NCBI RefSeq assembly: GCF_001625445.1 | Contig: NZ_LWHG01000021.1 | Coordinates: 1-64,000, forward strand | Length of the DNA: 64,000 nucleotides | Source of the DNA: Haladaptatus sp. R4 | GTDB lineage: Archaea; Halobacteriota; Halobacteria; Halobacteriales; Haladaptataceae | Direction of reading: 5' to 3' | The notes under the pieces: generated by a model | Told to the model about the DNA's origin: nothing | Seen by the model: only the letters and a program-made list of their open reading frames with translations | Database searches by the model: none | Part shown: piece after piece, positions 1 through 64,000 of the stretch | Numbering within the stretch: the first letter of the stretch is position 1 | Layout: each line of letters opens with the position of its first letter | Translations under genes and position numbers: made by a program

Positions 1-34
1 CGTGTGCTCGCCGCAGTACGAGTGGGAGAACGCA

Positions 35-121
35 GGAGGGAATTTGAGCAAGCAAGACACGGCCCGCGGAGCGAACGAATGTGAGCGAGCAGGAATGTCT
101 TGCCCGGTTCAAATCTCCCTC
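35..121. repeat. tRNA-T-arm-like inverted repeat, copy A
   Basis: The arms at about 37-59 and 96-121 are inverted copies of each other. GCAAGACA (52-59) pairs exactly with TGTCTTGC (96-103), and GAGGGAATTTGA at the outer left pairs with TTCAAATCTCCCTC at the right with one unpaired base. The right arm contains GGTTCAAAT, the T-loop sequence of the tRNAs in this window. The loop around 72-88 (CGAACGAATGTGAG) recurs with one change in the element after tRNA-Lys at 7784-7876, so the two belong to one family. No complete tRNA is present here. The function is unknown. Confidence 0.6.
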
Positions 122-206
122 TCGGCGCTTTTCCAAACACAACACGACCAGTCGAGACGCTCGTGATCGACACAACCTGGAAGCACCTCGACGCCGTAGC
201 CGCTCC

Positions 207-992
207 ATGAACGTCGACGTGTACGACTCGTTGGACGGACAGTGTGCGCTCGTCACGGGGGCGAATCGGGGGATCGGTGCGGAGATCGCGGCGGGACTAA
301 CTGCACTCGGCGCACGGGTGTACGCCGGAGCGCGGAATCCGAACGAAGTCACGGCGACGGACCAGCGGGCCGTCGAACTCGACGTAACCGACGGGAACAC
401 GATTCGGGGCGCAGTGGAGACGATCACCGACGAGGAAGGACGGCTCGATATCGTGGTGAACAACGCCGCGACGTACGGGCCGACCGGGAAGTTGGAGTCG
501 CTGTCGGACGAGGCAATCGAGACGACGCTTCGGACGAACCTCCACGGGCCGATGCTCGTCACGAAACACGCACTGTCGTTGCTGACCGAGCGCGAGGACG
601 GGCGCGTCGTGACCCTCTCCAGCGGCTCGGGGCAGTTCGACGGCGGCATCGATACCGGCCATCTCCCGTACGGCGTGTCGAAAGCCGGTGTGAACGCGTT
701 CACCGACGCGCTGGCGGTGCAGTATCCCGACCTCCTCGTCAACGCTGTCTGTCCGGGGTGGGTCCGAACCGATATGGGTGGGTCGAGTGCCCCGCGGAGC
801 GTCGAGACGGGTGCCGAGACGCCGGTCTGGTTGGCGCGTTTCAAATCTGGCGGCCCGAGCGGGCGACTCTGGCGGGACAAAACCCTCGTCGAGTGGTACC
901 CGTTCGGACGGATTCGACTCATTGCTAGACAATCTCACGGTTGCATAACGATTATTATGTTCGCCAAAATACGTGAAGATACACCCAACTGA
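207..992 (+). CDS. short-chain dehydrogenase/reductase (SDR)
   Basis: This is a classical SDR oxidoreductase that uses NAD(P)H; its substrate cannot be told from sequence. The Rossmann motif TGANRGIG lies near residues 17-24, NNAA follows in the middle, then the catalytic Ser in LSSGSGQF and the active-site motif YGVSK. CPGWVRTDMGG marks the substrate-loop side. The start at 207 is chosen because an upstream in-frame ATG at 81 would translate the inverted repeat and has no SDR homology. SDRs of this type normally end near the Trp of DKTLVEW; here the frame runs on for about 31 residues (YPFGRIRL...) that resemble no SDR tail, so the natural stop may be lost by substitution or indel. Confidence 0.88.
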   Translation: MNVDVYDSLDGQCALVTGANRGIGAEIAAGLTALGARVYAGARNPNEVTATDQRAVELDVTDGNTIRGAVETITDEEGRLDIVVNNAATYGPTGKLESLSDEAIETTLRTNLHGPMLVTKHALSLLTEREDGRVVTLSSGSGQFDGGIDTGHLPYGVSKAGVNAFTDALAVQYPDLLVNAVCPGWVRTDMGGSSAPRSVETGAETPVWLARFKSGGPSGRLWRDKTLVEWYPFGRIRLIARQSHGCITIIMFAKIREDTPN

Positions 993-1679
993 CCGAATCC
1001 GAGTGACCATCATGACCACCACCACCCAATCGCGTCCACTGCACGCCGTCCTCGTCGAGGCCGGAGTGTCCGCGTTTGGGATTTCCGCATGGATGGCTCT
1101 GTATGGAGCATCCAAGGCGAATCCTCCATGCGGACGCGACGGGTGGTATGGTCTGACGGATGTTCACCGCATTCGGACTGCACCCACGCTCGTCGCGTAA
1201 GGCGGACGCCACTGCCACCGACGGCGGGTGCTTTCTTCGATTCTCCACGATCGAGGAGCCCCGACTCCGTGCGGGTCCGGGCCATCAGTTGGCTCTTTTC
1301 GACCCTACCGTCCGGTACCGGCGTTCGTCCTACCAGTGTGTAACTTCGGGTGTCGAGTGTCATCGGCCGAATCCGCCGAACCCGCCGAACCGATTCGGCT
1401 GACGACCTCGATCCGCGGACAGCCGTAACCGGAACGGGTACGGCTCCGCAACCGTCCGACCGTCGGTGGGGTGTCACGGGGACACCCCACCGTGAGAGGC
1501 CTCGCTGGCGAACGCCCAGAGACATCTCTCGACCTCGTCGAGCGAATCTCGTCCCGTATCGGCCCGTTCGTCCCCTCGACCCGTTCCGCCGCTCCCGTCG
1601 GGTAGTGGTCTACCCTGCCTGCGTCCTGCTCGTTGCAGCAGTTCGCGGGTGTCGCGCGTTCGATTCGCGCGGGAGCAAT
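993..1679. other. intergenic region, no supported gene
   Basis: Short open frames exist on both strands, but none has a recognisable domain, acidic haloarchaeal composition or good codon usage. A local Pro-codon-like run (CCGAATCCGCCGAACCCGCCGAACCGATTCGG, about 1368-1400) contains short direct repeats and ends in a partial palindrome. It may contain the promoter of the small gene at 1680. Confidence 0.5.
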
Positions 1680-1979
1680 ATGTCACAGGCACTCCATCCA
1701 GTGACGGTCACTGCTGAACTCACGGTGTTAGTTCCGCGTGGAACCGATGGCACGCTCACGACGGCGGCACGACGCGTGCTCACGAAAATAGAGTCGGTTC
1801 GAACCGTCCACGACGTCGCACACGCGGGATTCCGTCCCCGAGCGACGGACATCGCGGTCGACGTCGTCGCCGAACTGACCGTCGCCGAAGCGCGCGACCG
1901 GGAGGCTATCGCGGTCGCTCTCGGGAACGGATTCGGCGTCCGTGCGGTGACAGTCACCGCGGTCGAAGCGGACCGCTAA
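1680..1979 (+). CDS. small hypothetical protein, 99 aa
   Basis: This protein is not recognised. It begins MSQALHPVTVTAEL, has alternating hydrophobic stretches (VTAELTVLVP, AVDVVAELTV, VRAVTVTAV) that suggest a small beta/alpha fold, and ends EADR. An upstream in-frame extension to 1350 is Arg-rich and unlike haloarchaeal protein, so the ATG at 1680 is preferred. It is followed after 3 nt by the convergent HalOD1 gene. Codon use is haloarchaeal. No function is inferred. Confidence 0.55.
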   Translation: MSQALHPVTVTAELTVLVPRGTDGTLTTAARRVLTKIESVRTVHDVAHAGFRPRATDIAVDVVAELTVAEARDREAIAVALGNGFGVRAVTVTAVEADR

Positions 1980-1982
1980 AAT

Positions 1983-2285
1983 TCAGTGGAGTTCGACGAT
2001 ACCGGAGCCACGGACGACGACCGTGTATCCGCCGTAATCGAACTCGACGCTGGTGACGGTTGGTACCCGGCCGTCGTAGTTGGGTTCGAAGAAGTCGTCC
2101 AACGCGTCGGGGTCGATCCGTTCGTAGAGCGGCGCGACGTTCTGGAGGTCGACGTTCTCCTGCTCGGAGACGGCGCGGATGACTGCCTCGCTCACCTGCT
2201 CGTCCTCCCGAACAGCAAACTGTCGCGGGGGCGATTTCGCCGGTATCGTCGGTTCTGGGGGTGTCAGTTGGCTTCCCGGAGACAT
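1983..2285 (-). CDS. HalOD1 domain protein
   Basis: This 100-residue protein is a stand-alone HalOD1 (halobacterial output domain 1) protein. Family hallmarks are visible: VSEAVIRAVSEQENVD, then APLYERIDPDALDDFF, then a terminal beta segment SVEFDYGGYTVVV. HalOD1 proteins are thought to be output or regulatory modules, but their targets are unknown. The start MSPGSQLTPP is chosen because the longer frame upstream is not acidic and shows no homology. Two further HalOD1 genes lie at 17946-18350 and 18466-18789. The gene converges on the one ending at 1979. Confidence 0.82.
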   Translation of the reverse strand: MSPGSQLTPPEPTIPAKSPPRQFAVREDEQVSEAVIRAVSEQENVDLQNVAPLYERIDPDALDDFFEPNYDGRVPTVTSVEFDYGGYTVVVRGSGIVELH

Positions 2286-2459
2286 GGTTCGGCTACTATC
2301 TGTTGGCAACGACGTTGTATAAAAAACCCCACCATCCGGACTGAGCATCGGTAGGTGGGATATATATCTCGGTTCAAATATAGGATGATGATCTTCAGAC
2401 AGTTCAGAAAACGCACTATTTTGCATAGATATATACCGTATAAAATCGCCACAATTAGT

Positions 2460-2600
2460 ATGGAATCCGGATTAACCGACGAAGATTTCAGACAAATCAA
2501 ACGCTTCGCAGAGACGCCGCGACACGAGCGGACACCGGACCTCCTCCGTGCGATAGAGAGTCGGAAATCGAGAACCGAAACGGAAGACGAACAGGAATAA
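2460..2600 (+). CDS. small acidic protein, 46 aa
   Basis: MESGLTDEDFRQIKRFAETPRHERTPDLLRAIE... is a short charged, probably helical protein. The upstream DNA (about 2310-2455) is AT-rich with TATA-like stretches (TATATATC, ATATATAC), fitting a promoter for this gene and for the divergent HalOD1 gene. The ATG at 2460 is preferred over one at 2355, which would add basic residues encoded by AT-rich promoter DNA. Function unknown. Confidence 0.55.
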   Translation: MESGLTDEDFRQIKRFAETPRHERTPDLLRAIESRKSRTETEDEQE

Positions 2601-2636
2601 GAGAACCGCACGATTCCTCCGCCCGAAACCGGGAAG

Positions 2637-3527
2637 TTATCCTTTGCTCGCTCTGCTCGCCGGTTCGTCAGTTTCGGCTTCGATGGGCGACCGAATGAGG
2701 TTGCCCCACTCGGTCCACGACCCGTCGTAGTTACGCACGTCCTCGAAGCCGAGCAGTTCGTGGAGCGTAAACCACGTTATCGACGAGCGCTCGCCGATAC
2801 GACAGTAGGTGACGACGCCGCTGTCGCCCGTGATGTCGTGGTCCTCGTACAGCGCTTCGAGTTCGTCGCGTTCCTTGAACGTCCCGTCGTCGTTCAGGTT
2901 CTCGCTCCACGTGATGTTCGTCGCGCCGGGGATGTGACCCGCTCGTTGTGCGGTTTCCGGACTCCCCTCCGGTGCGATTTTCTCGCCGCGGTATTCGGCT
3001 TCCGACCGGACGTCCACGAGCGGGAGGTCGAGTTCTATCGCGTCCTCGACGCCTTCGCGGTAGATCCGGAGGTGATCGAACGGGCCACCCGCGTCGTACT
3101 CCGCCTCGGAATACGACGGCACTTCGTCGTCCGTCGGATAGTCGTTTTCGAGCCAGTACTCACGGCCGCCGTCGAGGAGATACACGTCGTCGTGGCCGTA
3201 GTACTTGAACTGCCAATAGGTGTAGGCCGCCCACTGGTTCGACTCGTCGCCGTAGAGGACGACGGTGCTGTCGTCGGCGATGCCGTGTTCACCCATCATC
3301 TCGGCGAAGTCGTCCTTCTTCAGGATGTCCCGCTGGAACGAGTCCTGGAGGTGCGGTCCCCAACGGAATCCGATGGCGCCGGGGATATGCGTCTCGGCGT
3401 AGGACTCGTCGTACTCGATATCCGCCTCCACGAGTCGGTACTCGGGGTCGTCGCTCCCGAACTCGTCGAGGTGGTCGTCGACCCACTCGGCCGTGACGAG
3501 AACGTCGCTTCGCTCGGTCTCTGACAT
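2637..3527 (-). CDS. sulfurtransferase (tandem rhodanese)
   Basis: This 296-residue protein has two rhodanese domains, like thiosulfate or 3-mercaptopyruvate sulfurtransferases that move sulfane sulfur to cyanide or thiol acceptors. The N-terminal domain has lost its cysteine. The C-terminal domain keeps the active-site loop CRIGERS near residue 240, and both domains carry the HIPGA motif (THIPGAIGFRW; AGHIPGATNITW). The start MSETERSD is used because nine upstream residues in frame are Arg-rich. The gene is divergent from the DCC-family gene at 3660, so the roughly 130 bp between them probably holds both promoters. Confidence 0.92.
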   Translation of the reverse strand: MSETERSDVLVTAEWVDDHLDEFGSDDPEYRLVEADIEYDESYAETHIPGAIGFRWGPHLQDSFQRDILKKDDFAEMMGEHGIADDSTVVLYGDESNQWAAYTYWQFKYYGHDDVYLLDGGREYWLENDYPTDDEVPSYSEAEYDAGGPFDHLRIYREGVEDAIELDLPLVDVRSEAEYRGEKIAPEGSPETAQRAGHIPGATNITWSENLNDDGTFKERDELEALYEDHDITGDSGVVTYCRIGERSSITWFTLHELLGFEDVRNYDGSWTEWGNLIRSPIEAETDEPASRASKG

Positions 3528-3659
3528 ACGTCTAGTTCGTCTCCTTATTTCCACTTAGAGATGATGGGCACGTTACCGCGTGATGGTACGTTCGACCGTT
3601 CTTCGGTTCCGTTTCGGCGCAACAATCCTTATCCGCGAAACTCCCGTAGCCGGAACAGC

Positions 3660-4093
3660 ATGACCGAGTATCACGCGATACTCGTTTTCGACGGGGACTG
3701 TCCGTTCTGTTCGGCGGCGGCGTCCGTGCTACGGCGGGTGCGCGGCGTCGGTGCGATTCCGTGGGATGCGGAGGCGGCCCAGTCGTTTCTCGAAGCGCAG
3801 TTCGATGCGACACCGTTCGCGTTGGTGTTCGCCGATAACGAGGAGGGTCGAGTGTACGTGGGGAGGGAGGCGGCCCGCGAACTCTGTGAGCGGGCGGGAG
3901 TGCCGGTTCTGATCCGCGACGTCGTCGGCGACAACTACGAATCCATCGCGACGCCATCAGAACGGTGACCGGGGTTGCCGGTGACCCCGATCCGTACCAC
4001 GGCGTCCATCCGATGGCTGACGACGCCCGCGAACGGTTCGACGCCTTGGCGACGAACGCGGATTCGATGCCGATAGCGGTGCGGGACGACTGA
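3660..4093 (+). CDS. DCC-family (DUF393) thiol-disulfide protein, frameshifted
   Basis: DGDCPFCSAAA at the N terminus is the DxxCxxC signature of the DCC/DUF393 family of predicted thiol-disulfide oxidoreductases. The first frame stops at 3968 after NYESIATPSER. A second frame, with no start of its own, runs from about 3940 to the TGA at 4091-4093 and reads RDAIRTVTGVAGDPDPYHGVHPMADDARERFDAL..., an obvious C-terminal continuation. A one-base loss near 3945-3955 would join them. Whether this is a real lesion or a consensus error cannot be decided here; the number of similar cases in the window favours error. A second, intact DCC protein is at 60627. Confidence 0.75.
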
Positions 4094-4130
4094 TCGTGCA
4101 CCTTCGTGTGGTTTGCATCCTTCCCGAAGG

Positions 4131-4137
4131 TTAAGAC
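4131..4137 (+). promoter_or_regulatory. TATA-like box of the aminotransferase gene
   Basis: TTAAGAC lies 29 nt before the ATG at 4160, the distance expected for a leaderless haloarchaeal transcript. There is no Shine-Dalgarno sequence before that ATG. Confidence 0.55.
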
Positions 4138-4159
4138 TCACCTCTCCGTAGCCTCCGGC

Positions 4160-5281
4160 ATGTTCCCGGATATCGACTATCTCGACTGGATCACCGGTCG
4201 CCCCGAAGCCGCCACGCACGACCTCGGGTCGAGCGACCTGCGGCGCGCGGTGCCGGAACCGGACGGCATCGTGCCGCCGAAACTCGCCGACTTGCCGTCG
4301 CCGCCGGACGACCTCGACCTCGAAACCATCATCGCCGACGCCTACGACGTCGGGACGGAGAACGTCCTCGTCACGGCCGGTGCCACGCACGCGAACTTCG
4401 TCGCCATGGCCGCCGCACTCGGCGGGAAAGGGGACGGAGCGGGCGAAACGGACGGTGGCGACGACCGTCCACCGCGCGCACTGATCGAGAAACCGGGCTA
4501 CGAACCGCTGGTGGCGACGCCGGAGGGACTCGGTGCGACGGTGGACCGCTTCCGCAGACCGGCCGAGGACGACTACGGACTCGACCCCGGGCGAGTCGAA
4601 GCGGCGATGAGCGACGGAACGCGCTGTATCGTCGTCACGAACCGCCACAACCCGAGCGGGAGTCGGGCGAGTCGAGAGACGATGGCGGAAGCGAGTCGCG
4701 CCGCCGCGGACAACGACGCCATCCTGCTCGTGGACGAGGTGTACGCGCCGTTCTGTGCCGACGAGGCCAGCGTCTTCGGCGGCCCGACCGCCGCCATGCT
4801 CCCGAACACGGTCATCACGAACTCGATGACCAAGTACCTCGGATTCGGCCCGATTCGCGTCGGGTGGCTCGTCGCGGACGCCGACTTCGTCTCGCGCGCC
4901 CAATCGGTCATGTTCCACGTCCCGGCGATATCGGCACCCGGTATGGCGCTTACCCGCCGCGCGCTGTACGCCGAGACGGAACTCGCCGAGGGATCGCGCG
5001 ACCGAATCGAGGAGAATCGGGAACTGCTCGCGGAGTTCGTCGAGGAGCGCGACGACATCTCCGGGGCCGTCCCGTCCGGGTGTACCTACGGCTTTTTCTC
5101 CCACGAATCGGCCGACGGGGACGAGGTATCGGAAGCCGCGTGGGAGGAGGGAATTCTCGTCGTTCCCGGGCGGTTCTTCGACGACGGCGACAGCTTCCGA
5201 TTGAGTTTGGGACTGGACAACGAGACAGTCCGGGCGGGATTGGACGCGTTCGGCGACGTGTTGGACGATATCGGGGAGTGA
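4160..5281 (+). CDS. PLP-dependent aminotransferase class I/II
   Basis: This 373-residue fold-type I enzyme resembles class I/II aminotransferases. The cofactor-binding pattern is visible: TAGATHANF early, TNRHNPSG in the middle (the NPxG loop), the Asp of LLVDEVYAPF that contacts the pyridine nitrogen, and the Schiff-base Lys in NSMTKYLGFGPIRVGW. The ATG at 4160 is supported by the TATA-like box 29 nt upstream. Substrate is not predictable; it sits alone, so context does not help. Confidence 0.88.
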   Translation: MFPDIDYLDWITGRPEAATHDLGSSDLRRAVPEPDGIVPPKLADLPSPPDDLDLETIIADAYDVGTENVLVTAGATHANFVAMAAALGGKGDGAGETDGGDDRPPRALIEKPGYEPLVATPEGLGATVDRFRRPAEDDYGLDPGRVEAAMSDGTRCIVVTNRHNPSGSRASRETMAEASRAAADNDAILLVDEVYAPFCADEASVFGGPTAAMLPNTVITNSMTKYLGFGPIRVGWLVADADFVSRAQSVMFHVPAISAPGMALTRRALYAETELAEGSRDRIEENRELLAEFVEERDDISGAVPSGCTYGFFSHESADGDEVSEAAWEEGILVVPGRFFDDGDSFRLSLGLDNETVRAGLDAFGDVLDDIGE

Positions 5282-5420
5282 GACGCTCGTCGCAACGACC
5301 GGGAGTCCGCGAGACGTTCGAGATATCGGTTACCAAATCCACAGTATGTGTCCGAAGTGTGAAACGCGTCAGACGACTCTCATCGCCCCGATAGATTCAT
5401 TCCGCCGTGGTCTGCCAAGA

Positions 5421-5427
5421 GTTAAGA
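5421..5427 (+). promoter_or_regulatory. TATA-like box of the PRC-barrel gene
   Basis: GTTAAGA lies about 28 nt before the ATG at 5453, and no Shine-Dalgarno motif precedes the ATG. This fits a leaderless transcript. Confidence 0.5.
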
Positions 5428-5452
5428 CCCGCGCATACAATCTCATGTTCAT

Positions 5453-5758
5453 ATGGACGGTATGGACGGAAGCCCAGCGGAAATTACGACGCTCGTCGGC
5501 CGGGAGGTTTACTCCAACAACGGAGTCTTCGTCGGAGAAGTGGACGACGTTCGTCTCGATTTGAACGAAACGGCAGTAACAGGTCTCGCACTCGGTGGTA
5601 TCAACGACGAACTGTTCGGCGACCGCATCACGCCGGGACGCGGCATCATCGTGCCGTACCGGTGGGTGCGCGCGGTCGGCGACGTCATCCTCATCAACGA
5701 TGTCGTGGAACGGTTGAAGGAACCGGAAGAGGGAGAAAGAGAAGAAGCGGTCGTCTAA
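5453..5758 (+). CDS. PRC-barrel domain protein
   Basis: This 101-residue protein is almost entirely one PRC-barrel. It contains TTLVGREVYSNNGVFVGEVDDV, a central variable strand and the closing IIVPYRWVRAVGDVILI. Single-domain archaeal PRC-barrels are linked to RNA metabolism and to cell division (CdpB-type), but which subgroup this belongs to is not clear. It converges with the DHH gene, with stops only 1 nt apart. Confidence 0.88.
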   Translation: MDGMDGSPAEITTLVGREVYSNNGVFVGEVDDVRLDLNETAVTGLALGGINDELFGDRITPGRGIIVPYRWVRAVGDVILINDVVERLKEPEEGEREEAVV

Positions 5759-5759
5759 T

Positions 5760-7205
5760 TTAGTTCCCGTTCGATTCTCCATCGACGCCCATCGCGTCGA
5801 ACAGTTTCTTCTTGACTGCTTCTTCAGTGAGCGAGAGCAGGGTATCGCGGTTGTCCTCGTTGGTCTCGATGCCGGTGAAGATGCCGAGCGGAATCTCCGC
5901 GCTGGCCTGCGTCGAGTGGCCCGCCGCTTCGCCGATGGTGTCGAAGGCGTCCTGTAGCACGTTGCCGATGTTCATCCGGATGTCCTTCGACCGGGCGGCG
6001 AGGTAGATGGTGTCGTCGGCGATGCCGAAGACGGCCGAGGTTGTGATGCCTTCGAGGTTGAGCAGGTGTTGGGCGGCCTGCGTGAGCGCGTCGCGGTCTC
6101 GGATGAAGCCCGCGTTGCTGACGAGATGACTGCCCTGCACCTCCCGGTTCGTGATGGCCTCGGCGAGCACGTCCAGCGTCTCTGGCGACATCGACGGCGA
6201 TTCGACCTGTTCGAGCGTGTCGTGGTTGGCGAACGGGTAGAGGTAGGCCGCCGCGGTGAGGTCGGCGGGCGTCGTGTCGCGCTTGAAGTCGAGCGTCTCG
6301 GCACGGATACCGTACAGGAGCGCCGTCGCGACCTCCTCGCTCAGGTTGATATCGAACTCCTGAACGTACTTCGTCATGATGGTCGAGGTCGAACTGACGT
6401 TCGGCCGCACGTCCGAGAACCCCGCTTCGTACTCCGATTCGGGTTCGTAGTGGTCGATGAGGATATCGACCGGATGGTCGAGTTCGGGTTGTGTCGCCCG
6501 CATGTGATCGACGAGGGCGAACGTGTCGTAGGAGTTCACGTTCACTTCGTCACGCTGGATCAGTTCGATACCGAGCAGGTTGACGAACGCCCGGTTCTCC
6601 TGGTGTCCGATCTCACCATGATAGAGGATGTCCGCTTCGACGCCGAGGCTTTCGGCAATCGTCTGGAGTGCGGCCGCGCTGGCGATGGAATCCGGATCAG
6701 GATTGTCGTGCGTGAGAATCGCGAGTTTGCTCGACGTGCCCTCGATGACGGCGGACAACTGCCGTGCCTTGTACTCCAACTCGCCCGCTTCGAGCGACCG
6801 AAGCGCGGAGTTGGCGATAACGGTCGACGGGTTGATCACCACGTCCGCGCCCATCTCGGTGAGTTCGTCGGCCGACACCGGATCGCTCGCGCGAACCACG
6901 GTGAACCGTTCGCCACCTCGATCCTGCAGGTTCGAGACGGCTTCCTTGTTGGCCGCGACATCGGACGAGAGGATGAGGACGACGTCGCGGTCGGCAACGT
7001 CTTTCGCGGCCGATTCGTCGCGGATGTCCCCGCTCTGCGCGTTCAAATCCTGGTCGCGGAGCGCCTCGACGCGATCGCTGTCCCGGTCAATGATGAGAAC
7101 TTCTTTCCCCTGTGCAACAAGTTCCTCGGCGACGGCGTAGCCGACGCTCCCACAACCCAAAATGGCGTACGAAGACATCGAGGAGATAGTTATCCCGGCG
7201 CTCAT
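5760..7205 (-). CDS. TrkA-N / DHH phosphoesterase fusion
   Basis: The protein (481 aa) joins an N-terminal Rossmann RCK/TrkA-N domain (YAILGCGSVGYAVAEEL, then LIIDRDSDRVEAL) to a DHH phosphoesterase domain with metal ligands in THDNPDPDSIASA, DHMRATQPEL and DHYEPES. The C-terminal DHHA1-type region reads GEAAGHSTQASAEIPLG. This architecture is common in haloarchaea and is related to RecJ and nano-RNase or cyclic-dinucleotide phosphodiesterases. The RCK-like part suggests regulation by nucleotide or redox ligand; the substrate is unknown. A second in-frame ATG at 7178 is possible, but the TATA-like box at 7232-7239 fits the start at 7205. Confidence 0.88.
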   Translation of the reverse strand: MSAGITISSMSSYAILGCGSVGYAVAEELVAQGKEVLIIDRDSDRVEALRDQDLNAQSGDIRDESAAKDVADRDVVLILSSDVAANKEAVSNLQDRGGERFTVVRASDPVSADELTEMGADVVINPSTVIANSALRSLEAGELEYKARQLSAVIEGTSSKLAILTHDNPDPDSIASAAALQTIAESLGVEADILYHGEIGHQENRAFVNLLGIELIQRDEVNVNSYDTFALVDHMRATQPELDHPVDILIDHYEPESEYEAGFSDVRPNVSSTSTIMTKYVQEFDINLSEEVATALLYGIRAETLDFKRDTTPADLTAAAYLYPFANHDTLEQVESPSMSPETLDVLAEAITNREVQGSHLVSNAGFIRDRDALTQAAQHLLNLEGITTSAVFGIADDTIYLAARSKDIRMNIGNVLQDAFDTIGEAAGHSTQASAEIPLGIFTGIETNEDNRDTLLSLTEEAVKKKLFDAMGVDGESNGN

Positions 7206-7231
7206 TACTACTGGGCCGTTGCCCCGGCCGG

Positions 7232-7239
7232 TACTTAAT
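7232..7239 (-). promoter_or_regulatory. TATA-like box of the TrkA-N/DHH gene
   Basis: On the minus strand ATTAAGTA lies about 28-35 nt before the ATG at 7205 and no Shine-Dalgarno motif precedes that ATG. This places the start site within a few bases of the codon, arguing for the longer protein. Confidence 0.5.
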
Positions 7240-7673
7240 CCTCCCGGAGCGCCGTTGAAACCAGTCCACGCCCAGCTTTACTCATCCGTGAGGTGGATCG
7301 ATCCATCACCGAGATAGTAAAAACGAATGTCACAAATCGGTGTGATAATACTGAACACGCTCGATACGGGAACCGACCGCATCGTTACCCCGTCGGCGAC
7401 TGACGGAAGTGAAACTGCGGTGCTCACCGAAGGGTTGACGAACGTGTACGCGACCCGAGATGGTGGGCCATCACCGCCATCGACGACATCTCTTTCGCCG
7501 CCGATTACGTGGTCTTCTCCCTCCGTAATTCCGGGCGCAAAAGCTCGGTGTCTTCGACAGTTACTGACCTCGTTTTCGGGCCGATTTTTCACATCGTTTT
7601 TCACCCCAAACCGGGACACTGCGATTCGAAAGGAAACGTATTTACGTCCCACCCGACTTTTTCAAAATGCGTT
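7240..7673. other. intergenic region upstream of tRNA-Lys
   Basis: This stretch has frames open on both strands (7278-7652 minus, 7327-7683 plus), but neither has a recognisable domain. The minus frame ends with plausible-looking protein (SIITPICDIRFYYLGDGSIHLTDE), so a decayed or frameshifted gene is possible. TATTTA near 7639 may be part of the tRNA-Lys promoter. Nothing else stands out. Confidence 0.4.
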
Positions 7674-7747
7674 GGGCCGGTAGCTCAGTTAGGCAGAGCG
7701 TCTGACTCTTAATCAGACGGTCGCGTGTTCAAATCGCGCCCGGCCCG
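7674..7747 (+). tRNA. tRNA-Lys (CTT)
   Basis: A full cloverleaf can be drawn. The acceptor GGGCCGG (7674-7680) pairs with CCGGCCC (7740-7746), followed by discriminator G. The D-arm is GCTC/GAGC, and the anticodon stem TCTGA/TCAGA holds loop CTCTTAA, giving anticodon CTT at 7708-7710. The T-arm is GCGTG TTCAAAT CGCGC with one G-T pair. No CCA is encoded and no intron is present. Confidence 0.95.
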
Positions 7748-7783
7748 CTTTTGCGAAGAATAAACGTGACGAGCGAAGCGGCC

Positions 7784-7876
7784 AGCGATTTGAAGTAGAC
7801 CGGTCGCACGCCCGGGAAACGAACGGATGTGAGTGACCTGGAACGTCTGGGCGTAGTTCGAACGCGCCCGGCCCGT
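7784..7876. repeat. tRNA-T-arm-like inverted repeat, copy B, after tRNA-Lys
   Basis: This palindromic element begins about 37 bp after tRNA-Lys. The left arm GGCCAGCGATTTGAA pairs with the right arm TTCGAACGCGCCCGGCC, and an inner stem ACGCCC/GGGCGT is also present. The last 13 bases, CGCGCCCGGCCCG, repeat the 3' end of tRNA-Lys. The loop CGAACGGATGTGAG matches copy A at 35-121 with one difference. It looks like a mobile or attachment-site remnant, or a structured RNA processed like a tRNA end. Which of these is open. Confidence 0.65.
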
Positions 7877-7938
7877 ACTTCTTCGATGAACTGATTCGTG
7901 AATCGTGGCTTTTCGGCTATTTCGAGGAGAACACCCGT

Positions 7939-8046
7939 TCACAGTTCATGGATCAGTAATTCCAACAAGCCCACGGGATACAACGGCCACTTGTCGTCCG
8001 GAAAATCGGAAAGCGGGTTCCAGAACGCTTCGAACGTCTCGTCCAT
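7939..8046 (-). CDS. possible 35-residue peptide or gene remnant
   Basis: MDETFEAFWNPLSDFPDDKWPLYPVGLLELLIHEL has protein-like composition and haloarchaeal codons. It lies directly behind the frameshifted repeat hydrolase on the same strand, in a stretch with no other feature. It could be a small protein or the tail of a lost gene. No homology is recognised. Confidence 0.25.
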   Translation of the reverse strand: MDETFEAFWNPLSDFPDDKWPLYPVGLLELLIHEL

Positions 8047-8102
8047 GGCTTCGGTCGATTCGTAACCGTCTCCTAAAAACGGTCGTCCCGTTCCGGCGAA
8101 TC

Positions 8103-10489
8103 TCAGGGACGGAGGGTGATGGTCCGCGATTTGCCGCTGCCGTTCACCGAGTATTCGACGCCGACTTCGACCGTTTTGCCAGCCATGTCCACCGGGGACC
8201 GCTCGCGCGGAACTGGTAGAGGTTGATGGTCGCGGACGAGTCGGACGAGAGGACCGCCTCGACCGATGCACTGTTGCTGAAGCCATCGGTATCGAGGTCG
8301 ATGGAACCGGGAAGTGACATTCCGCCGTTGATGTCGGTGACGCCGTTCTGCACGTCGGCGTCGATGGCGAGTTCGCTGACCCACTTGCCCTCGCTGTAGG
8401 AGTGGTCACGCAGTTCGTCGATGTCGCCGTCAGACGGCGTGATGCGCAGGCGTTCGATGATCAGGTTCGACGATGCGTCGTTCGTGACCTCGAACGAGAG
8501 TCCCGAGCGCTCGCCGTTGTCGTCTTCGGGGGTATCGATAGCGGTGACGGTTCCGTCGTAGCCGAGGGGGTGTGACGGGGTCAGCGAACCGGACGAGTCG
8601 TTTTCGGCCGTGAACGAGAGGGTTTTGCTCGTCCCGTCGCCGAGTTCGTAGTCCACCGTGAATTCGACCGCTTCACCCGCCATATCGACGGGGGTGCCGT
8701 TCGATTCGAACTGGTAGCAGTGGGCGGTTGCGGTGGATCCGGACGAGAGGACCGCCTCGGTCGAGGCACTGTCGCTGAACCCGTCCGAGCCGAGGTCGAT
8801 GGTCGTCGGTAGCGATGTCCCACCGTTGATGTCGGTGACGCCGTTCCGCACGTCGGCGTCGATGGCGAGTTCGCTGACCCACTTACCCTCGCTGTAGGAG
8901 TGGTCGCTGAGTCTGTCGATGTCGTCGTTCGCCGGTTCGATACCGATGCTCCGAATCGTCGTGTTCGACCCGGATTTGTTCGTGAGGCTAAACGTGATTC
9001 CCGACCGTTCCTCGTTGTCGTCAGCAGGGGTATCGACCGCTCCGGCGTCCTTGTTGTAGGCGAGATAACCACGCTGCGAAGGAGCGCTCGAATCCCGCGA
9101 GGACGTGTTCGAACCGTGCGACGGAACGCTCGAATCCTGTGAAGGGGTGCCCGAACCAGACGAGGCGCTCCTCCCCGTGAACGAAGACGACCCCACCGCT
9201 CCGCTGTCGAGTCCGTAGCTCACGGTGAAGTCCACCGATTCGCCCGCCATATCGACCGGGGAGCCGTCCGATTCGAACTGATAGAGGTGGACGGTCGCGG
9301 AGGAACCCGATGAGAGGACCGCCTCGATCGAGGCGCTGTCGCTGAAGCCATCGGTATCGAGATCGATGATCGTCGGTAGCGACGTGCCACCGTTGAGGTC
9401 GGTGACGCCGTTCCGAACGTCGGCGTCGATGAACAGTTCGCTGACCCACTTGCCCTCGTCGTAGGAGTGGTCGCTGAGTCCGTCGATATCGTCGTTCGCC
9501 GGTTCGATTCGCACGTCCTGAATCCACATGGACGAGTCGGCGTCGTTCGTGACCGTGAACGAGAGTCCGGACCGTTTCCCGTTGTCGTCCACCGACGCAT
9601 CGACGACGGCGGCGTCGTCGTGGTACAGGAGCGCGTTGTCCGCGGCCGCGTTGTGCGACCGCGTGATGAGGCCGTACTCCCGGAAGAATTCACGGACAAC
9701 GGCGGTGGTGTTCTGGACCTGTGTGGCGATCGAACGGTCGTACTCGTACGTCGATTCGATGATCATCCCGGGCGTGTTCAGATCCGCGCCGACCTTGTGT
9801 TTGAGCATCGGCCGCGAACCGTCCGGACTCGTCGCCCCGCTGTACGCGAACGTCGAATCGGTGATGACGTTCTCGTTCATGTACGAGACGAGGCGTTTAC
9901 GGTAGGCAGTCGCGTTCCCCGCCGCCGTGGAGAAGATGCCCTGCCCGACGCCGTCGCCCTGCCTGTAGATGCCGTGGGAACTGTGCATGTCGATGAGGAA
10001 GTCGATGTCCTCCGACACCGCCACGTTCCAAATCGCTCGGGCGAGTGGCGTCGTTGGCGTCCTTCCGGGTGGGAACTGTCGATTGAGGTCGATGTTGCGT
10101 TTATTGTGGTTGTCGTACGTCCGCGAGTCCCGCTCGATTCCCCACTTGTTGCATCTGGGAATCACGACCATCCGTCCGGCGTCGATGTCCCAGTTCATGA
10201 TCACCTCGGCCGATCTGTACCCGTTCGCCTCGCTCCCGTGTATTCCGCCGGTGAGCATCACCGTCGGGCCGGGGTTCCCGCTGTCGATTTCGTACACCGT
10301 CGTCTCTTCGGCCGTTCCTTCCATAATCGAATAGCTCGACCGAGAGTTGCCACCCGAACCCGCGGAGACACCCCGCGAACCGGCGGCCAATCCCCCTACC
10401 GAACCGAGTGCAAAGATACCCGATTTGAGATATGTGCGTCGATCGACCTCGAAATCCGTCAAATCTGATGAAGGGCTATTTCGTGCCAT
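8103..10489 (-). CDS. Tat-exported aspartoacylase/succinylglutamate-desuccinylase-type hydrolase with three repeats, frameshifted
   Basis: The N terminus has a Tat signal (DRRTYLKSGIFALGSVGGLAAG, Arg pair at residues 17-18), so the folded protein is exported. The next 230 residues are an M14-like zinc hydrolase of the succinylglutamate desuccinylase/aspartoacylase group. GGIHGSE supplies His84 and Glu87, NRQFP is at 136-140, and the third ligand is in DMHSSHG near 169. Three copies of a roughly 110-140 residue domain follow, each with DDNGxRSG, DHSYxEGKWVSEL, DADVxNGVTDxNGG and PVDMAG, with a Ser-rich linker between copies 1 and 2. In copy 3 one base is missing near 8198 compared with copies 1 and 2, so the first frame ends at 8144. 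The other frame restores PVDMAGKTVEVGVEY and stops at 8103-8105. Confidence 0.85.
8120..9620 (-). repeat. three tandem domain-coding repeats
   Basis: Three DNA copies of about 330-400 bp lie within the hydrolase gene, roughly 8120-8530, 8630-9030 and 9220-9610. They are similar enough for base-by-base comparison; for example, the segment encoding HSYxEGKWVSEL is nearly identical in all three. This suggests duplication or gene conversion. The proteins they encode look like secreted beta-rich modules. Confidence 0.7.
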
Positions 10490-10684
10490 GGTTTGATCGA
10501 ATCTGATATGATCCTTACTACATCATGTCTTCTTTATTGAGATACCTCCTTGGCTTTACATACAAATCTATTATAAGTCGACTCGCTCACAGTTCGTGCT
10601 CACTGTTGTCACGGGAACGCGGTTTCGTCGTCCCCTTTCGTGCAAAGGTATTACTGGCGACCGCTCGTCCGCGTTAGCTGAACG

Positions 10685-11311
10685 ATGGCTCTCTCACCCT
10701 TGCTGGTTTTTCTCGGTTCTTCGCTCGCGCTCATCGCCATGCCAGGGCCAGACACGATCTGCGTTCTCACCCGCGGTATCGAATACGGACGGCGTGCAGG
10801 CGTCCGGGCGGCGTCGGGCGTCAGCACCGGAGTGCTGGTTCACACGACTGCGGCAGTGCTGGGTCTTTCCGTCCTCCTCCGAACCTCCGCGGTCGCCTAC
10901 TCCGCCGTCAAACTCGTCGGTGCCGTCTACCTCGTCTATCTCGGGATTCAGACGCTCCGGTCGGACGACGGACTGACGTTGGAGAGCGAAACGGATATCG
11001 AACGCACCGAAAACAGCTTTCGGCAGGGCATCGCCGTGAACGTCCTCAACCCCAAAGTCGCGCTGTTCTTCCTCGCGTTCCTTCCACAGTTCGCCGGAAC
11101 CGGGTCGAACACCGATGTTCGGATGGCAATGCTTGGCCTGACCTACGCCGTGTTGACGCTCGTGTACCTCTCGACGGTTGCCTTCGCGGCACAACGCGTG
11201 GGACGGGTCGTCCGTGAGAACGCCCGCGTGAACCGTGGCCTCCAATGGCTCGCGGGGAGCATCTTCGTCGGCCTCGGAATTCGGTTGGCACTGCCCGAGC
11301 ACGTCGGGTGA
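10685..11311 (+). CDS. LysE-family amino-acid exporter
   Basis: This 208-residue inner-membrane protein has the LysE/RhtB signature MPGPDTICVLTRGIEYGRRAGVRAASG near residues 19-45, the family's conserved first loop, plus about six hydrophobic segments. NVLNPKVALFFLAFLPQF near residue 120 is also typical. Members export amino acids or related compounds; the substrate is unknown. It converges with the methylase gene, with 4 nt between stops. Confidence 0.9.
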   Translation: MALSPLLVFLGSSLALIAMPGPDTICVLTRGIEYGRRAGVRAASGVSTGVLVHTTAAVLGLSVLLRTSAVAYSAVKLVGAVYLVYLGIQTLRSDDGLTLESETDIERTENSFRQGIAVNVLNPKVALFFLAFLPQFAGTGSNTDVRMAMLGLTYAVLTLVYLSTVAFAAQRVGRVVRENARVNRGLQWLAGSIFVGLGIRLALPEHVG

Positions 11312-11315
11312 GTGA

Positions 11316-11984
11316 TTACTCACGGTTGCGGAACACGAGACAGTAGTTGTGATCGTAGCCGTAGTCGTAGTTACCGTCCCGTTCCTCACTGTCGTCCGTT
11401 TCCCACCCCACCACGATTTCTCCCTCGAAGTGGAACAGTTCCGAGAGAATTCCGCCAGCGTCCCACACCAGGGTCGTCACGTTCCCGTCGTTTTTCAGGT
11501 TCGAGATATCCACGAGAACAGGGGCGTCGTCAACCAGGCACTCCTTGACGATTGCGAATGCGCGCCGAAAATCCGCCAAATACTTCGCGTAGCTGCTCTC
11601 CCCGGTGTAGTTCTGAAACGGATTGGTTTCCCCCTCCTCGGCCATGTACGGTGGCGAAGTGAGACACAGATCGAACGTCGGCAACTCGTAATCGTGGAGA
11701 TCGAAGACGGTGCCGTGGACGACGTTGTCCTCGTGTTCGATGCGTTCGCGAATGAACGCCACCCTGTCTTCTTCGTATTCGATTCCGTAGGAAACCCGAC
11801 CCAACTCCTCGGCGACTTTCATTGTCGTTCCGAATCCAGCGAAGGGGTCGAGAATGATGTCCCCCTCGTCGGAAAACTCCGTGATGAACTTCTCGACGAA
11901 CAATTCGGGCGTTCGAATATCGTGCCCGAATTCGGACGGGAGTTCGTCGGATTTCTCGTACTGTAATCGAAGAAACGTCTGCAT
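11316..11984 (-). CDS. DNA methylase (N4/N6 class)
   Basis: This 222-residue S-adenosylmethionine-dependent DNA methyltransferase has motif I DPFAGFGTT (residues 46-54) and the catalytic motif IV TSPPY (109-113), which is more typical of N4-cytosine enzymes. The order motif I before IV and the short length suggest a compact enzyme with little target-recognition domain. No endonuclease gene is nearby, so this is an orphan methylase. A role in RNA modification of the TRM11/TrmG10 type is an alternative because those enzymes share the motifs. Confidence 0.8.
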   Translation of the reverse strand: MQTFLRLQYEKSDELPSEFGHDIRTPELFVEKFITEFSDEGDIILDPFAGFGTTMKVAEELGRVSYGIEYEEDRVAFIRERIEHEDNVVHGTVFDLHDYELPTFDLCLTSPPYMAEEGETNPFQNYTGESSYAKYLADFRRAFAIVKECLVDDAPVLVDISNLKNDGNVTTLVWDAGGILSELFHFEGEIVVGWETDDSEERDGNYDYGYDHNYCLVFRNRE

Positions 11985-12040
11985 GGCTACAAATCTCGAA
12001 CGGATGGGATAAAGATGGTGACGGCGTGTGAACGTCTCGC

Positions 12041-13534
12041 TTACTCGCCGGGGCTGTAATTCGGCGCTTCGTCAGTGATCATCACGTCGTGTGCGTGGCT
12101 CTCCTGCTGGCCAGCGGGCGAGATACGGACGAACTCCGAGCGCTCCTTGAACGACGGAATCGTCTCCGCGCCGACGTAGCCCATGCCGGACTGCATGCCG
12201 CCGACGAGTTGGTGGAGTTCGCTTTCGAGCGTTCCCTTGTACGGTTTCGCCGCCTCGACACCTTCGGGGACGTACTCGTCTTCGTCTTGCGGTTCGTCCT
12301 TGAGATAGCGGCTGCCGTCGCCGCTCTTCATCGCGCCGACGCTGCCCATGCCGCGGTACTGCTTGTACTTCTTACCCTCGATGGTGATGACGCGGCCCGG
12401 TGCCTCGTCGGTACCCGCGAAGTACGACCCGAGCATGACGGCGTCGGCACCCGCCGCGATGGACTTGATGGCGTCGCCTGAGTACCGAATCCCGCCGTCG
12501 GCGATGACGGGAACGTCGTGTTGGATCGCGACGTCGGCCACCTGCGAGATGGCGGTGATCTGTGGCATGCCCGACCCGCTGACGACGCGGGTGGTACAGA
12601 TGCTTCCCGGTCCGATACCGACTTTCAGTCCGTCGGCGAAGTCCACGATGTCCTCCGCGGCCTCCCGCGTGCCGATGTTGCCGACGACGACGTCGGCATC
12701 GACCGATTCTTTGATTTCCCGCGCGCCGTCGATGACGTTCAGGTTGTGCGCGTGCGCACAGTCAATGAACAACACGTCGGCACCCGCTTCGTCCGCGGCG
12801 ACGGCGCGGTCCGTTTCGAACGGCCCGACGGCGGCACCGACGCGGAGGTGGCCGTCGTCGTCGCGGATCGCCTCGCCGTACTCCCGGCGCTGGAGGACGC
12901 CCTGCATGGTGACGAGTCCGGTGAGGTGGTCCTCGTCGTCCACGATGGGAACGCGCTCGATCTTGTGTTCGTACATGAGTTCGAGCGCCTCGCGCGCGGT
13001 CACGTCTTCCATGGCGGTGATGACCTCGTCGGTCATCGCTTCCTGCACTTCGTCCTTCTCGCCGACTTCGAGGTACGGGCGGATGTCGGTGCCGGAGATG
13101 ATGCCGAGCACTTCGTCGTCTTCGTCGACCACGGGTGCGCCGCTGACGCCCTCGTGCGCCATCATCCGGTCCACTTCGCGAACCGTCTGTTTCGGACTCG
13201 CCGTCACGACGTCACGGATGATGAGTTCGTCGGCGTGTTTGACGCGCTCGATTTCGGCGACCATCTGGTCGACGTCCATGTTTCGATGGAGAACGCCCAG
13301 TCCACCCTGTCGTGCCATCTCTATCGCCATATCGCTCTCCGTGACGGTGTCCATCGCCGCGGACAGGACCGGGACGTTGAGTTCGACGTTCTTCGAGACT
13401 CGTGATTTCACGTCGGCGTCGTCCGGTTCGACGCGGCTCTCCTTCGGGCGCAGGAGTACGTCGTCGAAGGTGAGCGCCTCCGGTACGCGGAGTTTCTCGG
13501 AATACGGCCCGTCGTTGGTAGAATCGTTCGCCAT
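12041..13534 (-). CDS. guaB: IMP dehydrogenase
   Basis: IMP dehydrogenase oxidises IMP to XMP with NAD+, the committed step of GTP synthesis. The protein is 497 aa, the normal length. It has an N-terminal TIM-barrel part (ALTFDDVLLRPKES), two CBS domains inserted at about residues 105-220, the phosphate loop GNIGTREAAEDI, and the catalytic Cys in GPGSICTTR. The flap and C-terminal region contain YFAGTDEAPG, KKYKQYRGMGS and MGYVGAETI. It is monocistronic, and its 5' region faces the DUF5794 gene across 464 bp. Confidence 0.97.
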   Translation of the reverse strand: MANDSTNDGPYSEKLRVPEALTFDDVLLRPKESRVEPDDADVKSRVSKNVELNVPVLSAAMDTVTESDMAIEMARQGGLGVLHRNMDVDQMVAEIERVKHADELIIRDVVTASPKQTVREVDRMMAHEGVSGAPVVDEDDEVLGIISGTDIRPYLEVGEKDEVQEAMTDEVITAMEDVTAREALELMYEHKIERVPIVDDEDHLTGLVTMQGVLQRREYGEAIRDDDGHLRVGAAVGPFETDRAVAADEAGADVLFIDCAHAHNLNVIDGAREIKESVDADVVVGNIGTREAAEDIVDFADGLKVGIGPGSICTTRVVSGSGMPQITAISQVADVAIQHDVPVIADGGIRYSGDAIKSIAAGADAVMLGSYFAGTDEAPGRVITIEGKKYKQYRGMGSVGAMKSGDGSRYLKDEPQDEDEYVPEGVEAAKPYKGTLESELHQLVGGMQSGMGYVGAETIPSFKERSEFVRISPAGQQESHAHDVMITDEAPNYSPGE

Positions 13535-13998
13535 GTAATGCGAACGGAGCGGTTACTGAAAAACGTTGCGAGATTGTGCGTTCCTGTCGTCCTAAACGTT
13601 GAATGTTATACATGCATGTGAGTATTCAGGGGGCGGCAGCCGAAAGCGTCATATATTGCCACTGAAGAACAGTCGGTGATCGGGGTTGTTTGACAAAAAA
13701 GCGCAAGCGAGACGGGTGATTCTGCGTCCATTTCGCGTTGCGTGGGGTCATTTGTCACGCAACACTTAAGCAATAATCGACAATAATTGTAAATATGGAC
13801 TCTACCAGTCTCATGGCACAGCGCATTGCAGGTCGGACGAGCAGCGACTCTTTTGCTCCGATTGCAATTTTTGCTAAACTGTGCACAACACTGGTAGCGA
13901 AAGGATTTGCGGGGAATCTTCGACCGAATTCGCACGACCGGTCGCACCGCAGATACCATCACCCTTCGCCCACGGGTCAGGGTCATAGTCACTAGTCG
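13535..13998. other. divergent promoter region between guaB and the DUF5794 gene
   Basis: The stretch is AT-richer than its surroundings and contains TATA-like sequences, for example TTAAGCAATAAT near 13766. CTACCAGT (about 13804-13811) recurs inverted as ACTGGTAG about 80 bp downstream. A 66-residue frame at 13795-13995 lacks acidic character and is not accepted as a gene. It may carry a long 5' leader of the DUF5794 gene. Confidence 0.45.
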
Positions 13999-14989
13999 AT
14001 GAGTAGCTCACAACACCCGGTCGCCTATCGCTTAGAGCGACAAGTAGGCGGCGCGACGAAGTTGCTCGCGACGGTCATGGGGCTTCCCCTCGTGGACGGC
14101 ATCTTCCCGGCGATGGTGCTCGCCGGTGCGTTGAGTTCCCCGGTCGGCATCATTCAGGTCGGTCTGCTCGTCTTCGGCGGCAGTGCGACCGTCGCGGTCA
14201 TCCTCGCCGAGATGGACGGCACCCCGCGTGAACAGGCGATGACCGTCCTCGCGGTCGGTGTCGTCCTGATCGCCGTCGCTGGCATCGAGGCCGCGTTCGC
14301 GCCGACCATCGCGAGCGCGTTGAAGATGGAGACCTTCGAGCGCTTCGCCGCGCTGGTCATCGCCGCCATCGCCGCGAAGACCGCGAGTGCACGCATCGGC
14401 GAATATTTGCCGAGCCCCGGAGTCATCGTCGGCTTCGGCCTGCTCGCCAGCCTGCAACCCGCTGGCTTCCAAGTCAAGGCCATCGAAGCGACCCAAATCG
14501 TCCCCGCCGTCGCGGCGGCCGGGACGGGTGTCGCGTTCGCGCTCGCCATCGCACTCACCTCACCGTGGCTGCGCGGCGTCGTGGACATCGATCGCTTCCG
14601 CTTCGGCAGCGCGGTCGCGCTGGGCGTCCTACCCCTGTCGATACTCGGCTTCGCACCGGGTCGCGCCCCGCTGTTCGTCCTCGTGGTCACCAGCCTGTTG
14701 GCGCTCGACCCCGGCGAACACGTCGAGTCTGCCGTCGAAGCGGCCGAGGAGGCCGCCGGAAAGCCGGGACCGGTCGCGCCGAATCGCAACCGGCCGCTGA
14801 CGAGTCGCAGGCGGCCGTGACGGACGGCGGCGAGAACGCGACGAATTCGACGACGGCGAACTCGCCGGAGAGGACTTCAGCGAAGAGAACCTCACTGAAG
14901 GGAGTCCCGAGGGAGATACGGACGGATCGTCCTCGGCCTACGGCTACCCCGGTGAGGAGGACGGCGGCCAACGCCGTCCGTGGCTGTAA
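13999..14989 (+). CDS. DUF5794-type membrane protein, frameshifted at the C terminus
   Basis: The first 250 residues form a haloarchaeal membrane protein of the DUF5794 type. After GGATKLLATVMGLPLVDGIFPA come about seven hydrophobic segments, ending with LFVLVVTSLLALDPGEHVESAVEAAEEAAG. The frame then becomes basic and stops at 14820. A second frame gives AESQPAADESQAAVTDGGE, and a third gives the typical acidic tail DEFDDGELAGEDFSEENLTEGSPEGD...GGQRRPWL ending at the TAA 14987-14989. Two one-base deletions, near 14765 and 14830, would restore one protein. Function unknown. Confidence 0.72.
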
Positions 14990-15071
14990 CCTCGCTCGAC
15001 CGTTCCCTTTTCGGTGGTAGTATCGACCCGTAGCTGTAACGTTTTTCCCGCTCCGCCGCAGTGGTTTTCAC

Positions 15072-15296
15072 ATGCCGGATAATCGCGTCGTGCAGGGACG
15101 GATGGTGACGCCGAAGCGACTGGCCGAACTGGTAGAGGACGATTCCGTGATGGAAGCCGACCGCATCGAGGACGCCGAGCGACAGTGCCCCGACTGCGGC
15201 GGCGATGTGCTCAAGGTCGGCTACATGCCGAGCGTCACGGCGTTCGTGACGGGATATAAATGCCAAGATTGTGATTGGGGGACGCGGGAGGAATAG
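15072..15296 (+). CDS. small zinc-ribbon protein (DUF5795-type)
   Basis: This 74-residue protein has two Cys pairs, CPDC and CQDC, spaced as in a zinc ribbon, around VLKVGYMPSVTAFVTGYKCQDCDW. It resembles the haloarchaeal DUF5795 family, assigned here from memory of the family pattern. It follows the DUF5794-type gene on the same strand and precedes tRNA-Trp. A nucleic-acid-binding or structural role is possible but unproven. Confidence 0.72.
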   Translation: MPDNRVVQGRMVTPKRLAELVEDDSVMEADRIEDAERQCPDCGGDVLKVGYMPSVTAFVTGYKCQDCDWGTREE

Positions 15297-15338
15297 AATC
15301 GAAACCCCTTTAGGCCTTTTCGACCAATCAAAATTCGC

Positions 15339-15513
15339 GGGGTCGTGGCCAAGCCAGGGATGGCGACTGACTCCAGAGGCTATGCGCCCGGGACGAAACT
15401 CCAGCTGATATACCGAGCGGGTGACTGATCATCGCTCGCGTTGACGACCCTCTGGAGTTCCGAGGCGCACCGGAGATATCAGTCGATCGGGGGTTCAAAT
15501 CCCTCCGACCCCA
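15339..15513 (+). tRNA. tRNA-Trp (CCA) with intron
   Basis: The acceptor GGGGTCG (15339-15345) pairs with CGACCCC (15506-15512), followed by A. The T-arm is GGGGG TTCAAAT CCCTC, with one G-T pair. The anticodon stem ACTGA/TCAGT is split by about 101 nt inserted after CTCCAG, giving anticodon CCA. Removing the insert leaves a 74-nt tRNA. Haloarchaeal tRNA-Trp genes typically carry such an intron between positions 37 and 38. Confidence 0.95.
15377..15477 (+). ncRNA. tRNA-Trp intron, likely C/D-box guide RNA
   Basis: Known from Haloferax volcanii: this intron is a box C/D RNA that directs 2'-O-methylation of its own pre-tRNA at C34 and U39. Here the intron has the expected length of about 101 nt. 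It contains CTGA-type box D/D' candidates (GCTGATATACC, GACTGATCATC) and box C-like sequences, and its ends can pair near both exon junctions to form a bulge-helix-bulge. Exact ends may shift by one or two bases. The conservation of guide sequence was not tested. Confidence 0.75.
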
Positions 15514-15605
15514 TGCTGTAAAAAAGCCTTACTAAGCTTTTTAGAACCACTAACTACAGGTAAACCCGTTAGCTACGGGTCTCGTTATTGGGAGGTGACG
15601 ACCGG

Positions 15606-15737
15606 ATGGTAGTTCGTCTACCGTCCGCAGTTCCCTCCGAGCGGACTACTTGCGATTACTGTGACGCCCACGTAACCGCTGACTTCCGCCGAACCTACGG
15701 TACCGAAGAAAACCGGGCTTGGAAAGTACCGAGTTAG
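15606..15737 (+). CDS. 43-residue Cys-pair protein with strong RBS
   Basis: MVVRLPSAVPSERTTCDYCD... carries one CxxC pair followed by AHVTADFRRTYGTEENRAWKVPS. The CDYCDAHVTADFRRTYG pattern recalls small haloarchaeal zinc-finger proteins that normally have a second Cys pair, so this may be truncated. A full Shine-Dalgarno GGAGGTGA (about 15591-15598) precedes the ATG at 8-nt spacing, unusual where most genes are leaderless, and supports real translation. Confidence 0.55.
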   Translation: MVVRLPSAVPSERTTCDYCDAHVTADFRRTYGTEENRAWKVPS

Positions 15738-15788
15738 TGAGTGGCCGAAATTTGCTTCCTTGAGGGGGGTGGGTAAATCCGTTTCTGA

Positions 15789-16097
15789 TTATAGTGACGC
15801 CAAGAGCGAATCAACGATGGAGACGTACAGGATGAGAGTGAGAAACCAGACGCCGAAGACTCCGACAATCCAAGTAGCCGCCTTGTGAAACGGTGATTTA
15901 TACGAGTGCACTTCTTGAGGCGTCTCGGAAAACCACACGTCACGCTCTTCCGTTCCCTCGGTTACCCAACCAGTGATGAGTAACAATCGAAGACAGAGCA
16001 AACCAGCGAGTGGCGTAAAGAGTAGCCCAAGATAGAAGAACGCCTCGGCCAGCATATATCCACAGTAGTTTTTCACGAACAAATAATTTTCACCCAT
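15789..16097 (-). CDS. small membrane protein, 102 aa
   Basis: Two or three membrane segments can be seen: AFFYLGLLFTPLAGLLCLRLLLI near residues 18-42 and ATWIVGVFGVWFLTLILYVSIV near 74-96. A hydrophilic acidic loop (TEGTEERDVWFSETPQEVHSY) lies between. It belongs to the run of small membrane genes downstream of tRNA-Trp. The DNA is less GC-rich than the core genes. No family is recognised. Confidence 0.6.
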   Translation of the reverse strand: MGENYLFVKNYCGYMLAEAFFYLGLLFTPLAGLLCLRLLLITGWVTEGTEERDVWFSETPQEVHSYKSPFHKAATWIVGVFGVWFLTLILYVSIVDSLLASL

Positions 16098-16338
16098 CGA
16101 GCAGCTTCTCGATTCCTTGGGGTTGTAGAACGCGACAAACGAATCCGCAAAATTGCATACGTGTTTTCATGGGGAGCGGAAAATCAGGGAGTGCGAAGAA
16201 GACGAGGGAACAGTTGGTGATGGACGTGGTGTGAAATAATCCGGGAATACAATTCTCCAAGGTAGCTCGAAATTACCACGGAGGAGAATCCTCACGCATA
16301 TACGTTACAGGAGAAACAGATGAGTTGATACGATTCAG

Positions 16339-16536
16339 ATGAACCGAGCGATTATGCGGCTTGTCGGTCACGTTTTTGTGTTTGTAGGTGTTCTCGGAAC
16401 CGGTTTCGCAATCATAGTTGTCGCGATCAACCCAGACAAGGTACTATCCTGGTTTGCTGGCCTCGTGTGCTTCGTCATCTTCATCGTCGGATATCAACTC
16501 ATCAAAGCCCTCAATGCGGTACAGAAGCAAACGTGA
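16339..16536 (+). CDS. small membrane protein, 65 aa
   Basis: Two hydrophobic segments (LVGHVFVFVGVLGTGFAIIVVAI and WFAGLVCFVIFIVGYQLIKAL) make up most of the protein, joined by the short loop NPDKVLS. It ends with a polar tail NAVQKQT. It lies in the tRNA-Trp-proximal region of unknown small genes. Function unknown. Confidence 0.55.
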   Translation: MNRAIMRLVGHVFVFVGVLGTGFAIIVVAINPDKVLSWFAGLVCFVIFIVGYQLIKALNAVQKQT

Positions 16537-16556
16537 TGAAGGAACCACAACGGGAA

Positions 16557-16664
16557 AATCAAACAGAATCTCGGATGACGACGATGGTCGTAGCGAGGTT
16601 CCAGAGGACGAAGCCGAGGAAGTAGAACGCGTCGTGGGTACTTTGGGACGTCGAGACGACTTAC
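16557..16664 (-). pseudogene. possible remnant of a small membrane protein
   Basis: On the minus strand one frame reads THDAFYFLGFVLWNLATTIVVIRDSV followed by a stop. The sequence is membrane-like and has no start codon of its own nearby. It sits between two intact small membrane genes, so it is probably the tail of a decayed relative. Low certainty. Confidence 0.3.
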
Positions 16665-16700
16665 GAGCTTCGTGAGGTGGTGTTGAGTACAGTGACGGGA

Positions 16701-16907
16701 TTACGATGTCGTCGCTTCCTCTCGTCCGTATTCTTCGTAAGAATAGTACAAGAATGACACAGCGACTCCCAACAGAATCGATGCCCACGACGGCAGACCC
16801 GGAAGTGGGAAAAGCATCACGAGGAGGAGCGCGACCAACGCAGTGATTATTCCGATCCCAAGCATATTGACGAGGGTCTTCCACGGGACAAGCGTATCGT
16901 CGGTCAT
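16701..16907 (-). CDS. small membrane protein, 68 aa
   Basis: An N-terminal polar stretch (MTDDTLVPWKTLVN) is followed by two hydrophobic segments, GIGIITALVALLLVMLFPLP and SWASILLGVAVSFLYYSY, then a charged tail EEYGREEATTS. It is the third small membrane gene in the region after tRNA-Trp. No family is recognised. Confidence 0.55.
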   Translation of the reverse strand: MTDDTLVPWKTLVNMLGIGIITALVALLLVMLFPLPGLPSWASILLGVAVSFLYYSYEEYGREEATTS

Positions 16908-16928
16908 TATGTAGCTGTTATCTCCATA

Positions 16929-17149
16929 TCATATGATCTTTCCGCGAGTCTCGGCGACCACGCTCACGGTATCGGCCTCGGCACGGAGTACTCCGACATC
17001 GGCGCCACCGAGACGCAACAGATCGTCAGTCAATTTTCCACGCCGTCGGAAACGTTCGACACGCTGGGGCAGCGAACCGGAGCGACTCGGGATCGTATAA
17101 CCAAAAAACCAGTAAAAGACGAACGTGGAGTCGTCCAAGCGAGTTCCTT
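16929..17149 (+). pseudogene. coding-like stretch without a start codon
   Basis: The plus-strand frame containing GDHAHGIGLGTEYSDIGATE... then QQIVSQFSTPSETFDTLG uses haloarchaeal codons and reads like real protein. It has no in-frame ATG, and after about 17090 the codons become poor. It may be the surviving fragment of a gene broken by insertion or deletion. The family was not recognised. Confidence 0.35.
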
Positions 17150-17722
17150 CTATCGCCCGACAACCGCCTGCTTTAGCTCCGAAACGACCGGTGCGCCGTC
17201 CACGAGCCAGAGGATGAACACGCAGAAGTACGGTGCGAGGTAGATGCCGAGCACCATCAACTGCTGTTTCGCCGTGAGCGATTGAAAGAACGCGCCGATG
17301 ATGTGGAAGGCGCGGTCGAACAGCGACACCGAATGGTGATACGGCGGAAGAGTCACCACGGGCCACAACACGCGGTCGAACGGCGACGCGTGGTGTTCCA
17401 TGAACGCGACGATGATGTCCCCGACGAGGTGCGACCAGTAGCCGACAGCGAACGCGGCACCGATGTCGGCCTTGTCGTAGTACACCCCGAGGGCGATGAC
17501 GAGCAGGCCGATGGGGATGGCGACGAACACCGAGTGGGCGACGGAGTACCCCTGTGGGAAGAGGTGGAGTCCCCACGAGAGGGGTTTGTCCACGAGGTCG
17601 GGAAGTTGCGTTCCGAAGAGGGCGGCGAGCACCGCTTTCCCGGACGGCGGCGCGCGCGTCCACGCGCGATGCCCGAGTGAGTACAGGGCGTACCCGAACG
17701 CGGCGTGCCCCCACGGCATCAT
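17150..17722 (-). CDS. YdjM/DUF457-like membrane-bound metal-dependent hydrolase
   Basis: This 190-residue integral membrane protein fits the YdjM/DUF457 group of predicted membrane metal-dependent hydrolases. Metal-type residues lie within or beside membrane segments: WGHAAFGYAL near the start, LFGTQLPDLVDKP, YSVAHSVFVA, SHLVGDIIVAF and LPPYHHSVS. Four to five hydrophobic helices can be drawn. The physiological substrate is not known. It is on its own, with a roughly 220-bp gap to the next gene. Confidence 0.72.
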   Translation of the reverse strand: MMPWGHAAFGYALYSLGHRAWTRAPPSGKAVLAALFGTQLPDLVDKPLSWGLHLFPQGYSVAHSVFVAIPIGLLVIALGVYYDKADIGAAFAVGYWSHLVGDIIVAFMEHHASPFDRVLWPVVTLPPYHHSVSLFDRAFHIIGAFFQSLTAKQQLMVLGIYLAPYFCVFILWLVDGAPVVSELKQAVVGR

Positions 17723-17945
17723 GGGACGCTCACCACCGAACGGGGACGGTTGCGACCGAGCGGGAGGAATCGGGTCGTTGGTATCGTGTCCCTGTGTGAA
17801 TATCTCATCACTCAGTCGGTAGTAAGTCGAGGGTTAAAAAATGCGGAGAACTAGCCACACGTTGCCCGATGTGTTCGATAATCCGTCGAACCGGTCGCTC
17901 CGTGGATGGCTGAAATTACTCGGAACGAAGTCGGGATGGGGTCGG

Positions 17946-18350
17946 TTACTCTTTCACGACGACTTTGCCCTTCGCGTCGGCGGTCACTTCGTAGACGTCG
18001 TAGTGAAAGGTGAGAGACACGTTATCGCGGGCGTCCCCGTAGCGGCGGGTTCGGAACAGCGCATCGAGGGCGTCGCAGTTGACGGCGGTGTGGAGCGGTT
18101 GCATTCGGCTCGGCTCCTCGTCCATGACGGTAGCGATGGCCCGGACGATACCGGCGCAGGTGTGCCCGTTCGCCATCTCTTTCTCGATGTCGAAGACGTA
18201 CGTCGAGGACGTTTCCGCTGGGTTGTCGTCACTGACGTCCTCTATCTCTATTCCCATCCGTTCATCACTTGGTGAATCGACCACAGGTATACGACTATCC
18301 ATCAGAGACGAACCAGTGATATAGCTATCGGCGATTTCGATAGTTGACAC
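17946..18350 (-). CDS. HalOD1 domain protein
   Basis: The 134-residue reading has an acidic N-terminal part and a C-terminal HalOD1 module: GIVRAIATVMDEEPSRMQPLHTAVNCDALDALF followed by a strand-rich end LTFHYDVYEVTADAKGKVVV. Alternative starts exist at MDSRIPVVD (18302) and MGIEIEDV (18257), so the true N terminus is uncertain. It is one of three HalOD1 genes in the first 19 kb, and its neighbour at 18466 is the same family on the same strand. Confidence 0.75.
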   Translation of the reverse strand: MSTIEIADSYITGSSLMDSRIPVVDSPSDERMGIEIEDVSDDNPAETSSTYVFDIEKEMANGHTCAGIVRAIATVMDEEPSRMQPLHTAVNCDALDALFRTRRYGDARDNVSLTFHYDVYEVTADAKGKVVVKE

Positions 18351-18465
18351 GACCGCTGGCAGTCGTCGGGTAGAACAGCGGTAGGACAGGAACGGGGGAG
18401 GGGATACGGTGAGTATGGAGAGGGAGGATGAGTGGGTGGAGGTCGCTCACTCGAATAGCCGTCGT

Positions 18466-18789
18466 TTAGTTGTCTCCCGACGCCGTCTCGGAGGTGGAAG
18501 AGAGCGGTCCGGAGTCCCGGACACGCTCGATTTCTATTCGACCATCGCTGTGGACCGTCACTCGATGGGGACCGTAGCGAAATTCGACGTTGCCGTCCGC
18601 TCGGGTGTCTCCCTGATGGGTCGCAGAAAAGAGGGAATCGAGCGCGTCGGGGTCGATGGTATCGTACAGTACCGGCCTAATTTCGGTCGGCGTCGTGCCT
18701 TCGTGCTCGGCAATCGCGTTGATGACCCGGATGCTGAGTCTTTCATCCTCGTTTGGACTTTCTTCGTCGGGAGCGACCATTGTATTCAT
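18466..18789 (-). CDS. HalOD1 domain protein
   Basis: The core LSIRVINAIAEHEGTTPTEIRPVLYDTIDPDALDSLF then VEFRYGPHRVTVHSDGRIEI is a full HalOD1 module. The start MNTMVAPDEESP is chosen because the nine residues before it (MFMRGYVVA) come from AT-rich promoter-like DNA; MVAPDE at 18780 is also possible. It is separated by 115 bp from the HalOD1 gene downstream, with no obvious operon spacing. Confidence 0.8.
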   Translation of the reverse strand: MNTMVAPDEESPNEDERLSIRVINAIAEHEGTTPTEIRPVLYDTIDPDALDSLFSATHQGDTRADGNVEFRYGPHRVTVHSDGRIEIERVRDSGPLSSTSETASGDN

Positions 18790-18961
18790 CGCTACTACAT
18801 ATCCGCGCATAAACATAGCGAAATAGTGCGTAGAAGTCCTGAAAACTGTATTTATCGCTTGTGGCCGGGATGGGTGTCAAATATTCTTGATCAGGTGGCT
18901 CGTTTCACTTCCGATCCGGTTTGCACAGGTTAATTCCGGTCGCGAACCAACACACCCACGA

Positions 18962-20435
18962 ATGTCGAACCGTGGCGGTTCACGCTTACCCGGTGTGGAG
19001 GACGAACACGAGGAGCGTATCGTCCTCCACGTCGACATGGACTGCTTTTATGCCTCCTGCGAGCGGCTCCGTGATCCGTCGCTGCGCGGCGAACCGGTCG
19101 TCGTCGGGATGGGCTACGAGGAGGGTGAATCTCACGGTGCCGTCGCCACGGCGAGCTACGAAGCCCGCGAACACGGCGTCGAGAGCGCCCAAGCCATCGG
19201 AACAGCGCTCGAACGACTGCCGAAAAAATCGGAAGAGAACGACGAGGCGAGCGGTGGCGAGGAGACAGCCGACGACGAAGAGGGCGATACGGACGACAGA
19301 GAGAGCGATACGGGTGACGGACATGACGACACGGGCGACGAAGTGCGGGGCTACTACCGCCCCGTCGATATCGAGTTCTACAAATCGGTCAGTTCGGACG
19401 TACGCGCCATCCTCCACGACTGTGCCGACACGGTGCGCGAGGTGAGCATCGACGAGGCATACCTCGACGTCACCGACCGAACCGCCTGGAACGTTGCGGA
19501 GGGGTTCGCCCGACACGTCAAGAACCGAATCCAGCGCGAGGTCGGCGTCACCGCGAAGCGTCGGCGTCGCGCCGAACATGAGCGCGGCGAAGATTGCGAG
19601 CGACTTCGACAAGCCCGACGGGTTGACCGTGGTCGAACCGGGCACCGTTCGGGAGTTCCTCGCACCGCTCGACGTTGCTGAGCTACACGGAATCGGCCCT
19701 GTGACGGCCCGCACGCTCCGTGAGATGGGTATCGAAACCGCCGCCGACCTCGCCGACGCCGACCCGCGCGTTCTCGCCGATCGGTTCGGCGAGCGCGGCC
19801 GGGAACTGTACCACCGAGCGCGCGGTGACGACGACCGGACGGTGACGCCGACGGGCCGCCCGAAGAGCCTCTCGCGCGAGTCGGCGTTCACCGACCCGAC
19901 GACCGATACCGAGGAGAAACGAACTCGCGTCGCCAACCTCGCGGCGGCAGTCGCGGAGCGCGCCCGCGACAGGGACGCGATGTACCGCACCATCGGAGTG
20001 AAGGTCGTGACGCCGCCGTTCGACGTGCACACCCGCGCACGCTCGCTTCCGGGACCGGTGGACGAACCCGAACTCGTCGAGGAAGTCGCGCTCGATCTGT
20101 TGACCGAGTTCGACGACGACCGGGTTCGAAAGGTCGGCGTTCGTGTGTCGAACCTCCAGTTCACCGAGAGCGACCAAACCAGCCTCGACGGGTTCGAGAC
20201 TCCGAAATCGACGGAGAACGAACCGAATTCGGCTTCCGAACCGAACTCGTCGGCTGACGCCGACTCGTCCGATTCGGCAGACAGGTGGGACAAATGGAAG
20301 AACACGGAGAATCCGCGAGACACAACCGACTCGTCCGAATCATCCGACCCGGACGAATCCGACGAGTCCGACGACAAGGATGGCCCGTCGCGGTCGGGAG
20401 ACCGCGACGGGCAGGTGTCGCTCTCGGATTTCTGA
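18962..20435 (+). CDS. dinB: Y-family DNA polymerase IV, frameshifted
   Basis: This is a translesion DNA polymerase. Catalytic carboxylates lie in [11 protein letters not shown] and [10 protein letters not shown], and a helix-hairpin-helix region is at [18 protein letters not shown]. An acidic insertion of about 35 residues ([19 protein letters not shown]...) interrupts the palm, as in halophile homologues. One extra A near 19556-19557 breaks the frame after REVGVTA; the second frame resumes [22 protein letters not shown]. Without that base the protein is about 490 aa. The C-terminal tail is very acidic and ends GQVSLSDF, which matches a PCNA-interacting Q-x-x-L-x-x-F motif. The ATG at 18962 is preferred over 18887. 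Confidence 0.88.
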
Positions 20436-20468
20436 TTACCCCTCGCTTCCGGATTTCTGATTACCCCT
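20425..20468. repeat. 19-bp direct duplication at the dinB stop
   Basis: CGGATTTCTGATTACCCCT occurs exactly at 20425-20443 and 20450-20468. The first copy contains the last codons and TGA stop of dinB. It is a recent tandem duplication or a slippage product. Confidence 0.85.
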
Positions 20469-20485
20469 GCCCCGCTAGTTCGGGT

Positions 20486-20770
20486 ATGAACAAGTTGGCG
20501 GCGGTGGGCGAGGAGCGGTGGCATCTCCCCCAACACGCTCACATCATCGTCTACGAGTCCGAGCAGGGTGACGAACTGCTCACCATCTACGACTGCGGCG
20601 CGGCACAGAAGCCGCCGTCGGCGCAGGTCATCGGCAACCTCGTCCGGGTTCGGGCGGAGCACGAACTCGAACGGACGGTCACGGGCTACGTCGTAAGTAT
20701 GCGGGAGAAATCGGTGCTCGAAAAACAGGACGACGATCACTTCGTTATCGTTTCTAACGGATCCGATTAG
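20486..20770 (+). CDS. conserved haloarchaeal small protein, 94 aa
   Basis: The sequence starts [20 protein letters not shown] and has well-formed strands ([41 protein letters not shown]). It looks like a compact beta-rich domain. It lies 50 bp after dinB on the same strand, and its stop overlaps that of tpiA on the other strand. Its function is not known to me, and a role linked to dinB is only a guess from distance. Confidence 0.65.
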
Positions 20771-21411
20771 AGCGGTTCCACGAGGTTTTCCAGCGCGGCT
20801 TTCGGGTCGTCGGCCTTTGCGACGCCGCTTGCCAGGAGAACGCCTTCGGCGCCGAGTTCCCCCGCCGCCACGAGGTCCTCGCCGGTGCTGATTCCCGCGC
20901 CACAGTAGACGCTCACGTCGTCCGAGACGGCTTCCGCGGCGGCCACGGCGTCGGTGACGATGTCCGGGTCGGCCTTGCTGACGGGCGTACCGGTGCCGAT
21001 GAGCTCCGGCGGTTCGACGGCTACGGCGTCCGGTCCGAGGGCGGCGGCCGCGCCGACCTGTTCGGGGTTGTTGGCACAGACCGTCGTGTCGAGGCCGACG
21101 CGCTCGGCGGCGTCGAGTCCGGCGTCGATGTCCGCGAGTTTGAGCCTGCATTCGGAGTGGTTGAGCATCGTGCCTGTCGCACCCGCGTCGGCGACTGCCT
21201 CCGCGAGGGTGCTCCCAGTGTGGCTACCGTGTTCGACCGGACTGACGTGTTGTCCCCACGTTTCGACGCCGGTGTCGGCCACGCGAGAGAGGTGGGCCGC
21301 CTGCGGTGCCACGGCGATATCGACGCCGTAGTCGTCTGCAACGTCGCGAGCCGCCTCCGAGATTTCGATTGGGTCGCACGGATACGCCTTGAGATTGACG
21401 AGTACGAACAT
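20767..21411 (-). CDS. tpiA: triosephosphate isomerase
   Basis: This enzyme interconverts dihydroxyacetone phosphate and glyceraldehyde 3-phosphate. At 214 residues it has the short archaeal length. Catalytic residues are visible: Asn/Lys in VNLKAYP, His in MLNHSECR, Glu in [12 protein letters not shown], and the phosphate loop YCGAGISTG. The start [11 protein letters not shown] is clear from homology; the frame extends upstream to 21498 but lacks homology. Its stop overlaps the convergent gene ending at 20770. Confidence 0.95.
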
Positions 21412-21538
21412 ATCCGGAGCGACTGTCGGCGCACCCAAATAGGTTCCGCCATCCCGAAAACTCGCGCGGTGCGCCGGAGGGTGAAACGGTTCTTTCACTC
21501 TTCACAACCACTTTACTTATCATCTACAATTCACGAGT

Positions 21539-22417
21539 ATGGCAGGTAGTCACAGGCGGTTGGTCGCGCTCTCGCTGGTCGTCCTCGTCGTCCTCGCCGG
21601 GTGCGCCGGAATGGGCGGCAACGACGCGGCGAAGAACGATGCCGCGCGCGAAAACGGTGGCGGGTCGAACCACGCCGACCGCGGGAGTTCGAACGGGCAG
21701 AGCGACTCGGCTCCACAGTCGGCGCTGTCGGTCCAACAGCGGATGCTCGTACGGAACGGAAACGTCTCTCTGTCGGTCGAAGACTTCGAGGAGACGCGGA
21801 CGACGCTGACCCGACTCGCCGGAAAACGTGGTGGGTTCGTCAGCGATTCGAGTCAGCGCGTCCACCGACGGGGTAACCGGACGTGGAAGTCCGGCGAAGT
21901 CGTCTTCCGCGTCCCGAAGTCGAACTTCTCGGCGTTTTTCGACCGAGCCAAAGGAATGGGAGACGTCGAACACTCGAACACCGCGACGATTGACGTGACC
22001 GACCAACTGGTGGACTTGAAGGCGCGACTGACGAACCTCCGATCACAGCGCGACAAACTCAGATCGCTCTACGAGAACGCGAGCGATACCGACGCCGTTC
22101 TCTCCGTCCAGAAACGCCTCTCGGACGTGCAGTCCGAAATCGAGCGACTGGAGGCGAAGCAAAAATCGCTGAAGAATCGAGTCGCCTACTCGACGGTCAC
22201 GGTGACGATGCACGAGTCGGTGCCCGCTTCCGACACGAAGGTCTCCCGCGAGAAGTCGTGGTACGACGCGGGCGTCGTGGCGGCGTTCCTCGATTCTATC
22301 GACAGCGTCGCCGTCGTACTCCGCGCTCTCGTCGTCGGCGCGGCGTACGCCCTCCCGTACTTCGCCGTCCTCGGAATCCCGGTCGGCGCGGTGGTCGTCT
22401 TCTGGCGACGGCAGTAA
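21539..22417 (+). CDS. DUF4349-type membrane lipoprotein
   Basis: The N-terminal hydrophobic segment ends in the lipobox LAGC near residue 22, so the protein should be lipid-anchored outside the cell. After a Ser/Gly-rich spacer comes a DUF4349-like domain (RNGNVSLSVEDFEETRTTLTRLAGKRGGFVSDSS). A predicted coiled coil follows (DLKARLTNLRSQRDKLRSLYENA...LEAKQKSLKNRV). The last 60 residues hold a membrane helix (YALPYFAVLGIPVGAVVVFWRRQ). Function of the family is unknown. Confidence 0.85.
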   Translation: MAGSHRRLVALSLVVLVVLAGCAGMGGNDAAKNDAARENGGGSNHADRGSSNGQSDSAPQSALSVQQRMLVRNGNVSLSVEDFEETRTTLTRLAGKRGGFVSDSSQRVHRRGNRTWKSGEVVFRVPKSNFSAFFDRAKGMGDVEHSNTATIDVTDQLVDLKARLTNLRSQRDKLRSLYENASDTDAVLSVQKRLSDVQSEIERLEAKQKSLKNRVAYSTVTVTMHESVPASDTKVSREKSWYDAGVVAAFLDSIDSVAVVLRALVVGAAYALPYFAVLGIPVGAVVVFWRRQ

Positions 22418-22449
22418 CGGAAGCAGTGATCTTCGTTCTCGTTCGCTCC

Positions 22450-22662
22450 GGAAGAGCAAACTCTTCCGTGCTCCCGTTCGCACGCTCACGGGAACTTCGT
22501 CGCCGACGCTTCGCGCCAGTTTCCAACGGGACCGAAGGTCCCGCCCGGCTCACGCGAACCGCGTCAGAACACGTTCTGACTGGTTCTCACTCACTTCGTT
22601 CGTGAGACCACGGCAAGACAAACCGGGTCTTGCCTGGTCGCGTTCGCTCCGCTCACGCGACC
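22450..22662. repeat. array of six or more short palindromes between convergent genes
   Basis: Successive perfect or near-perfect hairpins fill the space. They include GGAAGAG/CTCTTCC (22450-22467), CCCGT/ACGGG (22473-22492), CGGGACC/GGTCCCG (22527-22543), GTCAGAAC/GTTCTGAC (22563-22580), GGCAAGAC/GTCTTGCC (22612-22634) and GGTCGCG/CGCGACC (22636-22662). A looser pair, GGTTCTCAC/GTGAGACC, lies near 22582-22609. The last hairpin overlaps the stop codon of the F420-dependent oxidoreductase. They could act as bidirectional terminators or mRNA ends, or be remains of palindromic mobile elements. Confidence 0.8.
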
Positions 22663-23606
22663 TCGGGCAGAACTTCCTCCTCGTAAAACTGGAAGAACGA
22701 TTCCTGATCGGGACCGATCTGATGGACGTACACGTGGTCGTACCCCGCGTCCGCGAACCCCTCCAGGTTCTCGATGTGCGTTTCGGGGTTCGGGTCGGTG
22801 ATGATGTTTCCCTCGGCGATATCCTCGCGGGTGACCATCTCGCAGGCCTGCTCGAAGTGGGTCGGCGTCGGCAGTTGCGAGTTGAGTTCGCCCGTGAGGG
22901 CGCTGTTGGGCCACCACTCGTGAGCCGTGTCGATGGCGTCCTCCTCGTCCTCCGCGTAGCAGACCGTCATCTGGCTGTATCGTGGCCCCTCGCCACCCGC
23001 GTCCTCCCACGTTTCGATCACGTCCTGCGGGCCGACGCTCCAGAACCCGTCCCCGAGTTCGGCGGCGGCGCGGGCCGCCGTGTCGCCGAACGCCGAAACA
23101 ACGATATCCGGCGGCTCCTCGGGCAGCGTGAAGAGGCGCGCGTTCTCGACGGTGAAGTGGTCGCCGTAGTAGCTCTGTTGTCCGCCCTGCCACAGTTTTC
23201 GGATGATCTCGATGGCCTCTTCGAGCATCTCCAATCGGACCGAATGTTCGGGCCAGTGCTCGCCCGTGACGTGCTCGTTCAGGCGTTCGCCCGTCCCGAC
23301 GCCGAGGAAGAAGTCGCCCTCGAACATCGTCGCGGCGGTGGCGGCGGCGTGCGCCACGTTCACCGGGTGGATTCGCATGATGGGACAGTTCACCCCGACG
23401 CCGACCGGTAGGTCGTCGGTAGCCTGTGCGATGCCGCCCAACGTGGACCAGACGAACGGCGCGTTCCCCTGTTGGCCGACCCACGGGTGGAAGTGGTCGG
23501 AGATGGACGCGAACTCGAAACCGACCTCCTCGGCCCGGACGGCGTGCTCGACCAACTCGTTCGGCCCGTGCTCCTCGCTCGAAACCGTGTAGCCGATTTC
23601 CGTCAT
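22653..23606 (-). CDS. F420-dependent LLM-class oxidoreductase
   Basis: This 317-residue TIM-barrel flavin/deazaflavin oxidoreductase starts MTEIGYTVSSEEHGPNELV. Features of the F420 branch include HPWVGQQGNAPFVWS near residue 41 and FLGVGTGERLNEH near 100. Its closest family pattern is the glucose-6-phosphate dehydrogenase-like TIGR03557 group. The substrate is unknown. It faces the lipoprotein gene end-to-end across the palindrome array. Confidence 0.88.
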   Translation of the reverse strand: MTEIGYTVSSEEHGPNELVEHAVRAEEVGFEFASISDHFHPWVGQQGNAPFVWSTLGGIAQATDDLPVGVGVNCPIMRIHPVNVAHAAATAATMFEGDFFLGVGTGERLNEHVTGEHWPEHSVRLEMLEEAIEIIRKLWQGGQQSYYGDHFTVENARLFTLPEEPPDIVVSAFGDTAARAAAELGDGFWSVGPQDVIETWEDAGGEGPRYSQMTVCYAEDEEDAIDTAHEWWPNSALTGELNSQLPTPTHFEQACEMVTREDIAEGNIITDPNPETHIENLEGFADAGYDHVYVHQIGPDQESFFQFYEEEVLPEVA

Positions 23607-23702
23607 ATCGTTCCCCCGTCGATGGACGAATCGAATGTCATGCCACAGGCGCTACATCGTTCCTCCGCATGAGACTGCTGGCTGAAAACGCAAGGACGGT
23701 TA

Positions 23703-24271
23703 TTAGCGCTGGAGACGCTCGAACCGCCTCGGACTGGGTTCGTGTGAGCGTTGTTGCTGTTCGCGTCGTTGTCCCTGTTGACGGTGCTGTTGCTGCCATC
23801 GCCGCTCTTGCTGGTATTCGTGCTGTTGTGGTTGTTGCTGGTCGCCGCGTTGCTGTCGTTTCCCGTACCGCCGTTCGCGTTGCAGTCGCTCCTGGCGCAG
23901 TTTTCGCTCCTGTCGTCCCCCGCGAATCATCGTCCGTTCCACGTCGGTCAGTTGTTCCCCGGAGACTTCCTCCTGCCGTCCTCTCCGACCGTGGCCGTAT
24001 CGTCGTCCTTGTTGGCGCTGATGGCGTTGCGGTCCCTGCCGCGAGTCTTGTCGTTCACCCCGTTGGTGGTGTCCTTGCTGGTGTCTTCCCCCTCGTTGAC
24101 GGTAACGTTCTTGCCGTCGTTGGTGATGTTGTCCACCGTGTCGTCGTTCGCGTGATTTTCCCTGCGGTTGGTCCCCTCGTGTCCCTGCTCCGTCCGCGGG
24201 CCACCGTATCGTTTCATCCTCGACTCCTGTCCGCGACTGCGTTGGCTCTCCCGGTGCTGATGATGTGTCAT
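23703..24271 (-). CDS. hydrophilic low-complexity protein, probably frameshifted
   Basis: From 24271 one frame reads MTHHQHRESQRSRGQESRMK..., then an Asn/Asp-rich part (DDTVDNITNDGKNVTVNEGE). It stops at 23948. A second frame overlapping the end continues SGEQLTDVERTMIRGG, then RQERKLRQERLQ... and a Gln/Arg-rich tail to 23703. The frames may be one gene with an indel near 23970-23985, or the first alone may be real. The last 150 bp also read as an Asn/Ser-rich frame, so assignment there is ambiguous. No domain is recognised. Confidence 0.4.
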
Positions 24272-24360
24272 TTTTGCCCAAACAGGACACGCTGGGAACT
24301 CGCTTAGTCGTACTGGCCGCGGGTGGCCATCCTTAAGGCCGGTCGGTGACACCTCCCGAT

Positions 24361-25488
24361 ATGGAACCACGAGACCTCTCCGCGCATATCGCGTATCAGG
24401 CCGGACGGGGCATCGAGGAAGTCGCACGGGAACTCGACATGGACCCCGACGACCTCGTGAAACTCGCATCGAACGAGAACCCGTTCGGCCCGAGTCCGGC
24501 GGCGGTCGAGGCCATTCGGAACGCGGCCGGGAACGCCAGTAGCTACCCGAAAGCATCGCACACCGACCTCACCGCTCGCCTCGCCGAGCGGTGGAACGTC
24601 ACGCCCGAACAGGTGTGGCTCGCCAACGGCGGCGACGGCGCGCTCGATTACCTCTCGCGCGCCATGCTCGACCCCGGCGATGCCGTCCTCGTCCCGACAC
24701 CCGGCTTCGCCTACTACGGAATGAGCGCCCGCTACCACCACGGCGAGGTGAACGAATACCACCTCTCGCCCGACGACGGTTTCGCGCTGACCGCCGAGAC
24801 CGTCCTTTCGGACTACGACGGCGAGCGAATCGTCTACCTGACCAGCCCACACAATCCATCCGGCGGGCGATTCTCGTTGGACGCGGTGACGGAAATCGCC
24901 GAGAGAGTGGATGAGAACACGCTCGTCCTCGTGGACGAGGCCTACGGCGAGTACGCCGATGCGCCGAGCGCGATTTCGCTGCTCGATGAACGGGACGACA
25001 GCGACACATCCCCCGATGTGTCTGGCAATCGCGCTTCGCGCGATGATGTCGCCGTTTTGCGCACCTTCTCGAAGGCCTACGGACTGGCGGGCGTCCGTCT
25101 CGGATACGCCGTCGTCCCCGAGGAGTGGGCCGACGCGTACGCACGGGTGAACACGCCCTTCGCCGCCAGCGAACTCGCCTGCCGGGGCGGCCTCGCGGCG
25201 CTCACCGACGACGAACACGTCGAGAAATCCGTCGAAACGGCTCGCTGGGCGCGCGAATACATCTACGACAATCTCGACGCGCCGACGTGGGAGGCCCACG
25301 GCAACTTCGTCCTCGCGGACGTCGGCGACGGGGAGGCGAGCGCGGTGGCCGACGCGGTACAGGAACGCGGCGTCATCCTCCGCGACTGCACGAGTTTCGG
25401 ACTCCCGAACTGCGTGCGCATCACCTGCGGAACGAAGGAGGAAACGCGCCGCGCCGTCCGCGAACTCAACGAGGTGCTCTCCCCGTGA
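24361..25488 (+). CDS. hisC: histidinol-phosphate aminotransferase
   Basis: HisC transfers an amino group from glutamate to imidazole-acetol phosphate in histidine synthesis. The protein is 375 aa with LASNENPFGPSP, NGGDGALDYL, TSPHNPSGG, the Asp of LVDEAYGEY, and the Schiff-base Lys in TFSKAYGLAGVRLGYA. Between LLDERD and DDVAVLRTFSK there is an insert of about 16 residues (DSDTSPDVSGNRASR) encoded by two perfect palindromes at 25003-25044. The stop overlaps the GTG start of the next gene. The start MEPRDLSAHI at 24361 fits the family. Confidence 0.94.
   Translation: MEPRDLSAHIAYQAGRGIEEVARELDMDPDDLVKLASNENPFGPSPAAVEAIRNAAGNASSYPKASHTDLTARLAERWNVTPEQVWLANGGDGALDYLSRAMLDPGDAVLVPTPGFAYYGMSARYHHGEVNEYHLSPDDGFALTAETVLSDYDGERIVYLTSPHNPSGGRFSLDAVTEIAERVDENTLVLVDEAYGEYADAPSAISLLDERDDSDTSPDVSGNRASRDDVAVLRTFSKAYGLAGVRLGYAVVPEEWADAYARVNTPFAASELACRGGLAALTDDEHVEKSVETARWAREYIYDNLDAPTWEAHGNFVLADVGDGEASAVADAVQERGVILRDCTSFGLPNCVRITCGTKEETRRAVRELNEVLSP
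25003..25044. repeat. two adjacent palindromes inside hisC
   Basis: GACACATC CCCC GATGTGTC (25003-25022) and ATCGCGC TTC GCGCGAT (25028-25044) are both perfect. They lie in frame in a surface region where HisC homologues normally have no such residues. The reading frame and the flanking conserved blocks are kept. Confidence 0.85.
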
Positions 25489-25994
25489 GGGTCGCCGTCA
25501 CCGGGACGCCCGGAACCGGGAAGACGACCGCGACGGAACTGGTCGAATCCGACCTCGACGTCGTCCACCTGAACGACGCGATCCGTGAGGAAGGACTTCA
25601 CGACGGCGAGGACGAGGAGCGCGGAAGCCTGTACGCGAACCTCGACGCGATTCGTGAATGGTTGGCGTCCCGGGGCGACGACCTGCTCGTCGATTCGCAT
25701 TTGGCCCACCATTTCGATGCGGACCGGGTCGTCGTACTGCGCTGTCATCCCGAGGAGCTGTCGAAGCGGCTGCGTGAGCGAGGCGAGTCGGACGCGAAGG
25801 CGGAGGAGAACGCCGAGAGCGAAGCCCTGGACGTGATTCTCTCCGAAACGGTCGCGGAACACGGTCCCGATTCGACCTACGAAATCGACACGACCGACCG
25901 GACGCCCGAGGCCGTCGCGTCGGACATCGAAGCCGTCGTCAGAGGGGAGCGTGCACCTTCGGCCGGAACCGTCGATTATCTGGAGTACCTCTAA
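25485..25994 (+). CDS. adenylate kinase-like NTPase (Fap7/AK6 type)
   Basis: A GTG start at 25485 overlaps the hisC stop. The 169-residue product has the P-loop GTPGTGKTT at residues 6-14 and lacks the long lid of ordinary adenylate kinases, as in the AK6/Fap7 family. Those proteins bind ribosomal protein S11 and take part in small-subunit rRNA maturation in eukaryotes; the archaeal role is thought to be similar. VVLRCHPEELSKRL is the conserved mid-protein motif. The next gene starts on its stop codon, so it is part of the hisC operon. Confidence 0.88.
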   Translation: MRVAVTGTPGTGKTTATELVESDLDVVHLNDAIREEGLHDGEDEERGSLYANLDAIREWLASRGDDLLVDSHLAHHFDADRVVVLRCHPEELSKRLRERGESDAKAEENAESEALDVILSETVAEHGPDSTYEIDTTDRTPEAVASDIEAVVRGERAPSAGTVDYLEYL

Positions 25995-26596
25995 TGCTCG
26001 ACCAACTTCGTCCCGTCGCAAACCGCGCGCTTCGACCGTTCGTCTCGGCCTCGACGAGCCTCGGATTGACGCCCAACGCGGTGAGCATCATCGCGTTCGT
26101 CCTCGCCGGTGGTGCCGGGGTGGCGTTCTACTTCGGCCCGGACGTGCCCATCTGGTACCTCGTCGGTGCCATCCTCGTCTTCCTGAACGGCTGGCTCGAC
26201 ATCCTCGACGGTGCGCTCGCCCGCGAACTCGGTACCGACTCGCCCGCAGGCGACCTGCTCGACCACGTTCTCGACCGCTACGCCGACATCATCCTCATCG
26301 TCGGATTCGCGGCGGGAATCGGGGATTTCGTGCTCGGACTCGCCGCCGTGACGGGCGTGCTGATGACGTCGTATCTCGGCACGCAAGCCCAAGCGGTCGG
26401 ATTGGACCGCGTGTACGGTGGTCTGCTCGGCCGTGCGGATCGGTTGGCGCTCATCGGCGTCGTCGGTGCGATCGCCGCGTTCGTTCAGTCCATCGGCGGC
26501 TACTCGTTGGTCGCCCTGTTGCTCGGCTTGTTCGCCGTCGTGGGGCACCTGACGGCGCTCCAGCGCTTTTACTACTCCTGGCGTGCCTTGGCCTGA
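25994..26596 (+). CDS. CDP-alcohol phosphatidyltransferase (archaetidyl type)
   Basis: The signature DxxDGxxARxxxxxxxxGxxxDxxxD is complete in DILDGALARELGTDSPAGDLLDHVLDRYAD near residues 75-104. The 200-residue protein has about six membrane helices. It probably transfers a CDP-activated diether lipid to a head-group alcohol; archaetidylinositol-phosphate or archaetidylglycerol synthase are the likely options. Its ATG overlaps the preceding stop, and mbf1 follows at short distance. Confidence 0.9.
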   Translation: MLDQLRPVANRALRPFVSASTSLGLTPNAVSIIAFVLAGGAGVAFYFGPDVPIWYLVGAILVFLNGWLDILDGALARELGTDSPAGDLLDHVLDRYADIILIVGFAAGIGDFVLGLAAVTGVLMTSYLGTQAQAVGLDRVYGGLLGRADRLALIGVVGAIAAFVQSIGGYSLVALLLGLFAVVGHLTALQRFYYSWRALA

Positions 26597-26638
26597 CGTG
26601 GCGTGCCATTTATGAGTCGAGACGGTAAAGGTCAAGGT

Positions 26639-27166
26639 ATGGTTCAGTGTGAGATGTGCGGTGCCGAAACGGCGTCTCCCAAGACTATCAAAGTCGAAGG
26701 TGCGGAACTGGACGTGTGCGACAACTGTTCCGACTTCGGAACGGAAGTCAAGACACAGCAGACGTCCACCACCTCGACCAAGTATTCGACGTCCTCGTCG
26801 TCCTCGGGTGATTCGAACACCGGCACCGGTAGTACAGGGTCGTCCGGCGGACGCTCGCGCCGTCACGACATGTTCGACGACATGGAGGAGATCGCACAGG
26901 ATTACGACGACAGAATCCGCAACGCGCGTGAATCCACCGGTCTGAGTCAAGAAGAACTCGCCAAGGAACTCAACGAGAAGGCGAGCCTCATCAGTAAGCT
27001 CGAACACGGTGACATCCTCCCCAGCGACAGCGTGCAGAAGAAACTGGAGAAGAAACTCGACATCAGCCTCACGGCTGGTAGCTCCGGCGCGGACGATGAG
27101 GAGTGGAGCGGCGGCAGTTCCACCGGCAGCTACACCCTCGGCGACGTCGTCAAGCGCAAGGACTGA
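26639..27166 (+). CDS. mbf1: archaeal multiprotein bridging factor 1
   Basis: The 175-residue protein has an N-terminal zinc ribbon, MVQCEMCGAETASPKTIKV then DVCDNCSDFG, a flexible Ser/Thr/Gly linker, and a Cro-type helix-turn-helix (IRNARESTGLSQEELAKELNEKASLISKLEHGDILPS). This is the aMBF1 architecture, a predicted transcription or translation coregulator. The ATG at 26639 opens directly on the zinc ribbon; an upstream in-frame ATG at 26603 adds 12 unrelated residues. Confidence 0.93.
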   Translation: MVQCEMCGAETASPKTIKVEGAELDVCDNCSDFGTEVKTQQTSTTSTKYSTSSSSSGDSNTGTGSTGSSGGRSRRHDMFDDMEEIAQDYDDRIRNARESTGLSQEELAKELNEKASLISKLEHGDILPSDSVQKKLEKKLDISLTAGSSGADDEEWSGGSSTGSYTLGDVVKRKD

Positions 27167-27324
27167 ACGCCGAGTTTTATCGCTATTTTCGTTTTCCACC
27201 GCTCGTGAGCGATAGGTACAGTTGTGAGTCGGTGAGTCCCTGAGCGATAGGTGAGTCATTTTCACCGTCGAAGCCCCTACCGTGGAAACCCCGTGACGTG
27301 GTTGTCGACCCGAAACCCGTATCG

Positions 27325-28062
27325 CTACCCTTGGAAAAACCGGCGACTCGATTCGACGCTGACGAGGTCGAGCGCACCGTCGAACGTGATTTCGACCGAT
27401 TGGTGAGGTTCGACCGGACGGACGGTGTGGTCGTCGGCGAGGAGTTCCACGCCGTCCTCGTCGCGTTCGACGGTCAGCGTGACCGGACCGCGAAGCACCC
27501 AGTTATCGACGTGGATGGCGAACGGCGCGACCGGAACGACGGAGAGGACGTCCGACCCCTGTTGGACGACCGGCCCGCCCGCATCGTGTGCGTAGCCCTG
27601 ACTGCCGACGGGGGTGGCGACGACTACGGCATCGGCCCTGAACTGGGACACCTGTTCGTCCTCGATTCGGACGCCGTATTCGGAGATCCGAACTGGCTCG
27701 CTCGTTACGAGCGTCGTATCGAACAGCGCCCGTGCGACGTGCTCGCCGTCGACCGTGATCGAGAGCAGGGGTCGGTCCACCGTCGTCCACTGCTCCGCGA
27801 GGAGGTCGTCGATTGCAGCCTCGATGTCCGAGGGGGAAACGCTCTCCACGCCCGCACCGGAATCGACGGGCAGGACTGGGACCGACACGCCCGAACGGAC
27901 GAGGTCGGTGACCGCGTGCTCGCCGTCCGCGACGACGACGGTCGGCCCAGCGTCGATGACGGATCGGGCGTCGTCGCTCGCGGTTCGTTCCGGTTCGTCA
28001 CCGAGCGCGTCGTCGATGCGGTCCGCGAACGAGTCTCGACCGGTGACGATTCCTACGTGCAT
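27325..28062 (-). CDS. NAD kinase-like protein without the GGDGT motif
   Basis: The C-terminal two thirds match the NAD kinase fold: ADAVVVATPVGSQGYAHDAGGPVV, then VVPVAPFAIHVDNWVL and the closing strands. In NAD kinases the N-terminal domain carries GGDGT with the catalytic Asp. Here the equivalent place reads VVVADGEHAVTDLV, so the motif is lost. At 245 aa it is a little short. It may be a regulatory or binding paralogue rather than an active kinase. It faces away from mbf1. Confidence 0.78.
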   Translation of the reverse strand: MHVGIVTGRDSFADRIDDALGDEPERTASDDARSVIDAGPTVVVADGEHAVTDLVRSGVSVPVLPVDSGAGVESVSPSDIEAAIDDLLAEQWTTVDRPLLSITVDGEHVARALFDTTLVTSEPVRISEYGVRIEDEQVSQFRADAVVVATPVGSQGYAHDAGGPVVQQGSDVLSVVPVAPFAIHVDNWVLRGPVTLTVERDEDGVELLADDHTVRPVEPHQSVEITFDGALDLVSVESSRRFFQG

Positions 28063-28207
28063 TTCGGCCTCCCTCGGCCGTGGTCGCGTCGGAGATTCAT
28101 TACCTAAAGAGTCTCACTCCGACCTGAAAAGGATACCGCGCTCGTCCCCCGAGAAAGGGGCAAAAACGAACGACGGGTCAGTCATCGTACGATCTGTCGT
28201 CGTACGG

Positions 28208-29518
28208 TCAGTCGTCGTACGGCCAGTCGCCGATGATCTTCATCCCTGCGGCCTGGTCCTCTGCTTCGAGTGCGTCGGCGATTTCCCGGGGGTCCTTGTG
28301 CTCGACTTCGTAGTCGTCGCTGGCGAGGTGTACCGCGAGGTCCGTCAGGAGGATGGCTTGCTCGCGGAGGTCGCGGACTTCGAGTTTGTCCAGCGTGTCC
28401 GCGAAGGTGTGACCCCAGCCACGGCCCTCGTCGCCCGTTTCGCTGCCGACGTGATAGCCCGGCACGCCCCACTGGACGAACGGCCAGTGGTCGCTGTGCG
28501 GTCCCTGGTGGGGAATCGTGCTGATGGGGTGGCCGTACTCATCCGCGACTTCGTGAGCGGCGTCGTCCAGCGCGTCGAACCCGTGGGTGGTGAACGTGAG
28601 CGTCCGACCGCGACCGACGCCGTCGTTGTTCAGGATGGCTTTGATGCCGTCGAAATCGGTTTCGCTCGCCATGTGGGCCGACCCGTCGAGACCGACTTCC
28701 TCGGCACCGAAGGCGACGAAGTGGACCTTCGTGTCGAGTTCGTCTTCGCGCTCGGCGAGCGCGCGGGCTATCTCGACGACCATCGCGGTTCCCGCGCCGT
28801 TGTCCATCGCTCCCTCCGCGATGTCGTGAGCGTCGATGTGGCTGGTGACGAGTACTTCCTGTTCGGTGTCCGGACCCAACTCGGCGTGGACGTTCTGGCT
28901 GGTCGCGTCGTAAATCTCGGCATCGACGTCGACCGTCACCTCGTCACCGTCCCAACGGCGAGCGAGTCGCGTCCCGACCTCTTTTGAGACGCCGACAGCG
29001 GGGATGTCGCCGATGGGGTCCTCCTCGGTGCCGACGCTGCCGGTCGGCGGGAGACAGCCCTCGACGTGGTTTCGGAAGACGAAGGCGGCCGCCCCACCGT
29101 CGACGGCGTAGTAGTACTTTTCCCGGCGGTGGATGAACCGGTCGAAATAACTCGGCACGTTCGAGGCGACCATGACGACCTTCCCCTCGATGTCGTGTTT
29201 CTCGAAGTCGGACGGGAGACCGTATCCCAGGTCGATCAGTTCACCGCTCGCGGATCCGGCGGGACTGCGCGGGAGGGCGATGCTCTCCTGTGTCGTGTCG
29301 CCCGCCGTAATCGAACTCGTCCCCCGTGTCCACCCCTGCACGTCGAACTCGGCCAGGCGGGCGTTCCGTGCGCCGACGTCGGTGAGCGTATCGCGGGTCA
29401 CTTCGGCGGCTTCCCGTTCGCCGTCGCTGCCGGTCATCCGATCACCGATATCGACTATCGTTTCGAGAAAATTCCATCCTGCATCGCTCGTGAACGTCCG
29501 TCCGATCCACTGTGACAT
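28208..29518 (-). CDS. M28-family zinc aminopeptidase
   Basis: This 436-residue metallopeptidase has zinc ligands and catalytic residues in TSHIDAHDIAEGAMDNGAGTA, FVAFGAEEVGLDGSAHMA, ILNNDGVG and the C-terminal PHQGPHSDHWPF. The PA-like segment near residues 70-190 is typical. No signal peptide is visible, so it is probably cytoplasmic. The start MSQWIGRTF at 29518 is preferred; upstream frame residues (MGYYVSKHLG...) derive from AT-rich DNA. The 211 bp before it are AT-rich and probably hold divergent promoters for it and the E1-alpha gene. Confidence 0.9.
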   Translation of the reverse strand: MSQWIGRTFTSDAGWNFLETIVDIGDRMTGSDGEREAAEVTRDTLTDVGARNARLAEFDVQGWTRGTSSITAGDTTQESIALPRSPAGSASGELIDLGYGLPSDFEKHDIEGKVVMVASNVPSYFDRFIHRREKYYYAVDGGAAAFVFRNHVEGCLPPTGSVGTEEDPIGDIPAVGVSKEVGTRLARRWDGDEVTVDVDAEIYDATSQNVHAELGPDTEQEVLVTSHIDAHDIAEGAMDNGAGTAMVVEIARALAEREDELDTKVHFVAFGAEEVGLDGSAHMASETDFDGIKAILNNDGVGRGRTLTFTTHGFDALDDAAHEVADEYGHPISTIPHQGPHSDHWPFVQWGVPGYHVGSETGDEGRGWGHTFADTLDKLEVRDLREQAILLTDLAVHLASDDYEVEHKDPREIADALEAEDQAAGMKIIGDWPYDD

Positions 29519-29729
29519 ACGCTTCCACATATCGTAGCGGTAGCCTAAATGTTTCGAAACGTAATATCCCAACGAATCGTTAGTTATCAGCGTGGAACCG
29601 GCAATATTTTCGGTGATTTATAATCAAGGTACTTAAGGTGACTGAATATCTTCTTCGATATTCCTTCTATGGCGATGTTTTATAACGAATGATGCCGATT
29701 GACCGATAGACAGTCGGTGATTCTACGAT

Positions 29730-30791
29730 ATGGCTTCACAAGTTCCGGATATGGCGCGCGTGGTTGGACTCGACGGCAACGTCGATGGGGACGTGGACCT
29801 CTCCTCGACGGACGTGGAGAGCATGTACCGGTTACAGGTACTCGCCCGGACGTTCGACCAGAAAGCCGTCTCGCTCCACCGGCAGGGGCGAATCGGAACC
29901 TACGCGCCCTTGCAGGGACAGGAAGCGGCCCAAGTCGGTGCGGCCTACGCGCTGTCACCGGACGATTATTGTTTCCCGACCTACCGCGACCACGGCATCT
30001 ACATCACCCGCGGCCACGCGATGCGAGACATCCTCCTGCACCTTTCGGGGGCGGGAAACTACGTGGACCGCGAGGATGCCGAAGGACTGCGGACGTTCCC
30101 GCCGACGATTCCCATCGCCACCCAACTGCCCCACGCCGTCGGCGTCGGCATGGGCGCGAGTTATAAAGACGACGACTGCGCCGTGCTGGCGAGTTTCGGA
30201 GACGGAGCGACGAGCGAAGGTGACTTCCACGAGGCGATGAACTTCGCAGGTGTGTTCGAGACCCCCACCGTCTTCTTCTGCCAGAACAACCAGTGGGCGA
30301 TTTCGGTGCCGCGCGAGCGCCAGACCGCGAGCGCGACCATCGCCCAGAAGGCAGGGGCCTACGGCTTCGAAGGCGTCCGCGTGGACGGCAACGACGTGCT
30401 CGCGGTCTATCGAACCGTCTCCGACGCACTCGAACGCGCAAAGGCGGGCGAACCGATACTCGTCGAGGCCGTCACGTACCGACAGGGTGCCCACACGACG
30501 ACGGACGACCCGACGAAGTACCGCGACGAGGCCGAGGTCGAAGAATGGGCGGAGAAGGACCCGCTCGTTCGCACCCGCGAGTATCTCGAAAGCGAACACG
30601 GATGGACGGACGAGGACGAGGAGTCGCTTCGGGAGGAGGCGAAGGCACAGGTCGCGGAGGCCGTCGAAGCGGCCGAAGCACACGACGGCTACGACGTGGA
30701 CGCCATCTTCGACCACGTCTACGCGAGCGAACACCCTCGGCATCCGCGTCAGCGTGACGCCGTTCCCGAGAATCCCGACGTGGACCGATAA
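29730..30791 (+). CDS. thiamine-diphosphate dehydrogenase E1 alpha subunit
   Basis: This resembles the alpha subunit of pyruvate or branched-chain 2-oxoacid dehydrogenase complexes. The ThDP-binding motif GDGATSEGDFHEAMNFAGVF...NN is present near residues 158-188, as is QGQEAAQVGAAYAL. At 353 aa it is only the alpha chain; no beta, E2 or E3 gene follows here, so partners must be encoded elsewhere or lost. It has no close cotranscribed neighbour. An alternative ATG at 29751 would shorten it by seven residues. Confidence 0.88.
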   Translation: MASQVPDMARVVGLDGNVDGDVDLSSTDVESMYRLQVLARTFDQKAVSLHRQGRIGTYAPLQGQEAAQVGAAYALSPDDYCFPTYRDHGIYITRGHAMRDILLHLSGAGNYVDREDAEGLRTFPPTIPIATQLPHAVGVGMGASYKDDDCAVLASFGDGATSEGDFHEAMNFAGVFETPTVFFCQNNQWAISVPRERQTASATIAQKAGAYGFEGVRVDGNDVLAVYRTVSDALERAKAGEPILVEAVTYRQGAHTTTDDPTKYRDEAEVEEWAEKDPLVRTREYLESEHGWTDEDEESLREEAKAQVAEAVEAAEAHDGYDVDAIFDHVYASEHPRHPRQRDAVPENPDVDR

Positions 30792-30866
30792 CCGCTGTCT
30801 CGATTCCCACCACGGTCGCCAGCAACGTTATGTGTCGTGCTGTGGTAGCCGAGACGGGGATTTCCG

Positions 30867-31097
30867 ATGGAACGTCACGAACGCGGACCGGGGGAGTACG
30901 GCGCCGAGACAGAGAAACTGGCCGATATCGCCGAGATGAAAATCACAGAGCCGACGCTGACGTGGCTCGAAGTTTCACATCCACAACAACCGATTCCGCT
31001 CGGGCAAAACGACCGGGTTATCGACAGCCGATTCAACGAGCAACAGGACGTCTGGGAAGTGTTACTGATCGCACTTCCCGATGAAAACGAGGAGTAG
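30867..31097 (+). CDS. small hypothetical protein, 76 aa
   Basis: MERHERGPGEYGAETEKLAD begins an acidic polar protein with a central TLTWLEVSHPQQPIPLGQ and an end WEVLLIALPDENEE. It resembles a haloarchaeal conserved protein of unknown role. It converges with the MTH865-type gene, whose stop follows directly. The GTG at 30841 or 30855 would be alternatives if the N terminus is longer. Confidence 0.55.
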   Translation: MERHERGPGEYGAETEKLADIAEMKITEPTLTWLEVSHPQQPIPLGQNDRVIDSRFNEQQDVWEVLLIALPDENEE

Positions 31098-31355
31098 TTA
31101 CAGCATATCCTTCTGTTTCATCCCCTCGATGAGGTCATCGACGAGTTCGTCGACGGTATCGTAGGGGAAATCCTGCGCGTCGTTCATCTTCGTCGCCAGT
31201 TCCATCGCGGTCAGACTGGTGTCGCCCGCTTCGAAACGCGTACCGGGTCCGTTCGGGAGCGCCGGAACGAGTTCCATCGGGTTGCTGACCGGGTAATCCG
31301 CGCCTTCGAATGCGTCGTGAAACTGCTGTCGGAATTCCGCTTCTTTGTCGGCCAT
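31098..31355 (-). CDS. MTH865-like small protein
   Basis: MADKEAEFRQQFHDAFEGADYPV, then PNGPGTRFEAGDTSLTAMELA and FPYDTVDELVDDLIEGM fit the MTH865 family, a small EF-hand-like helical fold without a known function. At 85 aa it has the family length. The upstream 17 residues in frame (MYCGSGTF...) are unrelated and were left out. Confidence 0.8.
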   Translation of the reverse strand: MADKEAEFRQQFHDAFEGADYPVSNPMELVPALPNGPGTRFEAGDTSLTAMELATKMNDAQDFPYDTVDELVDDLIEGMKQKDML

Positions 31356-31467
31356 GTCACTCCTTGTGTGGGTAATCGGCAAAAACGTTCCGGAACCACA
31401 ATACACAAGTTGTGAGTTTATTCACCGCTTCAGGGAGGTTTATACTCCGATACGCGAGAGATTCGGT

Positions 31468-32515
31468 ATGGCATTCGATTTCGATTTCGACTTGTTATGC
31501 GAACTGACGGAGACGAACGGGGCGGCGGGATACGAGGACCGGATCCGCGAAATCGTTCGACGGGAAATGGAACCCGAAGTGGACGAACTCTACACCGATG
31601 CGATGGGGAACGTCATCGGAACCATCGAGGGGACGGGGGACTACGAAGTCGCCGTCGCGGCACACATGGACGAGATCGGGTTCATGGTTCGCTACGTGGA
31701 CGACGACGGGTTCGTCTCACTGGACGCGCTCGGCGGGTGGGACCCCCGTGTTCTGCGAGCACAGCGCGTCACCGTCCACACGGACGACGAGGACCTGACG
31801 GGCGTCATCGGGTCGGTACCGCCGCATCTCCTGGACGGCGACGAAGGAGAGGAGGACGTCGAGGATATCTACGTCGACCTCGGCCTCCCGGCCGACGAGG
31901 CCGACGAACGCGTCTCCGTAGGCGACATCGTCACGATGGAACAGACGACGACGAAAGTCGGTAACAACGTCTCCGGCAAGGCACTGGACGACCGCATCTG
32001 TCTGTTCTCCATGCTGGAGGCGGCGAAACGCATCGAGAACCCGGACGCGACCATCCACTTCTGTGCGACCGTTCAGGAGGAAGTGGGCCTTCGTGGTGCG
32101 ACCGCGCTCGGTGTCGACGTCGACCCCGACCTCGCAGTCGGCCGACGTGACCGTCGCGAACGACTTTCCGGCGGTGAGTAAGAAGCGGGATTACGTGACT
32201 CGTCTCGGGGACGGCACCGCGATAAAGCTCAAGGATGGCAGCGTCGTCACGACGCCGAAAGTACACAAACGAATGCGCTCGGTGGCGGAATCGGAGGACA
32301 TCCCATACCAACTCGAAGTGCTCCCGTCGGGCGGGACGGACACCGCCGGGTTCCAGAACACCTACGGCGCGAAGCCAGTCGGCGCGATCTCGATTCCGAC
32401 CCGATATCTCCACACCGTCACCGAGAGCGCCAACGGCGACGACGTGTCGGCGACCATCGACCTGCTCACCGCCTTCCTCGAAACCGAGGACGGCGAGCAC
32501 GACTACTCGTTGTAG
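31468..32515 (+). CDS. M42-family metallopeptidase, frameshifted
   Basis: M42 enzymes are zinc/cobalt aminopeptidases of the TET/PepA type. The N part has ETNGAAGYEDRIREIVR, AAHMDEIGFMVRYV, the bridging-metal segment NVSGKALDDRI and the catalytic Glu in VQEEVGLRGA. After DPDLAV the frame is lost near 32139-32141. The other plus frame resumes VTVANDFPAVSKKRDYVTRLGDGTAIKLKDG... and SGGTDTAGFQNT... to the stop at 32515. The total length then matches the family. The ATG at 31468 is chosen from homology. Confidence 0.87.
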
Positions 32516-32545
32516 TCTCCCAACTATCGGCCGCCCCGAACGCCG

Positions 32546-33103
32546 TCACTCCGCGTCGTCCGGCGTATCGAAGTCGTGGAACGCACGCCCCTTTTCGGTG
32601 CTCAAGATATCCAATCCGGCGGCCGCACCGCCGCCCACCGAGATCGCCGCCTGAATCTTGTCCGAACGGGCGGTCCACCCGGCGGCGTAGGCGTTTTCGA
32701 CCGTCGTTGCGCTATCCGAATCGGTTTTCACCGTACCGTTGTCGTTCAACTCACAGCCGAGCGCCTCGGCCATGTCCCGTGATTGTCCGGTCGTGAAGAC
32801 GACGTAGGTCGCATCGTACTCGCCGTTCTCCGTCGTCACGGTGAACCCGTCGTCCGACTCTTCAACGTTCGTTACCTCCTCACCCTGTTTTCGTTCGGCA
32901 CCCTGTTCGTCCACCTGTTCGCGAGCGATTCCCAGAAACTCGTCCCCCCCGATGCTCTTGATTCCGAGGTAGTTGAACAGGTGCGCCGCGTGCATCGCGG
33001 TTCCGTCCGTGTCGAACACGACCGTATCGAGTCCGTTCTTCGCGGTGAACAGCGCCGCGCTCAGACCGGCAGGACCGCCGCCGATGACAGCTACGTCTGA
33101 CAT
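32546..33103 (-). CDS. short FAD-dependent thioredoxin-reductase-like protein
   Basis: It starts with the FAD motif VIGGGPAGLSAALFTAKNGL and includes a second dinucleotide-type end (VENAYAAGWTARSDKIQAAISVGGGAAAGLDIL). At 185 residues it is about two thirds of a thioredoxin reductase and has no CxxC. Haloarchaea carry several such short forms. Its redox partner is unknown. It converges with the M42 peptidase gene. Confidence 0.85.
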   Translation of the reverse strand: MSDVAVIGGGPAGLSAALFTAKNGLDTVVFDTDGTAMHAAHLFNYLGIKSIGGDEFLGIAREQVDEQGAERKQGEEVTNVEESDDGFTVTTENGEYDATYVVFTTGQSRDMAEALGCELNDNGTVKTDSDSATTVENAYAAGWTARSDKIQAAISVGGGAAAGLDILSTEKGRAFHDFDTPDDAE

Positions 33104-33137
33104 GTGACGTCAGTTACCACGCTGACGTGCATAAACC

Positions 33138-33617
33138 TCATCGCTCCAGCAAGTGCTTCGTCTTCGCGTGCCGATACAGGAACATGGGCTCGAAGCCGAC
33201 CTTCGCGAGCGGGCTTCCCGCCTCGCCGAGCGCTGGAAACCGATACTCCACCCTGTCACGGACGAGCGTCTGCCTCTGGTCACCCGCGTAGAACTGATGT
33301 GTGTGTTTCCACTCGGGAAACGGCCCATCGGACATCTCGTCCCGAAACATCGCCGCGTAATTCTCCTCTTCGCGCTCGACGATGATCGAAGTCCAGCGCT
33401 GACGTGGACCGACGCCGAAGGGGCGAAGCGACATGCGGATTTGGGTTCCCGCCTCCAGCACGTCCGGGTTTGCCTCGCCGTCCGGACCACGAACCCCCTC
33501 CACTCGAAGGTTCATCCACTCGGGCGTGAGCGCCTCCAAGCCGTCCGTGGTCGAGTAAAACCGCCACACGTCCTCGAACGGCGCATCGACCCACACTTCC
33601 CGCTGATAGATAGCCAT
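33138..33617 (-). CDS. SRPBCC (START-like) ligand-binding protein
   Basis: The 159-residue protein opens with VWVDAPFEDVWRFYSTTDGLEALTPEWMNL and ends with the long helix region SPLAKVGFEPMFLYRHAKTKHLLER, both typical of SRPBCC/START-like cyclase or ligand-binding domains. The interior TLVRDRVEYRFPAL strand fits. The ligand is unknown. The ATG at 33617 is clear; the longer frame upstream has no homology. Confidence 0.85.
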   Translation of the reverse strand: MAIYQREVWVDAPFEDVWRFYSTTDGLEALTPEWMNLRVEGVRGPDGEANPDVLEAGTQIRMSLRPFGVGPRQRWTSIIVEREEENYAAMFRDEMSDGPFPEWKHTHQFYAGDQRQTLVRDRVEYRFPALGEAGSPLAKVGFEPMFLYRHAKTKHLLER

Positions 33618-33722
33618 TGCCGATAGTTCCCGCTCTCCGGTAAAAATGCTTGTGCGTAACCAGTAAGAGCGCGTTATCGCCGTCATAGGGAGTTTTATAA
33701 TCGCGAGAGACGGCAACTGAGC

Positions 33723-34328
33723 ATGGTCGATATTCGACTCGTCGAACCGACCGACGCCGAGGCGATCACCGACATTTACGCCCCCATCGTCCGCGAAACG
33801 GTCATCTCCTTCGAACGGACGCCACCCGACGAAGCGGAGATCGAAAATCGGATCGAAGCCACCCTTCCGGCGTACCCGTGGTTGGTCTGTGTCCACGACG
33901 ACGAACTCCTCGGGTACGCCTACGCGAGTCCCCATCGATCTCGGGAGTCCTACCAGTGGTCGGTGGACGTTTCGGTGTACGTTCGTTCCGACCACCATCG
34001 GTCGGGTATCGGACGGGGACTCTACGAATCGCTGTTCACACTCCTTCGGGAACAGGGGTATTACAACGCCTACGCCGGAATCGCGCTCCCGAATCCGGCC
34101 AGCGTCGGTCTGCACGAGTCTCTGGGATTCGAGCAGGTCGGGACGTATAGAGACGTCGGCTACAAGGACGGTTCGTGGCGGAGTGTCGGCTGGTGGCACT
34201 TACGACTCGTCGAAGAAACCGATGGAGACAAGGCCGAACCGACACCGCCGCGCTCGCTGTCCGCACTCGACGGGAGCGTCAGGGACGATGCGGTAGGACT
34301 CGGCCGCGGATCGATACGGCTCTCGTGA
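33723..34328 (+). CDS. GNAT N-acetyltransferase (Pat/Bar type)
   Basis: The first 165 residues resemble phosphinothricin/methionine-sulfone N-acetyltransferases: DAEAITDIYAPIVRETVISFE, ELLGYAYASPHRSRESYQWSVDVSVYV and the CoA loop HHRSGIGRGLYESL, then LHESLGFEQVGTYRDVGYK. The last 30 residues (EPTPPRSLSALDGS...) are not part of the fold and could result from read-through. The natural substrate is probably an amino acid analogue. Confidence 0.88.
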   Translation: MVDIRLVEPTDAEAITDIYAPIVRETVISFERTPPDEAEIENRIEATLPAYPWLVCVHDDELLGYAYASPHRSRESYQWSVDVSVYVRSDHHRSGIGRGLYESLFTLLREQGYYNAYAGIALPNPASVGLHESLGFEQVGTYRDVGYKDGSWRSVGWWHLRLVEETDGDKAEPTPPRSLSALDGSVRDDAVGLGRGSIRLS

Positions 34329-34343
34329 GACGCACTCGGAAGA

Positions 34344-34772
34344 CTACTTGAGACGTTCTTGAAGAAACGACGGATGGGCCGCGGTGACGCCGTCGATGGT
34401 GAGAATGTCGTCACTGATGACGGTGCCGACCGCGCCGCCGTTCGGTGCGCGAACTTCGGCCATCAGCATGTGGTCGCCGCTACACGTGTAGAGGGTGTCG
34501 ATATCGTCCAGATTTTGGAGCGCCCGCGTCGCTTCGACGTACCGTTCACTTTCGACATCGATGCCCACGAGCGCGATGCTCTGACTGGACAGCTTCTTCG
34601 GGTCGATCTCGGCGGAATAGCCGACGATAACGCCTTCCTCTTCGAGCTTTTCGATGTACTTTCGAACCGTTGGCTTCGAAACACCAGCGCGATTCGCGAT
34701 TTCCGAGTACGACGCCTGTGCATCGTCCTCTAAGACGTGGAGGATACGGTCTTCGGTCGATTCCGTACTCAT
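34344..34772 (-). CDS. Lrp/AsnC-family regulator
   Basis: An N-terminal winged helix (EDRILHVLEDDAQASYSEIANRAGVSKPTVRKYIEKLEEEGVIVGY) is followed by the RAM ligand-binding domain (IALVGIDVESERYVEATRALQNLDDIDTLYTCSGDHMLMAEVRA). At 142 aa it is typical. It lies 105 bp downstream of korB on the same strand. It may sense an amino or 2-oxo acid and control korAB, but that link is inferred from position only. Confidence 0.9.
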   Translation of the reverse strand: MSTESTEDRILHVLEDDAQASYSEIANRAGVSKPTVRKYIEKLEEEGVIVGYSAEIDPKKLSSQSIALVGIDVESERYVEATRALQNLDDIDTLYTCSGDHMLMAEVRAPNGGAVGTVISDDILTIDGVTAAHPSFLQERLK

Positions 34773-34876
34773 GATACCAGGATGTTTCCCGCACAGGAAA
34801 AAATACCTTGCGAAGTGAAAAACACATTGGCGGCCACGAAAAGGTTGTTCGAACCGACGAGAACGGCGAAACGAGA

Positions 34877-35810
34877 TTACTTGTGGCGGTCGAGCAGGTC
34901 GTAGCTCCGTTCCCACTCGTAATCGTCGTCGAAGTACCGCTCGGCGAGCGGCGATTCCGGCATGTCGCCGGTCGACTGTTTCTCCTGCTGGTAGGAGGGT
35001 CGCTCGTCGTTCACGTAGAAGCGCCCGGTGAGGACTTTGCCCTCGTAGAGCGTCCTCGGTGTCGTGCGCCATCTGCATCGCTTCACGACGGTCGTGAACG
35101 TCGAAGTCGTAGTCGTCGCTGTCCTGCACGTCGATGTACGGGACGTACTGCTTTGCGTCCTTGTTCCACGTCGGGCACTGCGTGAGGAAGTCCACGTGTG
35201 CGAACCCGTCGTGTTCCATCGCCTCGGTGAGGATTTCCTTCGCCTGGTTCGGGTTGACCGCCGCCGTTCGGGCGACGTACGTCGCACCCGAGGTGATCGA
35301 GAGCGAGAGCGGTCGAATCGGACTCTTCGCGCTCCCTTTCGGTTGGGTCTTCGACTTGTGTCCCTTCGGCGACGTGGGCGAGGTCTGCCCCTTCGTCAGT
35401 CCGAAGATCTCGTTGTCGAAGACGATGTAGGTCATGTCGTGGTTCTCACGAGCCGTGTGCATGAAGTGGTTCCCGCCGATTCCGTAGCCGTCACCGTCAC
35501 CGCCAGCGGCGATGACTTCGAGGTCGGGGTTTGCCATCTTGGCCGCGCGTGCGACCGGTAGGGAGCGCCCGTGGATGGAGTGGAAGCCGTAGCTCTGGAA
35601 GTAGCTCGATAGCTTCCCGGAACAGCCGATACCGGTGACGAGGAGCGTCTCGTCCGGCGTGCGGCCGACCTCGGGCATCGCCTGTTTCAGCGCCTTGAGG
35701 ACGCCGAAGTCACCACAGCCCGGACACCACGTCGCCTGTGGTTCGAGGCTGGGCGTGAACTCGTTCACGTCGATGTCTCGTTCTTCGTCGATTGCGTTGA
35801 ATACACTCAT
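34877..35810 (-). CDS. korB: 2-oxoacid:ferredoxin oxidoreductase beta subunit, frameshifted
   Basis: The beta subunit binds thiamine diphosphate: TWCPGCGDFGVLKAL near residue 27, GIGCSGKLSSYF, the metal site AAGGDGDGYGIGGNHF and NDEIFGLTKGQTSPTS-type loop (DNEIFGLTKGQTSPTSPKG). After MAHDTEDAL the first frame becomes Arg-rich and runs into the lrp gene; a second frame gives LYEGKVLTGRFYVNDERPSYQQEKQ to the stop at 34877. The break is near 35050 (one base extra or two missing). The start at 35810 is 2 bp from the korA stop. The reaction is decarboxylation of a 2-oxoacid with ferredoxin reduction and CoA. Confidence 0.88.
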
Positions 35811-35812
35811 TT

Positions 35813-37701
35813 TCAGTCACCCGTTGCGGATTCGATGCGCGTGTTGTGCGCTGGGTTGGCGTCGCCGTCGATTCGTGCTTCGAAGCCGTCAACGACTTCC
35901 GAAGGCTCGAACGGGTTGCCGTCGTATTTCAGCAGGCTGAACAGCTTATCGCCGTGCTTGCCGGTCGCGCCTGGATGTGTCGGCGGAACTGTGCCGTGGC
36001 GTTCATCTCGACGACGAGCACCTCGTCGACGTCTTCGAGGAAGGCGTTGACCTCCTTCTTCGGGAACGGCACCATGTCGCTGACGTTCATCGTCTTGACC
36101 GAGTGGCCGTCCTCGTTCAGCATTTCGACGCCCTCTTCGACGGCACCCTTCATGCTACCGAAGCTGAGGATGGCGTAGTCGGCGTCCTCGTCGCCGTAGA
36201 CGGTCTGGTGGGACTCGTCCATGTCGTCGAGTTCCTCGCGGATGGCCGCGAGTTTCTCCATACGACGGTCCATCTGCGTGACACGGTTGTCCGGGTCCTC
36301 ACTGATGTGACCGGCTTCGTTGTGCTCGTTACCCGAGGCGAGGAAGTTGCCGCCCTTCTGTCCCGGCAGGGACCGCGGACTGACGCCGTTCTCGCCGTCG
36401 TAGCGGTAGCGCTTGAATCGACCGGCGAGGCGTTCTCCCTGCTCGATTTCCTCTTCCGTAACGACTTCGCCGATGTCCGGGTTCGGATCACGGTCGAACG
36501 TCGATTCCGGAACGGTTTCGTGACCGCCGGAGAGCTTCTGGTCGTAGAGGATGATGCTCGGAAGCTGGTAGTTGTACGCGAGTTCGAACGCCTTTCGCGT
36601 CTGGATGTACGATTCGCGTGCGTCACCCGGCGCGAACACGACGCGGTTCGAGTCTCCCTGACTCGTGTACAGGACGTGTTCGAGGTCGCCCTGTTCGGGT
36701 TTCGTCGGCATCCCGGTCGATGGACCGGCACGCATCGATTCGACCAACACGAGGGGCGTCTCGTTGATTTCGGCGAGACCCAGCGGTTCGGACATCAGTG
36801 CGAACCCACCGCCGGACGACCCGCTCATCGCCTTTGCGCCCGCGTGGCTCGCACCGATTGCGAGCGCCGCGGCGGCGATCTCGTCCTCGACCTGCTCGGA
36901 AATCCCGCCGAGGTCGGGGAGATGTTGGGTCATGATGGTGAACACGTCCGTCCACGGTGTCATCGGGTATCCGGAGATGAACCGGCATCCCTCGTCGATG
37001 GCACCGTAGGCGATACCGTGGCTGCCCGAGATGAGCACCTTGTCGTCGTCGTAGTCGCTCTCGGGGAGCGTGACGCCGACGTCCGTGTCGTAGTTCTCGT
37101 TGAGGTCCTCGTAGGCCGCACGGAGGACTTCGAGGTTCGGTTCGAGGATTTTCTCCGGCATGGCCTCGGCCATCAGGTCTTCGATGATGTCGAGTTCCAT
37201 CCCGATGATGGCGCAGGTCGCGCCGACACCGGCCGTGTTTCGCATGATCTCACGACCGTACTCCTTGGCGAGTCCGCGGAGGTCCAGATCGAAGACGTGC
37301 CAGTTGTTCTCCTCGACACGTGCATCGAAGTCCGGAATGTCGTCGGTGTCGAGCAAGCCGGAGTCGTAAATGATGACTCCACCCTCGCGGAGTTCGTCCA
37401 AGTTCTCCGTCAGGGGCTTGATTTCCTCGTTACCGTAGTATGCTTCTTCCTGTGGGTTCCGCGCGAAACTGTCTCCGAGCGCGAGGAGGAAGTTGTAATT
37501 GTCCCCGCGCGATTTGACTTCGTGGTCCGCCGCGCGAATCTCCACGTAGGTGTGGCCGCCGCGAATGCGCGACGGATAGTGTCGGTGCGTGAATACGTGT
37601 AACCCTGCTCGCATGAGGGCTTTTGCGAAGTTCTGACTCGTCGAGTCGATCCCGTCACCGGAACCGCCTGCGATTCGCCAGATGAGTTCGTCATCCGTCA
37701 T
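35813..37701 (-). CDS. korA: 2-oxoacid:ferredoxin oxidoreductase alpha subunit, frameshifted
   Basis: This is the haloarchaeal fused gamma-alpha chain of the enzyme with korB. The gamma-type domain has AGGSGDGIDSTSQNFAKAL and SRIRGGHTYVEIRAA; the alpha part has SGSHGIAYGAIDEGCRF and ISGYPMTPWTDVF, and SGSSGGGFALMSEPLGLA. The first frame ends ARPASTAISCSAC at 35929. A one-base deletion near 35970 hides the true end ATGKHGDKLFSLLKYDGNPFEPSEVV... with TGA at 35813-35815. With it restored the protein has about 629 residues. The start MTDDELIWRIAG (37701) is preferred over one 27 codons upstream. Confidence 0.9.
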
Positions 37702-37999
37702 AATTGAAACTCCATGGCCTCCCGGGCCTGGTGGATAAGAATTGTATCGCATGCTGGTAAAGCCTTTGCCATAGATTGGCAAGGAACTTTTGTGATAGAT
37801 GGCGTCTACCGGCTGATTTCACCGTTTCTCCTAGAATAAACTTCCTATTTAGTAATGGTTATTTAAATAGCAATAAATGAACGCGAAGGTTATCTCAGTC
37901 TCGTTACAAAGTCGCCAAACCTATTAATAGTTTAATATAATATGAGATATAAATCAAATAGCTTTTTAAAGCAAAGGGACACAAAACTCGCAGAATTGC
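37702..37999. other. AT-rich divergent promoter region
   Basis: The stretch between korA and the PKD-protein gene is much poorer in GC than the rest. It contains several TATA-like sequences, for example TTTAAATAG near 37862, TTTAATATAATATG near 37930 and TTTTTAAAG near 37966. It probably carries promoters for both directions. No gene is seen. Confidence 0.6.
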
Positions 38000-40900
38000 A
38001 TGAACCGAGTCGTCACGAGTATTTCAGTAGTACTCCTCCTCACGACAGTATTTTTCCCGGCGATAGCGGCGGCAAACGAACCGCCGCTCGCTGACGCTGG
38101 ACTCGACCAGCACGTCGCGCGCGGAAGCACAGTCCTCCTCGATGCCTCCGGATCACACGACCCGGACAGCCACATCGAGCGATACGAGTGGTCGATACGA
38201 ACCCCGGACGGGCGAACGATCACGCCGAACTGTCGAACGTGTCCGCAGACCCGGTTTCACCCGAACGAAGTCGGACGATACGCGGTTTCCCTGACGGTTA
38301 CCGACGAGGACGGGACGAGCAGTCACGACACGTTGTACGTAACCGTCGCTCCGGGAGACGGTCCGTCTGTCGACGTGTCCGGCCCAGAAAACCCACACGT
38401 CGGCGAACAGTCGGTGTACTCCGTAACCGTCAATGCCGGTGCGGCACCCCTCAACCACGTCGTGTGGTCGCTTGACGGAAAAACGGTCGCCACGGACTCC
38501 CTTTCTGGCGGCAACGATGCCGAAACCCTCACACGAACGTTTTCGAACGCAGGAACGCGGACCGTCACGGCGACGGCCTACGATACGGACGGTCAAACCG
38601 ACACTGACACGCTGCGTATCTCCGTCCAAGCGAATCGTGCCCCATCAGTACCACGAGATACACTCGCGAATCGGTTCTCACCCACGATTTCCGGGGACGA
38701 ATTGGTCACCGGTACTACACCGCTCCGAGGAACCTACAGCATCCAATCCACGGCTACGTCGTCGCAGGTACGCTCCATCACGTGGTTCGGTGACGGTGCA
38801 CAGACCGGTAACGGTCGGGCACTGGCGGCGAAATGGAAACCCGGCGACCATTCGTTGTATGCTCTCGTCACCTATTCGGATGGTTCCCGCAACATCGCAC
38901 GCTTTTCGGGTGGAACAACGACCGTCACAGCCGATCCAAAACCGACCGTCAAGTTACCCTCTTTCGATACCTTCGGGTCCGTCTCCGGCAGTGCGTATGC
39001 GACTGATGCGTATGCGAACTTGAAGTCAGTTCACGTCAAACTCGGCGGCAAGGAAATCGGACGCACGAAAATGGACGCCACCACACCCGGTGGGATGCAG
39101 CGCCACCGGACGGTGTCGTTCGACTCGAAGGATTTCAAGCCCGGTGAGAAGTATACGCTCACCGTCTCCGCAGTTGACACACGCGGGCAGACAACGACGC
39201 TCACGCGGACGATAACCCCCTCGAAAATGCCGGAGATCGTTCAATCCGGATTCGTCAACAACGACGTGGATTCGTATAATACGCGAATCGATCCGAAACG
39301 ATATATTGCACATCACGTAACGAAGATCAAATTGAACGGAGTGGATCCTAGTAGCGTACAAATAGCAGACTCAAATGTGAATCCAGATATCCATGATCTA
39401 TCTAAGAGCAGAAGCACAGATGAAGGGGTATTGGTTGTTAAGGAAGATATTGCAGGCAATCATCCTGGCAAATACAATATTAACTCCAGATATTTTGTTT
39501 TGAATGATAAAAGGGAGCAGATGAGTGAAAAGCTCCATAGCAAATCTACGCTACACGTGACTCCTTCTCCTCCAGAAATCCGGTTGGACGTCACCAACGA
39601 TGGCACAAATGGCTACAGGGCAATTAACTGGGGTATTGTTGTAGACGCGAGCGGTTCGTTTGACCCAGACCATACAAAATTGAGATATGTCTGGATGAAA
39701 GGTGCTCAACCAATCACTGCAGACAATAAAACAGCAAAATTTTCATCAGTCAGTTTTGCAGAATTGAAGATTAAGGATCGATATGGCCTAACGGCGAAAA
39801 AGAAGTTCAATTATCTCAATGATTATGTTCCAAATGTTCAATCGGTTAAGGAACTCTCAAACGGTCCTTACAAACCGAACGATACAGTCAGACTTCGAGT
39901 GACTACAAATGGATTCCAATTCAGTAAGAACAGATACCAATATAATTACCATTTGGGCATCGATGTTAAGGGCGCATCTGGTTCCGTTGTAGATTGGAAA
40001 AAGCATGGAGTAAAGGACAAGAATAAAACTATCAACCAGAAGAGTGGAGAAGTTCGAATGTATACCGGAATCGTGGAAATTCCTGCCTCGGAGTTGTTCC
40101 AGACGAACGGGCAAGCGAAAATCCGAGTATACAACGAAAACAAGCCGGAGACGTACAAGGAGGTGGATATTCCCGACGTCACAGTGTACAGAAACTATGG
40201 GAAACGATGGACGAATCCCAGAATCAAGGACACGAGCTACTTGGTGAACCAACCAATTTACGACTGGAAGACAACCAAATCACCGACGGAACGTGACCAG
40301 TATCTCTCGAACGGATATTCCGTGGATGAGAAAACGCGGGACGGATTCGAGTATGCGATTCAAAAGCGGACGAAGGTTGCGGATGCTAAATACAAAGACG
40401 TCGATCGAAGCTTCTCGACCAAGCTACAACAGTCCGCATTTCTCCAAGTACACCCGGACTGGTGGTCCAACGGTCGGACGGCGAAAAAACGGACGTACAC
40501 GACGACGGAACACGAGTGGCGTGACTCGAAATCCGGAAAAGGGACGTTCACGGGTGACACTCGGCGGGTGCAGACGTCTCCGGCACAGTATCGGATGCTG
40601 AACCAGTACGCACACAGACACGACGTGCAGAAAACAGGGACGAAAACGGTGAGAAAGCGGAAAACTGTCACCGTGACCAAAACGGGGACAAAATACGTCA
40701 TGCAGTGTAGCCGGTATGGTATCTGCATGGAAGTGCCGAAGCAGTACACCTACACGGATACGGTCACCAGAACGTACACGACGACCGAGTACTACACGTA
40801 TACCGTCACCGAGACGGATTATTACTGGTCGTACCAGAAGTTCCACTACGACGATTGGGCGACTGGGAAGCAGAAACGACGAAAAGTCGAGGATGCTCAA

Positions 40901-41374
40901 TACGAGACGCAGTATTATTACGAATACAAGGAGCAGCACACGGACGTCGACTACACCTACGACGTCCAAACGAGGAAGAAAGTTCAGGATGCGCAGTACG
41001 AGTGGCAAGATAAACTGACGACGACGAAATTGGACCTTGCAATGTCGTACTCCCAACTCGATGGTTGGCGAATCGGGGAGGCACAGCCAAACGTACGGTG
41101 GGACCTGAAGAAACAGACTGGATCGAAAACGACGACTTCAGATGTTCACCTAGAGGGCGATACCGTCCTCAAGACGTACGTTACCGCAAAAGTAGATGTC
41201 GTTCAGCAGTACGTCACTCAGGATAGCAAAATCAAGAACGAATCTGTCGGTAGCAAGATCGTCCACGAGTCGTATCACAAGTTTGTAACAAAATATAAGA
41301 TTAGGAAACTACTCAAATCACGACACAAAAAAGAGGGTGATACAGACGACAAAGGATTGCACTACACGAAGTAA
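38000..41374 (+). CDS. giant secreted PKD-domain protein with Tyr/Thr/Lys-rich C-terminal region
   Basis: The 1124-residue protein starts with a Sec signal peptide (residues 1-25). PKD-like modules follow: PLADAGLDQHVARGSTVLLDASGSHDPDSHIERYEWSI, a second near residue 118, and another near 530 (IVVDASGSFDPDHTKLRYVWM). From about residue 780 it becomes rich in Tyr, Thr, Lys and Gln. A motif of the form [RK]-K-V-x-D-A-x-Y recurs near residues 789, 958 and 991, with a looser copy near 853. The segment TYTTTEYYTYTVTETDYY and the pair CSRYGIC lie near 902-940. DNA composition changes: GC-rich to about 39250, AT-rich to about 40050, then intermediate. No membrane anchor is seen. It may be a surface fibre or adhesin; the function is unknown. 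Confidence 0.85.
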   Translation: MNRVVTSISVVLLLTTVFFPAIAAANEPPLADAGLDQHVARGSTVLLDASGSHDPDSHIERYEWSIRTPDGRTITPNCRTCPQTRFHPNEVGRYAVSLTVTDEDGTSSHDTLYVTVAPGDGPSVDVSGPENPHVGEQSVYSVTVNAGAAPLNHVVWSLDGKTVATDSLSGGNDAETLTRTFSNAGTRTVTATAYDTDGQTDTDTLRISVQANRAPSVPRDTLANRFSPTISGDELVTGTTPLRGTYSIQSTATSSQVRSITWFGDGAQTGNGRALAAKWKPGDHSLYALVTYSDGSRNIARFSGGTTTVTADPKPTVKLPSFDTFGSVSGSAYATDAYANLKSVHVKLGGKEIGRTKMDATTPGGMQRHRTVSFDSKDFKPGEKYTLTVSAVDTRGQTTTLTRTITPSKMPEIVQSGFVNNDVDSYNTRIDPKRYIAHHVTKIKLNGVDPSSVQIADSNVNPDIHDLSKSRSTDEGVLVVKEDIAGNHPGKYNINSRYFVLNDKREQMSEKLHSKSTLHVTPSPPEIRLDVTNDGTNGYRAINWGIVVDASGSFDPDHTKLRYVWMKGAQPITADNKTAKFSSVSFAELKIKDRYGLTAKKKFNYLNDYVPNVQSVKELSNGPYKPNDTVRLRVTTNGFQFSKNRYQYNYHLGIDVKGASGSVVDWKKHGVKDKNKTINQKSGEVRMYTGIVEIPASELFQTNGQAKIRVYNENKPETYKEVDIPDVTVYRNYGKRWTNPRIKDTSYLVNQPIYDWKTTKSPTERDQYLSNGYSVDEKTRDGFEYAIQKRTKVADAKYKDVDRSFSTKLQQSAFLQVHPDWWSNGRTAKKRTYTTTEHEWRDSKSGKGTFTGDTRRVQTSPAQYRMLNQYAHRHDVQKTGTKTVRKRKTVTVTKTGTKYVMQCSRYGICMEVPKQYTYTDTVTRTYTTTEYYTYTVTETDYYWSYQKFHYDDWATGKQKRRKVEDAQYETQYYYEYKEQHTDVDYTYDVQTRKKVQDAQYEWQDKLTTTKLDLAMSYSQLDGWRIGEAQPNVRWDLKKQTGSKTTTSDVHLEGDTVLKTYVTAKVDVVQQYVTQDSKIKNESVGSKIVHESYHKFVTKYKIRKLLKSRHKKEGDTDDKGLHYTK

Positions 41375-41414
41375 CACATTACTTTTATATATTATAAAAC
41401 ATCAACTCGGGGGT

Positions 41415-42356
41415 ATGGAACGGAAAAAACGTCTGATTTGGATTATAGTTTTAGTTTTGGCAGCGACTGTTGTTTCGAGTGGGAGCGCTAGCTCAACTTC
41501 TTCCTCCAATTGTCCTGTTTCTACAGAGGGAAATGATCGAGTTATTCACTCATCACGGGGTGCATGTATCAAAATAAATCATTCTAAGAACCATCTTCAC
41601 ATGGACATATATAATCCTACATCAGAATACCTGATCGACTCTGGTTATATCGTTCTCGTGGATGATACTCGGTTTCAAAGGGAATTCTTTGATCTCAAAC
41701 CTGGAGAGCATGTCGAACGAAATATGGACTTCACAAAGGCGTTAGACGTTATTAAGGACAACCACTCAATAACCATTTCAACATATGGTAACCTGACAAC
41801 TTACAACTTCACCGAGAAAATAAATGCCTCTGCTACAACTAAAATTCCAACCCCTTATATCGCGAACGTCACGGTGGCTGATGGAACCATCGACGGGAAG
41901 CCATCATCTGTCGCGTACGTCACCATAGTCAACCCATCCATGCGTCGATATTCCACGAAATTGTTCGTCCACACGCTCGGTACGGACGGTAGTTTCTATG
42001 CGCCATCCCCGCAACCCCATAACTCTACTCGGATCAAAGTCGAATTACTCGACAAAGAAGACACGAAGATAGCGGGGGAGGCACGCCTCTACACGGGCAA
42101 CCTGACGAAGAAGGGCGGTGGGATAGATCAAGTCGGATTCGCTGGGAAGGCTGGCGAGGAAACCAAGCAGTGGAACGAATCGTTCCAACCCGTTCGCCCG
42201 ACGTGGATGAGCAACCACTACCATTACACGAACGACACGTACTCCCAGGGCCCCGCCGAGAAACTCAGTGGAAATCAGGACGTCGGAGGCATTCCGATCA
42301 TCTACTTCACCCCTGCCCTGTTCATCGGACTACTGTTCGTCTGGCGGTGGCGCTGA
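41415..42356 (+). CDS. membrane-anchored, sequon-rich surface protein
   Basis: This 313-residue protein has an N-terminal signal (KKRLIWIIVLVLAATVVSSGSAS) and a C-terminal membrane helix with basic tail (PIIYFTPALFIGLLFVWRWR), so the body is outside. It contains about ten N-x-S/T sequons, including NHS, NLT, NFT, NAS, NVT, NST, NES and NDT, an unusually high density. It starts 40 bp after the PKD protein on the same strand and probably forms an operon with it. Its first half is AT-rich, as in the middle of its neighbour. No family is recognised. Confidence 0.75.
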   Translation: MERKKRLIWIIVLVLAATVVSSGSASSTSSSNCPVSTEGNDRVIHSSRGACIKINHSKNHLHMDIYNPTSEYLIDSGYIVLVDDTRFQREFFDLKPGEHVERNMDFTKALDVIKDNHSITISTYGNLTTYNFTEKINASATTKIPTPYIANVTVADGTIDGKPSSVAYVTIVNPSMRRYSTKLFVHTLGTDGSFYAPSPQPHNSTRIKVELLDKEDTKIAGEARLYTGNLTKKGGGIDQVGFAGKAGEETKQWNESFQPVRPTWMSNHYHYTNDTYSQGPAEKLSGNQDVGGIPIIYFTPALFIGLLFVWRWR

Positions 42357-42374
42357 GTGCCGAACGAGCCCCGG

Positions 42375-42602
42375 CTACTTTCCCTTGCCACCGGCGTCTT
42401 TCGTCCGGATGATCGTCCGCATATTGATGAAGATATCGCGCGGTGTCGTCTCCTCATCCGGGTCGAACAGGTCGCTCACGCGGTAGAGCATCGCGGCGAC
42501 CAACTTGCTCTCGCTCGACTCACCGCGGATGTCGTCGGCGATGTCGCGAAGCGTTTCCATCCGCTTTTCGTCCGGTCCGAGTGACTCGGTTTCGCCTGCC
42601 AT
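42375..42602 (-). CDS. small conserved helical protein, 75 aa
   Basis: MAGETESLGPDEKRMETLRD..., then SKLVAAMLYRVSDLFDPDEETTP and DIFINMRTIIRT form a charged, mostly helical small protein. It starts 3 bp after the mrp stop on the same strand, so the two are probably cotranscribed. Its role is unknown; a part in Fe-S protein maturation is only suggested by the neighbour. Confidence 0.7.
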   Translation of the reverse strand: MAGETESLGPDEKRMETLRDIADDIRGESSESKLVAAMLYRVSDLFDPDEETTPRDIFINMRTIIRTKDAGGKGK

Positions 42603-42605
42603 CGC

Positions 42606-43646
42606 TCACTCCTGTTGCTGTCGGCGGCGGTTGATGATGCCGACGTTGTTGGCGACGTTCTCGGTGAGGGTTCGGAAGGAGTCGCCGGTTTCGGTCTCGT
42701 CGTCGAGAACGATGGGGGTTCCTTCGTCGCCGCCGCTGCGGACGGAGGGGTCGAGCGGGATCGACCCGAGGAAGGGCATGTCGTGTTCTTCGGCGAACGC
42801 GGCACCGCCGCCGTGGCCGAAGATGTCGTGTTCGCTGCCGCAGTCCGGGCATTTGAACGTGCTCATGTTCTCGGCGATGCCGAGGACGGCCGTGTCGTGC
42901 TTGCCGAACATCTGGAGTCCTTTGTTCGCGTCGTCGAGTGCGACTTGCTGAGGAGTCGTGACGATGACGGCACCGGTGACGGGGACGCTCTGGAGAAGGG
43001 TGAGCTGTGTGTCACCGGTTCCGGGCGGCAGGTCGACGACCATGTAGTCGAGTTCTCCCCATTCGACGTCCTCCCAGAGTTGCGTGAGCACCTTGTGGAC
43101 CATCGGGCCGCGCCAGATGACGGGGTCGTCCTTGCCGGTGAGGAAGGCCATGCTCATCAGTTTCACGCCGAACTTCACCGGCGGGACGAGTTTCTGTTCC
43201 TCGGTCGCTCGTGGTCGCTCGGTGGCATCGACCATTCGGGGGACGTTCGGGCCGTACACGTCGGCGTCGAAGAGGCCGACGCGTGCGCCGAGTTTCGCCA
43301 GTCCTGCGGCGAGGTTGACTGCGACGGTGCTCTTGCCGACGCCACCCTTTCCGGAAGCGACTGCGATGACGTTTTTGACGCCGGGAAGGACCTGTTCTTC
43401 GGGGGAGAGTTCGGTATCGACACGAGCGGAGAGTTCGGCCTCTAGCCCCTCATCGGCGAGCGCCTCGCGGACGCGGTTTGCGATTTCGGACTCGTGCGGT
43501 GCATAGGGCGCGCCGAGCGCGAGCGAAATCTGTGCGATACCGTCCTCGACGGTGATATCGTTGACGAGACCGAGGGAGACGATATCCTCGCCGAGGTCCG
43601 GGTCCTGAACCGTTCGGAGAATCTCTCGAACGTCTGTTTCATCCAT
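42606..43646 (-). CDS. mrp: Mrp/NBP35-type iron-sulfur carrier ATPase
   Basis: An N-terminal MIP18/DUF59 domain (VREILRTVQDPDLGEDIVSLGLVND) is fused to a deviant-Walker P-loop ATPase with ASGKGGVGKST at residues 97-107. A CxxC in the C-terminal part (FKCPDCGSEHDIFGHGGG) is the predicted Fe-S ligand. At 346 aa it is typical of archaeal Mrp/ApbC proteins that carry [4Fe-4S] clusters to target enzymes. It is divergent from moaA, an Fe-S enzyme, across 189 bp. Confidence 0.94.
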   Translation of the reverse strand: MDETDVREILRTVQDPDLGEDIVSLGLVNDITVEDGIAQISLALGAPYAPHESEIANRVREALADEGLEAELSARVDTELSPEEQVLPGVKNVIAVASGKGGVGKSTVAVNLAAGLAKLGARVGLFDADVYGPNVPRMVDATERPRATEEQKLVPPVKFGVKLMSMAFLTGKDDPVIWRGPMVHKVLTQLWEDVEWGELDYMVVDLPPGTGDTQLTLLQSVPVTGAVIVTTPQQVALDDANKGLQMFGKHDTAVLGIAENMSTFKCPDCGSEHDIFGHGGGAAFAEEHDMPFLGSIPLDPSVRSGGDEGTPIVLDDETETGDSFRTLTENVANNVGIINRRRQQQE

Positions 43647-43806
43647 GTGATGACGATAGGGTACGATATGTCGATAAGACTTGTGAACCCGATGGTGCCC
43701 TCGTGGCTGGTGACAGTAAAACGAACGGTTAGTGGCTGATTTCCGCTAGTCTTTCAGCGGTTGGTAACCACATTCGATTACGTTTCGGGTACACCCGCCC
43801 ACGACT

Positions 43807-43816
43807 TTAAGAATAC
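43807..43816 (+). promoter_or_regulatory. TATA-like box of moaA
   Basis: TTAAGAATAC lies 20-29 nt before the ATG at 43836 with no Shine-Dalgarno motif, as for a leaderless transcript. Confidence 0.55.
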
Positions 43817-43835
43817 TCGGGCCAAAAAGTGAGTG

Positions 43836-44810
43836 ATGCTCGAAGATTCGTTCGGGCGTGAAGTCACGGGGGTACGTGTTTCACTGACCGACCGGTGTAA
43901 TTTCGATTGCGTTTACTGCCACAACGAGGGGCTGGGCGATACTCGTGGTCCGATGGAACCGGGCGACGACGAGATGAGTACCGACGACGTGATTCGATTT
44001 CTGGAAGTCGCCCGCGAGTTCGGTGTCGGGAAGGTGAAGTTCACCGGAGGTGAGCCGATGCTCCGGGAAGATTTAGAAGAGATCATTCGGCGGACTCCAG
44101 ACGAGATGGAAACCTCGCTCACGACGAACGGGACGTTTCTCCCGGGACGGGCCGAGGAACTCCGCGAGGCGGGATTATCCCGGGTGAACGTGTCACAGGA
44201 CGCACTCGACCCGAAAGCGTTCGCCGAGGTGACCAACAGCGGCGCATACGACAAAGTGCTCGAAGGCGTCGAAGCGGCGCTCGACGCGGGACTCGACCCG
44301 GTAAAACTCAATATGGTCGTGTTCGAGGCGACGGCGGGCTACGTTCCCAAGATGGTCGAGCACGTCGCGGAAAACGACGGACTGCAGTTACAACTCATCG
44401 AGTACATGCCCGAGTTGACGGGAAATCCCGAGTGGGCCATCGACATCCAGCGAGTGCACGATTGGCTCGAAGAGCAGGCCGACGAAGTCGAAATCCGAGA
44501 GATGCACGGACGGAGACGGTACTGGGTCGGAGAGGGGATGGTGGAAATCGTGGACCCTGTCGAGAACCCAAGCTTCTGTGCGAATTGTCATCGCGTGCGC
44601 GTCACGCACGAAGGATTCCTCAAAGGGTGTCTGAACCGTAACGACGACCTCCGACCGATGGGAGAGATGACGAAACCGGAAATTCGAACGGCGTTCCGTG
44701 AGACCGTCGCAAACCGGGTTCCCTACTACGGTGAGTACATGGTCCGGAACGACGACGGTGAGTGGGAAATAAACGACCGCTACATCGACGACCAGTACAT
44801 CGACGCCTGA
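43836..44810 (+). CDS. moaA: GTP 3',8-cyclase (molybdopterin biosynthesis)
   Basis: This radical SAM enzyme converts GTP to 3',8-cyclo-7,8-dihydro-GTP. The CxxxCxxC cluster motif is [10 protein letters not shown] near residues 19-28, followed by [11 protein letters not shown]. The second cluster ligands are in [11 protein letters not shown] and GFLKGCLNR. The protein is 324 aa. Most MoaA end in a double glycine needed for catalysis; this one ends YIDDQYIDA, so either the tail differs or an indel altered it. The stop codon is the first triplet of a 24-bp tandem repeat. Confidence 0.9.
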
Positions 44811-44902
44811 TCCTGTTTTAGTCGTCGCTGATGATCCTGTTTTAGTCGTCGCTGATGATCCTGTTTTAGTCGTCGCTGATGATCCTGTTTTAGTTGTCAC
44901 TG
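44808..44902. repeat. 24-bp tandem repeat, four copies
   Basis: The unit TGATCCTGTTTTAGTCGTCGCTGA is repeated three times exactly (44808-44831, 44832-44855, 44856-44879), followed by a diverged fourth copy. The array begins on the moaA stop codon. Every unit has TGA near its ends and a CTGTTTTAG core. It may affect transcription termination or reflect slippage. Confidence 0.9.
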
Positions 44903-44967
44903 GTTTTTGTTCTTCGCGCACGCGTAGGGCGACAAGGTTGATGGTAGTTCCCTGCGGCGCTTCTCGT

Positions 44968-45750
44968 ATGCGACGCCGGACACTACTCGCGAGGACGGGC
45001 ACGCTTCTCGCCGGAAGTACACTGCTGTCGGTTGCCGCTAGCGGGGGTGGGCAGGCAACGCTCGACCCGACGTATCGTCTTCTCCTGGGAACGAAGTACG
45101 AGACGGGCGTGTTCGTGCGGGAAGGAGTACGCGATGGCCCAACGGTGTTGGTCGTCGGGGGTATCCACGGCGACGAACGGTGTGGGTATCGGGCCGCGAG
45201 CGAAATCGCCCGTTGGAAGATCGAACGGGGAAAACTGGTCGTCCTTCCGAAGGCGAACCGAGTGGCGATTCGAAAGAATCGGCGCGAAGGTGCACACGGG
45301 GACTTGAACCGACAGTTCCCGAGCGGTGAAGAGCCAAAGACGAAGTTGGCGCGAGCCATTTGGGGAGTGGTCGAACGACACGATCCGGAGATGGTGCTCG
45401 ACCTGCACCGTTCACTCGGGATTTACAGCTATCACGAATCGTCGGTCGGACAGGTGATCTGGCCGACAGACGCCGACCCGGCACCCGAGTATGCAAAACG
45501 GACGGCGGAGCGGTTGAACGAGAACGTCGTCCCGTGGTACATGCCGTTTCACGAGTATCGTCGGGGCGGCGAACTCGACGGGTCGAGACCGATGCTCGTG
45601 CACAAAGTTGCGGGTGACCTCGGCAGACCGGGGTACATCGTCGAGACGACGAAGTTTCTGCTCGATTCGGATACGAGAGCGCGATGGGAGAAGACAGCAG
45701 CGACCGACCTGCTCTCTCGTCACGGCATCGAGCGGCGAGGAGGTCGATGA
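44968..45750 (+). CDS. aspartoacylase/succinylglutamate-desuccinylase-type hydrolase, exported
   Basis: The N-terminal MRRRTLLARTGTLLAGSTLLSVAASGGG resembles a short Tat or Sec signal. The catalytic part has GGIHGDE (His67, Glu70), LNRQFPSGE and the third ligand in DLHRSLGIY. It matches the catalytic half of the repeat protein at 8103-10489 but lacks the repeats; the two are paralogues. At 260 aa it is a bare catalytic domain. The next gene starts on its stop codon (ATGA), so they form an operon. Confidence 0.85.
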   Translation: MRRRTLLARTGTLLAGSTLLSVAASGGGQATLDPTYRLLLGTKYETGVFVREGVRDGPTVLVVGGIHGDERCGYRAASEIARWKIERGKLVVLPKANRVAIRKNRREGAHGDLNRQFPSGEEPKTKLARAIWGVVERHDPEMVLDLHRSLGIYSYHESSVGQVIWPTDADPAPEYAKRTAERLNENVVPWYMPFHEYRRGGELDGSRPMLVHKVAGDLGRPGYIVETTKFLLDSDTRARWEKTAATDLLSRHGIERRGGR

Positions 45751-46052
45751 GCGTGAAACGGAGCCGAAATTCGTCCGTTCGACGAATACTCGCCGGGCGG
45801 GCGGTTTGGGGATGGTATCTCCTGTTAGTCGTTCCGCTGGTTCTCGGTGCGGTCGATGCCAAGTTGATGACACCCCTCGCGTTGCCGGGCTACTACGCGT
45901 TGACGTTGGGGAGTGCGTACGGAAGTCACCTGCTTCCGACGTTCGAACTGTGGGTGTTCTGGATACCGTTTTTCATCGGCGCGTATCTCGTCTCGGTGCC
46001 CCTTGCGGCGGTTTCACGTAGTGTTCGGAAGTCATTCGTTGCGTTTAAATAG
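45747..46052 (+). CDS. small membrane protein, 101 aa
   Basis: The ATG overlaps the preceding TGA. A basic N terminus (MSVKRSRNSSVRRILAG) is followed by two hydrophobic segments (GWYLLLVVPLVLGAV and FELWVFWIPFFIGAYLVSVPLAAV) and a short basic tail. It is translationally coupled to the exported hydrolase, so a role in its membrane association is possible but unproven. GAGGAGGT upstream is a good ribosome binding site. Confidence 0.7.
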   Translation: MSVKRSRNSSVRRILAGRAVWGWYLLLVVPLVLGAVDAKLMTPLALPGYYALTLGSAYGSHLLPTFELWVFWIPFFIGAYLVSVPLAAVSRSVRKSFVAFK

Positions 46053-46134
46053 TAACCCCCGATAGAATAGAGTGCAGACATCTGTAGGGGCGTGCGTCCC
46101 GAGTCCGGAAGGGCGAACATACACAAACGAGTGT

Positions 46135-46219
46135 GTCGAGGTAGCCTAGTCTGGCCCACGGCGCAGGGTTGCTAACTCTGTGGCGTCAAGCCTCGAGGGT
46201 TCGAATCCCTCCCTCGACG
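46135..46219 (+). tRNA. tRNA-Ser (GCT)
   Basis: The acceptor GTCGAGG (46135-46141) pairs with CCTCGAC, followed by G. A class II cloverleaf with a long variable arm is present, anticodon loop TTGCTAA gives GCT, and the T-arm is GAGGG TTCGAAT CCCTC. It lies 16 bp before rps13 and is probably cotranscribed with the ribosomal operon. Confidence 0.94.
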
Positions 46220-46235
46220 CTCCAATCAATCAACT

Positions 46236-46742
46236 ATGAGTACCGAACAACCACAGGACGATGACGACGACCTTCGGTACTTCGTCCGCATCGGGCAAAC
46301 AGACCTCGATGGGACGAAGTCCGTAGAGCGATCCCTCGCCGGAATGAACGGGATCGGTCGTCGCACGGCTCGAATTATCGCCGAGGAGGCGGACGTCGAC
46401 CGAACAGCGACGTTCGGCCGCCTCGACGAGGACGACATCGAGAGTGTCGTCGAAGCCGTGGAAAACTACGCCGACGAGGTTCCTGAGTGGCTCACGAACC
46501 ACCGCAAGGAATACTTCTCCGGCGAGACGACCCACGAAACTGGTAACGACCTGTCGATGGCCCGCCGTCGGGACCTCAACAGGATGCAGATGATCGACTC
46601 CTACAAAGGCGTCCGCCACAAGCGTGGACAGAAAGTTCGCGGTCAGCGAACGAAGTCCACGGGTCGTACCGAGGGTACGATCGGCGTGAACGTCGAGGAG
46701 ATCAAGGAAGCGGCGGCCGAAGAAGCGGAGGCTGACGAATAA
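46236..46742 (+). CDS. rps13: 30S ribosomal protein S13
   Basis: This protein binds 16S rRNA in the small-subunit head. [36 protein letters not shown] opens it and [28 protein letters not shown] near the end is the conserved S13 tail. An acidic N-terminal segment and a final acidic helix are haloarchaeal additions. Its stop overlaps the rps4 ATG. Confidence 0.97.
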
Positions 46743-47263
46743 TGTCGCTCCCCGGTGAGAACACCAAGTTCTACGAGACGCCGAACCACCCGTTCCAGGG
46801 CGAGCGTATCGCCGAGGAACGCGGTCTGATGGACCGTTACGGCCTGAAGAACAAGGAAGAGCTCTGGCGAGCACAGAGTGAGCTTCGTAACTACCGACGC
46901 GAGGCTCGTTCCCTGCTCGGCGACATCTCGGGCGACGAAGCCGACGAGAGCAGCGAGTTCCTGTCGCGACTGAAGCGACTCGGCATCCTCGGCGATGGCG
47001 ACGAACTCGGCGACGTGCTGCTGCTCGACATCACCGACGTTCTTGAGCGCCGTCTCCAGACCGTCGCGTACCGAAAGGGTCTCGCTCACACGCCGAAACA
47101 GGCACGCCAATTCATCACGCACGGTCACGTCACGGTGAACGGTCAGCGCGTGTCGGTTCCCTCGGCCAAAGTCGAAATCGACGAGGAAGGCGACATCGCC
47201 TTCGACGAGCACAGCCCGCTTGCGGACGACCTTCACCCCGAACGTTCGGAGGGTAACGAATGA
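46742..47263 (+). CDS. rps4: 30S ribosomal protein S4
   Basis: S4 nucleates 30S assembly. [47 protein letters not shown] begins it, and the S4 RNA-binding module is at LARRLQT-like [37 protein letters not shown]. At 173 residues it has the usual archaeal length. It overlaps rps13 and rps11 at both ends, so translation is coupled. Confidence 0.97.
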
Positions 47264-47646
47264 GCGACAACGACGACAAATGGGGCATCGCCCACGTACA
47301 CGCATCGTTCAACAACACCATCATCACCATCACGGACCAGACCGGTGCCGAGACGATCGCGAAGTCGTCCGGTGGGACGGTCGTCAAGCAGAACCGTGAT
47401 GAGTCCTCGCCGTACGCGGCCATGCAGATGGCCGAGACGGTTGCCGAAGAGGTCAAAGCGGCTGGCATCGACGGCCTGCACATTCGCGTGCGTGGCCCCG
47501 GTGGCAACCTGCAGCAGAACCCCGGTCCGGGTGCGCAGGCGACGATTCGCGCACTCGCACGAGCCGGTATCGAAATCGGACGTATCGAAGACGTAACACC
47601 GATTCCGCACGACGGTACCCGCGCACCGAAAGGTAGTGGATTCTAA
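47260..47646 (+). CDS. rps11: 30S ribosomal protein S11
   Basis: S11 lies on the platform of the small subunit. [33 protein letters not shown] and the C-terminal [18 protein letters not shown] are family hallmarks. At 128 aa it is normal. Its ATG overlaps the rps4 stop, and rpoD follows after 3 bp. The adenylate-kinase-like Fap7 homologue at 25485 is expected to interact with it in ribosome maturation. Confidence 0.97.
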
Positions 47647-47649
47647 ACC

Positions 47650-48396
47650 ATGACCGAAGACTTCGACGTAGAGTTCATCGACCGCGGTGAACGGAAATCG
47701 CGATTCCTCGTCCGCAACGTCACTCCGGCGTTCGCGAACGGGATTCGCCGAGCGATGATAGCGGACGTTCCGACGCTGTCCATCGATACGCTCCGAGTCA
47801 TCGAGAACTCCTCGGTGATGTTCGACGAGCAAATCGGACTGCGACTCGGGCTCGTCCCGCTGACGACGCCACCCGGAGAGTTCGAGGAGGGCGACACGGT
47901 AACGCTCAGCCTCGACGTTTCGGGACCGGGAACCGCGTTCTCGGGCGACCTCATCAGTTCCGACGAGATGGTCCAGCCCGCCGACGAGAACGTCCCGATC
48001 ATCGACCTGAAAGAGGGTCAACGACTCGAACTGGAAGCCGACGCGGTGATCGGTTCGGGTAAGGAACACACCAAACACCAAGGTGGCGTCGCGGTCGGCT
48101 ATCGTCACCTGCAGCGCGTCGAAGTCGTCGGCGACCGGGACGAGTTCGAGGAGGAAGAGCCGCGAATCCTTCGCGGCGTCATCGAAGACGATGGCGAACT
48201 CGTTCCGACGGAGGCGTTCGACCACGACCTCACACAGCGGTTCCCCGGTAAGGAAGTCGAGGTCATCGACGTACCGAACGCGTTCGTGTTCCACGTCGAA
48301 AGTGACGGCTCGTTCACCGTCGAAGAACTGGTGACACAGGCCGTCGATTCGCTCACGGAACGTGCGGACGAACTCGAACAGGCAATTCAACTATAA
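47650..48396 (+). CDS. rpoD: RNA polymerase subunit D
   Basis: RpoD is the archaeal counterpart of bacterial alpha and starts polymerase assembly with RpoL, RpoN and Rpo[41 protein letters not shown] is the dimerisation domain. The insert region carries no typical CxxC pairs for an Fe-S cluster. At 248 aa it has the haloarchaeal length. It ends the rps13-rps4-rps11-rpoD operon. Confidence 0.97.
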
Positions 48397-48441
48397 CCAT
48401 GACCGGCCCTTACAACCTCCCTGACGTGTCCGCCGATTCGA

Positions 48442-48519
48442 CCGGGAGTGTCAACTCCCGGGTTCGACGGGCTCGCGGACGCTTCCCGTCCGCGGAAATC
48501 GAGGCACGAAATGCCTCGA
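48442..48519. repeat. three consecutive perfect hairpins between rpoD and tRNA-Leu
   Basis: CCGGGAGT/ACTCCCGG (48442-48461, 4-nt loop), CGCGGACG/CGTCCGCG (48474-48494, 5-nt loop) and TCGAGGCA/TGCCTCGA (48499-48519, 5-nt loop) follow each other. A TATA-like TTTTAAG at 48533-48539 comes next and probably drives tRNA-Leu and rpl18e. The hairpins may end the rpoD operon. Confidence 0.85.
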
Positions 48520-48591
48520 CAATCGAAAGTGGTTTTAAGGGCCACGGACAACACTGTGTTGCCCGCGAGGGTACGCACGTGTTCTTAGCGT

Positions 48592-48676
48592 GCAGGGATA
48601 GCCAAGTCTGGCCAACGGCGCAGCGTTCAGGGCGCTGTCTCGTAGGAGTCCGCAGGTTCAAATCCTGCTCCCTGCA
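48592..48676 (+). tRNA. tRNA-Leu (CAG)
   Basis: The acceptor GCAGGGA (48592-48598) pairs with TCCCTGC, followed by A. Class II structure: the anticodon stem CAGCG/CGCTG holds loop TTCAGGG giving CAG, a long variable arm is present, and the T-arm is GCAGG TTCAAAT CCTGC. It stands just before rpl18e, a common order in haloarchaea. Confidence 0.94.
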
Positions 48677-48703
48677 TCCGTTCTCTGTACTGGAGGAAGT
48701 AGC

Positions 48704-49057
48704 ATGAGTAAAACTAATCCGAGGCTCAGTAGTCTCATCGCCGAACTCAAGTCGGTGTCCCGTGATTCGGGAGCCGACGTGTGGACCGACGTTGCAGCAC
48801 GCCTCGAGAAACCACGGAGTACGCACGCAGAGGTCAACCTCGGCCGCATCGAGCGGTACGCGGAGGAAGAGGAGACCGTCATCGTACCCGGTAAGGTTCT
48901 CGGTAGCGGCGTCCTGCAGAAGAACGTCACTGTTGCTGCGGTCGACTTCTCGTCGACTGCGGAGACGAAGATTCAGCAGGCAAACGGCGAACCGATCCAA
49001 CTCGAACAGGCAATCGAACAAAATCCCAGCGGTTCCAACGTCCGGGTGATTCGATGA
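48704..49057 (+). CDS. rpl18e: 50S ribosomal protein L18e
   Basis: This 117-residue archaeal/eukaryotic-type L15-related protein has [36 protein letters not shown] and [38 protein letters not shown] just upstream is a ribosome binding site. Its stop overlaps the rpl13 ATG. Confidence 0.96.
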
Positions 49058-49491
49058 GTATCGCAGAATTCGACGCAGATGTCGTCGTCGACGCACGCGA
49101 CTGTATTCTCGGTCGCGTCGCAAGCAAGGTTGCACAGCGTGCATTGGACGGCGAGACGGTCGCCGTCGTCAACGCCGAGCAAGCTATCATCACCGGCGGC
49201 AAACAGGACGTACTGGACAAATTCGAGACGCGCGTCAACCTCGGCTCCGATCAGGGGCCGTACTACCCGAAGCGTCCGGACATGCTCGCAAAGCGAGCGA
49301 TTCGGGGAATGGTTCCGTACAAGAAGCCGCGAGGGCGAGAAGCCTTCGAGAACGTGCGTGTCTACGTCGGCAACCCGTACGACGAGGACGGCGAAGTCCT
49401 CAACGGGACGTCGTTGGACCGACTCTCGAACATCCGCTTCGTCCAGCTGGGCGAAGTCAGCGACTACCTAGGTGCTAACGTCACATGGTAA
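49054..49491 (+). CDS. rpl13: 50S ribosomal protein L13
   Basis: [41 protein letters not shown] and the basic [37 protein letters not shown] are the L13 core. The protein is 145 aa. It overlaps rpl18e upstream and rps9 downstream (7 bp). Confidence 0.97.
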
Positions 49492-49880
49492 CGAACACGA
49501 GCGGAAAGAAGAAGACGGCCATCGCTCGCGCCACGGTTACGGACGGCGAAGGTCGTGTACGAATCAACTCGAAGCCAGTCGAACTGGTGGAACCGGAAAT
49601 GGCTCGCCTCAAGATGCTCGAACCGTTCCGCATCGCGGACGACGAGCGTGAGGGAGTCGACGTGGAAGTGAGCGTTTCGGGTGGCGGCATCACCGGACAG
49701 GCAGACGCCGTCCGCACCGCCATCGCTCGCGGCCTCGTCCAGTTCATGGGCGACGCCGAACTTCGTGACGCGTTCATGGAGTTCGACCGTTCCCTGCTGG
49801 TCAACGACGTCCGCCAGTCCGAACCGAAGAAGTGGGGCGGACCCGGTGCCCGCGCCCGCTACCAGAAGTCCTACCGTTAA
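49485..49880 (+). CDS. rps9: 30S ribosomal protein S9
   Basis: S9 reaches the decoding centre through its basic tail. [33 protein letters not shown] begins it, and the end [18 protein letters not shown] carries the conserved C-terminal KSYR that contacts P-site tRNA. At 131 aa it is normal. It is followed after 12 bp by rpoN. Confidence 0.97.
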
Positions 49881-49892
49881 GGTGATCAACCC

Positions 49893-50093
49893 ATGATGAT
49901 TCCAGTCCGGTGTTTCACGTGTGGTAACGTAGTGAGCGAACACTGGCAGGAGTACAAGGCGCGCGCCGAGACGCAGATGGGTAACGAAGACCCCGGTAAG
50001 GTCCTCGACGACCTCGGTGTCGAACGCCACTGCTGCCGACGGATGCTCGTCGCACACAAAGACCTCGTGGACATCGTCGCACCCTATCAGTAA
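49893..50093 (+). CDS. rpoN: RNA polymerase subunit N
   Basis: RpoN binds zinc through CFTCGN and the pair HCCRRML, and helps RpoD assemble. At 66 aa it has family length. The second ATG (49896) would give [10 protein letters not shown], the more usual N terminus. The rpoK gene starts on its stop. Confidence 0.97.
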
Positions 50094-50275
50094 TGCCCCA
50101 ACAACAATACTCCCGATACGAAAAAGCCCGAATCCTCGGTGCACGCGCACTGCAGGTATCGTACGGCGCACCCGTTCTCGTCGAAACGGAGGAGTCCCAG
50201 CCGATACTCATCGCAGCAGAAGAGTACGACGCTGGCGTCCTACCGTTCTCGGTTCGACGTGAGGGGGCAGAATGA
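50093..50275 (+). CDS. rpoK: RNA polymerase subunit K
   Basis: RpoK is the counterpart of omega/RPB6. [47 protein letters not shown] is the complete family core in 60 aa. It overlaps rpoN and eno. Confidence 0.96.
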
Positions 50276-51483
50276 CGCGCATCGAGAGCGTTCGGCTCCG
50301 TCAGATACTCGATTCGCGTGGCAACACGACGGTCGAAGCCGACGTGTTGACCGAGAGCGGCGGATTCGGCCGTGCGGCCGCACCGAGCGGCGCGAGTACG
50401 GGCGAGTACGAGGCGATCGAACTCGATACGAGCGAGGCGATCGCCTCCGCTCGTGAGCATGCGATCCCACGACTCGAAGGGAACGTCTTCGTCGGCGACC
50501 AGCGCGACGTGGACCGCACCCTTCGCGCTGCGGACGGGACGGACAACTTCTCCGAGATCGGCGCGAACAGCGCCGTCGCCATCAGCATGGCCGCCGCGAA
50601 GGCCGCGGCGGACGTGCTCGGTGCACCCCTGTATCAGCACCTCGGCGGTGCGTTCCGTGGCGACAACTACCCGATTCCGCTCGGGAACGTCATCGGGGGT
50701 GGCGAACACGCCGCCGACGCGACGGCGATTCAGGAGTTCCTCTCCGCACCCGTCGGTGCGCCGAGCGTCCAGGACGCGGTGTTCGCCAACGCGGCCGTCC
50801 ACCAGGAGGTCGCGGACATCCTCGCCGAGCGGGACATTCCGGCAGGCAAAGGCGACGAAGGTGCGTGGGCACCGTCCATCGACGACGACGACGCGTTCGA
50901 ACTCATGGAGGAAGCCACTTCGACCGTTTCCGACGAGTTCGGATTCGAGATTCGATTCGGCATCGACGTGGCCGCAGCCGAGATGTACGATGCCGACGCG
51001 GACGAGTACCAGTACCGCGACCGAACCCGTTCGACCGACGAACAGATCGACTATCTCGCGGACCTCGTGAACGAGTACGACCTCGCATACGTCGAGGACC
51101 CGTTGGACGAGAACGATTACGACGGCTTCGCCAAACTCACCGAGAAGGTCGGTGACAAGACGCTGATTTGTGGTGACGACCTGTTCGTCACCAACGTCGA
51201 GCGACTTTCGGACGGTATCGAGAAGGGTGCCGGAAACAGCATCCTCATCAAGCCGAACCAGATCGGCACGCTTTCGGACGCGTTCGATGCCGTCGAACTG
51301 GCGATCGAGAACGGGTACGACCCGGTCATCTCGCATCGTAGTGGCGAAACCGAGGACACGACGATTGCACACCTCGCCGTGGCGACCGACGCACCGTTCA
51401 TCAAGACGGGCGCGGTCAGCGGCGAGCGAACCGCAAAGCTCAACGAACTCATCCGAATCGAGCAGAACGTATCACGATTATGA
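50272..51483 (+). CDS. eno: enolase
   Basis: Enolase interconverts 2-phosphoglycerate and phosphoenolpyruvate. The protein is 403 aa with [28 protein letters not shown], the metal ligands in [13 protein letters not shown] and [10 protein letters not shown], and [12 protein letters not shown] with the catalytic Lys, followed by [18 protein letters not shown]. Its placement between rpoK and rps2 is common in archaea. Start and stop both overlap neighbours by 4 bp. Confidence 0.97.
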
Positions 51484-52256
51484 GCGATAACGAATCCGAA
51501 CAGGTAGAAGAAGAAACGGACGGTCTCGACGCCGCGGAAGAGGAGATCGACGCGGAACCGACCGGCGAGTCCGGTGCGGAACCGGACGTCGACCCTGACG
51601 ACGACGTCGCCGCACAGGCGGACGAGACCGAAGAAGAAGAACCGCAGTTCGACGAGGACGTCCTCGGCGACGAGGAGGCAGACCTCCTCATTCCCGTCGA
51701 GGACTACCTCGGCGCAGGTGTCCACATCGGTACCCAGCAGAAGACCGAGGACATGGAGCGGTTCATCCACCGCGTTCGCACGGACGGTCTGTACGTCCTC
51801 GACGTGAGCAAGACCGACCAGCGAATCCGTACGGCGGCGAACTTCCTCGCCGACTACAACCCGGAGCAGATTCTGGTCACGTCCTCGCGCCAGTACGGTC
51901 GCTTCCCGGCCGAGAAGTTCGCCGACGCCGTCGGCGCACGTGCCCGCACGGGTCGATTCATCCCGGGTACGCTGACGAACCCGAAATACGACGGCTACAT
52001 CGAGCCGGACGTCGTGGTCGTCACGGACCCCATCGGAGACGCACAGGCGGTCAAAGAGGCCATCACGGTCGGCATCCCCGTCATCGCGATGTGTGACTCC
52101 AACAACTCCACGAGCAACGTGGACCTCGTCGTCCCGACGAACAACAAAGGTCGCAAGGCGCTGTCGGTCGTCTACTGGCTGCTCGCCAACGAGACGCTCG
52201 ACCGCCGCGGTGCCGAACCTGCCTACTCGCTCGACGATTTCGAGAGCGAGATTTAA
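51480..52256 (+). CDS. rps2: 30S ribosomal protein S2
   Basis: The S2 core starts near residue 66 with [41 protein letters not shown] and includes [11 protein letters not shown] and [27 protein letters not shown]. The first 65 residues are extremely acidic ([21 protein letters not shown]...), a halophilic extension. It is 258 aa and ends the long ribosomal/polymerase operon. Confidence 0.97.
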
Positions 52257-52374
52257 ACGACGTTTTTCGACGCGATTTGTGCCTTTTCCGAACTCGATGG
52301 TCGATAGCGACGGCGTTCGAGAATCACCGATATCGGGGTAGTATTCCGCTGACGCTGGAAAAGAGGTCCGGGAT

Positions 52375-53694
52375 TCAGTTCAGCGACTGCTCGATTTCGG
52401 CTTCGAGGGAGTGAATCCGCTGTTCCAAGTCGGCGACCATCTCGGTCTGCTGTTCGTTTGCCGTGGCGATGCGCTCGACCGAATCGGAGACGGTCTCGCT
52501 TCGACGGACGCTGTTGTCGATGATGCTCGCGATTTCCTCGGCGCTAGCGGCCTGTTCGTCGGTCGCGTCGGCGATTTCGGTGATTCCCACGTCGGTTTCC
52601 TGAATCGCGGAGACGATCGACTGCTGATTTTCGACGACGGTTTCGATTTCTTCGGTCGCGGTGACGATACCATCGTTCGTCTCTTCGATGCTTTCGACCG
52701 TGTCGAGTGCGGTTTCGCGGATGTCGTCGACGATGGACTCTATCTGGTCGACGCGCTCTTTGGACTGCTCGGCGAGGTCCTTGATCTCGTTGGCGACGAC
52801 GGCGAAGCCGTCACCTTCCGATCCGGCGCGTGCGGCCTCGATGTTGGCGTTGAGCGCGAGGAGGTTGGTCTGTTTCGCGATGTTGTCGATGACTTCGACG
52901 ATTTCGTCGATCTCGTCGATGCGGTTTTCGAGTTCGCTCGCGTCGGTGACGACTTCCTCCGCGCTCTCGGAAACCTCGTCGACCGTGGCGAGCGTGTCGG
53001 CGGCCGCGTCGGCTGACGTCTCGGCAAGCGTTTTGGTCTCGGTGCTTTGGCTACTGACCTCCTCGGAACTGGCGGCGATCTCCTCGATCGTCGCGCTGAA
53101 GGTGGCGACTTCCGACTGGACATCGCCGAGGTTATCGGATTGATCGCGAGTTAGCTCCCGGATGGACTGGGAATCCTCCGCGACGTCCGCGGCGGAATCA
53201 CGGAGTTCGGCGACCGCGCCTTCGACCTCTTCGGACATCTGTTGTTGCAACCCGCGGACGGCTTCCCGCTGTTCGATGAGTTCGGTGACGCGGGTGATGA
53301 CTTCGACGGCACCGACCGTCTCACCGTCCGGGGTGGTGATCGGAACACCGAGAGCGCGTCCGTGGATCGTCCCGCCGCTCGCCGTGGGTGCCGTACGAAT
53401 ATCCGACTCTCGGACGACTTGGCCGGTCCGGACCACCGTTTCGGCGAGCGTTTCGTCTTGACCGTCCGTCCCGAACAGTTCGTAGGAGGGCATGCCGATC
53501 GCCCGACTCGCGGAGTAGCCCGTCAACTCCTCCGCACCGGAGTTCCAGTAGGTGATGGTTCCGTGCTCGTCCACGACGAACACGGGCTCGGGTAGTCTCG
53601 TGACGAGACTTTCGAACGCGTGACGCCAAAACGCACCAGCATCGAGGTCGCCGCCGGGGTAGATTTCGTTTCGTACCGATTGTTCAGTTCCCAT
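52375..53694 (-). CDS. soluble PAS-containing chemotaxis transducer
   Basis: A PAS domain (residues 25-135: LPEPVFVVDEHGTITYWNSGAEELTGYSA) is joined to a methyl-accepting signalling domain with the conserved tip VIDNIAKQTNLLALNANIEAARAGSEGDGFAVVANEIKDLAEQS. There is no membrane helix, so it senses an intracellular signal, perhaps redox or a bound cofactor. The start MGTEQSVRN is preferred to an ATG 11 codons upstream. It interrupts the rps2-mvk order usual in haloarchaea, on the opposite strand. Confidence 0.92.
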   Translation of the reverse strand: MGTEQSVRNEIYPGGDLDAGAFWRHAFESLVTRLPEPVFVVDEHGTITYWNSGAEELTGYSASRAIGMPSYELFGTDGQDETLAETVVRTGQVVRESDIRTAPTASGGTIHGRALGVPITTPDGETVGAVEVITRVTELIEQREAVRGLQQQMSEEVEGAVAELRDSAADVAEDSQSIRELTRDQSDNLGDVQSEVATFSATIEEIAASSEEVSSQSTETKTLAETSADAAADTLATVDEVSESAEEVVTDASELENRIDEIDEIVEVIDNIAKQTNLLALNANIEAARAGSEGDGFAVVANEIKDLAEQSKERVDQIESIVDDIRETALDTVESIEETNDGIVTATEEIETVVENQQSIVSAIQETDVGITEIADATDEQAASAEEIASIIDNSVRRSETVSDSVERIATANEQQTEMVADLEQRIHSLEAEIEQSLN

Positions 53695-53898
53695 GGACAG
53701 ATTATGTATTCGAACGGATACAACCAATCAGTATATATTTTGGGAATGATGCAACGAGACTGACTACGGAGAGATTCGGTTCGGACGGCTTCATTTCAGA
53801 CGATCGTATGACGAATCTCGAATCCGTCCGGAACCCTGTCCGCCGTGAGCGGACCGGAGTCCGAAAACCCTGTTATCTCCCGGTGCGGAGCCACGAAC

Positions 53899-54882
53899 AT
53901 GACCGTTTCCAGCGCCCCCGGGAAAGTGTATCTCTTCGGGGAACACGCCGTCGTCTACGGCGAACCCGCCGTCCCGTGTGCCATCGAACGCCGAGCGACA
54001 GTGACCGTCGAACTGCGCGATGACGACCGATTGCGCGTCAACGCCGAGGATTTGAGTCTCGATGGGTTCACCATCGAGTACGGTCGCGGTGCCGACGAAA
54101 CGCCGGACGTGAACGTCTCCGAGTCGCTCGTCCGAGCGGCGACCGGGTACATCGACGCGTCGGTCAAGCAAGTCCGCGACGCGACCGACACGCCGGATGC
54201 GGGCTTCGACATCACCGTCGAGAGCGACATCCCGCTCGGTGCGGGACTCGGGTCCTCGGCCGCGGTCACCGTCGCCGCGATAGACGCCGCGACCCGCGAA
54301 CTGGGCGTAACGCTTTCGAGCGACGAACTCGCGGACCGAGCGTATCGGGCCGAACTCGCGGTACAGGACGGGGAAGCCTCCCGCGCCGACACGTTCTGCT
54401 GTGCGACCGGCGGCGCGGTCCGCGTCGAGGGCGACGACTGCCGGAAGATCGACGCACCCGACCTGCCCATCGTCGTCGGCTTCGACGGCGGCGCGGGCGA
54501 CACCGGGAAACTCGTCGCGGGCGTCCGAGCGCTCCGCGAGGAGTACGACTTCGCGGCGGAGACCGTCGAGAGCATCGGTGACATCGTCCGGCAGGGAGAG
54601 CAGGTGCTCGCCGACGGCGATATCGAGAAGCTCGGGATGCTCATGAACTTCAACCACGGTCTGCTGGAGGCGCTCGGCGTCTCCTCGCGCTCGCTCGACA
54701 ACATGGTCTGGGCGGCCCGCGACGCGGGCGCGCTCGGCGCGAAACTCACGGGTGCCGGTGGCGGCGGCTGTATCGTCGCGCTCGACCCGACGGACGAGAC
54801 GAAGACGGCGCTCCGATTCACGCCGGGGTGTGAGGACGCCTTCCGCGCCGAACTCGATACCGAAGGGGTGCGCGTCGAATGA
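53899..54882 (+). CDS. mvk: mevalonate kinase
   Basis: This GHMP kinase phosphorylates mevalonate to mevalonate 5-phosphate for isoprenoid lipid synthesis. SSAPGKVYLFGEHAVVYGEPAVP opens it, the ATP loop IPLGAGLGSSAAVTVA is near residue 115, and KLTGAGGGGCIVAL is motif 3. At 327 aa it is normal. The ipk gene overlaps its stop. The ATG at 53899 is preferred over an upstream ATG because the family begins directly before SSAPGK. Confidence 0.95.
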   Translation: MTVSSAPGKVYLFGEHAVVYGEPAVPCAIERRATVTVELRDDDRLRVNAEDLSLDGFTIEYGRGADETPDVNVSESLVRAATGYIDASVKQVRDATDTPDAGFDITVESDIPLGAGLGSSAAVTVAAIDAATRELGVTLSSDELADRAYRAELAVQDGEASRADTFCCATGGAVRVEGDDCRKIDAPDLPIVVGFDGGAGDTGKLVAGVRALREEYDFAAETVESIGDIVRQGEQVLADGDIEKLGMLMNFNHGLLEALGVSSRSLDNMVWAARDAGALGAKLTGAGGGGCIVALDPTDETKTALRFTPGCEDAFRAELDTEGVRVE

Positions 54883-55631
54883 GCCTCACCGTCCTCAAAC
54901 TCGGCGGGAGCGTCATCACGGACAAGGACCGCCCCGACACGTTGGACGGGGAGATGCTGGACTTCGTCGCGGACGCAGTGGATGAGGGCAGAAGTGGCGG
55001 CCAGACGGACGACCTCGTGCTCGTCCACGGTGCCGGGAGTTTCGGCCACCACCACGCGAGCAAACACGGCGTTTCGAAGACGGTCGGCAGCACAGATATC
55101 GAAGCCGTCATCGACATTCACGGCGCGATGGAAACCCTCGATCAGTTCGTCCTCTCCCGACTGCACGAACGCGACGTTCCGGCCGTTCCGGTTCACCCGT
55201 TTTCGGTCGCTTCCCGCGATTCGGACGCGAACCTCTCGCTGCCGGTTGAGCAAATCGCGACGATGCTCGGCGAAGGGTTCGTCCCGGTGCTCTACGGCGA
55301 CGTCGTGATTCACGAGGGAAAGGGCGTCACCATCGTCAGCGGTGACGAACTGGTCGCGTCCGTCGCGCGCCAACTCGACGCCGACCGCGTCGGCTTCTGT
55401 TCGACGGTCCCCGGCGTGCTGGACGACGAGGACGCCGTGATTCCCGAGATTACGTCGTACGACCAAGTCGCGGACGTGCTCGGCGAGAGCGAATCCACCG
55501 ACGTGACCGGCGGCATGGCCGGGAAAGTGAACGCGCTGCTCGAACTCGGCGCACCCGCTTCGATTTTCGGTCCCGACGACGTGCGCGCGTTTCTGGCCGG
55601 GGACAATCCGGGAACGAGAATCGACGGGTAG
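54879..55631 (+). CDS. ipk: isopentenyl phosphate kinase
   Basis: IPK converts isopentenyl phosphate to isopentenyl diphosphate, the last step of the archaeal mevalonate route. VLKLGGSVITDKDRPDTLDGE and VHGAGSFGHHHASKHGVSKTVG with the catalytic His are clear; YGDVVIHEGKGVTIVSGDELVASVARQL follows. It is 250 aa. Mvk, ipk and the decarboxylase at 57430 together give the phosphomevalonate-decarboxylase route described in Haloferax volcanii. Confidence 0.95.
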   Translation: MSLTVLKLGGSVITDKDRPDTLDGEMLDFVADAVDEGRSGGQTDDLVLVHGAGSFGHHHASKHGVSKTVGSTDIEAVIDIHGAMETLDQFVLSRLHERDVPAVPVHPFSVASRDSDANLSLPVEQIATMLGEGFVPVLYGDVVIHEGKGVTIVSGDELVASVARQLDADRVGFCSTVPGVLDDEDAVIPEITSYDQVADVLGESESTDVTGGMAGKVNALLELGAPASIFGPDDVRAFLAGDNPGTRIDG

Positions 55632-55763
55632 GAAAATCGCTGCGAGACGACTTTTATGAGAACGAAGTAACAGTGAATAGAAAGGGGCCCAAAAAGTCCC
55701 GTCCGCCTGTTACGAGAGGTTTCTGTCGGTGTTACGGTTACAGATGCCGAGCCACAATGAAGA

Positions 55764-56100
55764 CCGCCTCCGCACTGCGCCCAATCCTCCCCAGCCGATT
55801 CCCGGCACTCCTTCCAGTCGTGCCGCTCATCCCTCGCGCGGGCGCACTGGCGTGCGCCTTCGCGCGCCGTGCATTGATTATATCCCATATTCTGTCCAAC
55901 CGAGTGGCGCGCGCTGACACCGGTTGGAGGCCAGCGTTCGGCCGACAGCCGGTGTCAATAGCGTGCGAGGGATGACGACCGAGGAGCGCTAGCGACGAGC
56001 GGAGTTCTCGTGAACAACGAAGGAGTGAACGAGAGCACGGGAGAGCGAAGCTCTCCCGGAGGAATCGGCTGGGGAGGGTCGTGGCGCGGTGCGGAGGCGG
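55764..56100. repeat. long imperfect inverted repeat
   Basis: CCGCCTCCGCACTGCG (55764-55779) plus CCTCCCCAGCCGATTCC pairs imperfectly with GGAATCGGCTGGGGAGG (56061-56077) and GCGGTGCGGAGGCGG (56086-56100). The inner part contains a second inverted pair around GCGAGGGATGA and the 9-bp perfect pair TGACACCGG/CCGGTGTCA. The pattern resembles a miniature inverted-repeat element without a transposase. Confidence 0.65.
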
Positions 56101-56126
56101 GGCGGTAGCGGTGGTGTGGGTGGATT

Positions 56127-56242
56127 GAAAGGGGCCGTCCGCTCGCGCTTGCGTGGTCGTCTCCACGAGCAACTATTCTGGCCGGGCGTTGCTGAGCGGC
56201 CAGAATATCTCGTGGAGCGGCCGCGAGCGGGCGGGGGCTTTC
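56127..56242. repeat. 115-nt hairpin, possible structured RNA
   Basis: GAAAGGGGCCGTCCGCTCGCG (56127-56147) pairs with CGCGAGCGGGCGGGGGCTTTC (56222-56242) with few mismatches. Inside, CTCCACGAG pairs exactly with CTCGTGGAG, and ATTCTGGCCG pairs exactly with CGGCCAGAAT around a 12-nt loop. The nested pairing makes one long rod-like hairpin, unlike a simple terminator. Confidence 0.7.
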
Positions 56243-56359
56243 GAGGTAGTCTACTCCCCAACAACTGCAATCACAAATCCAGCAAACACTCCTGTGCGTA
56301 GCGAGCGCGATAGATATCTCGAAATCGTCTTCTCTTCAGTATGAATCCCGTTAACTCCT

Positions 56360-57046
56360 TCACGCCCACGATTCGCCGCTGGCGAGGTCTGTGTCGTTGT
56401 CGAGTTTCGAGGAGGGACAGATATCTTCCAGAATACAGTCCTCGCAGTCCGGATTTCGGGCCGTGCAGGTCGCCCGGCCGTGGCTGATGAACAGGTGGGT
56501 GAGCCACTGCCAGTCCTCCTCGGGGACGAACGTCATCAAGTCCTCCTCGATTTTCTTCGGCGTCTTCTCCTCGGTCAGCCCCAATCGGCGCGAGAGTCGC
56601 TGGACGTGGGTGTCCACGACGATTCCTTCGACGACATCGTGGCCGTGCTGGAGCACGACGTTGGCAGTCTTCCGGCCGACGCCCGTGAGGTCGGTCAGTT
56701 CGGTCATCGTGTCCGGCACCTCGCCGTCGTGTTCCTCGATGATGGTTTGACAGGCGCTGTTGATCCACTTCGCCTTGTTGTTGTAGTAGGTGATGGAGTT
56801 CAAGTCCTCCGCGAGTTCGTCCACGTCGGCGTTCGCGAAGTCCTCCGCCGACGTGTACTTCTCGAACAGGTGTTCGGTCTCCTTGTTCACGCGCTCGTCG
56901 GTGCATTGGGCCGAGAGCATCACGGCGATGAGCAGTTCGAGTCGATTGGAGAAGTTCAGCGAGATGGTCGCATCGGGATATTCGTCGTACAGCCTGTCCA
57001 CGATTTCGTCCAGTTGTTCCTCCCGCGTGTCGAGTGGGACGCCCAT
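56360..57046 (-). CDS. nth: endonuclease III
   Basis: This base-excision DNA glycosylase/AP lyase removes oxidised pyrimidines. The helix-hairpin-helix with catalytic Lys is LTDLTGVGRKTANVVL, the catalytic Asp is in VVDTHVQRLSRRLGL, and the [4Fe-4S] ligands are CTARNPDCEDCILEDIC (C-x6-C-x2-C-x5-C). At 228 aa it is typical. It is divergent from the small membrane gene at 57166. Confidence 0.96.
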   Translation of the reverse strand: MGVPLDTREEQLDEIVDRLYDEYPDATISLNFSNRLELLIAVMLSAQCTDERVNKETEHLFEKYTSAEDFANADVDELAEDLNSITYYNNKAKWINSACQTIIEEHDGEVPDTMTELTDLTGVGRKTANVVLQHGHDVVEGIVVDTHVQRLSRRLGLTEEKTPKKIEEDLMTFVPEEDWQWLTHLFISHGRATCTARNPDCEDCILEDICPSSKLDNDTDLASGESWA

Positions 57047-57165
57047 GTCGGAGTCCTCGGAGGGCGTCGGTTTGAGTGGTTCGGTGTTTCGGTGGTTTGC
57101 TGATTCGGTGTTTCGACGTTCCGAGCGGGAAAAGAACCATCATGCGGGATTCCCAACTGGTGAGC

Positions 57166-57363
57166 ATGGCCACCGATAGCGCCCCCGTTTCGTGGACGGA
57201 CCCGAACTACGTCGCGGCGGTCGTCGGCGTGCTCGCCGTCGGCGCTCTCTACTTCTACAGCGCGTGGACGGGGTCCGGGCCGACGACGGACGAGATCACG
57301 TTCGTCCTCCTCGCCGTCTTCCTTCCGACGACGCTCGCCTACGAAATCGCACGGCGTTTCTGA
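57166..57363 (+). CDS. small membrane protein, 65 aa
   Basis: Two hydrophobic segments, YVAAVVGVLAVGALYFYSAW and ITFVLLAVFLPTTLAYEIARRF, follow a short polar start MATDSAPVSWTDPN. GGTGAG precedes the ATG at 57166; an alternative ATG at 57142 would add eight residues. It lies 66 bp before the decarboxylase gene, so cotranscription is possible. Function unknown. Confidence 0.68.
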   Translation: MATDSAPVSWTDPNYVAAVVGVLAVGALYFYSAWTGSGPTTDEITFVLLAVFLPTTLAYEIARRF

Positions 57364-57429
57364 GAATCCGCCTCACTCCGATGCTCGAAATCCAGAGAGT
57401 TTAAACGCCAGTCACACAGCCATCTCCGT

Positions 57430-58404
57430 ATGAAAGCGACCGCGAAGGCCCACCCGATTCAGGGGTTGGTCAAGTACCACGGGATGCGCGACGAGGAACA
57501 GCGATACCCGTACCACGACAGCATCAGCGTCTGTACCGCGCCGAGCAACACCACGACGACCGTCGAGTTCGACGAGTCGTTCGAATCGGACACCTTCGTC
57601 GTCGACGGCGAGGAACTGACGGGCCACGCCGCTGACCGCGTTCGCAAAGTCGTCTCGCGCGTTCGGGAGCTCGCGGAAATCGACACCCGCGTCCGATTGG
57701 AGAGCGAGAACAGCTTCCCCTCGAACGTCGGCCTCGGCTCTTCTTCGTCGGGATTCGCCGCCGCCGCGATGGCCGCCGTGGAGGCCGCCGGTCTCGACCT
57801 CTCGCGTCCGGACATCTCGACTATCGCGCGTCTCGGGTCGTCCTCCGCGGCCCGCGCCGTGACGGGCGGGTTCTCGGACCTCCACATGGGCCTGAACGAC
57901 CACGACTGCCGTTCCGAGCGACTTGAGTCGCCGCTCGAAGACGACGTTCGCATCGTCGCCGGACTGGTCCCAGCGTACAAGGAAACCGAGGAGGCCCACC
58001 GCGAGGCCGCCGACAGCCACATGTTCGAGGCGCGACTGGCCCACATCCACGACCAACTCGTGGAGATGCGCGACGCGCTCCGCGTGGGCGACTTCGACCG
58101 CGTGTTCGAGACGGCCGAACACGACTCGCTGTCGCTCGCCGCGACGACGATGACCGGTCCGGCGGGATGGGTGTACTGGAAGCCCGAAACGCTCGAAATC
58201 TTCGACACGGTTCGGGAACTCCGCAACGAAGAGGGCGTTCCGGCCTACTACTCCACCGACACGGGTGCGAGCGTTTACATCAACACGACGGCCGAGTACG
58301 TGGATGAGGTGGAGGACGCCATCGCCGACTGCGGCGTCGAGACCATGAGTTGGAAGGTCGGTGGACCGGCCCGAATCCTCCCCGAGGAAGACGCGCTGTT
58401 CTGA
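57430..58404 (+). CDS. mvaD: phosphomevalonate decarboxylase
   Basis: This GHMP-family decarboxylase has KATAKAHPIQGLVKYHGMRDEEQRYPYHDSISV, the ATP loop NSFPSNVGLGSSSSGFAAAAMA and the late YWKPETLEIFDTVRELR. In Haloferax volcanii the homologous protein decarboxylates mevalonate 5-phosphate to isopentenyl phosphate, which ipk then uses. The role here is inferred from that family and from the neighbouring mvk and ipk. The length of 324 aa matches. Confidence 0.92.
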   Translation: MKATAKAHPIQGLVKYHGMRDEEQRYPYHDSISVCTAPSNTTTTVEFDESFESDTFVVDGEELTGHAADRVRKVVSRVRELAEIDTRVRLESENSFPSNVGLGSSSSGFAAAAMAAVEAAGLDLSRPDISTIARLGSSSAARAVTGGFSDLHMGLNDHDCRSERLESPLEDDVRIVAGLVPAYKETEEAHREAADSHMFEARLAHIHDQLVEMRDALRVGDFDRVFETAEHDSLSLAATTMTGPAGWVYWKPETLEIFDTVRELRNEEGVPAYYSTDTGASVYINTTAEYVDEVEDAIADCGVETMSWKVGGPARILPEEDALF

Positions 58405-58475
58405 GACCGAGAGACCGACCGGTTTTCGACCTCTCATTTTATGCGGGGAGTACGCCTTTCACCTTCCCGCCCGTT

Positions 58476-59628
58476 ATGCCTCGCATGCAAATCGCAGTTC
58501 TCGGCGCTGGCTACGCCGGTCTGGCCCTCGCTCGGAAACTCGAAAAAGAACTTCCCGACGAGACGAATCTGGTCGTCGTCGAGGAGACCGGACACCACCT
58601 CGTCCAACACGAACTCCATCGGGTCATCCGACGGCCGTCGCTCGCCGACCAAATTTCCATTCCGCTGACTGAAGTCCTCGACTGCGAGATACGCGAAACC
58701 CGCGTCGAGTCGGTGGACCCGGACGACGGAAGCGTCGTCCTTGCAGACGATGCCGACGACGAACTCGACATCGACGACCCTGACGAACTCGACTACGACT
58801 ACGCCGCCGTCTGTCTCGGTGCCGAAACCGCCTTCTATGACCTCCCCGGCGTCGAGGAACATGCGATTCCGTTGAAGCGACTCGACCACGCCGAAGAGAT
58901 TCGGGAGGGGTTTCTGGACGCCGACGGCGGACGCGTCGTGGTCGGTGGAGCAGGGCTGTCCGGCGTGCAGGTCGCGGGTGAACTGGCCGCCCTCGCCGAC
59001 GAGGAGTTGATGGACGTGAAAATCGTCCTGCTCGAACAGTTCGACCACGTCGCACCCGCGTTCCCCGCCAACTTTCAGGAAGCGGTCAGGGAGCAACTCG
59101 AAGCGCGCGACATCGAGATTCGAACCGGGACGGCAGTCGAACGGGCCGACGACGGGACGATCACGCTGGCGGACGGCGAGACGCTGGACTACGACGAGTT
59201 CGTCTGGACGGGCGGCATCCGCGGGTCGGACGCGATGGACGGAGACCGCGCCCGCGTCGATAGCACGCTTCGACTCGGCGACGGAACCTTCGTCGTGGGC
59301 GATGCCGCACAGGTCGTGGACGGCGACGGCGAGGCGGTTCCGGCGAGCGCACAGTCGGCCGTGCGGGAAGCGCGCGTCGTCGCCGACAACATCGTTCGAT
59401 TGGTCGAGGAGGGACGACGTGTTCGACCCGCGCCTCGATCAGTTCACGTTCAACTCGCCGGGATGGCTCGTCTCGGTCGGCGACGGTGCGGTCGCACAGG
59501 TCGGCCCGACGGTCGTCACCGGGACGGCGGCGAAGGCGCTCAAAGCGACGGTCGGCGCTGGATATCTCTCGTCGGTGGGTGCGGTTCGAAACGCGGTCGA
59601 TTTGATCGGAGAAGAGTTGGGCGACTAA
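58476..59628 (+). CDS. FAD-dependent NADH dehydrogenase-type oxidoreductase, frameshifted
   Basis: It starts with the FAD motif AVLGAGYAGLALARKLEKEL, carries the NAD motif VVVGGAGLSGVQVAGELAAL near residue 155 and the FAD-binding end TFVVGDAAQVVDGDGEAVPASAQSAVREARVVADNIV. It resembles type II NADH dehydrogenases and sulfide:quinone reductases. After VRLVEEG the first frame turns Arg-rich; another plus frame supplies DDVFDPRLDQFTFNSPGWLVSVGDGAVAQVG... to 59628. The break is near 59410. The C-terminal segment is the quinone/membrane-facing part. Start MPRMQIAVLG; the second ATG at 58485 is also possible. Confidence 0.86.
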
Positions 59629-59981
59629 ACTCCCGGAATCCCGAGCGAGGAGAACGTCAGGACGTCCAGGATGGCCAGCACGTAGGTGATGACGACGACC
59701 GAGAGCCAGCCGATGAGGCCGATCCCGATGGCGTTGCCCCAACCGCCGGGGTAGCGCCAGTTGATGACCCAGATCCACGCGACGAGGATGACGATCCAGC
59801 CGAACAGCCAGCCGAGCAGTACCGCGACGATTCCACCGATGACCGAGCCGACGATGGCAGTGATGAGCGCGTAACCGTAGTCGTCCGTTCCCGTGACGAC
59901 CCGCGCACCGATGTAAATGCCGAGGGCACCGATGAGCAGGCTCACGATGAAGCCGACGACGGAACCGATGAAGGATAGCAT
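59625..59981 (-). CDS. membrane protein, 118 aa
   Basis: Most of the protein is hydrophobic, in about four helices: SFIGSVVGFIVSLLIGALGIYIG, ALITAIVGSVIGGIVAVLLG, FGWIVILVAWIWVINW and IGIGLIGWLSVVVITYVLAI. Similar haloarchaeal proteins are uncharacterised. The start MLSFIGSV is preferred because the upstream frame is not membrane-like. Its stop overlaps that of the FAD oxidoreductase gene by 4 bp. Confidence 0.8.
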   Translation of the reverse strand: MLSFIGSVVGFIVSLLIGALGIYIGARVVTGTDDYGYALITAIVGSVIGGIVAVLLGWLFGWIVILVAWIWVINWRYPGGWGNAIGIGLIGWLSVVVITYVLAILDVLTFSSLGIPGV

Positions 59982-60123
59982 CGTGATTCCCTTTACGACG
60001 AACCTGTTTTTATATGAACCGCTTGTGGTTCGGCCGAAGGGTAGGGCCGAAGGGTGGGCCGAAATATGTATACCGAACGAATCCAGCATCAACTTTAAGG
60101 TACTGGCTCCTCCTTGGCTCATC

Positions 60124-60345
60124 ATGGCACGCGAACCAACACTCGACACGATACTGCTTGGCGCAGTCGGGGCCGGTGCCGCGGCGATAGTCGGAACCCG
60201 CGCACTGGAGTACTACCGGGAGCGCTATCGTCGCTCGGGACCCTCCGTCGTCTGCACGGAATGCGGCGAGGAGATGCCCATCGACGACGTTCTCGACCCG
60301 ACAGTCACCTGCGCATGTGCGACCAGTAACATTCGAACGGACTGA
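60124..60345 (+). CDS. small protein with membrane helix and Cys pairs, 73 aa
   Basis: MAREPTLDTILLGAVGAGAAAIVGTRALEYYRERYRR has a short hydrophobic helix. It is followed by VCTECGEEMPIDDVLDPTVTCACATSNI with CxxC and CxC, a possible zinc or metal site. No family is known to me. It is divergent from the membrane gene at 59981. Confidence 0.62.
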   Translation: MAREPTLDTILLGAVGAGAAAIVGTRALEYYRERYRRSGPSVVCTECGEEMPIDDVLDPTVTCACATSNIRTD

Positions 60346-60626
60346 GAAACCGCTACTCGAACGGATTGAGAATTCACTGCGTGCCACGACGTTCACTTTT
60401 GAGACGAAATCGCGACGGGGAGTTAGGCGCGACGCAAACTGCCGCGAAGTCCCCGCTCGGTTACTCAGATGAGGAGTAGAGCAAAGAACGCCACGACGAG
60501 CCATCGCCTCGTTTGGGAGCAGCGCGTCGGCGAATAGCCCCAGACGGTCGAATTCGACAGTTGGTACCCAACACGGTCGATTCCGACGAATCTATCGCCC
60601 AGGAGGCCGAACGTCGAAACGAACAG

Positions 60627-61082
60627 ATGGCAACCGAACCCGACTCCGAAGAACCCACCGACGGGCCCGATCACCCCGTGTTGCTGTTCGACGGCGTCTG
60701 TAACCTCTGTAACGCTGTCGTTCGGTTCACGGTGCGGTTCGACGAGGCGGGAACGTTCCGCTTCGCGCCGCTTCAGTCCGAAGTCGGGCAATCGCTCCTC
60801 TCCCGCCACGACCTCCCGATGGACGAGTTCGACTCGTTCGTGCTCGTGGACGGCGAGAACTGTTACACCCGTTCGACCGCCGCGCTTCGCGTCTGTCGGG
60901 AACTCGACGGTCCGTGGCCGCTTCTGTACCCGCTTATCTATCTTCCTGAGGCAGTTCGTGACCCGGTGTACGACCTGATAGCGAAATACCGCTACCGAAT
61001 CTTCGGCCGGAAGGACGAGTGTCCGATACCGCCTCCCGAAATCCGCGAGCGGTTCGTGGAGCGCTCGCTCGACTCCGTTTGA
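60627..61082 (+). CDS. DCC-family (DUF393) thiol-disulfide protein
   Basis: The motif LLFDGVCNLCNAVVRF near residues 20-35 is the DxxCxxC of the DCC family. The rest (FAPLQSEVGQSLLSRHDLPMDEFDSFVLVDGENCYTRSTAALRVCREL and ...YDLIAKYRYRIFGRKDECPIPP) is complete. At 151 aa it is intact, unlike its paralogue at 3660. A role in thiol redox is predicted. The start MATEPDSE fits; upstream frame is Arg-rich. Confidence 0.88.
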   Translation: MATEPDSEEPTDGPDHPVLLFDGVCNLCNAVVRFTVRFDEAGTFRFAPLQSEVGQSLLSRHDLPMDEFDSFVLVDGENCYTRSTAALRVCRELDGPWPLLYPLIYLPEAVRDPVYDLIAKYRYRIFGRKDECPIPPPEIRERFVERSLDSV

Positions 61083-61478
61083 ATTCCGTTATTCTCGACT
61101 CCGTCTGATTCGACATTCACGACGTTTGGCATCCCCTACTCGCGTTTGACCGTCCTTACGCTCCGGTTTGATCTCTCCTACCAACACGTTTGCACTCCCC
61201 TACCCAGCGGGTAGGCTGCTTCTTCCCGTCCGTTCGCACCCACTGATTCAACGGTAGGATGACGCACATCGGCCACAGGCCGCGTATAACAATGGTTCGG
61301 TACCGCCAGTTGAATTTCAGTGAGAACGGATGAACGAAAGGCCACACCAAATCGAGTCAGGATGTCGTTCCGGAGAACGGGTCGCCCAACCGCCGCCATC
61401 GAACGGTCGGACTAACGACCACTACGCTGGAACTACGGAGGAGAAGGGAAGACGGGTGGTTTCCGGAGGGAAAGGCAC
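61083..61478. other. intergenic region, no supported gene
   Basis: Both strands contain short open frames, but none has acidic composition or a domain. The DNA composition differs from the flanking genes. It probably carries the promoter of the asparagine-synthase-like gene. Confidence 0.45.
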
Positions 61479-63406
61479 ATGGTAGGGTTGTTCGGTGCGT
61501 TCGGTCCGCGAAGGGTCGGCTTAGACGAGTTTCCGAGCATGCAGTGGGGAGGAGAGCGAACCGACTCGTTCGCCGACGAACGGGTCGCCGTGACCAGCGG
61601 ATTCCACCGACTCCTCGCCGACGAGCAACCCGCCCGAACCGTCACCGGCGACACGCTGGTGTGGATCATCGGCGACGTGTACGGCTTCGAGCGGAACGGC
61701 TCTTACCAAGCACGCCCGGACTCCATCGACTCCCCCACGTACTGTGCGAACCTGTACGAATCGTACGGTATCGACTTCGTCGAAGGGGTGAACGGACAGT
61801 TCGCGGGCATCGTCTACGACCGCGAGAACGGAACCGTCTCCCTGCTGACCGACCGACTGGGTTCGTATCCCCTGTTCCACACCCGCGTGGGCGACACCCT
61901 GGTGTGTTCGACCGACATTCAGACGCTCGCCGAATACCCCGGCGTCGACCCAGAATTCGACCGCGACTACCTCGCGGAGTACCTCGCGTTCAAACGGTCG
62001 TTCGGCGTGACGACGCCGCTCTCCGGCGTCGAAAAGCTCCCGCCCGCGTCGGTCACGACCGTCGATGACGACGGGAACACGACGGAGTCACGTTGTTACT
62101 GGCGGCCCGAATTCACCCCGCGAGACGAACCGTTCGAGAACTTCGTCGAGGAGTTCGTCTCGCGGTTCCGGCGAATCATCGACGAATGGGTACGGGAGGA
62201 TCGAACGTACGGACTGCTGTTGAGCGGCGGGAGCGATTCGCGCCTGGTGATGTCCGCGATGAACCAGCCAGTGATCGGCTTTCACATGAACGACTGGCGA
62301 AACCGCGAGGCGCGGATCGCCGACCGAATCGCGGCGGCCGCCGGGAACGAACTCCTCTTCCTGCCCCGCACCGACGACTATCGACGGCGAAGCTTGGAGC
62401 GTAACCCGTCGCTCTCGAACTTCGACGGCTGGTACAAACAGGGGTATCCGACGGGGTTCGCGGAGGAACTCACGGGAACGGTGGACGTACTCCTCTCGGG
62501 TCTGTACGCCGATACCCTGTTCAAGGGCCACCAGATACCGTCGCCGAAACTGTCGCTCGGTTCGTTCGGGAACGTCACGCTTCCGGTCGAAGATCGGATT
62601 CGGACGATCGACGAGTTCATCGACGGACTGGCGGTCGAGACGCCGAGCTATTTCGACGGCGATGTGGACGTCGAATCGGTCCTCCGGGAGAACATCTCCG
62701 TCACGGCGGACGGCGAAATCGACCACCACGGTGTCCGATACCGGTCGATGCGGGAACTCGTCCTCTGTGGCGAGTACTACCCGCTGTCGAACGACACCGA
62801 ACTCATCTACACGAACAGCCTCCGACAGATTCGACCGTACCGGACGCCGTTTCTCGACAACCGGCTCATCGACCTCCATCTCTCGATGCCCATCCAATAT
62901 CAGCTTCGGCGCAACCTCATGCACCGCGCCATCGAGCGGTTCGATTCGCGTCTCGCCGCCGTTCCGCATTCGGAATCCGGCGTTCGAATCGACCGCTCGT
63001 TCCCGGTCGAATACGCCGGTAAACACCTGAACGCGCTTCGGTGGAAGCTCTTCGAGAGGGAGGAACCGCCGCGACCGTGGTGCACGCACGGACCGTGGCC
63101 CGACGACGAGGAGTTCGTGCGGCAAAGCGAGTTCGTTCGGGACGCGCTCGCGGACGACCGGGACCTCGTGGACTCCCTCCCGTTCCTCGACTGGGACGGC
63201 GTGAACCGATGCTACGAGGACCACCTCGGCGGCGAGGACAACGCCGTCGAACTGTACACGCTGTTGACCCTGTTGGAGATGCCGGTCACGAAACGGATCG
63301 GTGGTGACTCGGATGCTGGCGGGACCCCGTTGAGCGCCCCCTCCGGACCGACCACCGAGCGACCACGTCTTCGACTGCGACCGCCGACGGAGGTGACGGG
63401 GAGTGA
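61479..63406 (+). CDS. asparagine-synthase-like protein, no glutaminase Cys, frameshifted end
   Basis: The protein resembles asparagine synthetase B. It has an N-terminal glutamine-amidotransferase fold (VNGQFAGIVYDRENGTVSLLTDRLGSYPLFHT) and a synthetase domain with the PP-loop LLLSGGSDSRLVMSAM near residue 250 and QIRPYRTPFLDNRLIDL. The class II amidotransferase needs Cys at position 2; here the start is MVGLFGAF, so glutamine cleavage is not expected. The frame continues to 63917, across the next gene. A one-base deletion near 63290-63345 would give an end TTSSTATADGGDGE with TGA at 63404-63406, overlapping the next GTG. Such proteins often modify surface glycans or peptides. Confidence 0.82.
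63389..63396 (+). promoter_or_regulatory. Shine-Dalgarno site before the phosphatase gene
   Basis: GGAGGTGA stands 6 nt before the GTG at 63403. This decides the start of the phosphatase-family gene and supports the end of the upstream gene at 63406. Confidence 0.75.
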
Positions 63407-64000
63407 GCGAGGACGGGTTGGACGTGCTGGTGATCGGTCTCGACGGGGCGTGTCGCCCGATTCTCGAACCGATGTTCGAGACGGGGGCGCTCCCGAACCT
63501 CGAATCGCTGTTCGACGACGGGGTGTCCGGCCCGCTCGAATCCCAACTCCCGCCGTGGACGCCGAGCGCGTGGCCGTCGCTGTTTACCGGGGTGAACCCC
63601 GGCAAGCACGGCGTGTTCAGCTTTCTGGACTACGAGGGGTACGACTGGAACGTGGTGGACGGCGACGACGTTCGGGCCGAACCGCTCTGGGGACACCTCT
63701 CACGGCACGGGATCAGGAGCGTCGTCGTCAACGTCCCGGTCACGCACCCGCCACGCGACTTCGAGGGCGCGCTCGTGCCGGGATACATGGCTCCGGAATC
63801 ACCGGCATGTCACCCCGAGAACCTGCTCGCCGAACTCCGCGAGGCAATCGGGGAGTACCGGATCTATCCCGACACGACAGACGCGATGCCCGAGGAGGCC
63901 GCCGCCGAGTATCGTGACGTCGTGAAGTCCCGCGGTGGGGCGTTCCGGTATCTCGCCGACCGCTTCGAGCCCGATTTCGGCTTCGTGCAGTTCCAGCAGA
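63403..64000 (+). CDS. alkaline phosphatase/nucleotide pyrophosphatase-family protein, partial
   Basis: The GTG start gives SEDGLDVLVIGLDGACRPILEPMFETGALPNLESL, where the Asp of VIGLDGA is a metal ligand. PLESQLPPWTPSAWPSLFTGVNPGKHGVF contains the likely nucleophile Thr. This is the type I phosphodiesterase/pyrophosphatase fold. The gene is cut by the right window edge, so its length and C-terminal domains are unknown. It overlaps the asparagine-synthase-like gene by 4 bp; such pairs occur in haloarchaeal surface-polysaccharide clusters. Confidence 0.85.
   Translation, partial: MSEDGLDVLVIGLDGACRPILEPMFETGALPNLESLFDDGVSGPLESQLPPWTPSAWPSLFTGVNPGKHGVFSFLDYEGYDWNVVDGDDVRAEPLWGHLSRHGIRSVVVNVPVTHPPRDFEGALVPGYMAPESPACHPENLLAELREAIGEYRIYPDTTDAMPEEAAAEYRDVVKSRGGAFRYLADRFEPDFGFVQFQQ

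Follow-up and report, generated by a model that had tools for sequence, protein, structure and literature searches.

A conserved haloarchaeal gene pair encoding a putative surface protein with an exchanged Ig-like cassette and a predicted long beta-hairpin

The locus described here raises a question of origin and use: how did one gene come to combine a GC-rich N part with an AT-rich middle and a Tyr/Thr-rich C part, and what might its product do together with that of the following gene? The window that we analysed is a stretch of 64,000 nucleotides from Haladaptatus sp. R4, in which the gene (P1) and its neighbour (P2) are mapped in Table 1. The first-pass annotation had attributed the composition breaks of P1 to recombination of parts with different origins, and had suspected an undescribed surface structure formed with the partner.

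Architecture of P1 and its partner

The reading frame and its composition breaks, both noted earlier, were confirmed by the ORF and by the GC profile. GC fell from ~0.61 at 38000-38500 to ~0.42 at 39250-40250 and recovered to ~0.53 in the C part; by domain, from N to C, the values in the window were 0.61, 0.58, 0.41, 0.42, 0.44 and 0.51. The full length is kept within the genus (1131 and 1111 aa in relatives). Residues 1-25 look, by eye, like an N-terminal Sec-type signal peptide, and we recognized no anchor in P1 itself. The candidate promoter is placed between P1 and the divergent porA.

Table 1. Features of the P1/P2 locus, in positions of the window
Feature	Position	Strand	Residues	Description or basis
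Candidate promoter, AT-rich	37836..37999	+		Upstream of operon; consensus matches to TTTAAAT / TATAAT-like elements
P1	38000..41374	+	1-1124	ATG start; 1124-aa secreted multidomain surface protein, secretion read from sequence alone
PKD domain	38075..38353	+	26-118	Pfam PF18911, E 2.4e-12
Ig-like beta-sandwich array, GC-normal	38354..39229	+	119-410	AlphaFold2 model, Ig-type PDB matches
Conserved leading edge of variable Ig-like domain	39230..39349	+	411-450	FVNGPVDSYHERID..RYTAHHV..IDLNGVDP
Codon-composition change point	39326..39328	+	443	
HV1 hypervariable cassette	39356..39553	+	453-518	Within Ig-like domain 411-523
Middle beta domains	39569..40189	+	524-730	Strongest co-variation with P2; AlphaFold2 model, co-variation
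C-terminal Tyr/Thr-rich domain	40190..41278	+	731-1093	Very long predicted beta strands
Near-duplication copies	40517-40615, 40823-40939		840-872, 942-980	
Predicted giant beta-hairpin	40586..40831	+	863-944	Two arms, strict Thr alternation
Hairpin tip C903-x5-C909	40706..40726	+	903-909	Likely disulfide
P2	41415..42356	+	1-313	313 aa; N-terminal signal/anchor, two Ig-like domains, C-terminal transmembrane helix
HV2, first Ig-like domain of P2	41499..41834	+	29-140	Fast-evolving
Transmembrane helix of P2	42297..42350	+	295-312	C-terminal

The PKD domain matched PF18911 with 47.2 bits over residues 26-116 (curated cut-off 27) and aligned in structure with the PKD-like domain of ColH (4u6t; Z 13.7, 1.2 A, 86 residues). 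A fold search with the whole of P1 returned generic Ig-array proteins, and only residues 26-220 tested well. For the C part, a known family was looked for and no credible relative appeared among Pfam, PHROGs and PDB sequences, which agrees with the earlier suspicion of novelty. Within 393 genomes of the phylum, no C domain turned up beyond Halobacteria. Phages yielded no relative of the C part and IMG/VR contigs none of P1; on plasmids, similarity was limited to the PKD/Ig domains of the N half.

The description of the C part as basic and Tyr-rich held for the window, with a net charge of +5.6 per 100 residues and 9.1% Tyr, compared to -9.0 and 2.4% in the flanking proteins, but the basic charge did not extend to the family. 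The orthologue means were -1.1 for charge, 6.3% for Tyr and 14.5% for Thr. Tyr richness is thus family-wide and the basic charge partly peculiar to this genome, while the C part across the family is far less acidic than the proteome, yet not basic. The repeated motif [RK]KVxDAxY was also borne out by two exact copies (961 and 993) and one near copy, TKVADAKY (791); shuffling the C part 20,000 times gave at least one copy in only 3 cases. A shorter form, V..A.Y, stands at the strand starts 798, 864, 968 and 1000, and is kept in about half to two thirds of the orthologues. In addition, the sequence W-x(~12)-TGxxRRVxV..A.Y.T is nearly duplicated within the C domain, with one copy at each base of the long hairpin.

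A structure prediction for beta-fibre folds had been proposed as a check, and AlphaFold2 predicted very long strands in this region (731-759, 774-794, 822-841, 863-903, 909-944, 967-996 and 1023-1047), with a pLDDT of ~60-85 in the C part, ~60-75 in the hairpin and a whole-chain pTM of 0.35. In the model, strands 863-903 and 909-944 pair into a single hairpin of ~40 residues per arm with a Cys-x5-Cys tip, and both tip cysteines are present in 33 of 39 orthologues. Measured from sequence anchors, the arms were 38/32, 36/30, 28/21, 24/18, 22/16 and 7/6 residues long in different orthologues and shortened jointly (r = 0.995 over 39 orthologues); because the sequences are interrelated, this represents about five independent events, not 39. 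In the window, Thr occupies alternate residues on one face only (8:0 in one arm, 1:11 in the other). The predicted hairpin is independently confirmed by its co-varying arm lengths. Most of it is absent in two of the full-length orthologues. With its matched arms, it is one of the few instances in which the sequence by itself offers a test of a long beta structure known from prediction.

P2 was modelled as two Ig-like domains and a helix, with a pLDDT of 87.8. CARDB (PF07705) matched one of 37 members (E 0.0038), and the resemblance of the first domain to the biofilm scaffold RbmA (Z 9.7, 2.0 A, 89 residues) is within the range of unrelated Ig rows. A second P2 homologue (E 4.5e-66) lies away from the P1-P2 locus in a Haloarchaeobius-type genome (G204:C30:262043-262801).

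Among the 391 haloarchaeal genomes, 50 had a P1 that extends beyond the N-terminal PKD part, and strong P2 matches were confined to exactly these 50; in the remaining 341 there was a strong match to neither. The few extra P2 matches, with E near 1e-6, were short pieces of other proteins. In the loci that we read, P2 directly follows P1 and in some overlaps it. In many genomes, from several families, the pair is flanked by divergent porA and by mrp/moaA/ribosomal genes; in others it lies elsewhere. This is most simply read as a locus of old age, often passed on vertically and at times lost. The middle of P1 and the whole of P2 co-vary beyond species distance (partial r 0.73-0.80; 0.42 for P1 524-730 against P2 residues 29-140), and this co-variation, together with the co-occurrence, suggests that the two proteins are in contact. 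P1 and P2 appear to be an obligate pair in an undescribed haloarchaeal surface system, much as had been suspected.

Several housekeeping genes beside the pair look frameshifted in this assembly. On the minus strand, porB (34344-35810 / 34877-35287) loses its frame and continues into an Lrp/AsnC gene, with its true tail in another frame, and porA (35929-37782) has a wrong-frame end; on the plus strand, the M42 peptidase gene (31345-32515) is split.

Intragenic recombination and the HV1 cassette

We compared 96 close pairs of P1 sequences, each pair from different species and with one genome per species. Mean identity per 20-residue bin was 0.87 at 421-440, then 0.55, 0.21 (461-480), 0.39 and 0.30, and returned to 0.80 at 521-540. 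In 88 of the 96 pairs HV1 was less than 45% identical while its flanks exceeded 62%. The clearest case is a Halorussus pair (L224 and L225) with flanks 90 and 94% identical and an HV1 that is 24% identical without a gap; nucleotide identity was 0.27-0.51 in the HV1 core and ~0.9 outside.

Silent sites changed with the residues. At identical residues, L224 and L225 used the same silent codon at 5 of 15 positions in HV1 compared to 222 of 267 in the flanks (p = 5e-5). Two other pairs gave 4/21 against 133/222 and 15/39 against 169/245, and the contrast was non-significant in seven further pairs. The tree signal switched too: the flanks group L224 with L225, whereas HV1 groups L224 with L223 (p = 2e-21). 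Groupings from the N part and from HV1 disagree in Halobacterium (p 6e-15), and in Haladaptatus the conflict is at the C-terminal end (p 7e-15); these p-values assume independent sites and therefore overstate the certainty. The sharp drop in identity and the switches in silent codons and tree signal show that intragenic recombination occurred in P1, with HV1 as its sharpest target. No donor of HV1 was found, and no pair in the set had an HV1 clearly more alike than its flanks.

Hydrophobic core positions are kept within HV1 (453, 455, 467, 478, 480, 484, 492, 494, 498, 518 and 520), which indicates that the Ig-like fold is retained while the remainder changes. HV2 of P2 evolves fast as well. 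Strict joint exchange of HV1 and HV2 was considered and dropped, since the partial r was 0.11 once the flanks were allowed for. Despite the change of HV1 between L224 and L225, their P2 residues 29-140 remained 87% identical, which makes it improbable that P2 is bound through HV1.

We suggest, with a probability of about 50%, that P1 and P2 make up a membrane-tethered surface mast that presents a recombinationally diversified recognition domain. The anatomy, the obligate pairing and the cassette exchange are well supported; the tethering, the orientation, the selective agent and the recognition function we infer. In this two-protein apparatus P1 would be exported by Sec, and P2, as a membrane protein, would hold the anchorless P1 at the cell; the most economical arrangement is that P2 grips P1 by its middle domains. 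Going outward, the predicted chain would run through PKD and Ig-like domains to a rigid beta antenna with a disulfide-closed tip, and from the domain count and strand length the mast may be near 30-40 nm long. HV1, swapped wholesale between close relatives at sharp and conserved edges, would be the outward face that contacts other cells or a virus, and its continued replacement may be driven by selection for novel types. A lasting AT-rich codon usage, with its centre on HV1 and the first part of P2, accompanies this fast turnover. The pair is a concrete and genetically approachable candidate for surface variation against viruses, or for mutual recognition, in halophilic archaea.

It is also possible, though rather unlikely, that P1 and P2 are mainly a structural or adhesive scaffold, associated with biofilm or the S-layer, in which HV1 merely tolerates change. 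Adhesins usually carry Ig/PKD arrays, and the RbmA-like fold of the first P2 domain points the same way, with a Z in the range of unrelated Ig rows. Tolerance alone, however, does not explain the sharp edges of the cassette and its exchange between lineages.

We consider it unlikely that HV1 was not swapped at all and diverged in place under very strong positive selection on surface loops. Such divergence would fit a cassette that keeps its hydrophobic core and varies at other positions, but in the three pairs given above the silent codons diverged in HV1 and not in the flanks, and the tree signal changes within HV1. Swapping and in-place divergence may both be acting, given the pairs without a significant silent-site contrast.

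The codon-composition break

GC3 was corrected for amino-acid content against the flanking genes of each genome. The corrected value was near normal to residue ~440 and dropped by ~0.3 at ~443. When the change point was estimated gene by gene in 39 orthologues, the median was 442 and the interquartile range 421-446; in a few the step was weak or placed differently. GC3 was below expectation in all 39 in the bins 441-480, 481-520 and 521-560. The minimum of the trough lay at 441-520; the trough was less marked at 760-1000, deepened once more where P1 ends and P2 begins, and had disappeared by P2 residue ~200. The orthologue sets of the flanking housekeeping genes had a flat profile. Codon identity at identical residues was at or near chance between most orthologues; with silent sites so near saturation, the composition is maintained or regenerated, and not inherited from one event.

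These results bear on the view that a GC-rich haloarchaeal N part was recently joined in this genome to a foreign AT-rich and Tyr-rich C part. The GC step inside the gene and the basic C part of this genome speak for it, but we regard it as highly improbable. The architecture and the step recur in 38 orthologues from several families, often at one locus, near-saturated silent sites do not allow the composition to date from a single event, and the step falls inside the predicted domain 411-523, not at a domain border. A simple joining of N and C parts in this genome is refuted, since the orthologues share both the layout and the GC profile. Each of the 38 full-length orthologues that we examined had a related C part, their locus was for the most part conserved, and the occurrence of the pair in 50 genomes, often at one ancestral locus, argues that this part is not a foreign graft. 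The annotated recombination was thus real in the form of the 66-residue HV1 cassette, whereas a different origin of the C part and a recent mosaic, the latter to be judged by composition in relatives, had to be given up.

Conservation accounts for part of the codon pattern (Spearman 0.55-0.63 across bins), and in prokaryotes conserved and variable stretches are known to differ in codon choice (PMC7374057). Conservation alone was ruled out as the cause of the trough, because equally conserved windows differ on the two sides of the step. A conserved DNA or RNA element at the step was also rejected, since identical silent codons were not enriched at 421-510 and Rfam gave no match. Because orthologues with saturated silent sites switch at one and the same residue, the break provides a clean natural experiment on the determinants of GC3, whether recombination, codon selection or turnover. 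Diversity-generating retroelements vary surface-exposed domains, and it is hardly credible that one targets the Ig-like domain of P1: reverse transcriptase (PF00078) gave 0 matches in the window's genome, an incomplete assembly, while control genomes matched, and the differences include length changes, not sparse substitutions.

Comparison with known systems

The N-terminal ~200 residues of P1 are common to many PKD-domain proteins (PF18911) of ~460 aa in Haloarculaceae, which have other, acidic C parts and occur without P2. More widely, the signal-PKD-Ig start (~210 residues) is 40-60% identical to that of many haloarchaeal secreted proteins with unrelated acidic C parts (L109-L163), and so resembles a front module in general use. 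A variant of ~900 aa in Halobaculum and Halolamina (L141:5001-7700, L150:4989-7703, L158:4983-7736) starts with the same PKD part and ends in a C part rich in Trp, Tyr and Thr. It adjoins porA in L141 and L072 and is followed, in place of P2, by a small secreted protein resembling a CAP/SCP-domain lipoprotein. Its GC3 drops similarly after the PKD part in most cases, and a profile comparison with the C part of P1 gave a weak match (31% probability).

In the cell-wall island of Haloquadratum walsbyi, surface genes are diversified by homologous recombination, including an event of ~250 bp in an S-layer gene (PMC4535781), which shows that such exchange occurs in haloarchaea. That island holds many genes in one species, whereas the P1/P2 locus is conserved, consists of two genes and carries its cassette at a fixed place.

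In the anatomy of the pair, the nearest system is WxL/WxLIP of Gram-positive bacteria, a likeness without sequence support. These are obligate neighbours, and WxLIP binds a large surface protein (PMC10599100). P2 shares with WxLIP two Ig-like domains and a C-terminal membrane helix, and the Z of 8.2 between the P2 model and WxLIP 9i25 is that of a common Ig arrangement. DUF916, DUF3324 and WxL had no Pfam match in 37 P2 members (to E 0.1) or in P1 (to E 1), and the archaeal envelope, unlike that of the WxL/WxLIP hosts, is devoid of peptidoglycan.

The nearest described kind is VARTIG of Thermococcales (arCOG07710; PMC8416519). In both, a large secreted multi-Ig protein heads the operon (its secretion, for P1, being a reading of the sequence), one Ig domain is hypervariable through recombination between species, and a smaller downstream gene has Ig domains. 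However, the variable domain is the most C-terminal Ig domain in VARTIG and internal in P1 (453-518 of 1124). The downstream genes of VARTIG are shuffled into unique combinations in variable islands, while P1 always has the same partner and the pair is often at a fixed chromosomal locus with frequently conserved flanks. The C-terminal beta antenna is an addition of P1. As a tentative extension, the pair could represent a class-wide haloarchaeal system of self/non-self or virus recognition, in which the exchanged Ig-like cassette is the analogue of VARTIG and a new disulfide-tipped giant beta-hairpin is tuned in length by paired deletions. Because the position of the variable domain and the gene layout differ, we do not file P1/P2 as VARTIG, but it works like VARTIG. 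No counterpart outside Thermococcales was reported (PMC8416519), and the claim that archaea outside that order have no hypervariable Ig modules may need revision.
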